Below, one piece after another: positions 1 through 34,820 of a stretch of DNA of 34,820 nt. The notes beneath the pieces are model-generated. The model was given only the letters and a program-made list of their open reading frames with translations. It was not told the origin of the DNA and made no database searches. Source of the stretch: a bacterium (GTDB lineage: Bacteria; Patescibacteriota; Minisyncoccia; UBA6257; GWB1-50-10); NCBI GenBank assembly GCA_002686365.1, contig NZBZ01000004.1, forward strand, positions 162,752 to 197,571, written 5' to 3'. The first letter of the stretch is position 1, and each line of letters opens with the position of its first letter. Both the position numbers and the translations under genes were made by a program.

Positions 1-1
1 T

Positions 2-478
2 AAGGATGCCAGACTTCGTTATTCAAAAGAGAGCTTGGAGGATATTGTATTAGATAAGGAGGTTCGCCTTGCCTTAGATGACCCCGATGAGATAGCGTTG
101 CGCGCATCTAACGGGGCAGGGGATGAGGAGAGTTTTGATGAGGAGGGGAACATTCTTGTGTATGTGTATCAGGATGAGTTATTTGTAAATGAAGAGATGA
201 TAAAGAATGGATATGCGTATCGAAATGCTTCCTCAACGCATGGATTTTCAGGGGAATTTGAAGAGATTGAGAAGGAGGCAAGAGAATCTTTGCTTGGTCT
301 TTGGGACAAAGAGTTTTGTGAGTGGAGTGAGAGGAATTTTATTGCAATGCTTTTTTCTCAAATTTCCAGCTTTGGAGGCTTATCAAGAGGTGTTAAGTTT
401 CTTTTTGTAGTAATTGCTATTTTGGGTATATATATTCTTGGACGGCTTATTCGGCGAGTGCAGAGCCGAGCTGAATAA
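2..478 (+). CDS. SNase-like (thermonuclease fold) protein with C-terminal membrane anchor, 5' truncated
   Basis: The reading frame is open from the left edge, so the start lies outside the window; a TTG at 35 is only an internal codon. The visible part reads YSKESLEDIVLDKEVRL, then a DEEGNILVYVY strand, then FVNEEMIKNGYAYRN and FEEIEKEARESLLGLWD. This is the typical order of the C-terminal half of the staphylococcal nuclease family (OB fold). The position usually occupied by the catalytic arginine in D-x-Y-G-R is asparagine here (EEGN), so activity is doubtful. Residues near the C-terminus (FLFVVIAILGIYILGRL) form one transmembrane helix followed by basic residues, suggesting a tail-anchored or membrane-tethered protein. 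Family assignment is fairly sure; the catalytic state is an inference. Confidence 0.75.
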   Translation, partial: KDARLRYSKESLEDIVLDKEVRLALDDPDEIALRASNGAGDEESFDEEGNILVYVYQDELFVNEEMIKNGYAYRNASSTHGFSGEFEEIEKEARESLLGLWDKEFCEWSERNFIAMLFSQISSFGGLSRGVKFLFVVIAILGIYILGRLIRRVQSRAE

Positions 479-480
479 AA

Positions 481-510
481 ACTGCCCCGCTTGACGGGGC
501 AGTTTTTATT
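481..510 (+). terminator. Intrinsic terminator after the SNase-like gene, probably bidirectional
   Basis: A nine-base stem, ACTGCCCCG and CGGGGCAGT, with a short loop is followed by TTTTT. The reverse strand also carries a run of T after the same stem, so it can serve the convergent DoxX gene as well. Confidence 0.85.
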
Positions 511-521
511 TTGAATATTTA

Positions 522-905
522 TTAAGGGAGCATGCTGTATGATCCTGCTCCGAAAGTTAGAATAACGAGCGCTAGGGCAAGGAGGAGCAGGTCGTATGAG
601 TAGTCAGTAAATGGTTTTTTAGCTTTCCTTGCTTTCCAGATTGCGTTTATAAACATTTCAATTGCAATAAGTAGCGCTACAGGACCTGAAAATATTCCAA
701 GGATTATTGCAATTCCTCCGAAGAATTCTATTATTCCAGTGAGTGTTTTCCATACAATACTTGACTCTGATTCTATGTTTTTAGAACCGATGGTATTTTT
801 TCGAAGATTTTTTATCTTTGGATAGCCGTGATAGATTACCACGACTCCTATGATGATTCGAACGAGAAAGAGAATCTCATTCGGATAGATTTCTAAAGGA
901 GTCAT
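522..905 (-). CDS. DoxX family membrane protein
   Basis: A 127-residue protein with four predicted membrane segments in the DoxX arrangement. The N-terminal segment ILFLVRIIIGVVVIYHGYPKI carries the usual R and H-G-x-x-K-I pattern. It is followed by WKTLTGIIEFFGGIAIILGIFSG, a third hydrophobic stretch, and the terminal DLLLLALALVILTFGAG. DoxX relatives are small integral membrane proteins, some linked to quinone or redox chemistry; the function here is not known. The gene converges with the SNase-like gene at a shared terminator. A TATAAT -10 box (912-917, reverse strand) lies six bases before the ATG with no ribosome-binding site, so the mRNA is probably leaderless. Confidence 0.85.
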   Translation of the reverse strand: MTPLEIYPNEILFLVRIIIGVVVIYHGYPKIKNLRKNTIGSKNIESESSIVWKTLTGIIEFFGGIAIILGIFSGPVALLIAIEMFINAIWKARKAKKPFTDYSYDLLLLALALVILTFGAGSYSMLP

Positions 906-955
906 ATGTGTATTATAGCATTTTACGCTCTGATTTCGTTTCTAATGTGTAAAAC

Positions 956-1873
956 TCAACGCACCCTTTTTATTATTTTGCTGAAAGGGAAGAGGAGGAG
1001 TGACCATGGGAGTACTGCGAGGATGACTGGTATGATGATGTTTGGTTCGTTAAAGAACTTATCCGCGAGGTAGATTGCGAGAGTGAAGTTCATATATGTT
1101 AGACAGACTGTGACAGTGATGCGGTCTTTTTTGTTTCTCCAGAAGATTGTGAAGTAGCCAATAAAATGCAGGAGTATGAAAAAAATGAAGAGGGCTGCAA
1201 TGTATAGTATAGATTTTTCTCCTGATATCGCTTCAAAGATTGCGTCTTTTTGTTTTGCAACAATGCCTGCGATAAGAAGGGCAAGGAGAATAATGGAGAT
1301 TGGCTTGATTGCTGGAGTCCAGTGTTTTACTGATTTGTTCCACATGTGCTTTATGATTTCTGCGAGGATGAATGGAATAAATATTACTTTCATAAGAGCA
1401 AGGGACATATCGAGAAAGCTTACAGCGATTTCTGTTCCTGCTGTTAATTGTAGAACAAGGGGGATTGTAAATGGCGCAAGCAGGGAGGTGGAGATTGTAA
1501 GAATGAGGGCTAGTCCCTGTCCTCCGCCGCTAATTTCTGAAAGCAATGGGTCAGTCATGCCGGATGGCATTGCAGCTAGAAGCAAGAGGGCGAGTGCCAG
1601 CTCTGGGATAATAAGTAGTGTTATAACATACGTTGCTACTGGGAAGAGGATTAGCATAAAGATGTTTACTACAAGGAGCATCTTTATGGCTTTTAGATAT
1701 TTTACTGCTTCTCGTAAGTTTATTTTGAGGGCACCGAGAAAGAAGATGGCGCCAAGAAGCAGTGTGCTTATACTGCCCAGTTCTTTTATGCCTGGAATAA
1801 TGAGTCCTGCTGCAAGTGTTACAAGGATGATTGCAAAGTAGGAGTTTGAGAGAGTCTTTAGAATCTGTTTCAT
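956..1873 (-). CDS. Bile acid:sodium symporter (BASS/SBF) family transporter
   Basis: A 305-residue polytopic protein with about nine or ten hydrophobic helices. The conserved stretch AMPSGMTDPLLSEISGGGQ followed by LALILTISTSLLAPFTIPL resembles the sodium-binding crossover region of the BASS family. The second half, KVIFIPFILAEIIK onward, matches the repeated pattern of the fold. The substrate cannot be told from sequence; relatives carry organic anions or small acids with sodium. The ATG at 1873 is chosen because a TATAAT box (1881-1886, reverse strand) sits seven bases upstream, giving a likely leaderless message. It is read in the same direction as the DoxX gene with 50 bases between, but that gene has its own -10 box. 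Confidence 0.8.
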   Translation of the reverse strand: MKQILKTLSNSYFAIILVTLAAGLIIPGIKELGSISTLLLGAIFFLGALKINLREAVKYLKAIKMLLVVNIFMLILFPVATYVITLLIIPELALALLLLAAMPSGMTDPLLSEISGGGQGLALILTISTSLLAPFTIPLVLQLTAGTEIAVSFLDMSLALMKVIFIPFILAEIIKHMWNKSVKHWTPAIKPISIILLALLIAGIVAKQKDAIFEAISGEKSILYIAALFIFFILLHFIGYFTIFWRNKKDRITVTVCLTYMNFTLAIYLADKFFNEPNIIIPVILAVLPWSLLLFPFSKIIKRVR

Positions 1874-2012
1874 GGAGATTATTATATATGATATATGTTT
1901 TGCGGGGATTTGCTATGTTTCTTGACTTGGATGTTTCTTCTGTGTTTCAGTTGTATTAGTTCAGAGGGTCGTTTCATACGCGGCTTAGTCACACGCGGAG
2001 GTCTATCAGATC

Positions 2013-3331
2013 ATGGACATTGTTCCTGCCTCGTCGTGGCTCTTTGATGAGGAACAGATGGCGTTGGTTCAGAGGTTTCTCGAGTGGGGCTTGATCGAGT
2101 GCGATAACGGACGAGGCCTTACTCTTAAGGGGGGAGGCACGACCGACATCTATCTCAAGGAGCGGGATGCTAGGAATCATTCTGAGGCAACTGCTCTTTT
2201 CGCTAAGCTGTACGCCAGACCGCTCAATCTTCTTGGGGTGGATCGATTCGTCGAAGTTCCCGCTGCGGTTTCGGGCATTGCTGGGGCATTGTCTGTGGTG
2301 TCCGGCATTCCCTACCTTACGATTCGAGAGGTTCCTAAGGAGGGTAGGGTTGGCAACAGGGATATCATCGGCAATCCTCGATGGGGCGAGTCAATCGTCA
2401 TCGTCGACGATGTGGTCACTGATGGCGGGTCTAAGGTCATTCCGATTCAGCGATGTGGGCAGCTTGGTCTGCGAACGAAGGCAATAGTCGTTGTTCTGGA
2501 TCGTCAGCAGGGCTGGCAACAGAACTTCGCTCGCCTTGGCATCACAGTTCCGGTCTGGGCCGGTATGACTCTGCACGATATGCGTCGTTGTCTCATCCAG
2601 ATGGGCGCGATGCAGCGATGTGACCCAGAGGTTGAGGCAAAGAATCCTCTCATCGTTGCCTTGGATGGCAAGAGCTGGGAGGAGATTCTTCCTATCATTG
2701 ATGTTCTCCGGACGACTGGGTGCATCCTGAAGGTGAATGATCTTCTCTTGAATAAGGGGATTGAGTGGCTTTTGCCGAACCTTTCGGTCTACGGAAGAGT
2801 CATGGCAGATCTGAAGGCTCATGACATTCCGGAGACGGTTCGGAACATCTGCAAGCATCTTCGTGCTTGTCCGCCGTGGGCTGTGACGGTTCACGCAACA
2901 GGCGGCGGAGAGATGGTCAAGGCCGCAGTCGAGATTCTCGAGGGTCTTCCAACGAAGATCCTTGCTGTTACGGTTCTCACCTCTATCAAGCGGGGGACTT
3001 GCGAGGAAATCTACACGCGTCGTCCTCTTGCGCAGGTGAAGGTTCTGGCCGAGGTCGCCTGGAAAGCAGGTGCGCGTGGATTCGTCTGCTCACCCAAGGA
3101 AGTTGGAGTACTCCGCAAGCTTTATCCTGAAGCAGAGCCGTTGTTCCCGGAGTTCGTTCTCCGGGCGAGGATACTCATGATCAGGCGCGCACTGGTACTC
3201 CTGCGTACGTAATGGAGGAGGCTGAAAATCGTCTCTTCCATCTCGTCATGGGGCGGCAGATCATGAAAGCAGAGGATCCGGTTGCTGAGGCGTATCGGAT
3301 TCTCAGAAAGGAGCTTAGGATCGCGGCCTGA
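2013..3331 (+). pseudogene. Bifunctional orotate phosphoribosyltransferase / OMP decarboxylase, with a frameshift near 3141-3147
   Basis: The first frame (2013-3212) encodes PyrE then PyrF. The PyrE part has TLKGGGTTDIYLKERDARN near residues 37-55 and the PRPP loop IVIVDDVVTDGGS at 128-140. The PyrF part starts near residue 211 (NPLIVALDGK) with catalytic ADLKAHDIPETV near 265-276. The frame then ends in an unrelated tail. In the next frame from 3146 the missing C-terminus is intact to the TGA at 3329-3331: PGVRSPGEDTHDQARTGTP, then LFHLVMGRQIMKAEDP. This matches the usual PGIR...GDDQ...P and VGRPI segments of OMP decarboxylase. One base lost in TTGTTCCC explains it. It would make UMP from orotate. 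A GGAGG lies 11 bases before the ATG. C/G-ending codons differ from the neighbours. It could be a real mutation, programmed shift or base-call error. Confidence 0.88.
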
Positions 3332-3363
3332 ACATTACGCACATTCACATACGATTTCGATTG

Positions 3364-3400
3364 GCACAGCTAAGAAAGGAAGTATTAGCTGTGCTTTTTT
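3364..3400 (+). terminator. Intrinsic terminator after the OPRT/OMPDC gene
   Basis: The arms GCACAGCTAA and TTAGCTGTGC (ten base pairs) enclose an 11-base loop and are followed by TTTTTT. It lies 33 bases after the restored stop of the frameshifted gene, which supports transcription of the whole locus to 3331. Confidence 0.85.
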
Positions 3401-3408
3401 ATTTCTTG

Positions 3409-3433
3409 CCCCGTTAGAAAGGACGGGGTTTTT
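3409..3433 (+). terminator. Second hairpin with T run; carries the CCCCGTTAGA motif
   Basis: The arms CCCCGT and ACGGGG enclose TTAGAAAGG and are followed by TTTTT. It directly follows another terminator. The 5' arm CCCCGTTAGA reappears in three more places up to 4007, so this may belong to a repeat family and not be a simple terminator. Confidence 0.55.
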
Positions 3434-3499
3434 ATGTTGTTTCTTCTGTAGGGAAGTAAATTCTTTATTTATATTTTATCCTAGTTATTATACGGCTTT

Positions 3500-3781
3500 C
3501 TAACGGGGCTTGCTCCATCTCCAGCTAGGTTTTTCTCCGGTTTTGAGCGCAATTATTATGAGCAGGGCAGTAAGGAGCCCTACTGGTATAAGAATGTTTT
3601 GTGATTCTGCGTTTGGATTATTTCCTTCTCTTATTCCTATGAATAATAGTGCAGCCATGTAGATTATCGTGACAAGCCAGCCTTCTTTTGAAACAGGTGT
3701 CCATCCCCACCCAAAGCTTCGTGCTTTGAACCAGAGTTTTTTCTCTGCTTTCGCAGACGGGTCGGTCTTTTTGTCTTCCAT
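3500..3781 (-). CDS. Small two-helix membrane protein, unknown function
   Basis: A 93-residue protein with a charged N-terminus, then LWFKARSFGWGWTPVSKEGW, which looks like the conserved signature of a small uncharacterised bacterial membrane protein family (W-F-x-A-x-x-x-G-W-G-W-x-P). Two hydrophobic helices follow (LVTIIYMAALLFIGI and NILIPVGLLTALLIIIALK), then a short cytoplasmic tail WRWSKPR. No enzymatic motif is visible. A TATAAT box (3789-3794, reverse strand) lies seven bases before the ATG, so a leaderless message is likely. Its stop codon lies inside a copy of the CCCCGTTAGA repeat. Confidence 0.75.
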   Translation of the reverse strand: MEDKKTDPSAKAEKKLWFKARSFGWGWTPVSKEGWLVTIIYMAALLFIGIREGNNPNAESQNILIPVGLLTALLIIIALKTGEKPSWRWSKPR

Positions 3782-3855
3782 GAGGGTTATTATACGATTT
3801 CTCTTTGTTAATGAGTAGTATTCTAGTTTTGAAGAGGGATTTGTAGAGTAGGATT

Positions 3856-3893
3856 TCTCACTGCCCCCATTCGCGCGAATGGGGGCAGTGAGA
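3856..3893. repeat. 38-bp perfect palindrome
   Basis: Arms of 19 bases, starting TCTCACTGCCCCC and closing GGGGGCAGTGAGA around a CGCG centre, are fully complementary. There is no T run on either side, so it is not a standard terminator. A partial direct copy (GAATGGGGCAGTAGGGG) begins at 3901. It lies between two divergent small membrane-protein genes. Confidence 0.8.
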
Positions 3894-3941
3894 TTTGTGG
3901 GAATGGGGCAGTAGGGGCGTGATAATAATTTTTTTGGCTTG

Positions 3942-4008
3942 ACCCCGTTAGAGATCTGAAGTCAATGTCTTCGGCAAATGCTTCTCAGTGTTTTATCTCT
4001 AACGGGGT
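3942..4008. repeat. Inverted repeat with 14-bp arms enclosing a start codon
   Basis: ACCCCGTTAGAGAT (about 3943-3956) and ATCTCTAACGGGGT (about 3995-4008) are complementary. The ATG at 3978 of the next gene lies in the loop. In RNA this could form a hairpin covering the start region, or it may be an inserted repeat pair. Confidence 0.65.
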
Positions 4009-4229
4009 TGACGTTTTGGTTGATACTGTTTTATGGTGTTTTTGGAGGGATTCAAAGGAGTCCTCTTCACAACAGGAAGGAACGAGTCGTGTGGTTTCTT
4101 GTCGCTATTCTTGTGGGCGGGATCGTTGCGATGATCTCTCTGAATCGGAAACATACTGTGCTTGCATGGATTCTGTTCTTGTGCGGTGCTTCACCGCTCA
4201 TTGGCAAGATTCTGGGACAGCACTTTTAA
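3978..4229 (+). CDS. Small membrane protein, unknown function
   Basis: An 83-residue protein with three hydrophobic stretches: LTGLTFWLILFYGVFGGI, VVWFLVAILVGGIVAMISL and LAWILFLCGASPLIGKIL. Basic residues between the first two (HNRKERV) suggest a cytoplasmic loop. No known family is recognised. The ATG at 3978 is preferred because this frame gives a membrane-protein composition and ends just before a good terminator, while a competing frame starting at 3965 gives a Cys- and Ser-rich product with no domain. The start region lies inside an inverted repeat. Moderately sure. Confidence 0.55.
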   Translation: MLLSVLSLTGLTFWLILFYGVFGGIQRSPLHNRKERVVWFLVAILVGGIVAMISLNRKHTVLAWILFLCGASPLIGKILGQHF

Positions 4230-4251
4230 CTGCCTTCTTTGGGAGGGTCGT

Positions 4252-4279
4252 ATGCTGGGTTTTTACCCGGCATTTTTTT
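4252..4279 (+). terminator. Intrinsic terminator
   Basis: ATGCTGGGT and ACCCGGCAT (one G-U pair) around a TTTT loop are followed by seven T. It ends transcription of the small membrane gene just before the convergent Gmad2 gene. Confidence 0.8.
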
Positions 4280-4289
4280 ATGCAGTTCC

Positions 4290-4967
4290 TTATTCAAAAA
4301 AGACAGGGATTTCTAATGCATTATCAAGCTCTCTGAAGTCAGATGGATTATTTTTTTGTAGGATGAGCGTTCCGCGCTTCATAAAGTCGGGATCTCCTCC
4401 TTTGTATGGGGATTCAAATTCTAGGATACTTTTAAATGGCACAAAGTCTGTGGTCATCCATTCACCATTGGCATTTGCGAAGTGTTCAGCGACAATCTTT
4501 CCATCCCAGTCAGTCAAAATTACAGGAAAGTCAGCTTCAAAAAACCATGTGCCTTTTGCTTCGCCTTTAATAGTAAGGGGGCTTGTGATTACTGATTCTG
4601 GGAGAGGTTTGGTTGTTTTGATAAGATCGGGCAGTTCTGCTGCTGTTTGAGCTGGTTTTTTATATACAAGAATCATGAAGATTATTCCTGTGATTATTAC
4701 CATGAATATAATAGTTGAGAATACGAGCTTGATTGCTTCTTTTTTTGTTCCATTAAGGCACCAGAGTGTGGGCTTTGCAAAGATTATGATACCCATAATT
4801 GCAACAGACAGGACAAAGGTGAGGAGGAATGCAACTGCGGAGAGTGTTCCTTCCATTCTGCCAAAGAGTTCTTCGCCTCTTGAGATAATAGAGGCAGCAA
4901 GTGCTATATATGCAGTTGCGAGTATGGCTTGGACAAGACCGTATTTTATAATTTTTGAGTTTGTCAT
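4290..4967 (-). CDS. Membrane protein with C-terminal Gmad2-like immunoglobulin fold domain
   Basis: A 225-residue protein. The N-terminal half has three hydrophobic helices (about residues 9-30, 43-63 and 80-102). The C-terminal half, from PLPESVITSPLTIKGEAKG onward through GTWFFEADFPVILTDWDGK, then AHFANANGEWMT-like and RGTLILQKNNPSD segments, is characteristic of the Gmad2 domain. That domain is known from spore germination proteins but is widespread as an extracellular module. This suggests an exported sensory or adhesive domain held at the membrane. A TATAGT box (4977-4982, reverse strand) lies nine bases before the ATG with no ribosome-binding site. The function beyond domain assignment is unknown. 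Confidence 0.8.
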   Translation of the reverse strand: MTNSKIIKYGLVQAILATAYIALAASIISRGEELFGRMEGTLSAVAFLLTFVLSVAIMGIIIFAKPTLWCLNGTKKEAIKLVFSTIIFMVIITGIIFMILVYKKPAQTAAELPDLIKTTKPLPESVITSPLTIKGEAKGTWFFEADFPVILTDWDGKIVAEHFANANGEWMTTDFVPFKSILEFESPYKGGDPDFMKRGTLILQKNNPSDFRELDNALEIPVFFE

Positions 4968-5004
4968 GATGTTTTTACTATACGCTTTGTTTGTTTAAAT
5001 TTAA

Positions 5005-5035
5005 ACACCCCCCGTTTTAGCGGGGAGTGTTTTAA
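5005..5035. terminator. Bidirectional intrinsic terminator region
   Basis: ACACCCCCCG and CGGGGAGTGT pair around TTTTAG, with T-rich flanks in both directions (TTTTAAG on the plus strand, TTTAAATTT on the minus strand). The minus-strand Cys-rich gene ends at 5053 and reads into it. Confidence 0.75.
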
Positions 5036-5052
5036 GTATATTAAGGTTTGTT

Positions 5053-6240
5053 TTAGAGTTCTGGGTCAAGTTCTCGTAGCTTCTCGCCGATTTCTTCTTT
5101 TGTGCAGCTTGCTTTTTCTGCACATTCTTCTGCGTGGGGGGTTGAAATTTTAAAACATTCGTCTACACATGCCGGATCTGTTTCTGCGCATGTGGCATTT
5201 GCTTCAGTTCCTGGCGGGCATACAGAAGGAAGGAATGGGCAGGATTCTATGCATCCAACAAGATCGAATTCATCTCTGCATGCAACAAATTCTTCAAAGT
5301 TGCATGCTTTGGGCGTTGGAGGCGGAGGAGGCGGCGTTGGTTCTGGCTCTGGAGTCGGTTCTGGCAAGGGTTCGCTTGGCTCTTCTGCCTCATCTACTGG
5401 CCCACCTTCTATTATATCTTCAGCTGGACATGACCAGCCAAAGCAGGCAATAGAGCACCATACTTCATAGCTTTCTGTAATTTCGTCATCTACTTTCTTT
5501 CCTTTTTGTGCGTCAAGAGATTGTGATTTTATATATAACGGGTAGTAGTCTCCTGCGCCTGTGCCAAGGCATTCATTGTATGGTCCGAGCACATACTCTT
5601 CAAATTCAAAGTTGTTGTATCTCGCGTTTTCTTCAGATGTCCAGTCGTTTCGAACTACTGCTACGTCAAGGCTCCAGTTGTCATGTTGTGTGATGCAGAA
5701 TCTTTCCATTTTTTCAATTGCGCTTCTGCACTCTCTTAGATACTCTGCGCCCGGTGTTTTGAATGCAATTTCAGAGTCGAGTCTTGATATGAGCCCGAGT
5801 ATGCTGAAGTGTTGGATTTTTCCCTCTAGCGTGGCAGTCTTCGTTTCAAAGTTTGGTGTTATTGTTATTTCCTGTATAAGTTCTGGACCTTCATCGCTTA
5901 TGTGATATAGAGCGGGGAAGTCATCTTCTTCCATAGGGATTTCAATGGAGAATTCGACTGGTTTTTTGAGTTCTAGTCCATCTGGTTCAAGGCGATATAC
6001 TTTTTCAGGATTTAGATTTTGTACGCTTTCAGGGAAGTTGTCTGGACTTAGTTCTTCAACTGATACTTCATCCTGCGATATGCTTTTTGGCAGGGCATTT
6101 GCAGGGATTTGAAATGCATAGCTTTCTCCTGTGAAGCTTAGTTCTTCTTGTTTTGATTTGTCTCCGGAGAATATGAAAAAGACAAGTATGCCTAGAGCAA
6201 TGACAGCGATTATGGGAATAATGTAGATCCCTTTATTCAT
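5053..6240 (-). CDS. Membrane-anchored exported protein with ZU5-like domain, proline linker and Cys-rich C-terminus
   Basis: A 395-residue protein. Residues 4-24 (GIYIIPIIAVIALGILVFFIF) form an N-terminal membrane anchor. Residues about 37-155 (FQIPANALPKSIS, YRLEPDGLELKKPVEFSIEIP, GKIQHFSILGL) resemble a ZU5-type beta domain, in which an alpha-beta strand pattern ends in HFS. A middle domain with paired cysteines follows (CRSAIEKMERFC, then CSIACFGWSC). A proline/glutamate linker (PEPTPEPEPTPPPPPPTP) leads to a C-terminal region with a dozen cysteines, probably disulfide-bonded outside the cell. This suggests a cell-surface protein; its partner is unknown. No clear Shine-Dalgarno is seen. 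Domain naming is by pattern only. Confidence 0.7.
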   Translation of the reverse strand: MNKGIYIIPIIAVIALGILVFFIFSGDKSKQEELSFTGESYAFQIPANALPKSISQDEVSVEELSPDNFPESVQNLNPEKVYRLEPDGLELKKPVEFSIEIPMEEDDFPALYHISDEGPELIQEITITPNFETKTATLEGKIQHFSILGLISRLDSEIAFKTPGAEYLRECRSAIEKMERFCITQHDNWSLDVAVVRNDWTSEENARYNNFEFEEYVLGPYNECLGTGAGDYYPLYIKSQSLDAQKGKKVDDEITESYEVWCSIACFGWSCPAEDIIEGGPVDEAEEPSEPLPEPTPEPEPTPPPPPPTPKACNFEEFVACRDEFDLVGCIESCPFLPSVCPPGTEANATCAETDPACVDECFKISTPHAEECAEKASCTKEEIGEKLRELDPEL

Positions 6241-6286
6241 AAGGAGTACTTTTTATTCTAGCACGCTTGGGTGATTTTTAATGTTT

Positions 6287-6802
6287 TTATGTTAGTTTTT
6301 TGCAGATGACTTTGTCTGCAAAAGCGTGTGCAGGAGATGGGTCGATATCATAGAGGCAGAGTGTGTCAAAAGTTATTTCTGGAAGAGTGAAGTCTTTTAT
6401 CTTTTGCAGGAGCTCGGGCTTTCGGAAAATTGTGAGATGGGGTTTGTAATTTTTTTTGTCCCACTCTGGCCGCTTTGCCACAGATATTGGATTTAGTAGG
6501 GTTGTGATTTTTTCATGCTCTGCGGAGAACTGTTTTTCATTTTTTGCCAAAAGTACGAGTGTGTTTTCTCCCATCTTCTCTACTTTTGAGAATGTTGTTG
6601 TTATTTTTTTCATGGAGAAGCTTTGGATAGCTTTTTTTAATTCAATTTCTGCAATATTAGGACGCATGAAGAAGCTGCGCCGTAGGGTGATATGCGGAGG
6701 GAGTGCGTCAGTAAATTTTTGACCAGTGTATTTGATTCGGAGCTCCTTTACTTCTTTTGCTGCGTTCTTTTCTGGAAGTAGTATGATGGTGTATTTTTTC
6801 AT
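6287..6802 (-). CDS. 2H phosphoesterase family protein (2'-5' RNA ligase-like)
   Basis: A 171-residue soluble protein with the two H-x-T motifs that define the LigT/2H superfamily: PHITL near residues 36-40 and PHLTIFR near 121-127. The spacing and overall length match the family. Members hydrolyse or ligate 2',5'- or cyclic phosphodiester bonds in RNA or nucleotides; the substrate is not predictable. A TATACT box (6810-6815, reverse strand) lies seven bases before the ATG, so a leaderless message is likely. It is monocistronic by spacing. Confidence 0.85.
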   Translation of the reverse strand: MKKYTIILLPEKNAAKEVKELRIKYTGQKFTDALPPHITLRRSFFMRPNIAEIELKKAIQSFSMKKITTTFSKVEKMGENTLVLLAKNEKQFSAEHEKITTLLNPISVAKRPEWDKKNYKPHLTIFRKPELLQKIKDFTLPEITFDTLCLYDIDPSPAHAFADKVICKKLT

Positions 6803-6932
6803 TGGTTTTAGTATATGGTTTTTATTGAAGTGTTTAAGAAGCGGGGGTGGTTGGGGTATTTTTGATTATCTTTCAATAATATGTTATTACATATAGTGGA
6901 TTTTTGAGCTCCTCATTTGCGCCTATGAGGCG

Positions 6933-7721
6933 ATGATCAGAGTCGGGGACCTTCTGCCTAAAGGGAGAAATGACGTGATTTGTAATAGAGTTGCGGTTGT
7001 CGTTAAGGTGGGTGAAGGATATGTGATTGCCATAGACCTTGAAAGGAGCGAGAGTGTCTTTGTGCCTTTTTCTCTCGATAAGGTCTTTGGGTTTCAACCT
7101 GACGATCTCATCCAGTGGCGTGAGGACGAGGACTACTTTCCAAAGCATGGGAAGTCGTCGTTTCGGGCGTCGGCTGCTAGGCTCGCCATTCTGGAACATG
7201 TCAACGGAGCTTCGAGTGATCTTGTTGCTCCGGAATCTGTCCAGAGGTTTCCTGTGCTGGGAGATGTTCTCGAGCGGTGTCTTTTTAAGATGCCGATACG
7301 CCTCGTTGGTCAGTTCGAGGTTATCGAGGGCACGGCTGGTGATCTGAGCAGGGCCTTTACAGAGGTTCCTGTGATTGAGTATGACAGAGGGAATATTGCT
7401 TTGTTCTTTCTTGTCATCTCTAATCCCGAGCGGGATCAGGTGGCTGTTCTGGGGCTGGATTACGACTTCTGGGGCGTGGATGATGCGGGCCATCGCAGCA
7501 AACTTCGTGGAGAGTCTTTGTCAGTCCGTGAGCAGGTTCGTGGATATAGACTCTTCACTTTGCCGAGGAGTCACAATAGGCTTCTTGCGTCGATAGTGAA
7601 GGTGTACATCGGCTACAAGGGGAACGTGCCGTATTGTGAACTGTGTAAGATGCGCGGCGGTACTCCTAACCTCGCGGACCGGGATGCCCAGATAACCGTC
7701 TTCAACTCCTTCGCTCACTAG
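6933..7721 (+). CDS. Soluble protein of unknown function
   Basis: A 262-residue protein with no family I recognise. The frame is chosen over a long opposite-strand frame because the codons are consistent, it ends just before a strong terminator, and the protein has normal alternation of hydrophobic and charged residues (RVAVVVKVGEGYVIAIDLE, PVIEYDRGNIALFFLVISN). A CELCKMRGG motif near the C-terminus could bind a metal but lacks a partner CxxC. A TATAGT box at 6892-6897 is a possible -10. The start region forms a small hairpin (CGCCT...AGGCG) and has no well-spaced Shine-Dalgarno. Codons ending in C or G resemble those of the OPRT/OMPDC gene and differ from the neighbours. Confidence 0.6.
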   Translation: MIRVGDLLPKGRNDVICNRVAVVVKVGEGYVIAIDLERSESVFVPFSLDKVFGFQPDDLIQWREDEDYFPKHGKSSFRASAARLAILEHVNGASSDLVAPESVQRFPVLGDVLERCLFKMPIRLVGQFEVIEGTAGDLSRAFTEVPVIEYDRGNIALFFLVISNPERDQVAVLGLDYDFWGVDDAGHRSKLRGESLSVREQVRGYRLFTLPRSHNRLLASIVKVYIGYKGNVPYCELCKMRGGTPNLADRDAQITVFNSFAH

Positions 7722-7755
7722 GACGTGATCGAGCAGAACATTAGGGGGAATCATT

Positions 7756-7789
7756 AGGACACGCATGCATTGCGTGTCCGTTTTTTATT
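7756..7789 (+). terminator. Intrinsic terminator
   Basis: GGACACGCA and TGCGTGTCC pair around TGCAT and are followed by GTTTTTT. It ends the unknown gene just upstream. Confidence 0.88.
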
Positions 7790-7793
7790 CTAG

Positions 7794-7823
7794 ATGTATC
7801 AGTGTACTAGTACGCTGATACAT
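7794..7823. repeat. 30-bp palindrome, copy 1 of 3, abutting the tRNA-Gln promoter
   Basis: Arms ATGTATCAGTGTACT and AGTACGCTGATACAT are complementary except for one T-G pair. Further copies are at 15562-15591 and 16697-16726. Its last base is the first base of a -35-like TTGAAG. Confidence 0.9.
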
Positions 7824-7851
7824 TGAAGAAGGGGCGGATTTGTGGTAAAAA
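7823..7851 (+). promoter_or_regulatory. Probable tRNA-Gln promoter
   Basis: TTGAAG (7823-7828), a 17-base spacer and TAAAAA (7846-7851) place transcription start near 7858, about 15 bases before the tRNA. The palindrome at 7794-7823 abuts the -35. Confidence 0.55.
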
Positions 7852-7872
7852 TAGTTTGTGATGACGGTTCGT

Positions 7873-7946
7873 TCCGGGATCGTCTAGTGGTAGGACGCCA
7901 GGTTTTGGTCCTGGAAACTGGGGTTCGAATCCCTGTCCCGGAGCCA
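7873..7946 (+). tRNA. tRNA-Gln (anticodon TTG)
   Basis: A complete cloverleaf: acceptor arms TCCGGGA (7873-7879) and TCCCGGA (7936-7942); a D arm with TCTAGTGGTAGGA; anticodon stem CCAGG/CCTGG around loop TTTTGGT with anticodon TTG at 7905-7907; T arm GGGTTCGAATCCC; discriminator G; and CCA encoded at 7944-7946. The loop and the TTG anticodon specify glutamine. An encoded CCA is usual in many CPR genomes. A 30-bp palindrome and a likely promoter lie just upstream; no terminator is evident before the next gene at 7991. Confidence 0.95.
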
Positions 7947-7990
7947 GATGTTTTATTTGGGTTTAAGATGTGAGGTGGTATAATTAGTTT

Positions 7991-8158
7991 ATGGAACAAC
8001 AAACAAAAAAAGTAAATAAGCCAATGTTTTGGGTTGGTCTGGCTATGGTAGTAGTAACAGCGGCACTCTTGTTTGTAGATTTTGGGACATGGTTTATAGC
8101 TATAGGGATATTAGGATTAGTGGCTATGGGCGCTTCTAAATATAGACCAATGAAATAA
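7991..8158 (+). CDS. Small two-helix membrane protein
   Basis: A 55-residue frame with a lysine-rich start (EQQTKKVNKP) followed by two hydrophobic helices (MFWVGLAMVVVTAALLFV and TWFIAIGILGLVAMGA) and a basic end (SKYRPMK). No family is recognised; composition is that of a real small membrane protein. A perfect TATAAT (7979-7984) is six bases before the ATG, so the transcript would begin at about the start codon. That promoter placement is the main support that this short gene is real. Confidence 0.65.
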   Translation: MEQQTKKVNKPMFWVGLAMVVVTAALLFVDFGTWFIAIGILGLVAMGASKYRPMK

Positions 8159-8264
8159 TATGCTGAAAAGTCTTCATAATTGACCTTTCCTTAAATTCTT
8201 TTGATGGTTTTAAAACCTGTCTGCGTAGGCAGGGCGTCAAATAGGGGGAGCTAATGAAAATATC

Positions 8265-8287
8265 GCACAATCATGCGGTGTTTTTTT
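8265..8287 (+). terminator. Weak intrinsic terminator
   Basis: ATCGCA and TGCGGT (with a wobble pair) around CAATCA are followed by a long T run. It lies upstream of the helicase promoter and inside a possible N-terminal extension of the helicase frame, arguing against that extension. Confidence 0.5.
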
Positions 8288-8320
8288 GCGCTTGTAAAAG
8301 TAATGAGGAGATAGAATTGC

Positions 8321-8349
8321 TTGACAAAATTAAAGAAATAGAATATAAT
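8321..8349 (+). promoter_or_regulatory. Consensus sigma70-type promoter of the DEAD-box helicase gene
   Basis: TTGACA (8321-8326), exactly 17 bases, TATAAT (8344-8349). Transcription would begin near 8356, giving a leader of about 69 bases. Confidence 0.85.
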
Positions 8350-8368
8350 AAAAAAATCCTTGAGAAAA

Positions 8369-8420
8369 CGTGTAGGGTTCTTGAGCTGATAGATACGAAA
8401 TTTCCTGCACAACCCTACAG
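8369..8420 (+). promoter_or_regulatory. Leader hairpin before the DEAD-box helicase start
   Basis: TGTAGGGTT (from about 8371) and AACCCTACA (to about 8419) form a nine-base-pair stem with a 31-base loop, ending five bases before the ATG at 8425. Placement suggests control of translation initiation, for example by temperature or by the helicase itself; that role is inferred. Confidence 0.55.
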
Positions 8421-8424
8421 TTTT

Positions 8425-9654
8425 ATGAACTCCTCGTATAAGACATACGGCCGAGGCGGCCGATTTAGAAGTGGAAACAAAAGACCCCGAAGGGGCGGTT
8501 TTCGGCATTCTGGAAATTCAGGCGGAGGACAGAGTGGTGGAAGAAAAAAAGAGGAGTTCAACGTATCGCAGTATATAAATAGAAATCCCGTACAAGAGAA
8601 AGCAGTAGAGACGTACATTCCGACACACGCATTCACGGACTTTGGTTTGAGAAAAGAGATTTTAACACGAGTGGAGGCTTGCGGATTTAAGGATCCAACA
8701 CCAATTCAAGATCAAATCATTTCTCTCGTGCTTGAGGGGAGAGATGTGGTAGGTCTTGCAAACACAGGCACGGGAAAGACTGCCGCATTTCTTATTCCGC
8801 TTATTCAGAAAACTCTGGATAATCCGAATAGGGAAACACTTATTATGGCGCCAACTCGTGAGCTAGCTATTCAGATAGAAGAGGAGTTAAAGGCGCTTAC
8901 ACGAGGATGCAGAATATGGTCTACCGTATGTGTTGGAGGAGTGGGAATAGGAATCCAGCTTCGTACTCTTCGGAGAAAAAATAATTTTATAATCGGTACG
9001 CCTGGCCGTCTTCTAGATCTTATTAATAGAAAAGCTTTGCGTCTTCAAAATGTAGAAACAGTAGTTTTGGATGAGGCGGACAGAATGCTTGATATGGGCT
9101 TCATACACGACATGAAAGCAATACTTTCGGAAATTCCAGAGAAACGGCAAACTCTTTTTTTCTCAGCAACAATGCAGAAAGATATAGAATTGCTCATAAA
9201 AAATCACTCAAAAAATTCTACGGCAATTTCTGTGAAGAAGCAGGATGTGGCGGAGAATATTGAACAGGACGTGGTACGCTTCGGCAGTAATGATAAGGTG
9301 GAGGTGTTGTCTGAACTTCTTTCAGGAGAAGAATTCAGAAGGGTTCTTGTATTCGGAAGAACAAAGCATGGAGTTGAGAAGCTTTCAAAAAAACTAGCGA
9401 GGAACAGGCATAGGGCAGAATCAATCCATGGAAATAAATCTCATAATCAAAGACAGAGAGCGCTGAAAAGATTTAAAAATTCCGAAGTGAAGATTCTCGT
9501 GGCGACGGATGTTGCGGCACGTGGGCTTGATATACATAATATAAGCCACGTTATCAACTTTGATTTGCCGACGACCTACGAGGATTATGTCCATCGTATT
9601 GGGAGAACCGGTCGAGGTGAAAAGAGGGGGAAGGCGCTGACTCTAATACCGTAA
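8425..9654 (+). CDS. DEAD-box ATP-dependent RNA helicase
   Basis: 409 residues from the ATG at 8425. A short Gly/Arg-rich N-terminus (YGRGGRFRSGNKRPRRGG), typical of RNA-binding tails, precedes the helicase core. The core has a Q motif (DPTPIQDQ), motif I ANTGTGKT near residue 112, Ia PTRELAIQ, Ib GTPGRL, II DEAD near 216, III SAT near 247, IV VLVFGRT, V ATDVAARGLDI, and VI HRIGRTGR near 391. It would unwind or remodel RNA with ATP, likely in ribosome assembly or cold adaptation. The frame stays open back to 8254, but a consensus promoter and a terminator lie inside that extension, so 8425 is preferred. The C-terminus ends soon after motif VI. Confidence 0.93.
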   Translation: MNSSYKTYGRGGRFRSGNKRPRRGGFRHSGNSGGGQSGGRKKEEFNVSQYINRNPVQEKAVETYIPTHAFTDFGLRKEILTRVEACGFKDPTPIQDQIISLVLEGRDVVGLANTGTGKTAAFLIPLIQKTLDNPNRETLIMAPTRELAIQIEEELKALTRGCRIWSTVCVGGVGIGIQLRTLRRKNNFIIGTPGRLLDLINRKALRLQNVETVVLDEADRMLDMGFIHDMKAILSEIPEKRQTLFFSATMQKDIELLIKNHSKNSTAISVKKQDVAENIEQDVVRFGSNDKVEVLSELLSGEEFRRVLVFGRTKHGVEKLSKKLARNRHRAESIHGNKSHNQRQRALKRFKNSEVKILVATDVAARGLDIHNISHVINFDLPTTYEDYVHRIGRTGRGEKRGKALTLIP

Positions 9655-9682
9655 GATTTATTTTAATCTTACTGTCTTATAT
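9651..9682 (+). terminator. Possible weak terminator after the helicase gene
   Basis: GTAAGATT and AATCTTAC (eight base pairs, 9651-9672) overlap the stop codon and are followed by TGTCTTATATTTTTTT, so the T run is displaced. Confidence 0.5.
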
Positions 9683-9696
9683 TTTTTTGTAACTCT

Positions 9697-11484
9697 ATGG
9701 AAATACGAAATATCGCAATTATCGCTCATGTTGACCACGGGAAAACAACGTTAACCGATGCCATAATGAAAAAGGCGGGCGCATCAAAGGGGGAGGCAAG
9801 TATGGATTCTAATGCGCTGGAAATTGAGCGAGGTATTACTATCTACTCAAAAAACGCCGCGATTGAGTACAAGGGAACTAAGATAAATATTGTAGACACT
9901 CCTGGGCACGCGGACTTTGGTTCTGAGGTGGAACGTATTTTGCGGTCTATTGATTCGGTGCTTCTTGTTGTGGATGCGGCAGAGGGTCCTATGCCGCAAA
10001 CGCGCTTCGTGCTGAAGAAATCTCTTGCATTGGGTCTTCGCCCAATTTTAGTTGTTAATAAGATAGATAAGACTGCGGCAAATCCAGCTCGTGTGCATGA
10101 CCAGGTATTTGAATTGTTTATGGAGCTGGGGGCTACGGAGGAACAGCTCGATTTCCCTATGATATATGCAATAGGGAAGGATGGAATCGCAAAGCAGACT
10201 ATTGAGGAGGAGGGTAAGGATATTGTTCCACTTCTTGATTTGATTCTGAAGAGTGTCCCGCCTGCGTCAGGAGATATTGAGGCTCCATTTCGTGCCCAGC
10301 CATTTAATCTTGCATATGATAATTTTCTTGGACGACTCGCTATAGTCCGTGTCTATGATGGAAAAATAAAGCAGGGAGAAACGGTGTATGTAAAAAACGC
10401 GACAGGAAAAAACACAAAACACACGATAGCAAAACTTTTTACATTTAAGGGTGTGGAGCGTATTGAGATACAGGAAGTAGAAGCAGGAGACATCGCTATT
10501 ATTGCAGGAATGGAAGACGTATATATAGGAGATACGATAGGGCAGAGTCCAGAGACAAAACTTTTGGAAGCAATCGCCGTTGATGAGCCAACCGTAGAGC
10601 TGGATTTTTTAGTTAATAACTCTCCATTTGCGGGACGTGAAGGAAAGTTTGTGACTTCAAGGCAGATTCGCGAACGACTTTCGCGTGAGTTAGAGGTGAA
10701 CGTGGGGTTAAAAGTAAATTTAGACACGGGAAACGGAGAGCAGTTTACGGTATACGGAAGGGGAGAGCTGCATATCGCTATTCTTTTGGAAAATATGAGA
10801 AGAGAGGGGTATGAGCTGCAGGTTTCTCAGCCCAAAGTGATTATGAAAGAAATTGAGGGAAAGAAGCATGAACCATTTGAAGAAATCGTAGTGGACGTGC
10901 CGGTTGAATTTCAGGGCATGGTGATAGAGAAGTTGAGCAAGCGCGGAGCAAAGCTGATGAATATGGAAACGAATGAAAATCATGTACTTCTTTTTTTGGA
11001 AGGGCCCTCAAGAGGACTTTTTGGGTATCGAACGCAGTTTGTGGTTGAAACAAAAGGACAGGGGATTCTCGCTGCAAGAACGATAGGGTATCGCGCCTAT
11101 GCTGGGGAGATTGAACGGCGCGAAACCGGCTCCATGATTTCACAGGAAACCGGAAAGTCGCTTGCATTTTCACTGGCAAATTTGCAGACAAGGGGAGTGC
11201 TCTATATTAAGGCGAATACGGAAGTGTATGAAGGGATGGTAATTGGGAATACATCAAAGGGAGAGCAGATGACTGTGAATCCAATAAAAGGAAAGCATCT
11301 AACCAATATGCGCGCATCTGGTTCGGATGACGCGATTCGGCTCACTCCTCCAGCATTATTGAGTATTGAAAAGGGGCTTGAAGTTATGTCGGGAGATGAA
11401 TATTTAGAGATTACGCCTAAAAGCGTACGCTTGAGAAAACAGCACCTTACGGAACTTGACCGAAAACATCAAGGCAGGAAGTAG
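9697..11484 (+). CDS. typA: Ribosome-associated GTPase TypA/BipA
   Basis: 595 residues, the normal TypA length. The GTPase domain shows G1 AHVDHGKT at 10-17, the ERGITIYSKN switch, G3 DTPGHADFG at 67-75, and G4 NKID at 121-124. Domain 2, the EF-G-like domains III and V, and the TypA-specific C-terminal domain (MRASGSDDAIRLTPP, then SIEKGLEVMSGDEYLEITP) follow in order. TypA binds the ribosome and aids assembly of the large subunit and growth under cold or stress. It sits directly after an RNA helicase gene, consistent with a ribosome-biogenesis pair. No clear Shine-Dalgarno precedes the ATG. Confidence 0.96.
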   Translation: MEIRNIAIIAHVDHGKTTLTDAIMKKAGASKGEASMDSNALEIERGITIYSKNAAIEYKGTKINIVDTPGHADFGSEVERILRSIDSVLLVVDAAEGPMPQTRFVLKKSLALGLRPILVVNKIDKTAANPARVHDQVFELFMELGATEEQLDFPMIYAIGKDGIAKQTIEEEGKDIVPLLDLILKSVPPASGDIEAPFRAQPFNLAYDNFLGRLAIVRVYDGKIKQGETVYVKNATGKNTKHTIAKLFTFKGVERIEIQEVEAGDIAIIAGMEDVYIGDTIGQSPETKLLEAIAVDEPTVELDFLVNNSPFAGREGKFVTSRQIRERLSRELEVNVGLKVNLDTGNGEQFTVYGRGELHIAILLENMRREGYELQVSQPKVIMKEIEGKKHEPFEEIVVDVPVEFQGMVIEKLSKRGAKLMNMETNENHVLLFLEGPSRGLFGYRTQFVVETKGQGILAARTIGYRAYAGEIERRETGSMISQETGKSLAFSLANLQTRGVLYIKANTEVYEGMVIGNTSKGEQMTVNPIKGKHLTNMRASGSDDAIRLTPPALLSIEKGLEVMSGDEYLEITPKSVRLRKQHLTELDRKHQGRK

Positions 11485-11546
11485 GGCAATTAGGTATTAA
11501 GTATTTACAAGCATGACAATGCTGCGTTATGGTATATAGTACTATG

Positions 11547-14348
11547 ATGCGAAAACGTCCTGCTTTATATATTATTTTCGGCCTGATAGCGCTGTTTGCT
11601 TTTATCGCACCCCGTTTTTTTCAACTTTTGACTGATTGGTACTGGTTTGGAGAAATTGGCTTTAGTAATATTTTTACTACCATACTTTACTCCAAGATTC
11701 TTCTGGGATTAGGGGTTGGTGTCCTGGCCTTTTTTATTATCTACGGCAATCTAAGGCTTACTAGGCGGCTTGTTGTATCAAAGCCGCTTACTATCCATTT
11801 GCCCACTTCAATAAATCTTCAGGGAGGCGAGCGTGAAGGCGAGCATGGAGAAGCTGTCAGGATTAAAGAATTAGACGTAGAGAAGTATATTAATAAGATT
11901 ATCTTACCCGTCTCCATTGTGATTGGATTTTTGACTGGTCTGTTTGGAGCGGGCAGCTGGGAGACTGTGTTGAAGTATTTTAACGCAGTGCCATTTAACA
12001 CGCTCGATCCGATTTTTGGCCGCGATATTGGCTTTTACTTTTTTGATTTGCCGTTTATTCAGTTTTTGGTCGGGCTTGGCTTTTCTCTTATTATTGTTTC
12101 TTTCATAGGAGCTGCTGCAAGCTACGTTTTGCGGGGCGCTATTATTTTAAAACAGCCAGAACCAGGTTCGCCTACGCGGACGGGTATGAGAGTCTTAAAA
12201 TCTTTATTTATAGAAAAGCCGGCTAGGGTCCACCTGTCAATTCTCATCGCTTTTTTGTTTGTTTTAACTAGCTTTAAGATTTACGCCATAAGAATTCCTT
12301 CTCTTCTCTACGGTTCTACTGGGTCGTTTACCGGCGCCGGCTTTACTGATATTAATGCTGTTTTGCCGTTCTTGAAAATATTTATTTTTGTTGCCATTGT
12401 TGCAGCTGTGCTCGTTGTGATAAGTATTTTTAAAACGAGTAATCGTCTCATTGTTTTAGCTGTTGGTATTTATGTTGTAACTTCTTCTTTTGGTGGTTGG
12501 ATATATCCTTCCTTTCTGCAAAAATTCGTGGTTTCGCCAAATGAGTTGATTAAGGAAACTCCCTATATAAAGCATAATATTGCAGCCACGCAAAAGGCAT
12601 ATGCCTTGGACACAGTAACGGAGCGCGATTTAACTGGTGAGGCTGCGTTAACCATGTCTGATATTAATAATAATCGCTCCACCATTAAAAATGTGCGGCT
12701 CTGGGATCGTGAACCCCTGCTTGATACGTTTGGTCAGCTTCAGGAAATCCGCACTTACTATGATTTTGTCTCTATTGATAACGACCGTTATAATCTGAAC
12801 GGCGACTACCGTCAGGTCCTGCTCTCTCCAAGGGAGCTTGATTCTGTGAGTCTTCCTCAGCGTACCTTTATCAACGAGCGTTTGACCTTTACTCATGGCT
12901 TTGGGCTTACTCTAAGTCCGGTCAATGAAGTAACGCCGGAGGGTCTGCCAGTGTTGTTTTTGAAAGATCTGCCGCCCTTCTCCAGCATAGAATCGCTTTC
13001 AGTGAGCAGGCCGGAAATATACTATGGAGAGTTGGTCAGCGACTGGGTTGTGGTTAATACCAAAGCCCAAGAGTTCAATTATCCATCTGGCGAGGAGAAT
13101 GTCTTTGCAAAGTATGAAGGAGTGGGAGGCGTAAAAATTAAATCATTTCTTCGTAAAGTGCTGTTTGCTTTGAAATTTAGGTCATTAAAAATTCTTTTGT
13201 CTGACGACATAACTAAGGAGTCAAGAATAATGTATCATCGCGATATTGAGGAGAGAGTCAAGAAGGCGCTTCCTTTTTTGAGTCTTGATCACGACCCTTA
13301 TATGGTTGTCACTAAGGAAGGTGAGCTGAAATGGATTTATGATGTCTATACAACTTCAGATCGTTATCCGTACGCTGAGCAGGTGAAAGATGCGTTTAGT
13401 TCTTTTCCGCCGGGTAAGAGTCTTAATTATATAAGGAACTCGGTTAAGGTGGTGATTGATGCTTATGACGGTAGGATGACATTTTATATCGCAGATGAGG
13501 ATGATCCGATTATTAAAACCTACGCTAAGGTTTTCAAGGACACATTTTTGCCGCTTGAGCAGATGGATGAGGATCTGATGTCTCATATTAGATATCCCGA
13601 AGATTTGTTTGCTTACCAGACAGCACTTTACGCGGTGTATCACATGGATGAGGCACAGATTTTTTACAACAAAGAAGATCAGTGGCAGATTCCAGTCATT
13701 GCCAGCGGAGGACAGGCCGATCCAATGATGCGGCATATGATCATGAGACTGCCGGCCGAGGAGGAGGAAGAGTTTATTCTGATGATTCCGTTTACGCCTC
13801 GTGGTAAAGACAATCTCTCGGCCTGGATGGTGGCGCGTAATGACGGAGAGTTTTACGGTCAGCTGGTGGTTTACCGCTTCCCTAAACAAAAACTGGTCTT
13901 TGGGCCTAAGCAGATTACTAATCGTATCAATCAGGACACAGAGATTTCTCGGCAGATTTCTCTTTGGGATCAAAGAGGCTCTGAAGTAATAAGAGGAAAC
14001 CTTTTGGTAATCCCGATTGAAGAGTCGCTTATTTATGTCCAGCCCATCTATTTGCGGGCTGAAGGCGGCAGGATTCCAGAACTTAAAAGAGTGATTGTGG
14101 CTTATGAAAACCGAATTGCTATGGAGGAAACTTTGGATTTGGCTTTAGAGATGGTGTTTGGCGGGCGAGTTGAAGCGGGCAGAGGATCGACTACAGTAGT
14201 TCCAAGTAGGCCGGTTATCAGCCAGGATTTGATTAAGCAGGCTAAAGATTATTTTGATCAGGCTATGTCTGCCCAGCGTAATGGGAATTGGGCTTTGTAT
14301 GGCGAGAGAATCAGAAAACTGGGCGAGATATTTGAAAGCGTGAGGTAG
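11547..14348 (+). CDS. UPF0182 family large membrane protein
   Basis: 933 residues from the ATG at 11547. The N-terminal third has about seven hydrophobic helices and family-typical segments such as DWYWFGEIGFSNIFTTILYSK and DPIFGRDIGFYFFDLPF. The long C-terminal part, predicted extracytoplasmic, has ETPYIKHNIAATQKAY, YDVYTTSDRYPYAE and the RFPKQKLVFGPKQI segment seen across UPF0182 (COG1615). The molecular role is unknown. The start at 11547 is chosen because a TATAGT box (11535-11540) lies six bases upstream; the earlier in-frame ATGs at 11529 and 11544 would put the -10 inside or too near the gene. It ends with an acidic and basic tail. Confidence 0.9.
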   Translation: MRKRPALYIIFGLIALFAFIAPRFFQLLTDWYWFGEIGFSNIFTTILYSKILLGLGVGVLAFFIIYGNLRLTRRLVVSKPLTIHLPTSINLQGGEREGEHGEAVRIKELDVEKYINKIILPVSIVIGFLTGLFGAGSWETVLKYFNAVPFNTLDPIFGRDIGFYFFDLPFIQFLVGLGFSLIIVSFIGAAASYVLRGAIILKQPEPGSPTRTGMRVLKSLFIEKPARVHLSILIAFLFVLTSFKIYAIRIPSLLYGSTGSFTGAGFTDINAVLPFLKIFIFVAIVAAVLVVISIFKTSNRLIVLAVGIYVVTSSFGGWIYPSFLQKFVVSPNELIKETPYIKHNIAATQKAYALDTVTERDLTGEAALTMSDINNNRSTIKNVRLWDREPLLDTFGQLQEIRTYYDFVSIDNDRYNLNGDYRQVLLSPRELDSVSLPQRTFINERLTFTHGFGLTLSPVNEVTPEGLPVLFLKDLPPFSSIESLSVSRPEIYYGELVSDWVVVNTKAQEFNYPSGEENVFAKYEGVGGVKIKSFLRKVLFALKFRSLKILLSDDITKESRIMYHRDIEERVKKALPFLSLDHDPYMVVTKEGELKWIYDVYTTSDRYPYAEQVKDAFSSFPPGKSLNYIRNSVKVVIDAYDGRMTFYIADEDDPIIKTYAKVFKDTFLPLEQMDEDLMSHIRYPEDLFAYQTALYAVYHMDEAQIFYNKEDQWQIPVIASGGQADPMMRHMIMRLPAEEEEEFILMIPFTPRGKDNLSAWMVARNDGEFYGQLVVYRFPKQKLVFGPKQITNRINQDTEISRQISLWDQRGSEVIRGNLLVIPIEESLIYVQPIYLRAEGGRIPELKRVIVAYENRIAMEETLDLALEMVFGGRVEAGRGSTTVVPSRPVISQDLIKQAKDYFDQAMSAQRNGNWALYGERIRKLGEIFESVR

Positions 14349-14354
14349 GCGATA

Positions 14355-14391
14355 GAGTTTGCCCAAGAACGGAGTGATTGGGGGCAAACTC
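14355..14391. repeat. Hairpin with ten-base arms
   Basis: GAGTTTGCCC (14355-14364) and GGGCAAACTC (14382-14391) are complementary. No T run follows, so it may terminate poorly or act otherwise. It is adjacent to a second palindrome at 14395-14420. Confidence 0.65.
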
Positions 14392-14394
14392 ATC

Positions 14395-14420
14395 GCTTCG
14401 CATAATTTATTATGTGAAGC
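14395..14420. repeat. 26-bp near-perfect palindrome before the GIY-YIG gene
   Basis: GCTTCGCATAAT and ATTATGTGAAGC pair (one G-T) around TT and end 12 bases before the ATG at 14432. It could form a hairpin or an operator overlapping the promoter. Confidence 0.65.
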
Positions 14421-14431
14421 ACATTTGTGTC

Positions 14432-14677
14432 ATGAATTATGTAGTTTATATTCTTGAGTGTTCTGACAAAACTCTTTACGTAGGCTGTACTAACAATTTT
14501 GAAAAGCGTCTTGAACAGCACAATGTATCAAAGTGTGGTGCTCACTATACAAAAATCAGACGACCAGTGAAATTAATATATTCTGAAACTTTTAAAACTC
14601 TAACTAAAGCTCGACGTAGAGAAATAGAAATAAAGTCGTGGAAGCGGGAGAAAAAATTGGAGTTGGTTAAAACATGA
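14432..14677 (+). CDS. GIY-YIG domain endonuclease, UPF0213/YhbQ type
   Basis: 81 residues from the ATG at 14432. YVVYILECSDKTLYVGCTNN is the GIY-YIG motif pair (here VYI and YVG), followed by the conserved arginine in KRLEQHN, and the catalytic glutamate in RREIEIKSWKREKK. Length and C-terminus match the minimal YhbQ/UPF0213 group of single-domain nucleases. Its in vivo target is unknown. The earlier in-frame start at 14378 is rejected because it would read through two palindromes. Its last codons overlap the start of the PP2C gene (ATGA), so the two genes are likely co-translated. Confidence 0.88.
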   Translation: MNYVVYILECSDKTLYVGCTNNFEKRLEQHNVSKCGAHYTKIRRPVKLIYSETFKTLTKARRREIEIKSWKREKKLELVKT

Positions 14678-15540
14678 ATTTTGAGAATAAAACAAAAAAT
14701 TCTAAAGAGCGTTTTTCTGTTGAGCAGATATGCGAGCAGGGCGCTGGGCTTATGAATGAGGATGTTTTTTTTGCGCAGGGCAATGTATTTGGAGTGGCTG
14801 ATGGAGCTTCTAGTTCGAATGACTGGGAGGATCCTGATGGGAAGACAGGAGGATATCGTGCGAGTCATATTGTGGAACATGTTGTGCGTACTTCTGAAGA
14901 TTTATCGCCTCGTGAGCAGCTTCTTAAGGCAAATAAGCGGGTGGATGAGGAAATGCGTGAACATGATGATATTGATATTCAGGATAAGTGTTCTGTGTGG
15001 ACTACTACTGCTGCTCTTGTGCGTGTTGAAGATGAGAGTTTCTTGTGGGCGCAGATAGGGGATAGTCGTATAGTTCTTATATATAAGGACGAAACATTTA
15101 AAACATTGGGAAGTGATCTTGATTGGGATATAGAGATTATTGCGCTTTGGCAGAAGCTTGTGCAAAAGGGAGTTTTTGAGGAGCGTGCTCGTGATAACAG
15201 CGTGATAGATAAGCAGGTAAAAAAAGTTCGAAGCAGAGCAAATGCTGATTATGGGCTTTTGAATGGCGATGAGAGGATGGAGGAGTTTTTGCAGAGTGGG
15301 GAGAAGCCGCTTGAAAATGTATCTGCAATTCTTTTATTTACTGATGGACTTACTATTCCAAAAGAAGATCCTCGTTTAGAAGATGATATTGCTGGTATTG
15401 TTCGATTGTATAACGAGGGAGGGCTTTCAGGCGTAAAAGACCGCATTCGTTCTTTGGAGAAGAGTGACCCGAAGTTTCAGCGCTTCCCCAGATTAAAGCC
15501 CAGTGATGATATTGCTGCTGTTGCAATAAAGTTTTCGTAG
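14674..15540 (+). CDS. PP2C-family Ser/Thr protein phosphatase
   Basis: 288 residues. PPM/PP2C motifs are seen in order: NEDVFF near residue 27, VFGVADGASS near 40, WTTTAALVRVEDESFLWAQIGDSRIVLI near 108-136, LLFTDGLTIP near 222, and KPSDDIAAVAIKF at the end. The aspartates of ADG, GDS, TDG and DD are the metal-binding set, so activity is likely. There is no membrane segment. No partner kinase is visible in the window. The start codon overlaps the stop of the GIY-YIG gene by four bases, implying translational coupling. The biological target is unknown. Confidence 0.85.
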   Translation: MNFENKTKNSKERFSVEQICEQGAGLMNEDVFFAQGNVFGVADGASSSNDWEDPDGKTGGYRASHIVEHVVRTSEDLSPREQLLKANKRVDEEMREHDDIDIQDKCSVWTTTAALVRVEDESFLWAQIGDSRIVLIYKDETFKTLGSDLDWDIEIIALWQKLVQKGVFEERARDNSVIDKQVKKVRSRANADYGLLNGDERMEEFLQSGEKPLENVSAILLFTDGLTIPKEDPRLEDDIAGIVRLYNEGGLSGVKDRIRSLEKSDPKFQRFPRLKPSDDIAAVAIKFS

Positions 15541-15561
15541 AATTTGATTTTGTATTTTTTA

Positions 15562-15591
15562 ATGTATCAGTGTACTAGTACGCTGATACAT
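15562..15591. repeat. 30-bp palindrome, copy 2 of 3
   Basis: Identical in sequence to copy 1 at 7794-7823. It ends two bases before a -35-like TTGTGC (15594-15599), with TAGACT at 15618-15623 after an 18-base spacer, upstream of the AlbA_2 membrane-protein gene. Confidence 0.9.
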
Positions 15592-15649
15592 AGTTGTGCA
15601 AAAGGCTGTTTTTGCTTTAGACTAAACGCGTAGGAGCGTGTTTTTCTAT

Positions 15650-16660
15650 ATGGCTGATATACAGACAACTGTTATAAAAAGAAGCCCAATTGTGCCCCTT
15701 TGGACGTTTTTGGTTATTGAGGTTTTGGCTATTTTAATCTTTTTTATTGCTGCTCAGTTTGATACTTTGAAATTTCAAGTTTATTCGTTTATTCCAATTT
15801 CTAGTTTTTTGTCTTATGAGATGACGAAGTTTTTTATTCTTTCTATTATTCAATTCGTAATAACCGTGTATGTTTTTTTGCGGTGGTATTATGAGTCGTA
15901 TGCAGTTCGCTCAGGTTCTCTTACGCATCATTGGGGCGTCTTTTTCAAGAAAGAAAAAACATTTTCTCTTAGTCCATCAATGTCAATTGCGATTTCTCGG
16001 GGTCCCTTGGGCAGGCGTCTTCGCTATGGTTCTGTTTCTATAGATAATACGTTGAAGAAGCCGTTGGTTGTTCTGGCCCATGTTTCTCGGCCGGATGATG
16101 TTGTACGTACTTTGAAGCGTTTTCTGCATCAAGGACATGGGGATTTTCGTAAAGAGCCGGACGCAATGAAGCTGCTTCGCGGGGAGGAGCATGAGCTTTT
16201 AGAGTTCAAATCATCTCTTCGTTTTGATTATAAGAGCGGTCAGGTGAATCGTGATTTGGAGAAGTCGATTATGAAGACAATTTCCGCGTTTTTGAATACA
16301 AGAGGGGGTCATTTGGTGATTGGTGTGAATGACAAGCGGGATCCTCTGGGGCTCACGAAAGATTATGGAACGCTGCGGCGGTCTGATAGTGATGGATTTG
16401 AAAATCATTTTACACAGATTTTCAACTCGGCTATTGGGCCGGAATTTCGGCACTTGGTGAAGCTTTGGTTTCCTATTGTGGGGGATAATACTATTTGTGT
16501 TGTTCAGGCTGTTTCAAGTCCTCGTCCGGTCTATCTCAAGCTTGATAATAATGAGCACTTTTATGTTCGCACTGGAAATGTTTCAACTCCTCTTAGGATG
16601 AGTGAGGTGGAGGCATATCGGAAGTCCCGCTGGCCGAGTCGTTTAGTGAGGGGGGCGTGA
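15650..16660 (+). CDS. Membrane protein with C-terminal AlbA_2 (divergent AAA-4 / Schlafen-like) domain
   Basis: 336 residues from the ATG at 15650; a GTG at 15638 after AGGAG is a possible alternative. Two N-terminal hydrophobic helices (VPLWTFLVIEVLAILIFFIAA and FFILSIIQFVITVYVFL) are followed by a PH-like beta segment (YAVRSGSLTHHWGVFFKKEKTF). From about residue 180, EEHELLEFKSSLRFD, KTISAFLNTRGGHLVIGV and HFYVRTGNVSTPLRMSEV form an AlbA_2 domain, a module of nucleic-acid-linked or regulatory proteins. The combination suggests a membrane-tethered regulator or nuclease-like protein; the function is not known. A 30-bp palindrome abuts its promoter. Confidence 0.8.
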   Translation: MADIQTTVIKRSPIVPLWTFLVIEVLAILIFFIAAQFDTLKFQVYSFIPISSFLSYEMTKFFILSIIQFVITVYVFLRWYYESYAVRSGSLTHHWGVFFKKEKTFSLSPSMSIAISRGPLGRRLRYGSVSIDNTLKKPLVVLAHVSRPDDVVRTLKRFLHQGHGDFRKEPDAMKLLRGEEHELLEFKSSLRFDYKSGQVNRDLEKSIMKTISAFLNTRGGHLVIGVNDKRDPLGLTKDYGTLRRSDSDGFENHFTQIFNSAIGPEFRHLVKLWFPIVGDNTICVVQAVSSPRPVYLKLDNNEHFYVRTGNVSTPLRMSEVEAYRKSRWPSRLVRGA

Positions 16661-16696
16661 TTTTGTTATATTTATTTCTTTACTTCAATTTTTTAG

Positions 16697-16726
16697 ACGT
16701 ATCAGTGTACTAGTACACTGATACAT
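16697..16726. repeat. 30-bp palindrome, copy 3 of 3, upstream of obgE
   Basis: The internal 26 bases (GTATCAGTGTACT and AGTACACTGATAC) are perfectly palindromic. Compared with copies 1 and 2, the wobble is repaired to a true pair and one outer base differs. It overlaps a possible TTGGCG -35 at 16726-16731. Confidence 0.9.
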
Positions 16727-16782
16727 TGGCGGCGGAGGATAGTGTGTTTATTTATGGCTGGTAAGTCTGTATAGTTGCAGTA

Positions 16783-17775
16783 ATGATTATTGATGATGTA
16801 AAAATAAATGTTTCCGCAGGCCATGGAGGCAAGGGGTCTGTGGCGTTTCAAAAGACAAAGCAGGCGCTTGGGCCGACTGGCGGCAGTGGGGGCAATGGCG
16901 GGAGTGTTATTTTTAGAGGTGTTTCTGATTTAACCGCGTTAAACCAATTTCGTAATAAGATAGATCGAGTTGCTGAAAACGGAAGAGATGGACGGCCTCA
17001 GTTTCGTGACGGGAATACTGGCAAAGACTTAGTTCTTAATGTGCCTGTTGGTACGGTTATTCATAATTTGAATACTGATGATAAGCAGGAAATTATTAAG
17101 GTGGATGAGCATATTGTTATAGCGCGAGGGGGGAACGGAGGCAAGGGAAATTTTCTATTTCGTTCATCCCGCAATACAACACCAAAGCAGTTTCAGCCGG
17201 GTCTTCCGGGGGAGGGCGCGCGTGTGCGGCTTGAGTTAAAATTTATTGCTGATGTTGGGCTTATTGGATATCCGAATGTTGGAAAATCAAGCTTGCTTAA
17301 TGAGCTTACAAATGCGAATAGTAAGGTTGCGAATTACCATTTTACAACTCTTGAGCCCAATCTTGGTGTGTACTACGGGCTTATTCTCGCGGATATTCCT
17401 GGACTTATTGAGGGCGCCTCTAAGGGAAAGGGATTGGGCATTAAGTTTCTTCGGCATATTGAACGCACAAAAGTACTTTTTCATCTGGTGAGTGCTGAGT
17501 CTCAAGATCTGGCAAAGGACTATAGGTCTATTCGTAAGGAGCTGAGCGCGCACAATAAAGAAATTTTGAAAAAGCCGGAGTATGTATTTTTGAGCAAGAG
17601 CGATATTCTTACAAAAGAAGAAATAAAGGAGAAGATTTCCAGTCTGGAAAAAATTTCAAATCAGAAAAATTCAAGAATAAAATCTGTTATGTCTCTTACG
17701 ATTTATGATGATAAGGATTTAAAGAGAATAGAGAAGATTCTTAATTTACTGAAAAGGGAGAAGGGGCTTGATTAG
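16783..17775 (+). CDS. obgE: GTPase Obg/CgtA
   Basis: 330 residues. The N-terminal Obg fold is glycine-rich (GPTGGSGGNGGSV near 30-42, GRDGRPQFRDGNTGKD near 67-82, ARGGNGGKGNF near 114-124). The G domain has G1 GYPNVGKSS at 162-170, G3 DIPG at 204-207, and G4 SKSD at 271-274 (commonly NKxD). There is no OCT domain after the G domain, so this is the short form. Obg acts in large ribosomal subunit assembly and stress control. A TATAGT box (16770-16775) lies seven bases before the ATG; a second possible promoter (TTGGCG, then TATTTA) abuts the upstream palindrome. Confidence 0.95.
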   Translation: MIIDDVKINVSAGHGGKGSVAFQKTKQALGPTGGSGGNGGSVIFRGVSDLTALNQFRNKIDRVAENGRDGRPQFRDGNTGKDLVLNVPVGTVIHNLNTDDKQEIIKVDEHIVIARGGNGGKGNFLFRSSRNTTPKQFQPGLPGEGARVRLELKFIADVGLIGYPNVGKSSLLNELTNANSKVANYHFTTLEPNLGVYYGLILADIPGLIEGASKGKGLGIKFLRHIERTKVLFHLVSAESQDLAKDYRSIRKELSAHNKEILKKPEYVFLSKSDILTKEEIKEKISSLEKISNQKNSRIKSVMSLTIYDDKDLKRIEKILNLLKREKGLD

Positions 17776-17807
17776 AAAAAAATATCTGAAAGTATCATAA
17801 TAACAGC

Positions 17808-18365
17808 ATGCTAATTTTATATATTATTGTTGTGGGAGTTGTTGTGGGGTATGTGGTGAGTTTTCGAAAATCTATATTTTCCAAAGCTCTTTGTATATTT
17901 GCTTCTTTCCTCGGCTCTCTTATTGGGGCACTTCTTTCGTTAGGAGATTCTGTACTTTACTTGAAATATCCTTTTTTAAATATGTGGACAGTGCCTGTTA
18001 TTTTTTCTGTTGCGCTTGCGTTTATAGCTGTGTTTGCCCACAGGGGAGGTATTAAGAGAATTATTCTCCTTGTTGTTCTTGTGATTGCGGTTATTGCAGG
18101 CGCTTTTTATTTGTACTCCACTTTTTTGAATCGTGCGTTAGAGGATTCTTCAGTTACTAATTCTAGAGCTGTAGACTGCTTGCCAGAGCAGAGAGATGTT
18201 GACGCGTGTATTGAGATATATCAGCCAGTGTGCGGGATTGTAAATGTGCAGTGTGTTACAACGCCATGTTATCCTGTGCAGGAGACATTTGAAAATTCAT
18301 GTAAGGCGTGTAGTAATTCTTTGGTCAGTTCTTATGTAGAGGGTGAGTGTTTGGCTGTTCAGTAG
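17808..18365 (+). CDS. Membrane protein with exported Kazal-like Cys-rich C-terminus
   Basis: 185 residues. Four hydrophobic helices occupy about residues 1-115. The C-terminal ~60 residues (CLPEQRDVDACIEIYQPVCG, then VQCVTTPCYPVQETFENSC and CKACSN...YVEGEC) hold nine cysteines with the Y-x-P-V-C-G core of Kazal-type folds. This pattern recurs in exported CPR proteins, where it probably serves as a disulfide-stabilised surface domain; inhibitory activity is not shown. It starts 32 bases after obgE. A CATAAT box at 17796-17801 lies six bases before the ATG, suggesting its own leaderless transcript. Confidence 0.7.
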   Translation: MLILYIIVVGVVVGYVVSFRKSIFSKALCIFASFLGSLIGALLSLGDSVLYLKYPFLNMWTVPVIFSVALAFIAVFAHRGGIKRIILLVVLVIAVIAGAFYLYSTFLNRALEDSSVTNSRAVDCLPEQRDVDACIEIYQPVCGIVNVQCVTTPCYPVQETFENSCKACSNSLVSSYVEGECLAVQ

Positions 18366-18419
18366 GTTGGGGTTGATATAGTGTTTTGAGAATTGGAAGT
18401 TTTGAGGCGAGTATTATAT

Positions 18420-18440
18420 GCAGCGCGCTCTGCTGTTTTT
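18420..18440 (+). terminator. Intrinsic terminator
   Basis: GCAG and CTGC around CGCGCT, followed by TG and seven T. It ends the Kazal-like membrane gene. Confidence 0.6.
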
Positions 18441-18453
18441 TTGGTGCGGGTTT

Positions 18454-18480
18454 TATCTGTAACACAGTGTGTTACAGATA
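18454..18480. repeat. 27-bp perfect palindrome
   Basis: TATCTGTAACAC and GTGTTACAGATA flank AGT. It ends 18 bases before the TTGACG -35 of the next gene and could be an operator. It resembles the 30-bp palindromes in size and position but not in sequence. Confidence 0.8.
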
Positions 18481-18498
18481 TTTAGTTGTGTTATGAAA

Positions 18499-18527
18499 TT
18501 GACGTTTTTTAGGATTTGTTTTATTGT
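18499..18527 (+). promoter_or_regulatory. Sigma70-type promoter
   Basis: TTGACG (18499-18504), 17 bases, TATTGT (18522-18527). The leader to the GTG at 18591 is about 57 bases and contains a Shine-Dalgarno. Confidence 0.6.
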
Positions 18528-18590
18528 TTCTTTTGGAATGAGGGGTGCGGCTTATATACAATAACAATAAAAGATATAGGGAGGCAGACA

Positions 18591-19193
18591 GTGAAAGAGT
18601 TCCTTGCGATGGTTTCCGCAGTACTTGTTATAGTCATCTACGGCGTTGGTCTTATTCGGTATGTCTTCCAGGTGATTCGTAATCCTGAGGCTAAGGCCTT
18701 TATGCTCTCTACGTGGCTTCTCTTCAGCGTTGCAACTGGATTGAATGTGTTCAGTTTTTTCTGGGGAGGAGATCGGGAGTGGTACAGTGGTATTTTGGGC
18801 ATTTGCGATTTTGCCCTCTGTATCATTGTTTTTCTAATTACTCTCAAATTCGCGTATGGGGGCTTTCATCTCAAGCCGTTCGAGTGCTACTACCTGATCG
18901 GAGCGGCAGCTATCGTTCTGTTCTGGATTTTGTCGGATAGTTCTCTTGTCACGAATCTGCTTGCAGAGGGCTTGCTTGTCGTGGCATATATTCCGACTAT
19001 CCATAACATACTAGTAGAGCGAAAGAGCAGCGAGCCAGTATCTACGTGGTACATACTTCTCTTGGGAACGGTCTTCTCTTTTCACCCTGCGATTGCGGAA
19101 GGGGAATGGCTTTCCGTCATATACTCGTTCCGTGCCTTTGTCTCTATACTTCTCGTTCTTGGGTTCACGTTCAAGTTTCGAGGGGTTGCCTGA
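18591..19193 (+). CDS. Seven-helix membrane protein of unknown function
   Basis: About 200 residues. The GTG at 18591 is chosen because GGGAGG lies eight bases upstream; an ATG at 18609 is an alternative. Six or seven hydrophobic helices are visible. Two helices begin with a proline/serine-tryptophan pattern (NPEAKAFMLSTWLL and SEPVSTWYILLLGTVFS), faintly like an internal duplication as in PQ-loop/SWEET transporters, but no diagnostic PQ pair is seen. Codon use (C-ending, e.g. ATC and CTC) and a conventional leader set it apart from nearby leaderless genes. The product cannot be named. Confidence 0.65.
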   Translation: MKEFLAMVSAVLVIVIYGVGLIRYVFQVIRNPEAKAFMLSTWLLFSVATGLNVFSFFWGGDREWYSGILGICDFALCIIVFLITLKFAYGGFHLKPFECYYLIGAAAIVLFWILSDSSLVTNLLAEGLLVVAYIPTIHNILVERKSSEPVSTWYILLLGTVFSFHPAIAEGEWLSVIYSFRAFVSILLVLGFTFKFRGVA

Positions 19194-19218
19194 ACTAACC
19201 CGTTTGGACGGGCATTAT

Positions 19219-19248
19219 TCGGCAGCTTTCATTAGTTGCCGATTTTTT
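19219..19248 (+). terminator. Intrinsic terminator
   Basis: TCGGCAGCT and AGTTGCCGA (one G-T pair) are followed by six T. It separates the membrane gene from the convergent PspC gene. Confidence 0.85.
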
Positions 19249-21062
19249 ATTCAAAGGAGCGGTCTATTTTTGCCTCTTCTTGGGGGATCTGTTTTATATA
19301 TCCTGCTCCTGAAATTTCCTGTGTGACATTTACTGCCTCGCCTATGTAGGAGAGTTTGCTTGCTCCGGAGAGAATAGTATTGAGCGAGTTCTCTATGTTC
19401 GCAGTAATACTTGATGCTCCTGATGCAGTTATTTTTGCGTCTAAGATTCTAAATTCATATCCGCTTACATGTGATGCTCCGCTTAAATCCATGTCTAGTG
19501 TTTTTGTTTCACCAACGAGTTTTATTTTTGATGCGCCTGATGCCCTGAAAGTTGTTGTGGTATTTTTTAGACTTGCCAATAGGCTTGTTGCTCCGCTTAG
19601 TGATATGTCTATTTTGTCACTTTCAAATTCAGTTACTACTCCCTCAATGTTTCCGCTTAGTTCGAGTTCTTTAAGCAGGGGAGTGGTTATTGTGATTTCC
19701 GCGCCATCTTTTATTGGGCAGAAGAAGAAGCAGAATTTGTATGGCCGTTCGAGTTCCACATTTAGCGTGTTGTCTTCGTCTACTTCTATTTCTGTGCGTT
19801 CGTGTGCCTCTTCAGAGTCGAGCACTGTGATTGTTTGCTTGTCTCCATGATGTATTAGCGCTTTTAAGTTGTATCCTTCTAAGGATGCGATAGAGAACTC
19901 ATCAAGATTTTCGTATTTTACTTCATACTTTTCACTATCGGATAGTTCTATTGACGCGTCATATATGCCCTGCTCGATTCTTGGGATATGAATGGCGCCG
20001 AGCGCGAATGCAAATGTCAGGGCAACTATCCAGACAAAGATTAGTTGCAGCATTACTGGTGTTGTAAATCGATTTTTTTTCTGCAGTATGCTGATGCCCA
20101 TAAGCATAATGACAAGCAAAGGGACGAGTATGACCAGATATGCTGCTATGAATAGAATGATTGAGAGTGTTCCTGAAGATGTTATTGAGTTTAATATGGC
20201 GAGCACTTCGGGCTGCATGCTTATGGCTTCTTTGCTTACAAGAAGGGTTATTGTAGCTGCTGTTATTCCTGCAATGCTGAAGACCGCGCTTATAAATAGG
20301 GCAATGCCTAAGATGATGCGAATTGGTTCGAAGATAATTTTAAATATTAGTCCTATTATCTGAAATATTTTTTGTAGTACTCCGCGTTTTTCTTTTTTTG
20401 GTGCTGGTTCTTTTTCTCCGTCTTCTTCGCGGTCGTGCTTGTTGGCGTTTTTCCTGTTTTTTATTTTTTCTACGCTTTCTTCTACGATTTTGCTGATTTT
20501 CGCAATGGTTACTTCTTCACCACGCATTTCCAGCTTTTGCGCAGTGGTTTCTGCTTTTGGGACTATGAGTGCAAGGATGATGTAGAGGATTACTCCGAAT
20601 CCGCCAAAGAAGATTGAGATTGCAAAGAGTAGGCGGACGATTGTGGTGTCTATGCCAATGTATGCAGCAATGCCTGATGCAACACCTGCGATAATTTTGT
20701 CGTCAGAGTCTCTGTGTAGGCGTCTTGTGTTTTGGGTTTTTGTTTGCGGTTCTTCTGGCGTGCCGTATTCTTCAAAGTCTTCTGGTTTTCCCATGGCGTG
20801 AATTATGTCTTCTACATGAGAGATAGAGATTGCGCTCTTTTCGTTTTTCCTTTTCGTAATTAGTTTTTCTGCAATACTCGTTTCAATATCTTCGATAATT
20901 TCTTCTGACTCTTCTTTTTCCGCAAAGTGTTTTCTAATTGATTCGAGGTAGTTCTCAAAAGTGTTTTCTAATTGATTCGAGGTAGTTCTCAAGTTTTTTG
21001 TATGCGTCTTCTTCTACTGCGAATACTATTCCTCCAATTGTTATGTTAACTATTTTTTTCAT
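19247..21062 (-). pseudogene. PspC-domain membrane protein with putative-adhesin (DUF2807) C-terminus, broken by a 34-bp tandem duplication
   Basis: The natural start is the ATG at 21060-21062, giving MKKIVNITIGGIVFAVEEDA and KKLENYLESIRKHF, then a TGA at 20955-20957. The stop is created by an exact tandem duplication (20924-20957 and 20958-20991); with one copy removed the frame continues into AEKEESEEIIEDIETSIAEKL, as expected. As it stands only a TTG at 20992 could open the rest (581 residues). That part has a PspC domain (DKIIAGVASGIAAYIGID, near residues 96-150), further membrane helices, and a C-terminal beta-solenoid of GAS repeats (LSGATS, ASGASK, LSGASH, LSGASKLSYIG) typical of DUF2807. 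It would be an envelope stress or surface protein. It overlaps the padR gene by 17 bases, forming an operon. Confidence 0.88.
20924..20991. repeat. Exact 34-bp tandem duplication inside the pspC-like gene
   Basis: Two identical 34-bp units lie head to tail. Because 34 is not a multiple of three, the second copy shifts the frame and produces a TGA after 35 codons. Confidence 0.95.
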
Positions 21063-21405
21063 TATTTTTGATTAGTGCGTTAATTGAATTATTTAGACCT
21101 TTCCACACGCTTTCTAATTGTTTTAAGATTTCTCTTCCTTTGCGTGTGAGTGTGTAGTACTTGCGCGGCGGTCCGCTTTTTGACTCCTCCCAAGTGTATT
21201 CGACGAGCCCCAGATGACGCAGTCGGCTAAGGAGGGGATAGAGAGTGCCCTCAACTATGATGAGGTCGGCCTTTTTCAGCTTTTTTATAATGTCAGAGGC
21301 GTAGCTTCTGCCTTCTGCAATGATAAGGAGGACAGGGAACTCGAGGATTCCTTTTCTAATTTGCGCCTTTGCATTTTCTAAGTCAAATTCTTCTTTTTTG
21401 TTCAT
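21046..21405 (-). CDS. PadR-family transcriptional regulator
   Basis: 119 residues. The PadR winged-helix signature is clear: ILEFPVLLIIAEGRSYASDII (helix and recognition region), VEGTLYPLLSRLRHLGLVEY, then PPRKYYTLTRKGREIL on the wing. The C-terminal helix for dimerisation is short, as in the PadR-s2 group. It lies just upstream of, and overlaps, the PspC/adhesin-like gene, the usual pairing in which PadR controls a membrane-stress partner. The -10-like GATACT (21414-21419, reverse strand) is eight bases before the ATG. A ten-base inverted repeat (21419-21451) overlaps the promoter and is the probable autoregulatory operator. Confidence 0.92.
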   Translation of the reverse strand: MNKKEEFDLENAKAQIRKGILEFPVLLIIAEGRSYASDIIKKLKKADLIIVEGTLYPLLSRLRHLGLVEYTWEESKSGPPRKYYTLTRKGREILKQLESVWKGLNNSINALIKNNEKNS

Positions 21406-21418
21406 GCTTGAACAGTAT

Positions 21419-21451
21419 CACATAGTACCTTGTAAAGCAAAGTACTATGTG
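21419..21451. promoter_or_regulatory. Probable PadR operator: inverted repeat over the padR promoter
   Basis: CACATAGTAC (21419-21428) and GTACTATGTG (21442-21451) are complementary with a 13-base centre and sit on the -10/-35 region of padR. Confidence 0.65.
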
Positions 21452-21487
21452 GATAACTTTTCCTGTTTATGATTTTATGGAAAAAGA

Positions 21488-21515
21488 AAAACGATGACAC
21501 CGGTGTATCATCGTT
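21488..21515 (-). terminator. Intrinsic terminator for the minus-strand gene at 21557-21814
   Basis: On the minus strand, AAACGATGATACACC pairs with GGTGTCATCGTTT (one bulge), followed by TTTCTTTTT. Confidence 0.75.
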
Positions 21516-21556
21516 TCACGAATGGGGGCGTGGGGGCATGTTGGGAGTGGTTGGCG

Positions 21557-21814
21557 TTACAGAAGGGGGGTGGTCTTGATGCTCCCGGCCGGTCGAATCT
21601 TGATTCCGGGAATGAAGCTGAACGAGACGGGGGTGGTCTTGATGCTCCCTGTTGGCCAGATCCTTACTCGGCCATGTTCCGTGTGGATCGGGGGGTCCCA
21701 AACCCTGCGCACTTCTCCTTGAGATCTATCCCTGGGTCTTCCAGGACAGAATGGATAGAATGTACCCGTTCCCCACCTTGGGTCTTCCGGGATTTCCGTG
21801 GCTGCTTTTTTCAT
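21557..21814 (-). CDS. Small protein with two GSIKTTP repeats, unknown function
   Basis: 85 residues from the ATG at 21814. The C-terminal half contains a repeated strand-like pattern: RVRIWPTGSIKTTP and IKIRPAGSIKTTP, separated by VSFSFIPG. A TTGACA (21886-21891) with a 17-base spacer to TAAAGA lies upstream on the same strand, and a good terminator follows, which together favour this strand over overlapping plus-strand frames. Codons end mostly in C or G, unlike the surrounding genes. No known family. Moderately sure it is real. Confidence 0.5.
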   Translation of the reverse strand: MKKAATEIPEDPRWGTGTFYPFCPGRPRDRSQGEVRRVWDPPIHTEHGRVRIWPTGSIKTTPVSFSFIPGIKIRPAGSIKTTPLL

Positions 21815-21862
21815 GGGCCCGTGTCTCGATTCTTTGTATACGCCCTTGTTTCCCCTAGTATG

Positions 21863-21891
21863 TCTTTAGCACATTATTGTATTTTTGTCAA
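21863..21891 (-). promoter_or_regulatory. Possible promoter of the 21557-21814 gene
   Basis: On the minus strand TTGACA (21886-21891), 17 bases, TAAAGA (21863-21868); the -10 is poor. Confidence 0.4.
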
Positions 21892-21924
21892 TCCTTTGCT
21901 AAATCATTGAATTATGGTCTGGGA

Positions 21925-21953
21925 TTGACATTTTTATTTGTTTATGCTAGTGT
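21925..21953 (+). promoter_or_regulatory. Promoter of the cold-shock gene
   Basis: TTGACA (21925-21930), 17 bases, TAGTGT (21948-21953). The leader would be about 86 bases, consistent with the long structured leaders common for csp genes. Confidence 0.55.
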
Positions 21954-22045
21954 TCATGTATCAAATGGGAACTGTAGTAAAAGCGTAGTCGGGTTTTGTT
22001 CGCAGTCTTTGCATTTGAGTTCTATTCACGTTAATTTCTATAAAA

Positions 22046-22246
22046 ATGGCAGAAGGAACAATTACTCGATTGACTGATCGCGGATTCGGATTCATCGCTC
22101 GTGATGGAGAGGAAAAGGATCTCTTTTTCCACTCTAATGAGTTGAAGGATGTAGAATTCAACGATCTTCAAGAGGGAGACAAGGTTACGTTTGAAGTAGA
22201 GGAAGGTCCGAAAGGACTTAATGCTACCGGCGTTTCCAAGGTCTAA
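22046..22246 (+). CDS. Cold-shock domain protein (CspA family)
   Basis: 66 residues, the standard size. Motifs: GTITRLTDRGFGFIARDG with RNP1 (GFGFI) and DLFFHSNEL with RNP2 (LFFHS), then the EGDKVTFEVEEGPKGLNATGV strand region. It binds single-stranded RNA and DNA, acting as an RNA chaperone in cold or translation control. It has a TTGACA-type promoter and a leader of about 86 bases, one of the few genes here not in the leaderless class. A terminator follows at once. Confidence 0.96.
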   Translation: MAEGTITRLTDRGFGFIARDGEEKDLFFHSNELKDVEFNDLQEGDKVTFEVEEGPKGLNATGVSKV

Positions 22247-22259
22247 CTATAAACAAAGC

Positions 22260-22291
22260 TGCCCCCGCTTGCGGGGGTGGTTTTGTTTTTG
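22260..22291 (+). terminator. Intrinsic terminator after the cold-shock gene
   Basis: CCCCCGC and GCGGGGG pair tightly and are followed by TGGTTTTGTTTTT. Confidence 0.85.
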
Positions 22292-22322
22292 GGGTTTTGA
22301 TTCTTGGGATATAATAAGAGTA

Positions 22323-23585
22323 ATGTCTGAACGAGGATTTATAAGCATTATTGTCGTAGCTGTAGTTGCAGTTTTTGTAGTTGGCGTTGGTGGAGTTGCT
22401 TTTTTCGGAACATCTCCTTCAAGAGTAGTTTTAATGGAGACACAGAATATTCAAACGAGGCAGGAGGGTATGCAGAGAGAGGTTTTTGTACCGGATTCCA
22501 GATTAGTTCATGAGCCGCGTCAGAGAGAAGTGTCTGTATCTTATCCTACTCAAATTATAGAAGGGGGCGATGTTAGTTTAGGGAATGTTTTTCCACAGGT
22601 TGATTTGATAAGTAATGCTGTGTCTGGGGTTGATGCAGCAAAGGATGTTGTTCAAGCTGTTTTGCCTCAGGTTGTTTTGGAGGAGCCAATTTACGAAGAG
22701 CCGAGTGTGCATGTAGATAGTCTTGCGGCGCAGTTTTCTATTTTAGAGAGTGAGCTTTTGAATGCGCAGTCCGTAGGGTCAAATCTTTCAGAGTCTCATG
22801 CAGATAGGGTTTTAAAAGATATTGCAGAGTTGGAAGTGCAGGGATATTTGATTAGTGAGGTTGTACGGCTTCGGGAGCTTGTAATACAGCTTAGTCCGCA
22901 CTTGCAGGATTATAGTGAGAGTCAGGTGGTAGAGATGCCTGTTGAGTCAGTATCTTTGCCTCCTCAGCCTCCTCAGGAGACTTGTGTGAGTAATCCGAAT
23001 CCTGTGCTTACTGCAGATATTACTGATATGTGGCGTGTTTCTCAGATTACTCCTCCTGGTGTTCTAATGGGCGGTGTGCAGTTAAAATCACATTCATATA
23101 TTTGGATTGAGGATGGGGGAACGGTTCCAGTGTATGCTCCTGCAGATGTGGAGCTTGTTACAGGCGCGTATTATCTTGAGGGCGGAATTTCGCAGTATAT
23201 ACTTATATTTCGTTTGAGTTGTGAGGTAGATATAAAGTTTGATCATATATTAGAGCCGATTGTTGCGATTCGAGACGCGTTTCCAGATACGCCAAAAGGG
23301 GATACTCGGACAGATCCTGTTGGCCCAATTTCTTTTAAAGCAGGGGATGTTGTTGGATATACTTCCGGCACTCCAGAGGCGCATAACTGGGATTTTGGGC
23401 TGTATAATGATTCAGTTGCGGATCCTGATGCAAATGTTCCAGAGGCAGTTGGTACGGATTTGCGCGCTAACTGTCCGTATGACTACTACTCGTCAGATAG
23501 GCGGCAGACATATTTTGATTTGATGGGCTATTCCTTGCTTGGAGGAGCGGATCCGTACGTTACATATTGTGATTTGCAGCGTTAA
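22323..23585 (+). CDS. Membrane-anchored exported protein with M23/LytM-like domain
   Basis: 420 residues from the ATG at 22323. Residues 6-29 form a membrane anchor (FISIIVVAVVAVFVVGVGGVAFF). A low-complexity, Val/Glu/Gln-rich stalk and a short helical segment (SILESELLNAQS, VLKDIAELEVQG) lead to a C-terminal beta domain from about residue 225. It has HSYIWIEDGGTVPVYAPADV, IFRLSCEVDIKFDHILEP and FKAGDVVGYTSGTPEAHNWDF, which match the order of strands in lysostaphin-type M23 folds. The zinc-ligand pattern HxxxD...HxH is not intact, so it may be a non-catalytic wall-binding domain. TATAAT at 22310-22315 lies seven bases before the ATG; an upstream in-frame start at 22221 would run through the csp terminator. 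Confidence 0.7.
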   Translation: MSERGFISIIVVAVVAVFVVGVGGVAFFGTSPSRVVLMETQNIQTRQEGMQREVFVPDSRLVHEPRQREVSVSYPTQIIEGGDVSLGNVFPQVDLISNAVSGVDAAKDVVQAVLPQVVLEEPIYEEPSVHVDSLAAQFSILESELLNAQSVGSNLSESHADRVLKDIAELEVQGYLISEVVRLRELVIQLSPHLQDYSESQVVEMPVESVSLPPQPPQETCVSNPNPVLTADITDMWRVSQITPPGVLMGGVQLKSHSYIWIEDGGTVPVYAPADVELVTGAYYLEGGISQYILIFRLSCEVDIKFDHILEPIVAIRDAFPDTPKGDTRTDPVGPISFKAGDVVGYTSGTPEAHNWDFGLYNDSVADPDANVPEAVGTDLRANCPYDYYSSDRRQTYFDLMGYSLLGGADPYVTYCDLQR

Positions 23586-23602
23586 TAAGTATTAATTAGA
23601 TA

Positions 23603-24391
23603 ATGCAGGCTAAATTATCTTTATGGCGTTTTAAGAATCTTTCGCGATTTAGCGAGATTCAGCACTTTGTTTCTGCTCGCGTAGGAGGCGCTAGCCACTC
23701 TCCCTATGATTCTTTTAATTTAGGGTTTCATGTTGGAGATGATGCAGAAGCGGTTTTGAATAATAGAGAGGCGCTTGCTCTATCTCTTGGAGTATCTTGT
23801 GATGATTTTGTGATTGGGAAACAGGTGCATGGGAGGAAAGTTGTGGTTGTGAGTGAGGATATGCGAGGCAGAGGAGCAAGAGACTTCGAAACAGCGATTG
23901 ATGCAGCAGATGCATTTGTTACAGATGTTTTGGGCGTTGTTCCTATGGTTCTTGTGGCAGACTGCGTGCCAGTTCTGCTTTTTGATCCTAAGCAAAAGGT
24001 TGTGGGGGTTGCGCACGCTGGGTGGAAGGGAACGCTGAAGCTTATTGCGAAGCATATGGCAGAGGTTTTAATAGAGAAGTTTGAATGTAGTCCAGCAGAT
24101 ATTGTGGTGGGGATTGGTCCATCTCTTGGTCCCTGTCATACAGAAGTTGGACCAGAGGCTCTTCGAGAGATTCGACATGTGTTTGGGGGTGATGATAGTA
24201 TTGTAAAGAATCATTCGTTTTTTGATATGTGGGAGGCGAATAAAAAACAGCTTCTGGACATTGGCATTTTAGAGAAGAATATAGAGATTTCTGGGATTTG
24301 TACGTATTGTAAGAGCGATAGGTTTTTTTCAGCGAGAAAAAGTGAAGGAGACACTGGCAGGTTTGGTGTTGGGATTTTTTTAAGGCACTAA
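23603..24391 (+). CDS. pgeF: Peptidoglycan editing factor / laccase-domain protein (YfiH family)
   Basis: 262 residues, the usual length. Family motifs are present: FNLGFHVGDD near 38-47, GKQVHG near 72-77, ADCVPVLLFD near 119-128, VAHAGWKGT near 136-144, GPSLGPCHTEV, and CTYCKSDRFFSARK at the end. The metal/active-site set His, Cys, His (QVHG, ADC, AHAG) is intact. Members hydrolyse misplaced amino acids in muropeptide precursors and show purine nucleoside or phenol-oxidase activity. It follows the M23-like gene by 17 bases, so the two may form a cell-wall operon. Confidence 0.93.
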   Translation: MQAKLSLWRFKNLSRFSEIQHFVSARVGGASHSPYDSFNLGFHVGDDAEAVLNNREALALSLGVSCDDFVIGKQVHGRKVVVVSEDMRGRGARDFETAIDAADAFVTDVLGVVPMVLVADCVPVLLFDPKQKVVGVAHAGWKGTLKLIAKHMAEVLIEKFECSPADIVVGIGPSLGPCHTEVGPEALREIRHVFGGDDSIVKNHSFFDMWEANKKQLLDIGILEKNIEISGICTYCKSDRFFSARKSEGDTGRFGVGIFLRH

Positions 24392-24426
24392 TGACAAGTA
24401 GGAAATTTTTTGTATAATGGGTGTAT

Positions 24427-25395
24427 ATGGTACATTTTGAAAAACAAACATATGGTTCTGAGAGTAAGGGTGAGGGGTATGAAGCTAGGCAGATTGAGAA
24501 GTTGTCTGAGTCTTTGGGTGAGGTTGCAGAGCATCTTCAGGAAAATGATGGGTTGCCAGTTAATCCGGTTTCGTGCTGCGTTGATATGGGCGACTCTTCT
24601 TTTGAGAAGAAGAAGACTGAAGATGGAGAGATCGGGGCGCATAGCAAGGACAGAATTCAGGAAGATATTGAGTTTGCGAAAAGGGAAGCTGAGAGAGATG
24701 GGAAGCGTTATGAGTTAGATATAAGTGCTGAGGAGTTTGATGGCAATCTTTTAGATGACAAGAGGGAACAGTTAGAGGTTGCTACTGTTCTGATGTTTTT
24801 TGAATTTTTAAAGAAAGAGTTTATTGTTGTTCGTGCGTCTCCTCATGACAGGCATGAGAATGGTGTTGGTATATTAATTATTCATAGGGATACTGGTAAT
24901 GTTGTTTGCGGTATTACTGAAACAGAAGATAAGAAAGGAGAGGGGGTGGAGGGCTTGGAGAGCAATGTTGTTGAAACAAATGCGGGTGATCGGGGCGTTT
25001 ATATAGATTATGGTTTTCGTCTGGAAAGAAAGGAAGGAGGGAAGAGTCGTTTTGCTCCTGCCGCACTTTCTAATGTGCCTGTATTTTATCTTCCTCTTTC
25101 TTCGGATTATGTTACTCGAGTTAGGAATGCAATGACTGGGTCCAGTGATAAGGCTGCTTTAAGTGAAAGAGATGAGTTTGCTCGTATTTTGTCACTTCTC
25201 TTGGATGAGGAGATTCCAGATGTTGAAGATGGTTTAAGGCAGCAGTTTGGTGTTGTCAGGGGTGGTACAGGAATATCTGAGTTAAACGCAGTTCAGGGGC
25301 GTGTGAATACATTTCGAGATGCTTTAAAGGGAGCAAGAGATAGTCTTGGTCTGTCTGATGTTAGTTTGGGCGCAGAGAAGCGAGAGGCAGCCTAG
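24427..25395 (+). CDS. Soluble protein of unknown function
   Basis: 322 residues from the ATG at 24427. TATAAT (24413-24418) is eight bases upstream, so the GTG at 24421 is unlikely to be the start. The first 110 residues are highly charged and probably helical or disordered. From about 115 on there is an alternating alpha/beta region (VATVLMFFEFLKKEFIVVRAS, NGVGILIIHRDTGNVVCGI, RGVYIDYGFRLERKEG) suggesting a compact domain. No membrane segment, signal peptide or known motif is seen. It overlaps the convergent dnaX gene by four bases at the stop codons. Confidence 0.7.
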   Translation: MVHFEKQTYGSESKGEGYEARQIEKLSESLGEVAEHLQENDGLPVNPVSCCVDMGDSSFEKKKTEDGEIGAHSKDRIQEDIEFAKREAERDGKRYELDISAEEFDGNLLDDKREQLEVATVLMFFEFLKKEFIVVRASPHDRHENGVGILIIHRDTGNVVCGITETEDKKGEGVEGLESNVVETNAGDRGVYIDYGFRLERKEGGKSRFAPAALSNVPVFYLPLSSDYVTRVRNAMTGSSDKAALSERDEFARILSLLLDEEIPDVEDGLRQQFGVVRGGTGISELNAVQGRVNTFRDALKGARDSLGLSDVSLGAEKREAA

Positions 25396-26501
25396 CTTTG
25401 GAGGCTTTCTATAATAGCGATTTCTAAAGGAATTTGAGGAAATTGTGAGTACCTCATTTGGGAATAGGCCTTTATGATGTTTTTTAAAAGTTCTAGGTGT
25501 TCGTTTTTATACAGCTCTCTGTGTGATTCAATGGTTTTTATCTGGTCTGCAGGTAGTTCTGTCTCAAATTTTGATTTCATAGTTGGGTTTTTGGCAAGGA
25601 CTGCTACTTTTCGCATATAGAGAATAAGGTCTTTTGTAAGTTCTACAAGATTTTGTCCCTCGTCTGTTATTTCTGAAAGCGCTTGGAGAGCTTCATCAAG
25701 TTTATTTTCTAGAAGAAGAGTTGCAAGACTTGTGACTTTTCTAAAGCCGATTTTTCCGAGCGTGCTTTCTACGGCTTCAGTTGTAATTTTCCCCTCTGTA
25801 AGGGATGCCATCTGGTCTAAGAGAGACTCTGCATCGCGGAAACTTCCCTCGCCTGCTGATGCAATGAGTTCCAGAGCATCACCGTCTATTTGTATTTTTT
25901 CCTCTGTAGCGATTTTCTTGAGTTTTTCAGTGACGAGTTTTAATGGGACGTGTTTGAATTGGAATTTTTGCGCGCGAGAGGCAATTGTTGCTGGTATCTT
26001 TTCCAGCTCTGTAGTTGCTAAGATTATTGTGACGTACTCTGGCGGCTCTTCTAAAGTTTTTAAAAGCGCGTTTGCAGCTTCTTTAGTGAGTTGATGCGCC
26101 TCGTCTATGATGAAGACTTTGTTTTGGAGAACTCCGGGGGCAATGCGTACATTTTCTTTGAGCGCCCGCATCTCATCTATTCCGCGGTTTGATGCAGCGT
26201 CAATTTCAATAACATCTAGAGCTGCGCCTTTGTCTATGCTTTCGCAGGCAAGGCAGGCATTGCAGGGCTCTCCTAATGCTTTGTGATTTTTGTCAGTGTG
26301 TCGGGTTGTGCAGTTTGCGATTTTTGTAATAAGGCGGGCTGTGGTAGTTTTTCCTGTGCCCCTTGGTCCGGAGAGTAGGTAGGCGTGCGCGAGCCGGTCT
26401 TTACGCGCAGCCTCTTTTAAGATTTGCGCGATTATATCCTGTCCAAGCAAATCAGAGAGCGTTGAGGGCCTATATTTTCTATATATAGCAAGGTTGGGCA
26501 T
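25392..26501 (-). CDS. dnaX: DNA polymerase III subunit gamma (clamp loader ATPase), short form
   Basis: 369 residues. AAA+ features are clear: YRKYRPSTLSDLLGQD at the N-terminus, Walker A GPRGTGKT at 45-52, four zinc-ligand cysteines (C64, C80, C83, C86, in CNACLAC), Walker B DEAH at 133-136, and sensor/SRx motif ATIASRAQKF near 170-179. It ends after domain III with no long proline-rich tau extension, so only a gamma-like product is encoded unless tau functions are supplied elsewhere. It loads the sliding clamp in replication. It is convergent with, and overlaps by four bases, the upstream unknown gene. No clear Shine-Dalgarno; a TAATAT lies nine bases before the ATG. Confidence 0.95.
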   Translation of the reverse strand: MPNLAIYRKYRPSTLSDLLGQDIIAQILKEAARKDRLAHAYLLSGPRGTGKTTTARLITKIANCTTRHTDKNHKALGEPCNACLACESIDKGAALDVIEIDAASNRGIDEMRALKENVRIAPGVLQNKVFIIDEAHQLTKEAANALLKTLEEPPEYVTIILATTELEKIPATIASRAQKFQFKHVPLKLVTEKLKKIATEEKIQIDGDALELIASAGEGSFRDAESLLDQMASLTEGKITTEAVESTLGKIGFRKVTSLATLLLENKLDEALQALSEITDEGQNLVELTKDLILYMRKVAVLAKNPTMKSKFETELPADQIKTIESHRELYKNEHLELLKNIIKAYSQMRYSQFPQIPLEIAIIESLQS

Positions 26502-26568
26502 AACATCATCATATTAGACGATGGATATTGTTGTGGCAATGTTGTGGCAATGAGGAGGCGTTTGTCTT

Positions 26569-26606
26569 ATGTACACTTGTTATGCGGTCGTCGTGTTAGT
26601 GTACAT
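26569..26606. promoter_or_regulatory. Inverted repeat upstream of the PEBP gene
   Basis: ATGTACACT (26569-26577) and AGTGTACAT (26598-26606) are complementary with a 20-base centre, about 60 bases before the -10 box of the PEBP gene. It could be an operator; no direct support. Confidence 0.45.
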
Positions 26607-26679
26607 ATGTGGGTAGATTTTACATTGCTCTACTTGGCTCTACTTATTGTTGGGAGATTTTTGATATAATGTGGGTATT

Positions 26680-27252
26680 ATGAAGTGGGTAATATTTATT
26701 ATTATTGTTGGTCTTATCGTTTTTATTGGTTTTTATGTTTGGCCTCAAAGGGCGAATCATATTTCTCCGGGTACAGAGGAAGTTGATATTATGGGAGATT
26801 TAAAATTAACAAGTTTAGAGTTTGAGGAAGGCAAGAAGATTCCTGCAAAGTATACGTGTGATGGGGAAGATGTAAGTCCTCCGCTTGCGATTGCTGGTGT
26901 GTCTGATGAGGCAAAGAGTCTGGTTCTTATAATGGATGACCCTGATGTGCCTAAGAATTTGCGGCCGGACGGGATGTGGGATCACTGGGTTGTGTTTAAT
27001 ATTTCGCCTGACACAACAGAGATTTCAGAAGGGGAGGAGCCGCAAGGTGTTCATGGAAAGGGCACGAGTGGAAATCTTAAGTATCACGGTCCTTGCCCGC
27101 CGGATAAGGAGCATAGGTATTTCTTTAAGCTGTATGCATTGGATACAGAGCTGGATTTGAATGAGGGCGTGACAAAGGCAGAGGTGGAGAAGGCAATGGA
27201 GGGACATGTTTTGGAGCAGGCAGAGCTCGTTGGGTTGTACGAGAGGGGATAG
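26680..27252 (+). CDS. Membrane-anchored PEBP / YbhB-YbcL family protein
   Basis: 190 residues from the ATG at 26680. Residues 3-20 form an N-terminal anchor or lipoprotein-less signal (WVIFIIIVGLIVFIGFYV). The PEBP core follows: SLEFEEGKKIPAKYTCDG, ALIMDDPDVP-type motif LVLIMDDPDVP near 81-91, DHWVVFNI near 101, and KYHGPCPPDKEHRYFFKLYALD near 134-155. The ligand-pocket residues (DPD, HW, GPCPP) are intact. These bacterial relatives of Raf kinase inhibitor bind small anionic ligands; the role here is not known. TATAAT (26665-26670) lies nine bases before this ATG, favouring it over the GTG at 26671. Confidence 0.88.
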   Translation: MKWVIFIIIVGLIVFIGFYVWPQRANHISPGTEEVDIMGDLKLTSLEFEEGKKIPAKYTCDGEDVSPPLAIAGVSDEAKSLVLIMDDPDVPKNLRPDGMWDHWVVFNISPDTTEISEGEEPQGVHGKGTSGNLKYHGPCPPDKEHRYFFKLYALDTELDLNEGVTKAEVEKAMEGHVLEQAELVGLYERG

Positions 27253-27335
27253 TTTGATTATTTAGTATTTTTTGTCTGCTGATGTGTTGTCTGCTGAGTA
27301 GATTTTGTAACAAGTTATACGATCGTATTGTTTGT

Positions 27336-27369
27336 TATAAAAAATAAAACCGGCGGCTCGGATGCCGTC
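27336..27369 (-). terminator. Intrinsic terminator for the minus-strand small membrane genes
   Basis: On the minus strand CCGACGGC and GCCGCCGG (one mismatch) around ATCCGA are followed by TTTTATTTTTT. Confidence 0.7.
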
Positions 27370-27371
27370 GG

Positions 27372-27488
27372 CTATGTGTTGTATCTTTCTGGGAGGGGTC
27401 TCCTTTGTCTCCAATCCTTTATGAGAACTATGATGGCTATTATGGCCATAAGAAAAGATAGTCCAAAGAGGGCGTATATTCCTATCAT
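27372..27488 (-). CDS. 38-residue single-helix membrane protein
   Basis: The frame starts MIGIYALFGLSFLM and continues as a hydrophobic helix to IIVLIKDWRQRRPLPERYNT. One membrane helix with a basic cytoplasmic tail. A GGAG lies ten bases before the ATG and a terminator follows right after the stop. The tail RxPLPE resembles the RIPLPE in the small protein encoded upstream (27565-27720), suggesting a related pair. No known family. Confidence 0.5.
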   Translation of the reverse strand: MIGIYALFGLSFLMAIIAIIVLIKDWRQRRPLPERYNT

Positions 27489-27516
27489 TTGATAGTCTCC
27501 AAGAAAGTTTGAGGCC

Positions 27517-27540
27517 GAGCTAGTTGCTGCTCGGCCTGCA
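27517..27540. repeat. Hairpin between the two small membrane genes
   Basis: GGCCGAGC and GCTCGGCC (eight base pairs) flank an eight-base loop in the minus-strand transcript. No T run follows. Confidence 0.6.
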
Positions 27541-27564
27541 CGTTTCCTTGCTTTGGCTTAGGCG

Positions 27565-27720
27565 TTACATCTTTGGGATGTTTTTTGCCCAACCTTCTGG
27601 CAAGGGGATTCTTGCTTTGCCTACTACGATTCGGCAAAACGTCATGAGTGTCATTGATCCTATAACTATCGTTAGTATGGGGTCTATTGGACCCTCCTTC
27701 CAATCAATGCGGCAGATCAT
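27565..27720 (-). CDS. 51-residue single-helix membrane protein
   Basis: The frame starts MICRIDWKEGPIDPILTI, has one hydrophobic helix (PILTIVIGSMTLMTFCRIVV), then a basic stretch and LPEGWAKNIPKM. Preferred over the overlapping hydrophilic frame on the same strand because of the membrane segment, ATG start and a TATAAT about 11 bases upstream on the minus strand. With the 38-residue gene 77 bases downstream and a shared terminator it looks like a two-gene operon. Function unknown. Confidence 0.45.
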   Translation of the reverse strand: MICRIDWKEGPIDPILTIVIGSMTLMTFCRIVVGKARIPLPEGWAKNIPKM

Positions 27721-27816
27721 GATTCCATCTTATTATATTATTACATATTTTGGTTGATTTGTCAATCCCTCACATATTTACAAGCTATGTGAGGGACAAG
27801 GTGATAAAATAGGGAA

Positions 27817-28185
27817 ATGAAGCAGTTTTTGGGCATAGATAAATATGAGTGGACAAAGCATGCTCAGTTTAAGATGCGTCAGTATGGGCTTTCGGAACAG
27901 AGAATAAAGAGGGTGATTCGGTATCCGTATCGTTCAGAGGAGGGGATTGCGTCGAGTACTGTTGCGGTGATGCAGCCTGCCTCCGTCCGCAGGACTTCGG
28001 CAGGCAAGCCTGCTTGGAGTCAAGAGATTTGGGCGATGTATAAAGTTGTTTTAAAGAGACGAGGAAATTCCAAGTTAAGAGGAAAGACAATACGGATTAT
28101 CACGGCGTGGCGTTATCCGGGGGTGAGTCCAAAGCGGGATCCTATTCCAGAAGAGGTTTTGATGGAGATTCAATCTTTGTTGTAA
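27817..28185 (+). CDS. DUF4258-like small protein with an in-frame palindromic insertion
   Basis: 122 residues. WTKHAQFKMRQYGLSEQRI, then RVIRYPYRSEEGIA and IRIITAWRYPG are the pattern of DUF4258-type proteins (His near the start, helix, three strands), a fold related to small RNase toxins and phage-borne proteins. Between VAVMQP and EIWAMYKV about a dozen residues (ASVRRTSAGKPAWSQ) are encoded by a 31-base palindromic element (27975-28005) and its flank, which looks inserted in frame. TAAAAT (27805-27810) lies six bases before the ATG. No antitoxin-like partner is adjacent. Activity is unknown. Confidence 0.65.
   Translation: MKQFLGIDKYEWTKHAQFKMRQYGLSEQRIKRVIRYPYRSEEGIASSTVAVMQPASVRRTSAGKPAWSQEIWAMYKVVLKRRGNSKLRGKTIRIITAWRYPGVSPKRDPIPEEVLMEIQSLL
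27975..28005. repeat. 31-base nested palindromic element inside a coding region
   Basis: Outer arms GCCTGCC and GGCAGGC and inner arms GTCC and GGAC form one interrupted hairpin. It is GC-rich compared with its surroundings and keeps the host reading frame. Confidence 0.7.
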
Positions 28186-28190
28186 AAAAA

Positions 28191-28210
28191 GAACCTCGTG
28201 CGTGAGGTTC
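28191..28210 (-). terminator. Intrinsic terminator for the 28255-28661 minus-strand operon
   Basis: GAACCTC and GAGGTTC pair; on the minus strand seven T follow. Confidence 0.75.
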
Positions 28211-28254
28211 GATAATGGTTGGTTATGTTCGGGTGCGCGAGGCAAGAGGGAGGA

Positions 28255-28455
28255 TTAGTCTAGGAAGTCTTTATTGGAGGTAGCCAAGGTGATGAACAGG
28301 ATAGGCCATAGGCCTATTATGAACCAGTTGAGCCTGCTGTTGTATCCGTGCTCTTTTCTTGTCTGGCTTTGGCTTCGGCGAGCTATTGCCCATCCGATAA
28401 GGAAATGGCCAAGTATTACTGCGGCTGCAACTATGATCCAGAACCATGTTGGCAT
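28255..28455 (-). CDS. Small two-helix membrane protein
   Basis: 66 residues from the ATG at 28455: MPTWFWIIVAAAVILGHFLI, then a basic loop (ARRSQSQTRKEHG), then a second helix LNWFIIGLWPILFITLAT. GGAG lies about seven bases before the ATG, so this start is better than a longer open frame from 28656. It is the second gene of a minus-strand pair, 11 bases after the first, and a terminator follows. No family recognised. Confidence 0.6.
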   Translation of the reverse strand: MPTWFWIIVAAAVILGHFLIGWAIARRSQSQTRKEHGYNSRLNWFIIGLWPILFITLATSNKDFLD

Positions 28456-28466
28456 GGTTTTCTCCG

Positions 28467-28661
28467 TTATGCCTGTTGGAGTTTGTCGTGGATTTGACTC
28501 ATGACTTCGGGGTAGTGTTCTTGAATGACCCTGAGTGCCCTTTTTTGGATTTCGACGGCTAAGTTGTGGAAGTTTCTGTGGAAGGTGGCGCAGACTTCGT
28601 CTCCGGGCAGCGACATGCCTTTTACAAGCATTTCGAATAGGTCTATGAGGCGACATTCCAT
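28467..28661 (-). CDS. Small helical soluble protein
   Basis: 64 residues, predicted all-helical (CRLIDLFEMLVKGMSLPGDE, then HRNFHNLAVEIQKRALRVIQ). First gene of a two-gene unit with a TTGACA promoter at 28714-28741 and a leader of about 45 bases. The downstream partner is a two-helix membrane protein. No family recognised; the pairing of a small helical soluble protein with a small membrane protein is suggestive of a toxin-antitoxin or immunity pair but nothing in the sequence proves it. Confidence 0.55.
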   Translation of the reverse strand: MECRLIDLFEMLVKGMSLPGDEVCATFHRNFHNLAVEIQKRALRVIQEHYPEVMSQIHDKLQQA

Positions 28662-28713
28662 GTGCGTGTATTTCTGTTGGTGTTTGTGAAACGGTTGACG
28701 GGAAGCTGATTAA

Positions 28714-28741
28714 ATTGTATTTATTTTTGGTTGGATGTCAA
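28714..28741 (-). promoter_or_regulatory. Sigma70-type promoter of the small two-gene operon
   Basis: Minus strand: TTGACA (28736-28741), 16 bases, TACAAT (28714-28719). Confidence 0.75.
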
Positions 28742-28912
28742 TTTGTTTATCCTTACGACATGTTGATGGAGCATTAAGTGTTTCTTTTTTGTTTGAAAAG
28801 ATCATTTACAGCTGTTGTAGGAAGGAATTTGAGCTTTTTTGAGATCAGATTTCTTCCTATAACTACATGGAAGACCTGCGGCAATGGTGTCGCAAGAAAG
28901 AAGGAGAAGATC

Positions 28913-29257
28913 ATGTCCGAGCGCGTTTTGATTCATACGACTGCCGAGTTTGATGAAGCGGTTGCTGCCGGCATCTCTTTTGTCGGCGCGAGCTTCTTCA
29001 ACGCCGATCTCGATGGCATCACCATCCTTGGTGATGTAGATCTCACCGGTGCAGTCTTCAATGAAGCGACCATCGAGAATGCGGACCTTACGGCCGCGAA
29101 TCTTGATGGCGTGAATTTCAGCGGCGTCATCTACGATACGGAGACTGTTCAGTTCCCTGAAGGCTTCAATCCTGAGGCTGCAGGGATGAGGGGTCGTAAC
29201 TTTTATGTTGTTCGTGCCGGGGCGAGGGCGGACAGAGTGCGACGGATGAGTCATTGA
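28913..29257 (+). CDS. Pentapeptide-repeat protein
   Basis: 114 residues from the ATG at 28913, which follows a strong AAGGAG. The middle of the protein (FFNADLDGITILGDVDLTGA, then FNEATIENADLTAANLDGVN) consists of A(D/N)LxX pentapeptide repeats, predicted to form a short right-handed quadrilateral beta-helix. The N-terminus (HTTAEFDEAVAAGISFVGAS) resembles a capping helix. The C-terminal tail is basic (ARADRVRRMSH). Pentapeptide proteins can mimic DNA or act as scaffolds; no specific role is shown. Codons end in C far more than in flanking genes. Confidence 0.75.
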   Translation: MSERVLIHTTAEFDEAVAAGISFVGASFFNADLDGITILGDVDLTGAVFNEATIENADLTAANLDGVNFSGVIYDTETVQFPEGFNPEAAGMRGRNFYVVRAGARADRVRRMSH

Positions 29258-29310
29258 CATCGAGTCGAGCTTCAACCAGCATCGCCTAACATCTTCATAA
29301 AGTGTTGTAC

Positions 29311-29345
29311 AAGCAGCACTGGGAACCCCCATACAATGGTGGGTT
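29311..29345 (+). terminator. Intrinsic terminator after the pentapeptide gene
   Basis: GAACCCCCAT and ATGGTGGGTTC pair and are followed by TTTTCGTTTT. Confidence 0.75.
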
Positions 29346-29364
29346 CTTTTCGTTTTAGAGAGCA

Positions 29365-29494
29365 TTTTATTTGAATTTTTATCCTTATCAGATACACTTT
29401 GTATTATGAAATTAAGTATTGGTATGGTTGGAACACAATACGACATGGTGATATGGTAAAAGGCGTGCCTTTTGAGCTTAGCATTACTGTATAA
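29365..29494 (+). repeat. Intergenic repeat A with short GWNTIRH-type frame
   Basis: About 78 bases (from ATTTGAATTT to AATACGACAT) match repeat D at three mismatches. A frame from a TTG at 29399 reads through YYEIKYWYGWNTIRH and GVPFELSITV to a TAA at 29492-29494 that lies inside the TATAAT box of the next gene. Confidence 0.8.
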
Positions 29495-29504
29495 TAAAAG
29501 TTAT

Positions 29505-31340
29505 ATGAGGGTTATTTCTTATTTCTTTGGGGCTGTGGCAGTTTTCTTGGTTTCGATTTTTTTATTTTTTGTTTCTACCGTGCAGTCTGTTCAAGAGCCT
29601 ATAATTGTTGTTTCTCCTGTGGCGGGTGAGGTTATTTCGCTTGATTCTGATTATGTGATTCGTTGGAGGGTTGATAAGACTTTTGTTCCCGAATCCTCTT
29701 TTGATGTGCGTGTCGTTGGTGTTGGTGGAGAGACCATTTTTGGGGGAGGTCTTGCGATAAATTACTTTTGTGCGTCGAGCGAATGCAGTTACGTATGGCA
29801 CGCGTCTGTTCCTGTCGGCGTTTCGGACAATGAGTTTCGTATCAAGATTGGTGGAGGAGAGCAACAAGAAGGAGGGAGACAGTTCTACGCTGTTTCTGAT
29901 AGTTTTCAAATAGACATCTCCTCACTTCTTATATTGCGTGAATTGGGGCAACAGATTGATCTTGTAAAAAATGGCGATCCTTCGGAGAAAATAGATTTAC
30001 TTTTTATCCCGCATAACATATCTGATTTTTCTATTCTTAGATCTAAAATAAATGATATGTTATATAAAACTGGGACTAATATTAATGGGGGATCCATGAT
30101 TAGTCTGTTTAGCGTAGAACCATTTAAAAGTTATGGAAGCGAATTTAATGTTGCTTATGTAGATAAAAACATAGATGAAGATTTTTTTGGTTGCTGGAAA
30201 CCTGAACCTGATCCAACCGGACCTTCACGACGACTTCCCTTTCAATGCGATACTTTAAAAATAAGAGAAGGTTATAAAATATTCAATCCCGATTATATAA
30301 TAGTCCTTTTTAACGTATCTGCTGGATATGTCTCTACTGGGGGTGAGATACAATATTTAAATGTGAATTTAGAATCAAGTGATAGAATCGCAACTCTGAG
30401 TCGGACATTTGTTCATGAGTTTGGCCATCAGCTCGGGTTGGCCGATGAGTATACGGACACCTTCTCTCCTTCTTTGTCTTGCGGAGAGGCGACTACTAAT
30501 CAGTGTTTTTCCGACTATGAGAATGCTGTGCAGGTATATCCGAATCTTGATACTTTGGGTTGTCCGAAATGGTGTGGTTCGTATGATAGGATGAAATTGC
30601 TTCAAGAGAATGCGTTTTGTGTCGCATTTCAGGCGGAGGCGGAGTGCGGGAGTGCAAGTGGGGGTGGAATATGCACTTGGTTTGAACTTCCTCACCCTTT
30701 TTTTGGGTCTCGCTGTGTTATGACGTCAGGGTTTGAGGATATTGGCATAGAATGTGAGGGGGGATCGCAGTGCGTGTTTGGAGGTGATCATGGGCAGCTT
30801 GCATTCAATGCGGGGATGGGGAGCATTATGGGCGGCGGGAATATTTTTACTTATCCGTCTCGTGTTCACTTAGAAACTTTTTTACAATGTTTTCGTAATA
30901 AAGACGCATCATCTGGAGAATGCTCTAATTTTATTTCTCAATTTCGGAACGTTTCTTCTAACGTGCATTTCGATCTTCGCAAGTCTTATGAGAAGTTGAT
31001 TGATATTCTGAATTTTTCTACCTGCTCTGAAGATGTAAATGGAGATGGGAATATTAATATTCTTGATCTTGAATCTGTTGCCCGTATTTTTGGAGATACC
31101 GTTGGATTGGACGCTCAGGGCAATCGTCCGCCACAGGATATAAATGGGGATAATGTTATAAATATTATTGATCTTGCAACTGTTGCCAGAAAGTTTGGAC
31201 AGACTTGTGATGATACAGCGTACGCACCGCACAGTCCTCCACAGCGCGTTGTATTTGTTCCTGTTCAGCAACTAGAATCTACAGGAGCATCAAGATTTGC
31301 ATCAGTTCTTAAATCTATTTTTTGGGTGATTGGAGAGTAA
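29505..31340 (+). CDS. Membrane-anchored M64-like (IgA peptidase type) metallopeptidase with dockerin
   Basis: 611 residues from the ATG at 29505; TATAAT (29490-29495) lies nine bases upstream. Residues 4-26 form a signal/anchor. Residues about 33-140 (VVSPVAGEVISLDSDYVIRW) match a Ser/Thr-rich Kre9-type beta domain. The peptidase domain has NGDPSEKIDLLFIP near 157, FKSYGSEFNVAYVD near 206 and zinc motif HEFGHQLGLADEY at 304-316 (HExxHxxGxxD), with many later cysteines. Residues about 507-570 carry two dockerin calcium loops (DVNGDGNINILDL and DINGDNVINIIDL). It would act on the cell surface or on neighbour cells, perhaps docked by a cohesin. Its stop overlaps the start of the next small frame (TAATG). 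Confidence 0.85.
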   Translation: MRVISYFFGAVAVFLVSIFLFFVSTVQSVQEPIIVVSPVAGEVISLDSDYVIRWRVDKTFVPESSFDVRVVGVGGETIFGGGLAINYFCASSECSYVWHASVPVGVSDNEFRIKIGGGEQQEGGRQFYAVSDSFQIDISSLLILRELGQQIDLVKNGDPSEKIDLLFIPHNISDFSILRSKINDMLYKTGTNINGGSMISLFSVEPFKSYGSEFNVAYVDKNIDEDFFGCWKPEPDPTGPSRRLPFQCDTLKIREGYKIFNPDYIIVLFNVSAGYVSTGGEIQYLNVNLESSDRIATLSRTFVHEFGHQLGLADEYTDTFSPSLSCGEATTNQCFSDYENAVQVYPNLDTLGCPKWCGSYDRMKLLQENAFCVAFQAEAECGSASGGGICTWFELPHPFFGSRCVMTSGFEDIGIECEGGSQCVFGGDHGQLAFNAGMGSIMGGGNIFTYPSRVHLETFLQCFRNKDASSGECSNFISQFRNVSSNVHFDLRKSYEKLIDILNFSTCSEDVNGDGNINILDLESVARIFGDTVGLDAQGNRPPQDINGDNVINIIDLATVARKFGQTCDDTAYAPHSPPQRVVFVPVQQLESTGASRFASVLKSIFWVIGE

Positions 31341-31453
31341 TGTTTTGGCATGGTTGGAACACAATACGACATACTGAGTGGGTGAGGGGAGTGCCGTTTG
31401 AGTTTATTATTGATATTCCAAAAAGAAGAAAAGAAAGTAAATTAATAAAATAA
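31340..31453 (+). CDS. 37-residue peptide frame containing intergenic repeat B (GWNTIRH family)
   Basis: ATG at 31340 shares its A with the TAA of the metallopeptidase gene. The frame reads MFWHGWNTIRH, then TEWVRGVPFEFIIDIP and a basic end (KRRKESKLIK). The core is shared with repeats A and D, with third-position changes between copies (GTA/GTG, AAA/AGG, GGC/GGG/GGA, CCT/CCG). This is evidence for past or present selection on the peptide. No known family. It may be a short regulatory or functional peptide, or a remnant of a gene end. Confidence 0.45.
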   Translation: MFWHGWNTIRHTEWVRGVPFEFIIDIPKRRKESKLIK

Positions 31454-31464
31454 AAGAGCCAACC

Positions 31465-31488
31465 AGTTGTCCTAGTTGGCCCTCGCGG
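31465..31488 (-). terminator. Intrinsic terminator for the Cys-rich small gene
   Basis: On the minus strand GCCAACTAG and CTGGTTGGC (one G-T pair) are followed by TCTTTTATTTTATT. Confidence 0.7.
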
Positions 31489-31526
31489 AACTGAAGGTGG
31501 AACAGGAGAGGGGCGGATTGATGTCC

Positions 31527-31757
31527 CTACCATCTATCGCCGTGGAGGTTCTTACTCTCTCCACGTCTTTTTGCCCTCCGACTTCTTTCGGATAGAGCGT
31601 CCTCATACCCCTTGAGTTGTGATTTGGAAGTTGGGGCCGTGCCCATCGGCTGCACGTGAGACGAAGACTTTCTTCGAGGAGCACAGCACTCTCTGACCTC
31701 ATCGCGAGAATCATGCTCAGTATCGCATTTCGAGCAAACGTACACTTTTTCGGCCAT
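31527..31757 (-). CDS. Small Cys-rich, probable zinc-binding protein
   Basis: 76 residues from the ATG at 31757, which has GGTGAG about eight bases upstream. VYVCSKCDTEHDSRDEVRECC gives a CxxC and a CC pair spaced like a small zinc ribbon or knuckle. The rest is basic and low complexity (PRRKSSSHVQP, SERSRRAKRRGES), perhaps for nucleic-acid binding. No family assigned. It lies on the opposite strand to its neighbours, with C-ending codons like the other accessory genes. Confidence is moderate that it is a real gene. Confidence 0.55.
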   Translation of the reverse strand: MAEKVYVCSKCDTEHDSRDEVRECCAPRRKSSSHVQPMGTAPTSKSQLKGYEDALSERSRRAKRRGESKNLHGDRW

Positions 31758-31828
31758 GATATTCTCACCACCCTTCTGATGTTTTGGGTCTATAGTTAAA
31801 GTAACTATTTATGTGTATATTGTCAATA

Positions 31829-31912
31829 AGTGTTATTGGAGCACAATGTGACATGGAGAAAGGGCACTAGGAGTGCCTTTTTTATTTGAGGTTGAGTTGG
31901 ATGATATCTAGT
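31829..31912 (+). repeat. Intergenic repeat C, degenerate copy
   Basis: Matches A, B and D in GGAGCACAATGTGACAT and in GGAGTGCCTTTTTTATTTGAG, but a TGA interrupts the conserved frame. Downstream codons still encode GVPFLFEVELDDI, close to the GVPFLFEIGLGDI of repeat D. GGCACT and AGTGCC here form a terminator hairpin (31863-31883) with six T. Confidence 0.7.
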
Positions 31913-31929
31913 TGTTTATTAGTTATACA

Positions 31930-31958
31930 TTGACACGTGAAAAGAAATGTAGTATCGT
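31930..31958 (+). promoter_or_regulatory. Sigma70-type promoter of the DSL-repeat gene
   Basis: TTGACA (31930-31935), 17 bases, TATCGT (31953-31958); leader about 50 bases with GGAGG before the start. Confidence 0.7.
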
Positions 31959-32014
31959 ACGTCCAGTTCGAAAAGGCCTTATAAGCCTAATTTCTTTCAT
32001 TGGAGGGCCAAAAC

Positions 32015-32653
32015 ATGGCCTTAGTAGATAGAGGTGCGCTTTGTTCGCTCTTGCTAAAGGAAGATCCTCCAAAAGGTCTCGTCACAGATGTGATGGGGCA
32101 CCTCGGACACTTCTTTGTGGCAGCAGAGAGTGGTAAGTACCCTCTTGGGTCCGTAGGAGATGTTGACCTCGAGGCGGTGAAAACAGCCGTAATGGGGGTA
32201 ACGGGGAATAACGTCACAAGGATTATCCCGATCTCCATCAGCAGTCTATTCCCCTGGCCGGAGTGGATGGGTGAGGATGCATACAAAGCTATTCTCAGGG
32301 ACAGTCTCAAGGTCAGCTTCAGGCAAAGCCTCGAGGACATCCTCAGGTACAACTTCTGGGTAAGGGTTGGTGACAGCCTCAAGGACGACCTCAGGAACAA
32401 TCTCTGGGACAGTCTCAAGGTCAGCCTCGAGAGTAGTCTCAGTGTCATCCTCGATGACAGCCTCAGGGACAGCCTCAGGGACAGCCTCGGGGACAGCATC
32501 TGGATCAGCCTATTTTATGCATTAGAGTTCGTCCTAGCAGGGCAGGAGGAGCAAGCGAGAAAGTTCTTTGCCCTTTTGGATGCCTGGAATGGCATTCTCA
32601 TTCTCGGCGAAAAAGGAGACGAGCCAGGAGTTTGGCTCATCCTCGTCGCCTAA
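32015..32653 (+). CDS. Protein with DSL tetrapeptide repeats, unknown function
   Basis: 212 residues from the ATG at 32015, eight bases after GGAGG. The N-terminal ~85 residues look like a compact alpha/beta domain. Residues about 92-165 consist of D/x-S-L-x tetrads (RDSLKVSFRQSLEDIL, KDDLRNNLWDSLKVSLESSL, DDSLRDSLRDSLGDS), encoded by 12-base units such as GACAGCCTCAGG, some nearly identical. Such repeats form an unusual short-period helical or solenoid structure and occur in other bacterial and phage proteins of unknown role. A C-terminal helix and strand follow (LFYALEFVLAGQEEQARKFF). It lies between repeats C and D. Confidence 0.7.
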   Translation: MALVDRGALCSLLLKEDPPKGLVTDVMGHLGHFFVAAESGKYPLGSVGDVDLEAVKTAVMGVTGNNVTRIIPISISSLFPWPEWMGEDAYKAILRDSLKVSFRQSLEDILRYNFWVRVGDSLKDDLRNNLWDSLKVSLESSLSVILDDSLRDSLRDSLGDSIWISLFYALEFVLAGQEEQARKFFALLDAWNGILILGEKGDEPGVWLILVA

Positions 32654-32675
32654 TCAAGTGACACGAATTCAAAAG

Positions 32676-32702
32676 CTCACACATACGCGTGTGGGTTTTT
32701 TA
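32676..32702 (+). terminator. Intrinsic terminator after the DSL-repeat gene
   Basis: CACAC and GTGTG around ATACGC are followed by GGTTTTTT. Confidence 0.7.
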
Positions 32703-32845
32703 TTTGAATTTATATCTTTATCAGATACACTTTGTATTATGAAATTAAGTATTGGCATGGTTGGAACACAATACGACATTCTGATGAGGTGAGGGGGGTG
32801 CCTTTTTTGTTTGAGATTGGGCTTGGTGATATACTGAAAACATGA
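32697..32845 (+). repeat. Intergenic repeat D with GWNTIRH-type frame
   Basis: A frame from TTG at 32732 reads YYEIKYWHGWNTIRH, SDEVRGVPF and LFEIGLGDILKT to a TGA at 32843-32845 that overlaps the ATG of the next gene (ATGA). TATACT (32830-32835) in the same stretch is six bases before that ATG. The 5' 78 bases match repeat A with three differences. Confidence 0.8.
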
Positions 32846-34820
32846 TAGAAAATCCAAATTTTCTAAAAAAGAAGTATGATCTCCACAATGAGCCAGAGGT
32901 GGAGTCTGCAGTAAAAAGAAAGGAAGCAAGAACAGGAGAAAAGGTATCAGGAGCCCCAGAGGCAAAGATCCAAACATATTTGGATAGATTCGGTGAGATA
33001 CTAGAAAGAGAAGATGAGGAGAAGAGAGAGCGTGGATTAGAGGCGATAAAGAAGGTATTACACAAGCAGTTTGTTATCAAGCCGGAAGAGGTGCCGGATG
33101 GATATTTTGAGAATCAAAGACGAATAGCACGGGAGCAGGGACATGGAGATGTAGAGATAAGCGATGAGATTCGTGATCAGTTGACAGAGGTTATCGTAAC
33201 GGATCAGGAAAGTTCACTCGACAAGTGGGTGGACTACTTTGCGTCTCAAGATGCTATGTATCCTGATTGGCTAAAGTATTATGCCACACGAAGTATCCTC
33301 AGCATGGGGGAGTATGACAAGGAGAAGAAGCAGTTTACAAAGCGATCAAAAGGGACTGTAAAACCATTTCCAGACTTAAACCGTGAGGCTCTCGCATACG
33401 TACTTGACGCTATTGAGAAGAAGTACGAGGGAGAGCAGACAAGCCTTGCCGCATTTGAGGCAGAAGACAAGGAGGCGTTCGACAAGTTACTTCAGGGGGA
33501 AAACTTCGGAAAGCTCTACGCTTGGGCAATTGACAAGGTTACTCCGGACTCGGTTGGTCAACTCTCTGTTACCCAAGGCGCATGGGTGATGTATGACCAG
33601 AACTCCGACCATATGCCGCTCGTAGAATCTCTTCAGGGGCATGGTACGGGTTGGTGTACTGTGGGGGAGTCAACCGCCCAAACCCAGCTTGAGACTGGAG
33701 ACTTCCATGTTTATTACTCTCTTGACGAAGACGGTAAACCTACTATTCCTCGAGTTGCTATCCGGATGGAGGAAGGGAGTATTGCCGAAGTTCGTGGCGT
33801 TGCTCCGGAACAGAACCTTGATCCGTATATCACGTCTATCGTTCAGGAGAAGCTTGATGAGTTTCCAGATGGTAAGGAGTATGAGAAAAAGGTAGAAGAT
33901 ATGAAACGACTGACAGAGTTAGAAAAAAGACAGACTGATGGAGAGGTATTTGACGTTGAAGATTTGAAGTTTCTTTATGAGACGGAAGGGCAGGTACAAG
34001 GATTTGGATATGACAAAGATCCAAGAATTAGTGAGATGCAGGGAATAAGAGACGGGAGGCAGGATTATGCCGATATTTTTCAATGTAAGAGAGAGGAGGT
34101 TGCCATAACGCAGGATGAGTTAAGTGATCATACTATTGTTTTTGGCAGAAATTTGGATCTTCGGAATTCCCAGACCCAGGAACTTCCCGCAGGTCTTACT
34201 CATATTAGTGGAGGTCTCTATCTTGAAGGTAGTCAGCTCAAAGAACTTCCCGCAGGTCTTACTCATATTGGTGGAGGTCTCTATCTTGAAGGTAGTCAGC
34301 TCAAAGAACTTCCCGCAGGTCTTACTCATATTGGTGGAGGTTTGGATCTTCAGGATTCCCAGATCCAGGAACTCCCCGCAGGTCTTACTCATATTGGTGG
34401 AAGTTTGGCTCTTCGGAATTCCCAGATCCAGGAATTTCCTGCAGGTCTTACCCATATTGGTGGAGGTCTCTATCTTGAAGGTAGTCAGCTTAAGGGGTTA
34501 CCAGAAGGATTAACGCATATTGGCGGAAGGTTGGATCTTCGGAATTCCCAGATCCAGGAACTTCCCGCAGGTCTTACTCATATTGGTGGAGGTCTCAATC
34601 TTCAAGGTAGTCAGCTCAAAGAACTCCCCGCAGGTCTTACTCATATTGGTGGAGATCTAAGTCTTGAAGGTAGTCGGCTCAAAGAGCTTCCCGCAGGTCT
34701 TACTCATATTGGTCTAGATCTAAATCTTCAAGGTAGTCAGCTCAAAGAGCTTCCCGCAGGTCTTACTCATATTGGTGGAAATTTAAGTCTTGAAGGTAGT
34801 CAGCTCAAAGAACTCCCCGC
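32842..34820 (+). CDS. Large protein with WCT-containing core and C-terminal 21-residue leucine-rich repeats, 3' truncated by the window
   Basis: At least 659 residues; open to the right edge. The N-terminal 170 residues are charged and helical. A core from about residue 175 contains FGKLYAWAIDKVTPDSVGQL, then GHGTGWCTVGESTAQTQLETG with W271-C272-T273, FHVYYSLDEDGKPTIPRVAIR and IAEVRGVAPEQNLDPYI. This arrangement is seen in uncharacterised CPR proteins and is loosely like PcfJ-type cores. From residue 436 at least ten 21-residue repeats follow, consensus GGLxLEGSQLKELPAGLTHIG, a leucine-rich-repeat pattern like those of bacterial LPX effectors. TATACT lies six bases before the ATG. No signal peptide is present. 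The role is unknown; binding of proteins by the LRR part is likely. Confidence 0.8.
   Translation, partial: MIENPNFLKKKYDLHNEPEVESAVKRKEARTGEKVSGAPEAKIQTYLDRFGEILEREDEEKRERGLEAIKKVLHKQFVIKPEEVPDGYFENQRRIAREQGHGDVEISDEIRDQLTEVIVTDQESSLDKWVDYFASQDAMYPDWLKYYATRSILSMGEYDKEKKQFTKRSKGTVKPFPDLNREALAYVLDAIEKKYEGEQTSLAAFEAEDKEAFDKLLQGENFGKLYAWAIDKVTPDSVGQLSVTQGAWVMYDQNSDHMPLVESLQGHGTGWCTVGESTAQTQLETGDFHVYYSLDEDGKPTIPRVAIRMEEGSIAEVRGVAPEQNLDPYITSIVQEKLDEFPDGKEYEKKVEDMKRLTELEKRQTDGEVFDVEDLKFLYETEGQVQGFGYDKDPRISEMQGIRDGRQDYADIFQCKREEVAITQDELSDHTIVFGRNLDLRNSQTQELPAGLTHISGGLYLEGSQLKELPAGLTHIGGGLYLEGSQLKELPAGLTHIGGGLDLQDSQIQELPAGLTHIGGSLALRNSQIQEFPAGLTHIGGGLYLEGSQLKGLPEGLTHIGGRLDLRNSQIQELPAGLTHIGGGLNLQGSQLKELPAGLTHIGGDLSLEGSRLKELPAGLTHIGLDLNLQGSQLKELPAGLTHIGGNLSLEGSQLKELP
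34147..34820 (+). repeat. Tandem 63-bp coding repeats (21-residue LRR units)
   Basis: Ten full units and part of an eleventh are visible, several identical or nearly identical at DNA level (for example the second and third), and the array continues past the window. Variation is concentrated at the x of GxLxL and at SQ(L/I)(K/Q). Confidence 0.95.

Follow-up and report, generated by a model that had tools for sequence, protein, structure and literature searches.

The stretch of DNA analyzed here (the window, 34,820 nucleotides) is the end of a 197,571-bp contig (G000:C4:162752-197571) in a draft assembly of 888 kb and 21 contigs, with an estimated genome completeness of 91.5%. The host is an uncultured, small-genome bacterium of the Patescibacteria (Parcubacteria-like); its genus is this single genome, and comparison rests on distant relatives. 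On the minus strand of the window we observed a gene for a regulator of the PadR type and, overlapping its end, a PspC gene whose reading frame is interrupted near the 5' end by a tandem duplication. The features to which we refer below are the following.

19247..20992, minus strand: the rest of the PspC gene in a shifted frame, a 581-aa ORF with HAAS, PspC, LiaI-LiaF-TM and DUF2807/Toastrack domains (from the ORF, Pfam and profile positions 23-80)
20924..20957: copy A of the 34-bp duplication, the downstream copy relative to the minus-strand gene (TRF and repeat search)
20954..20963, minus strand: the duplication junction CACTTTTGAG, TTT followed by TGA, a candidate +1 slip site (TTT to TTT) into the downstream frame (from the sequence)
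20955..21062, minus strand: the 5' fragment of the PspC gene, comprising ATG, 35 codons and TGA (translation; profile positions 1-35, 54 bits)
20958..20991: copy B of the 34-bp duplication, the upstream copy relative to the minus-strand gene (TRF and repeat search)
21046..21405, minus strand: padR, a PadR-like winged-helix regulator of 119 aa (Pfam PadR, 1.6e-19)

The duplicated segment, AAAGTGTTTTCTAATTGATTCGAGGTAGTTCTCA, is present in two exact copies, for which TRF and a repeat search agreed on 100% identity and 0 indels, as the initial annotation had stated. By TRF and by direct check the array extends from 20924 to 20992 and identity at period 34 continues for 35 bp, so that the breakpoints share 1 bp of microhomology. 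Since the longest identity at any one period in 30 mononucleotide shuffles of the window was only 13 bp, the duplication is not attributable to chance. We found no inverted repeats at or near the breakpoints, which rules out a hairpin there, and no further repeats near the duplication. Repeats of other kinds were seen at other positions in the window: a 21-bp direct repeat (GGTGGTCTTGATGCTCCC core) with 63-bp spacing at 21566-21649, between padR and a cold-shock gene; an array of 17 imperfect copies of a 12-bp unit at 32294-32511; and, at 34152-34820, 63-bp tandem repeats of leucine-rich type (189-bp higher order), which reach the contig end and are probably where the assembly stopped.

Translation of the minus-strand frame from the ATG at 21062-21060 gave 35 codons followed by TGA at 20957-20955, in agreement with the earlier proposal that the duplication brings about this stop; the overlap of the gene start with padR, also proposed earlier, amounts to 17 nt. 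We read TGA as a stop codon because it terminates 77 of 427 long ORFs in this genome and because the genome has an RF2-like gene that encodes the SPF motif, and an alternative genetic code was rejected on these grounds. The RF2-like gene itself (L198 1516-2211; G000:C20:109398-110096) encodes 231 aa, matches the prfB model from position 105 and seems to be without the N-terminal domain; a tRNA-like sequence lies upstream of it. The TTG with which the 581-aa ORF begins is a mechanical start only. We found no second intact copy of the gene elsewhere in the genome, and promoter and terminator scans near the locus returned nothing above chance.

With regard to the product, Pfam matches in the 581-aa frame all exceed the curated cut-offs: HAAS at 3.8e-6 (27.6 bits, cut-off 27), PspC at 1.8e-22, LiaI-LiaF-TM_PspC at 2.5e-11 and DUF2807 at 4.2e-23. 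The domain order is that of two full-length relatives, L059 and L060, both of which have padR just upstream of the gene; in L059 a weak match to the Toastrack family DUF4097 runs across the stretch that matches DUF2807. The N-terminal HAAS domain, read in the shifted frame, has its GxP motif (GKP within MGKPEDF) and adjoins a stand-alone gene for a PadR-like winged helix-turn-helix protein, and the duplication falls in the first HAAS helix. A dyad of HAAS and PadR has been described (PMC11237479), in which HAAS is proposed to relay a membrane signal to PadR via a groove at the GxP motif and Toastrack is viewed as a platform on which complexes assemble close to the membrane. Judged by its domains, the product is a HAAS-PspC-LiaI/LiaF-TM-DUF2807 (Toastrack) sensor paired with PadR, one theme of the envelope-stress dyad, whose domains it shares in the same order and with a stand-alone padR beside the gene; it differs from that described system in that its HAAS coding region is, in the assembly, interrupted by the duplication. 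The gene had initially been labelled PspC/adhesin. The first half of this label holds; the second is unsafe, because "auto-transporter adhesin" is merely the Pfam wording for DUF2807, which resembles the Toastrack group, and the protein as a whole looks more like a sensor partner of PadR than like an exposed antigen.

A scan of GTDB genomes yielded 80 loci, mostly from Bacteroidota and some from Patescibacteria (Falkowbacteria, Doudnabacteria, Parcubacteria), which with L059 and L060 made 82, and 81 of these have a clear N-terminus (L120 was left out). Judging by their identical N-termini, L059 and L080, and likewise L060 and L082, are probably the same genomes. The relatives are all distant, at about 25-45% identity, and among 244 genomes of the order no homologue exceeded about 29%. 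All 81 share a start of the form MKK..x.IxxGG..F.IEEDAY..L..YL..I..HF that runs on uninterrupted, and a duplication comparable to the present one occurs at none of these gene starts; in one relative a 16-bp repeat was noted, lying upstream of the start region. A PadR motif overlaps the gene or lies just upstream in 59 of the 82 loci. We also built a profile from the N-termini of 79 relatives and compared it with the minus-strand translations at the gene start, taking pieces of all three frames. The 35-aa peptide matches positions 1-35 (54 bits), and positions 23-80 (62 bits) are matched by the shifted frame; positions 23-35, common to both fragments, correspond to the duplicated stretch. Because no relative has the duplication and the two fragments overlap on the profile, the single-copy gene start is, by this comparison, ancestral and the duplication derived. 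These data bear out the earlier view that the start overlapping padR belongs to the original intact form; a different start common to the relatives is ruled out, as they begin at the MKK motif, and the contrary case envisaged earlier, in which all relatives would share the duplication and a different start, did not obtain in the 81 examined. Neither half of the gene has decayed, as is expected of a recent event, and we infer on this account that the duplication is recent. Full-length homologues number three, the present one included, in the 244 genomes of the order; this marks the gene as accessory and fits a patchy, dispensable gene whose knock-out would be tolerable.

We asked how often such duplications occur, counting those exact tandem duplications that are 18 bp or longer and not divisible by 3 in length, with low-complexity runs on one contig set aside. 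The whole assembly contains three, namely the 34-bp case described here, one of 20 bp that is intergenic and one of 35 bp that is palindromic and lies in ksgA, and none was found in 0.73 Mb (partly Ns) from 20 relatives. With only three cases in the genome and none in the relatives, the event is sporadic and not systematic, and systematic duplication by the assembly is ruled out. The 35-bp case (L008, G000:C5, 13954-14024) consists of a unit with the palindrome CCTGCCTGCCGGCAGGCAGG, present twice inside a ksgA-like ORF that stays open across the doubled unit, reading ...KALPAGRQVKAIKPCLPAGRYKL...; its 18-bp core occurs nowhere else in the genome. Short arrays of related 8-bp units (ATATCGAG, TATCTCGA and ATATCGAT) were also seen on separate contigs of the same genome (L031 8182, L052 15890 and L053 19241).

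The explanation that we favor, and to which we would give about an even chance, is that an accessory, dispensable sensor gene was recently inactivated by a sporadic duplication. The lesion is exact, out of frame, placed in a gene that is otherwise intact and absent from the relatives, as is typical of spontaneous inactivating duplications. An error of assembly, which the initial annotation had itself named as the alternative, is a close rival to real mutation, somewhat less probable in our judgment: contig ends overlapping by 34 bp may have been joined unmerged, or a local error may have doubled the segment, the gene being whole in the cells. The duplication is known from one assembled draft sequence of 21 contigs, and the intact gene body away from the junction, both halves of which fit the family profile, is as compatible with an undamaged gene in the cells as with a recent mutation. 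Such errors are, moreover, common in uncurated metagenome-assembled genomes, for which Chen et al. 2020 (PMC7111523) described local assembly errors, duplicated overlaps at scaffold joins and wrong repeat numbers, including 13 local errors in one CPR genome of 1.13 Mb. On the other hand, the junction is free of Ns, the few Ns of this genome being elsewhere, and the series of similar out-of-frame duplications that a systematic joining fault would give is not seen. Also, the 34-bp unit is shorter than the usual final k-mers, so that a de Bruijn assembler should have built the junction only from reads that cross it. The initial annotation had instead proposed phase variation, that is, slipped-strand switching selected on an envelope protein, with one copy on and two copies off. 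An envelope-stress gene broken near its 5' end, with reversal possible in principle, is in keeping with this, and precedents exist in pneumococcal capsule genes (Waite 2001, 2003, as cited in PMC4022640) and in penA (PMC4169377). However, simple-sequence-repeat contingency loci, which the present locus resembles in that an envelope gene contains a tandem repeat close to its 5' end, carry many short units, in a tract found in both on and off alleles and at the same place in related strains or species, whereas here there are two 34-bp units only and no relative of the 81, all at about 25-45% identity, has a repeat at that place. Since a single-copy allele would share 1 bp between the breakpoints and have no other repeats nearby, the duplication should arise rarely, and with it any switch from on to off, whereas its loss by slippage should be easier and more frequent. 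The single assembled sequence shows one allele, that with two copies, and the protein resembles a sensor and not an exposed antigen. The proposed layout is thus unsupported, and we consider phase variation very improbable.

It may also be asked whether the two-copy gene is functional as it stands, through a +1 slip at TTT/TGA that would double the first HAAS helix, or through restart at the TTG at 20992 or the ATG at 20794. The length of the unit invites the first of these suggestions: 34 is 33+1, so that one +1 slip restores the frame, and the TTTT at the junction permits perfect re-pairing. With TTTT read as one step the junction stays open, reading KHF-ENYLESIRKHF-AEK, and a slip at CAC TTT TGA would cause 11 residues of the first HAAS helix to appear twice. 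Yet TTT precedes TGA at the level expected by chance (4 of 127, against a codon use of 3.3%) and is not depleted there; the prfB-like gene is open and without an internal TGA, and no +1 shift is known in this genome. The slip site was made by the duplication itself and is not conserved, and in place of the conserved shift site and overlapping frames that mark programmed +1 frameshifting, the relatives have continuous genes. As for restart, the TTG and the ATG are both in frame downstream, but neither is preceded by a strong Shine-Dalgarno sequence; a start at the ATG would fall at the GxP motif, with loss of the first 2 HAAS helices, and initiation at either codon would give an altered or mostly missing HAAS domain. 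A near-full-length protein made through a +1 slip is speculative, and a functional two-copy gene by any of these routes appears to us very unlikely, if slightly less so than phase variation. Least probable of all is the composite possibility that gain and loss of the 34 bp switches the PadR-coupled sensor while the two-copy form leaks near-full-length sensor by a +1 slip at TTT/TGA.

If the sporadic duplication is real, we suppose that its origin is recent and that a rare event of slippage or end joining, using 1 bp of microhomology, created it within the HAAS coding region. The frame would be shifted and translation would end after 35 codons, leaving PadR uncoupled from its membrane sensor; that the DNA of the cells is truly two-copy, that the protein is not made and that there is a regulatory effect, we infer. 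The frame would be regained whenever slippage removed one copy, and if this duplication behaves like measured ones of similar size, the frequency should be on the order of 1e-6 to 1e-5. Tandem duplications within ORFs do arise spontaneously and revert. Two-copy duplications of 9-60 bp that arose de novo within penA of Burkholderia thailandensis had reversion frequencies between about 1e-6 and 4e-5 (a 60-bp unit reverted at 3.6e-5 and a shorter one at 9.3e-7), although with the selected ones the enzyme was still active and had an altered range of substrates, whereas here the frame is broken (PMC4169377). The pneumococcal capsule genes, as reported through PMC4022640 from Waite 2001 and 2003, are alike in that a duplication within the ORF interrupts the gene and can be lost again by slippage, and differ in that reversible switching of a surface polysaccharide was measured in culture, against one assembled sequence in the present case. 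On the best reading, reversibility at this locus would be passive and mainly in one direction, that of copy loss, and not an evolved switch.

Neither a real mutation nor an error would be very surprising. If the duplication is an error, it teaches caution: a gene of a draft genome should not be called broken or phase-variable until the reads have been examined. If it is real, the locus shows a sensor gene in the course of its loss, passively and reversibly, in a reduced-genome lineage in which accessory genes of this type come and go.
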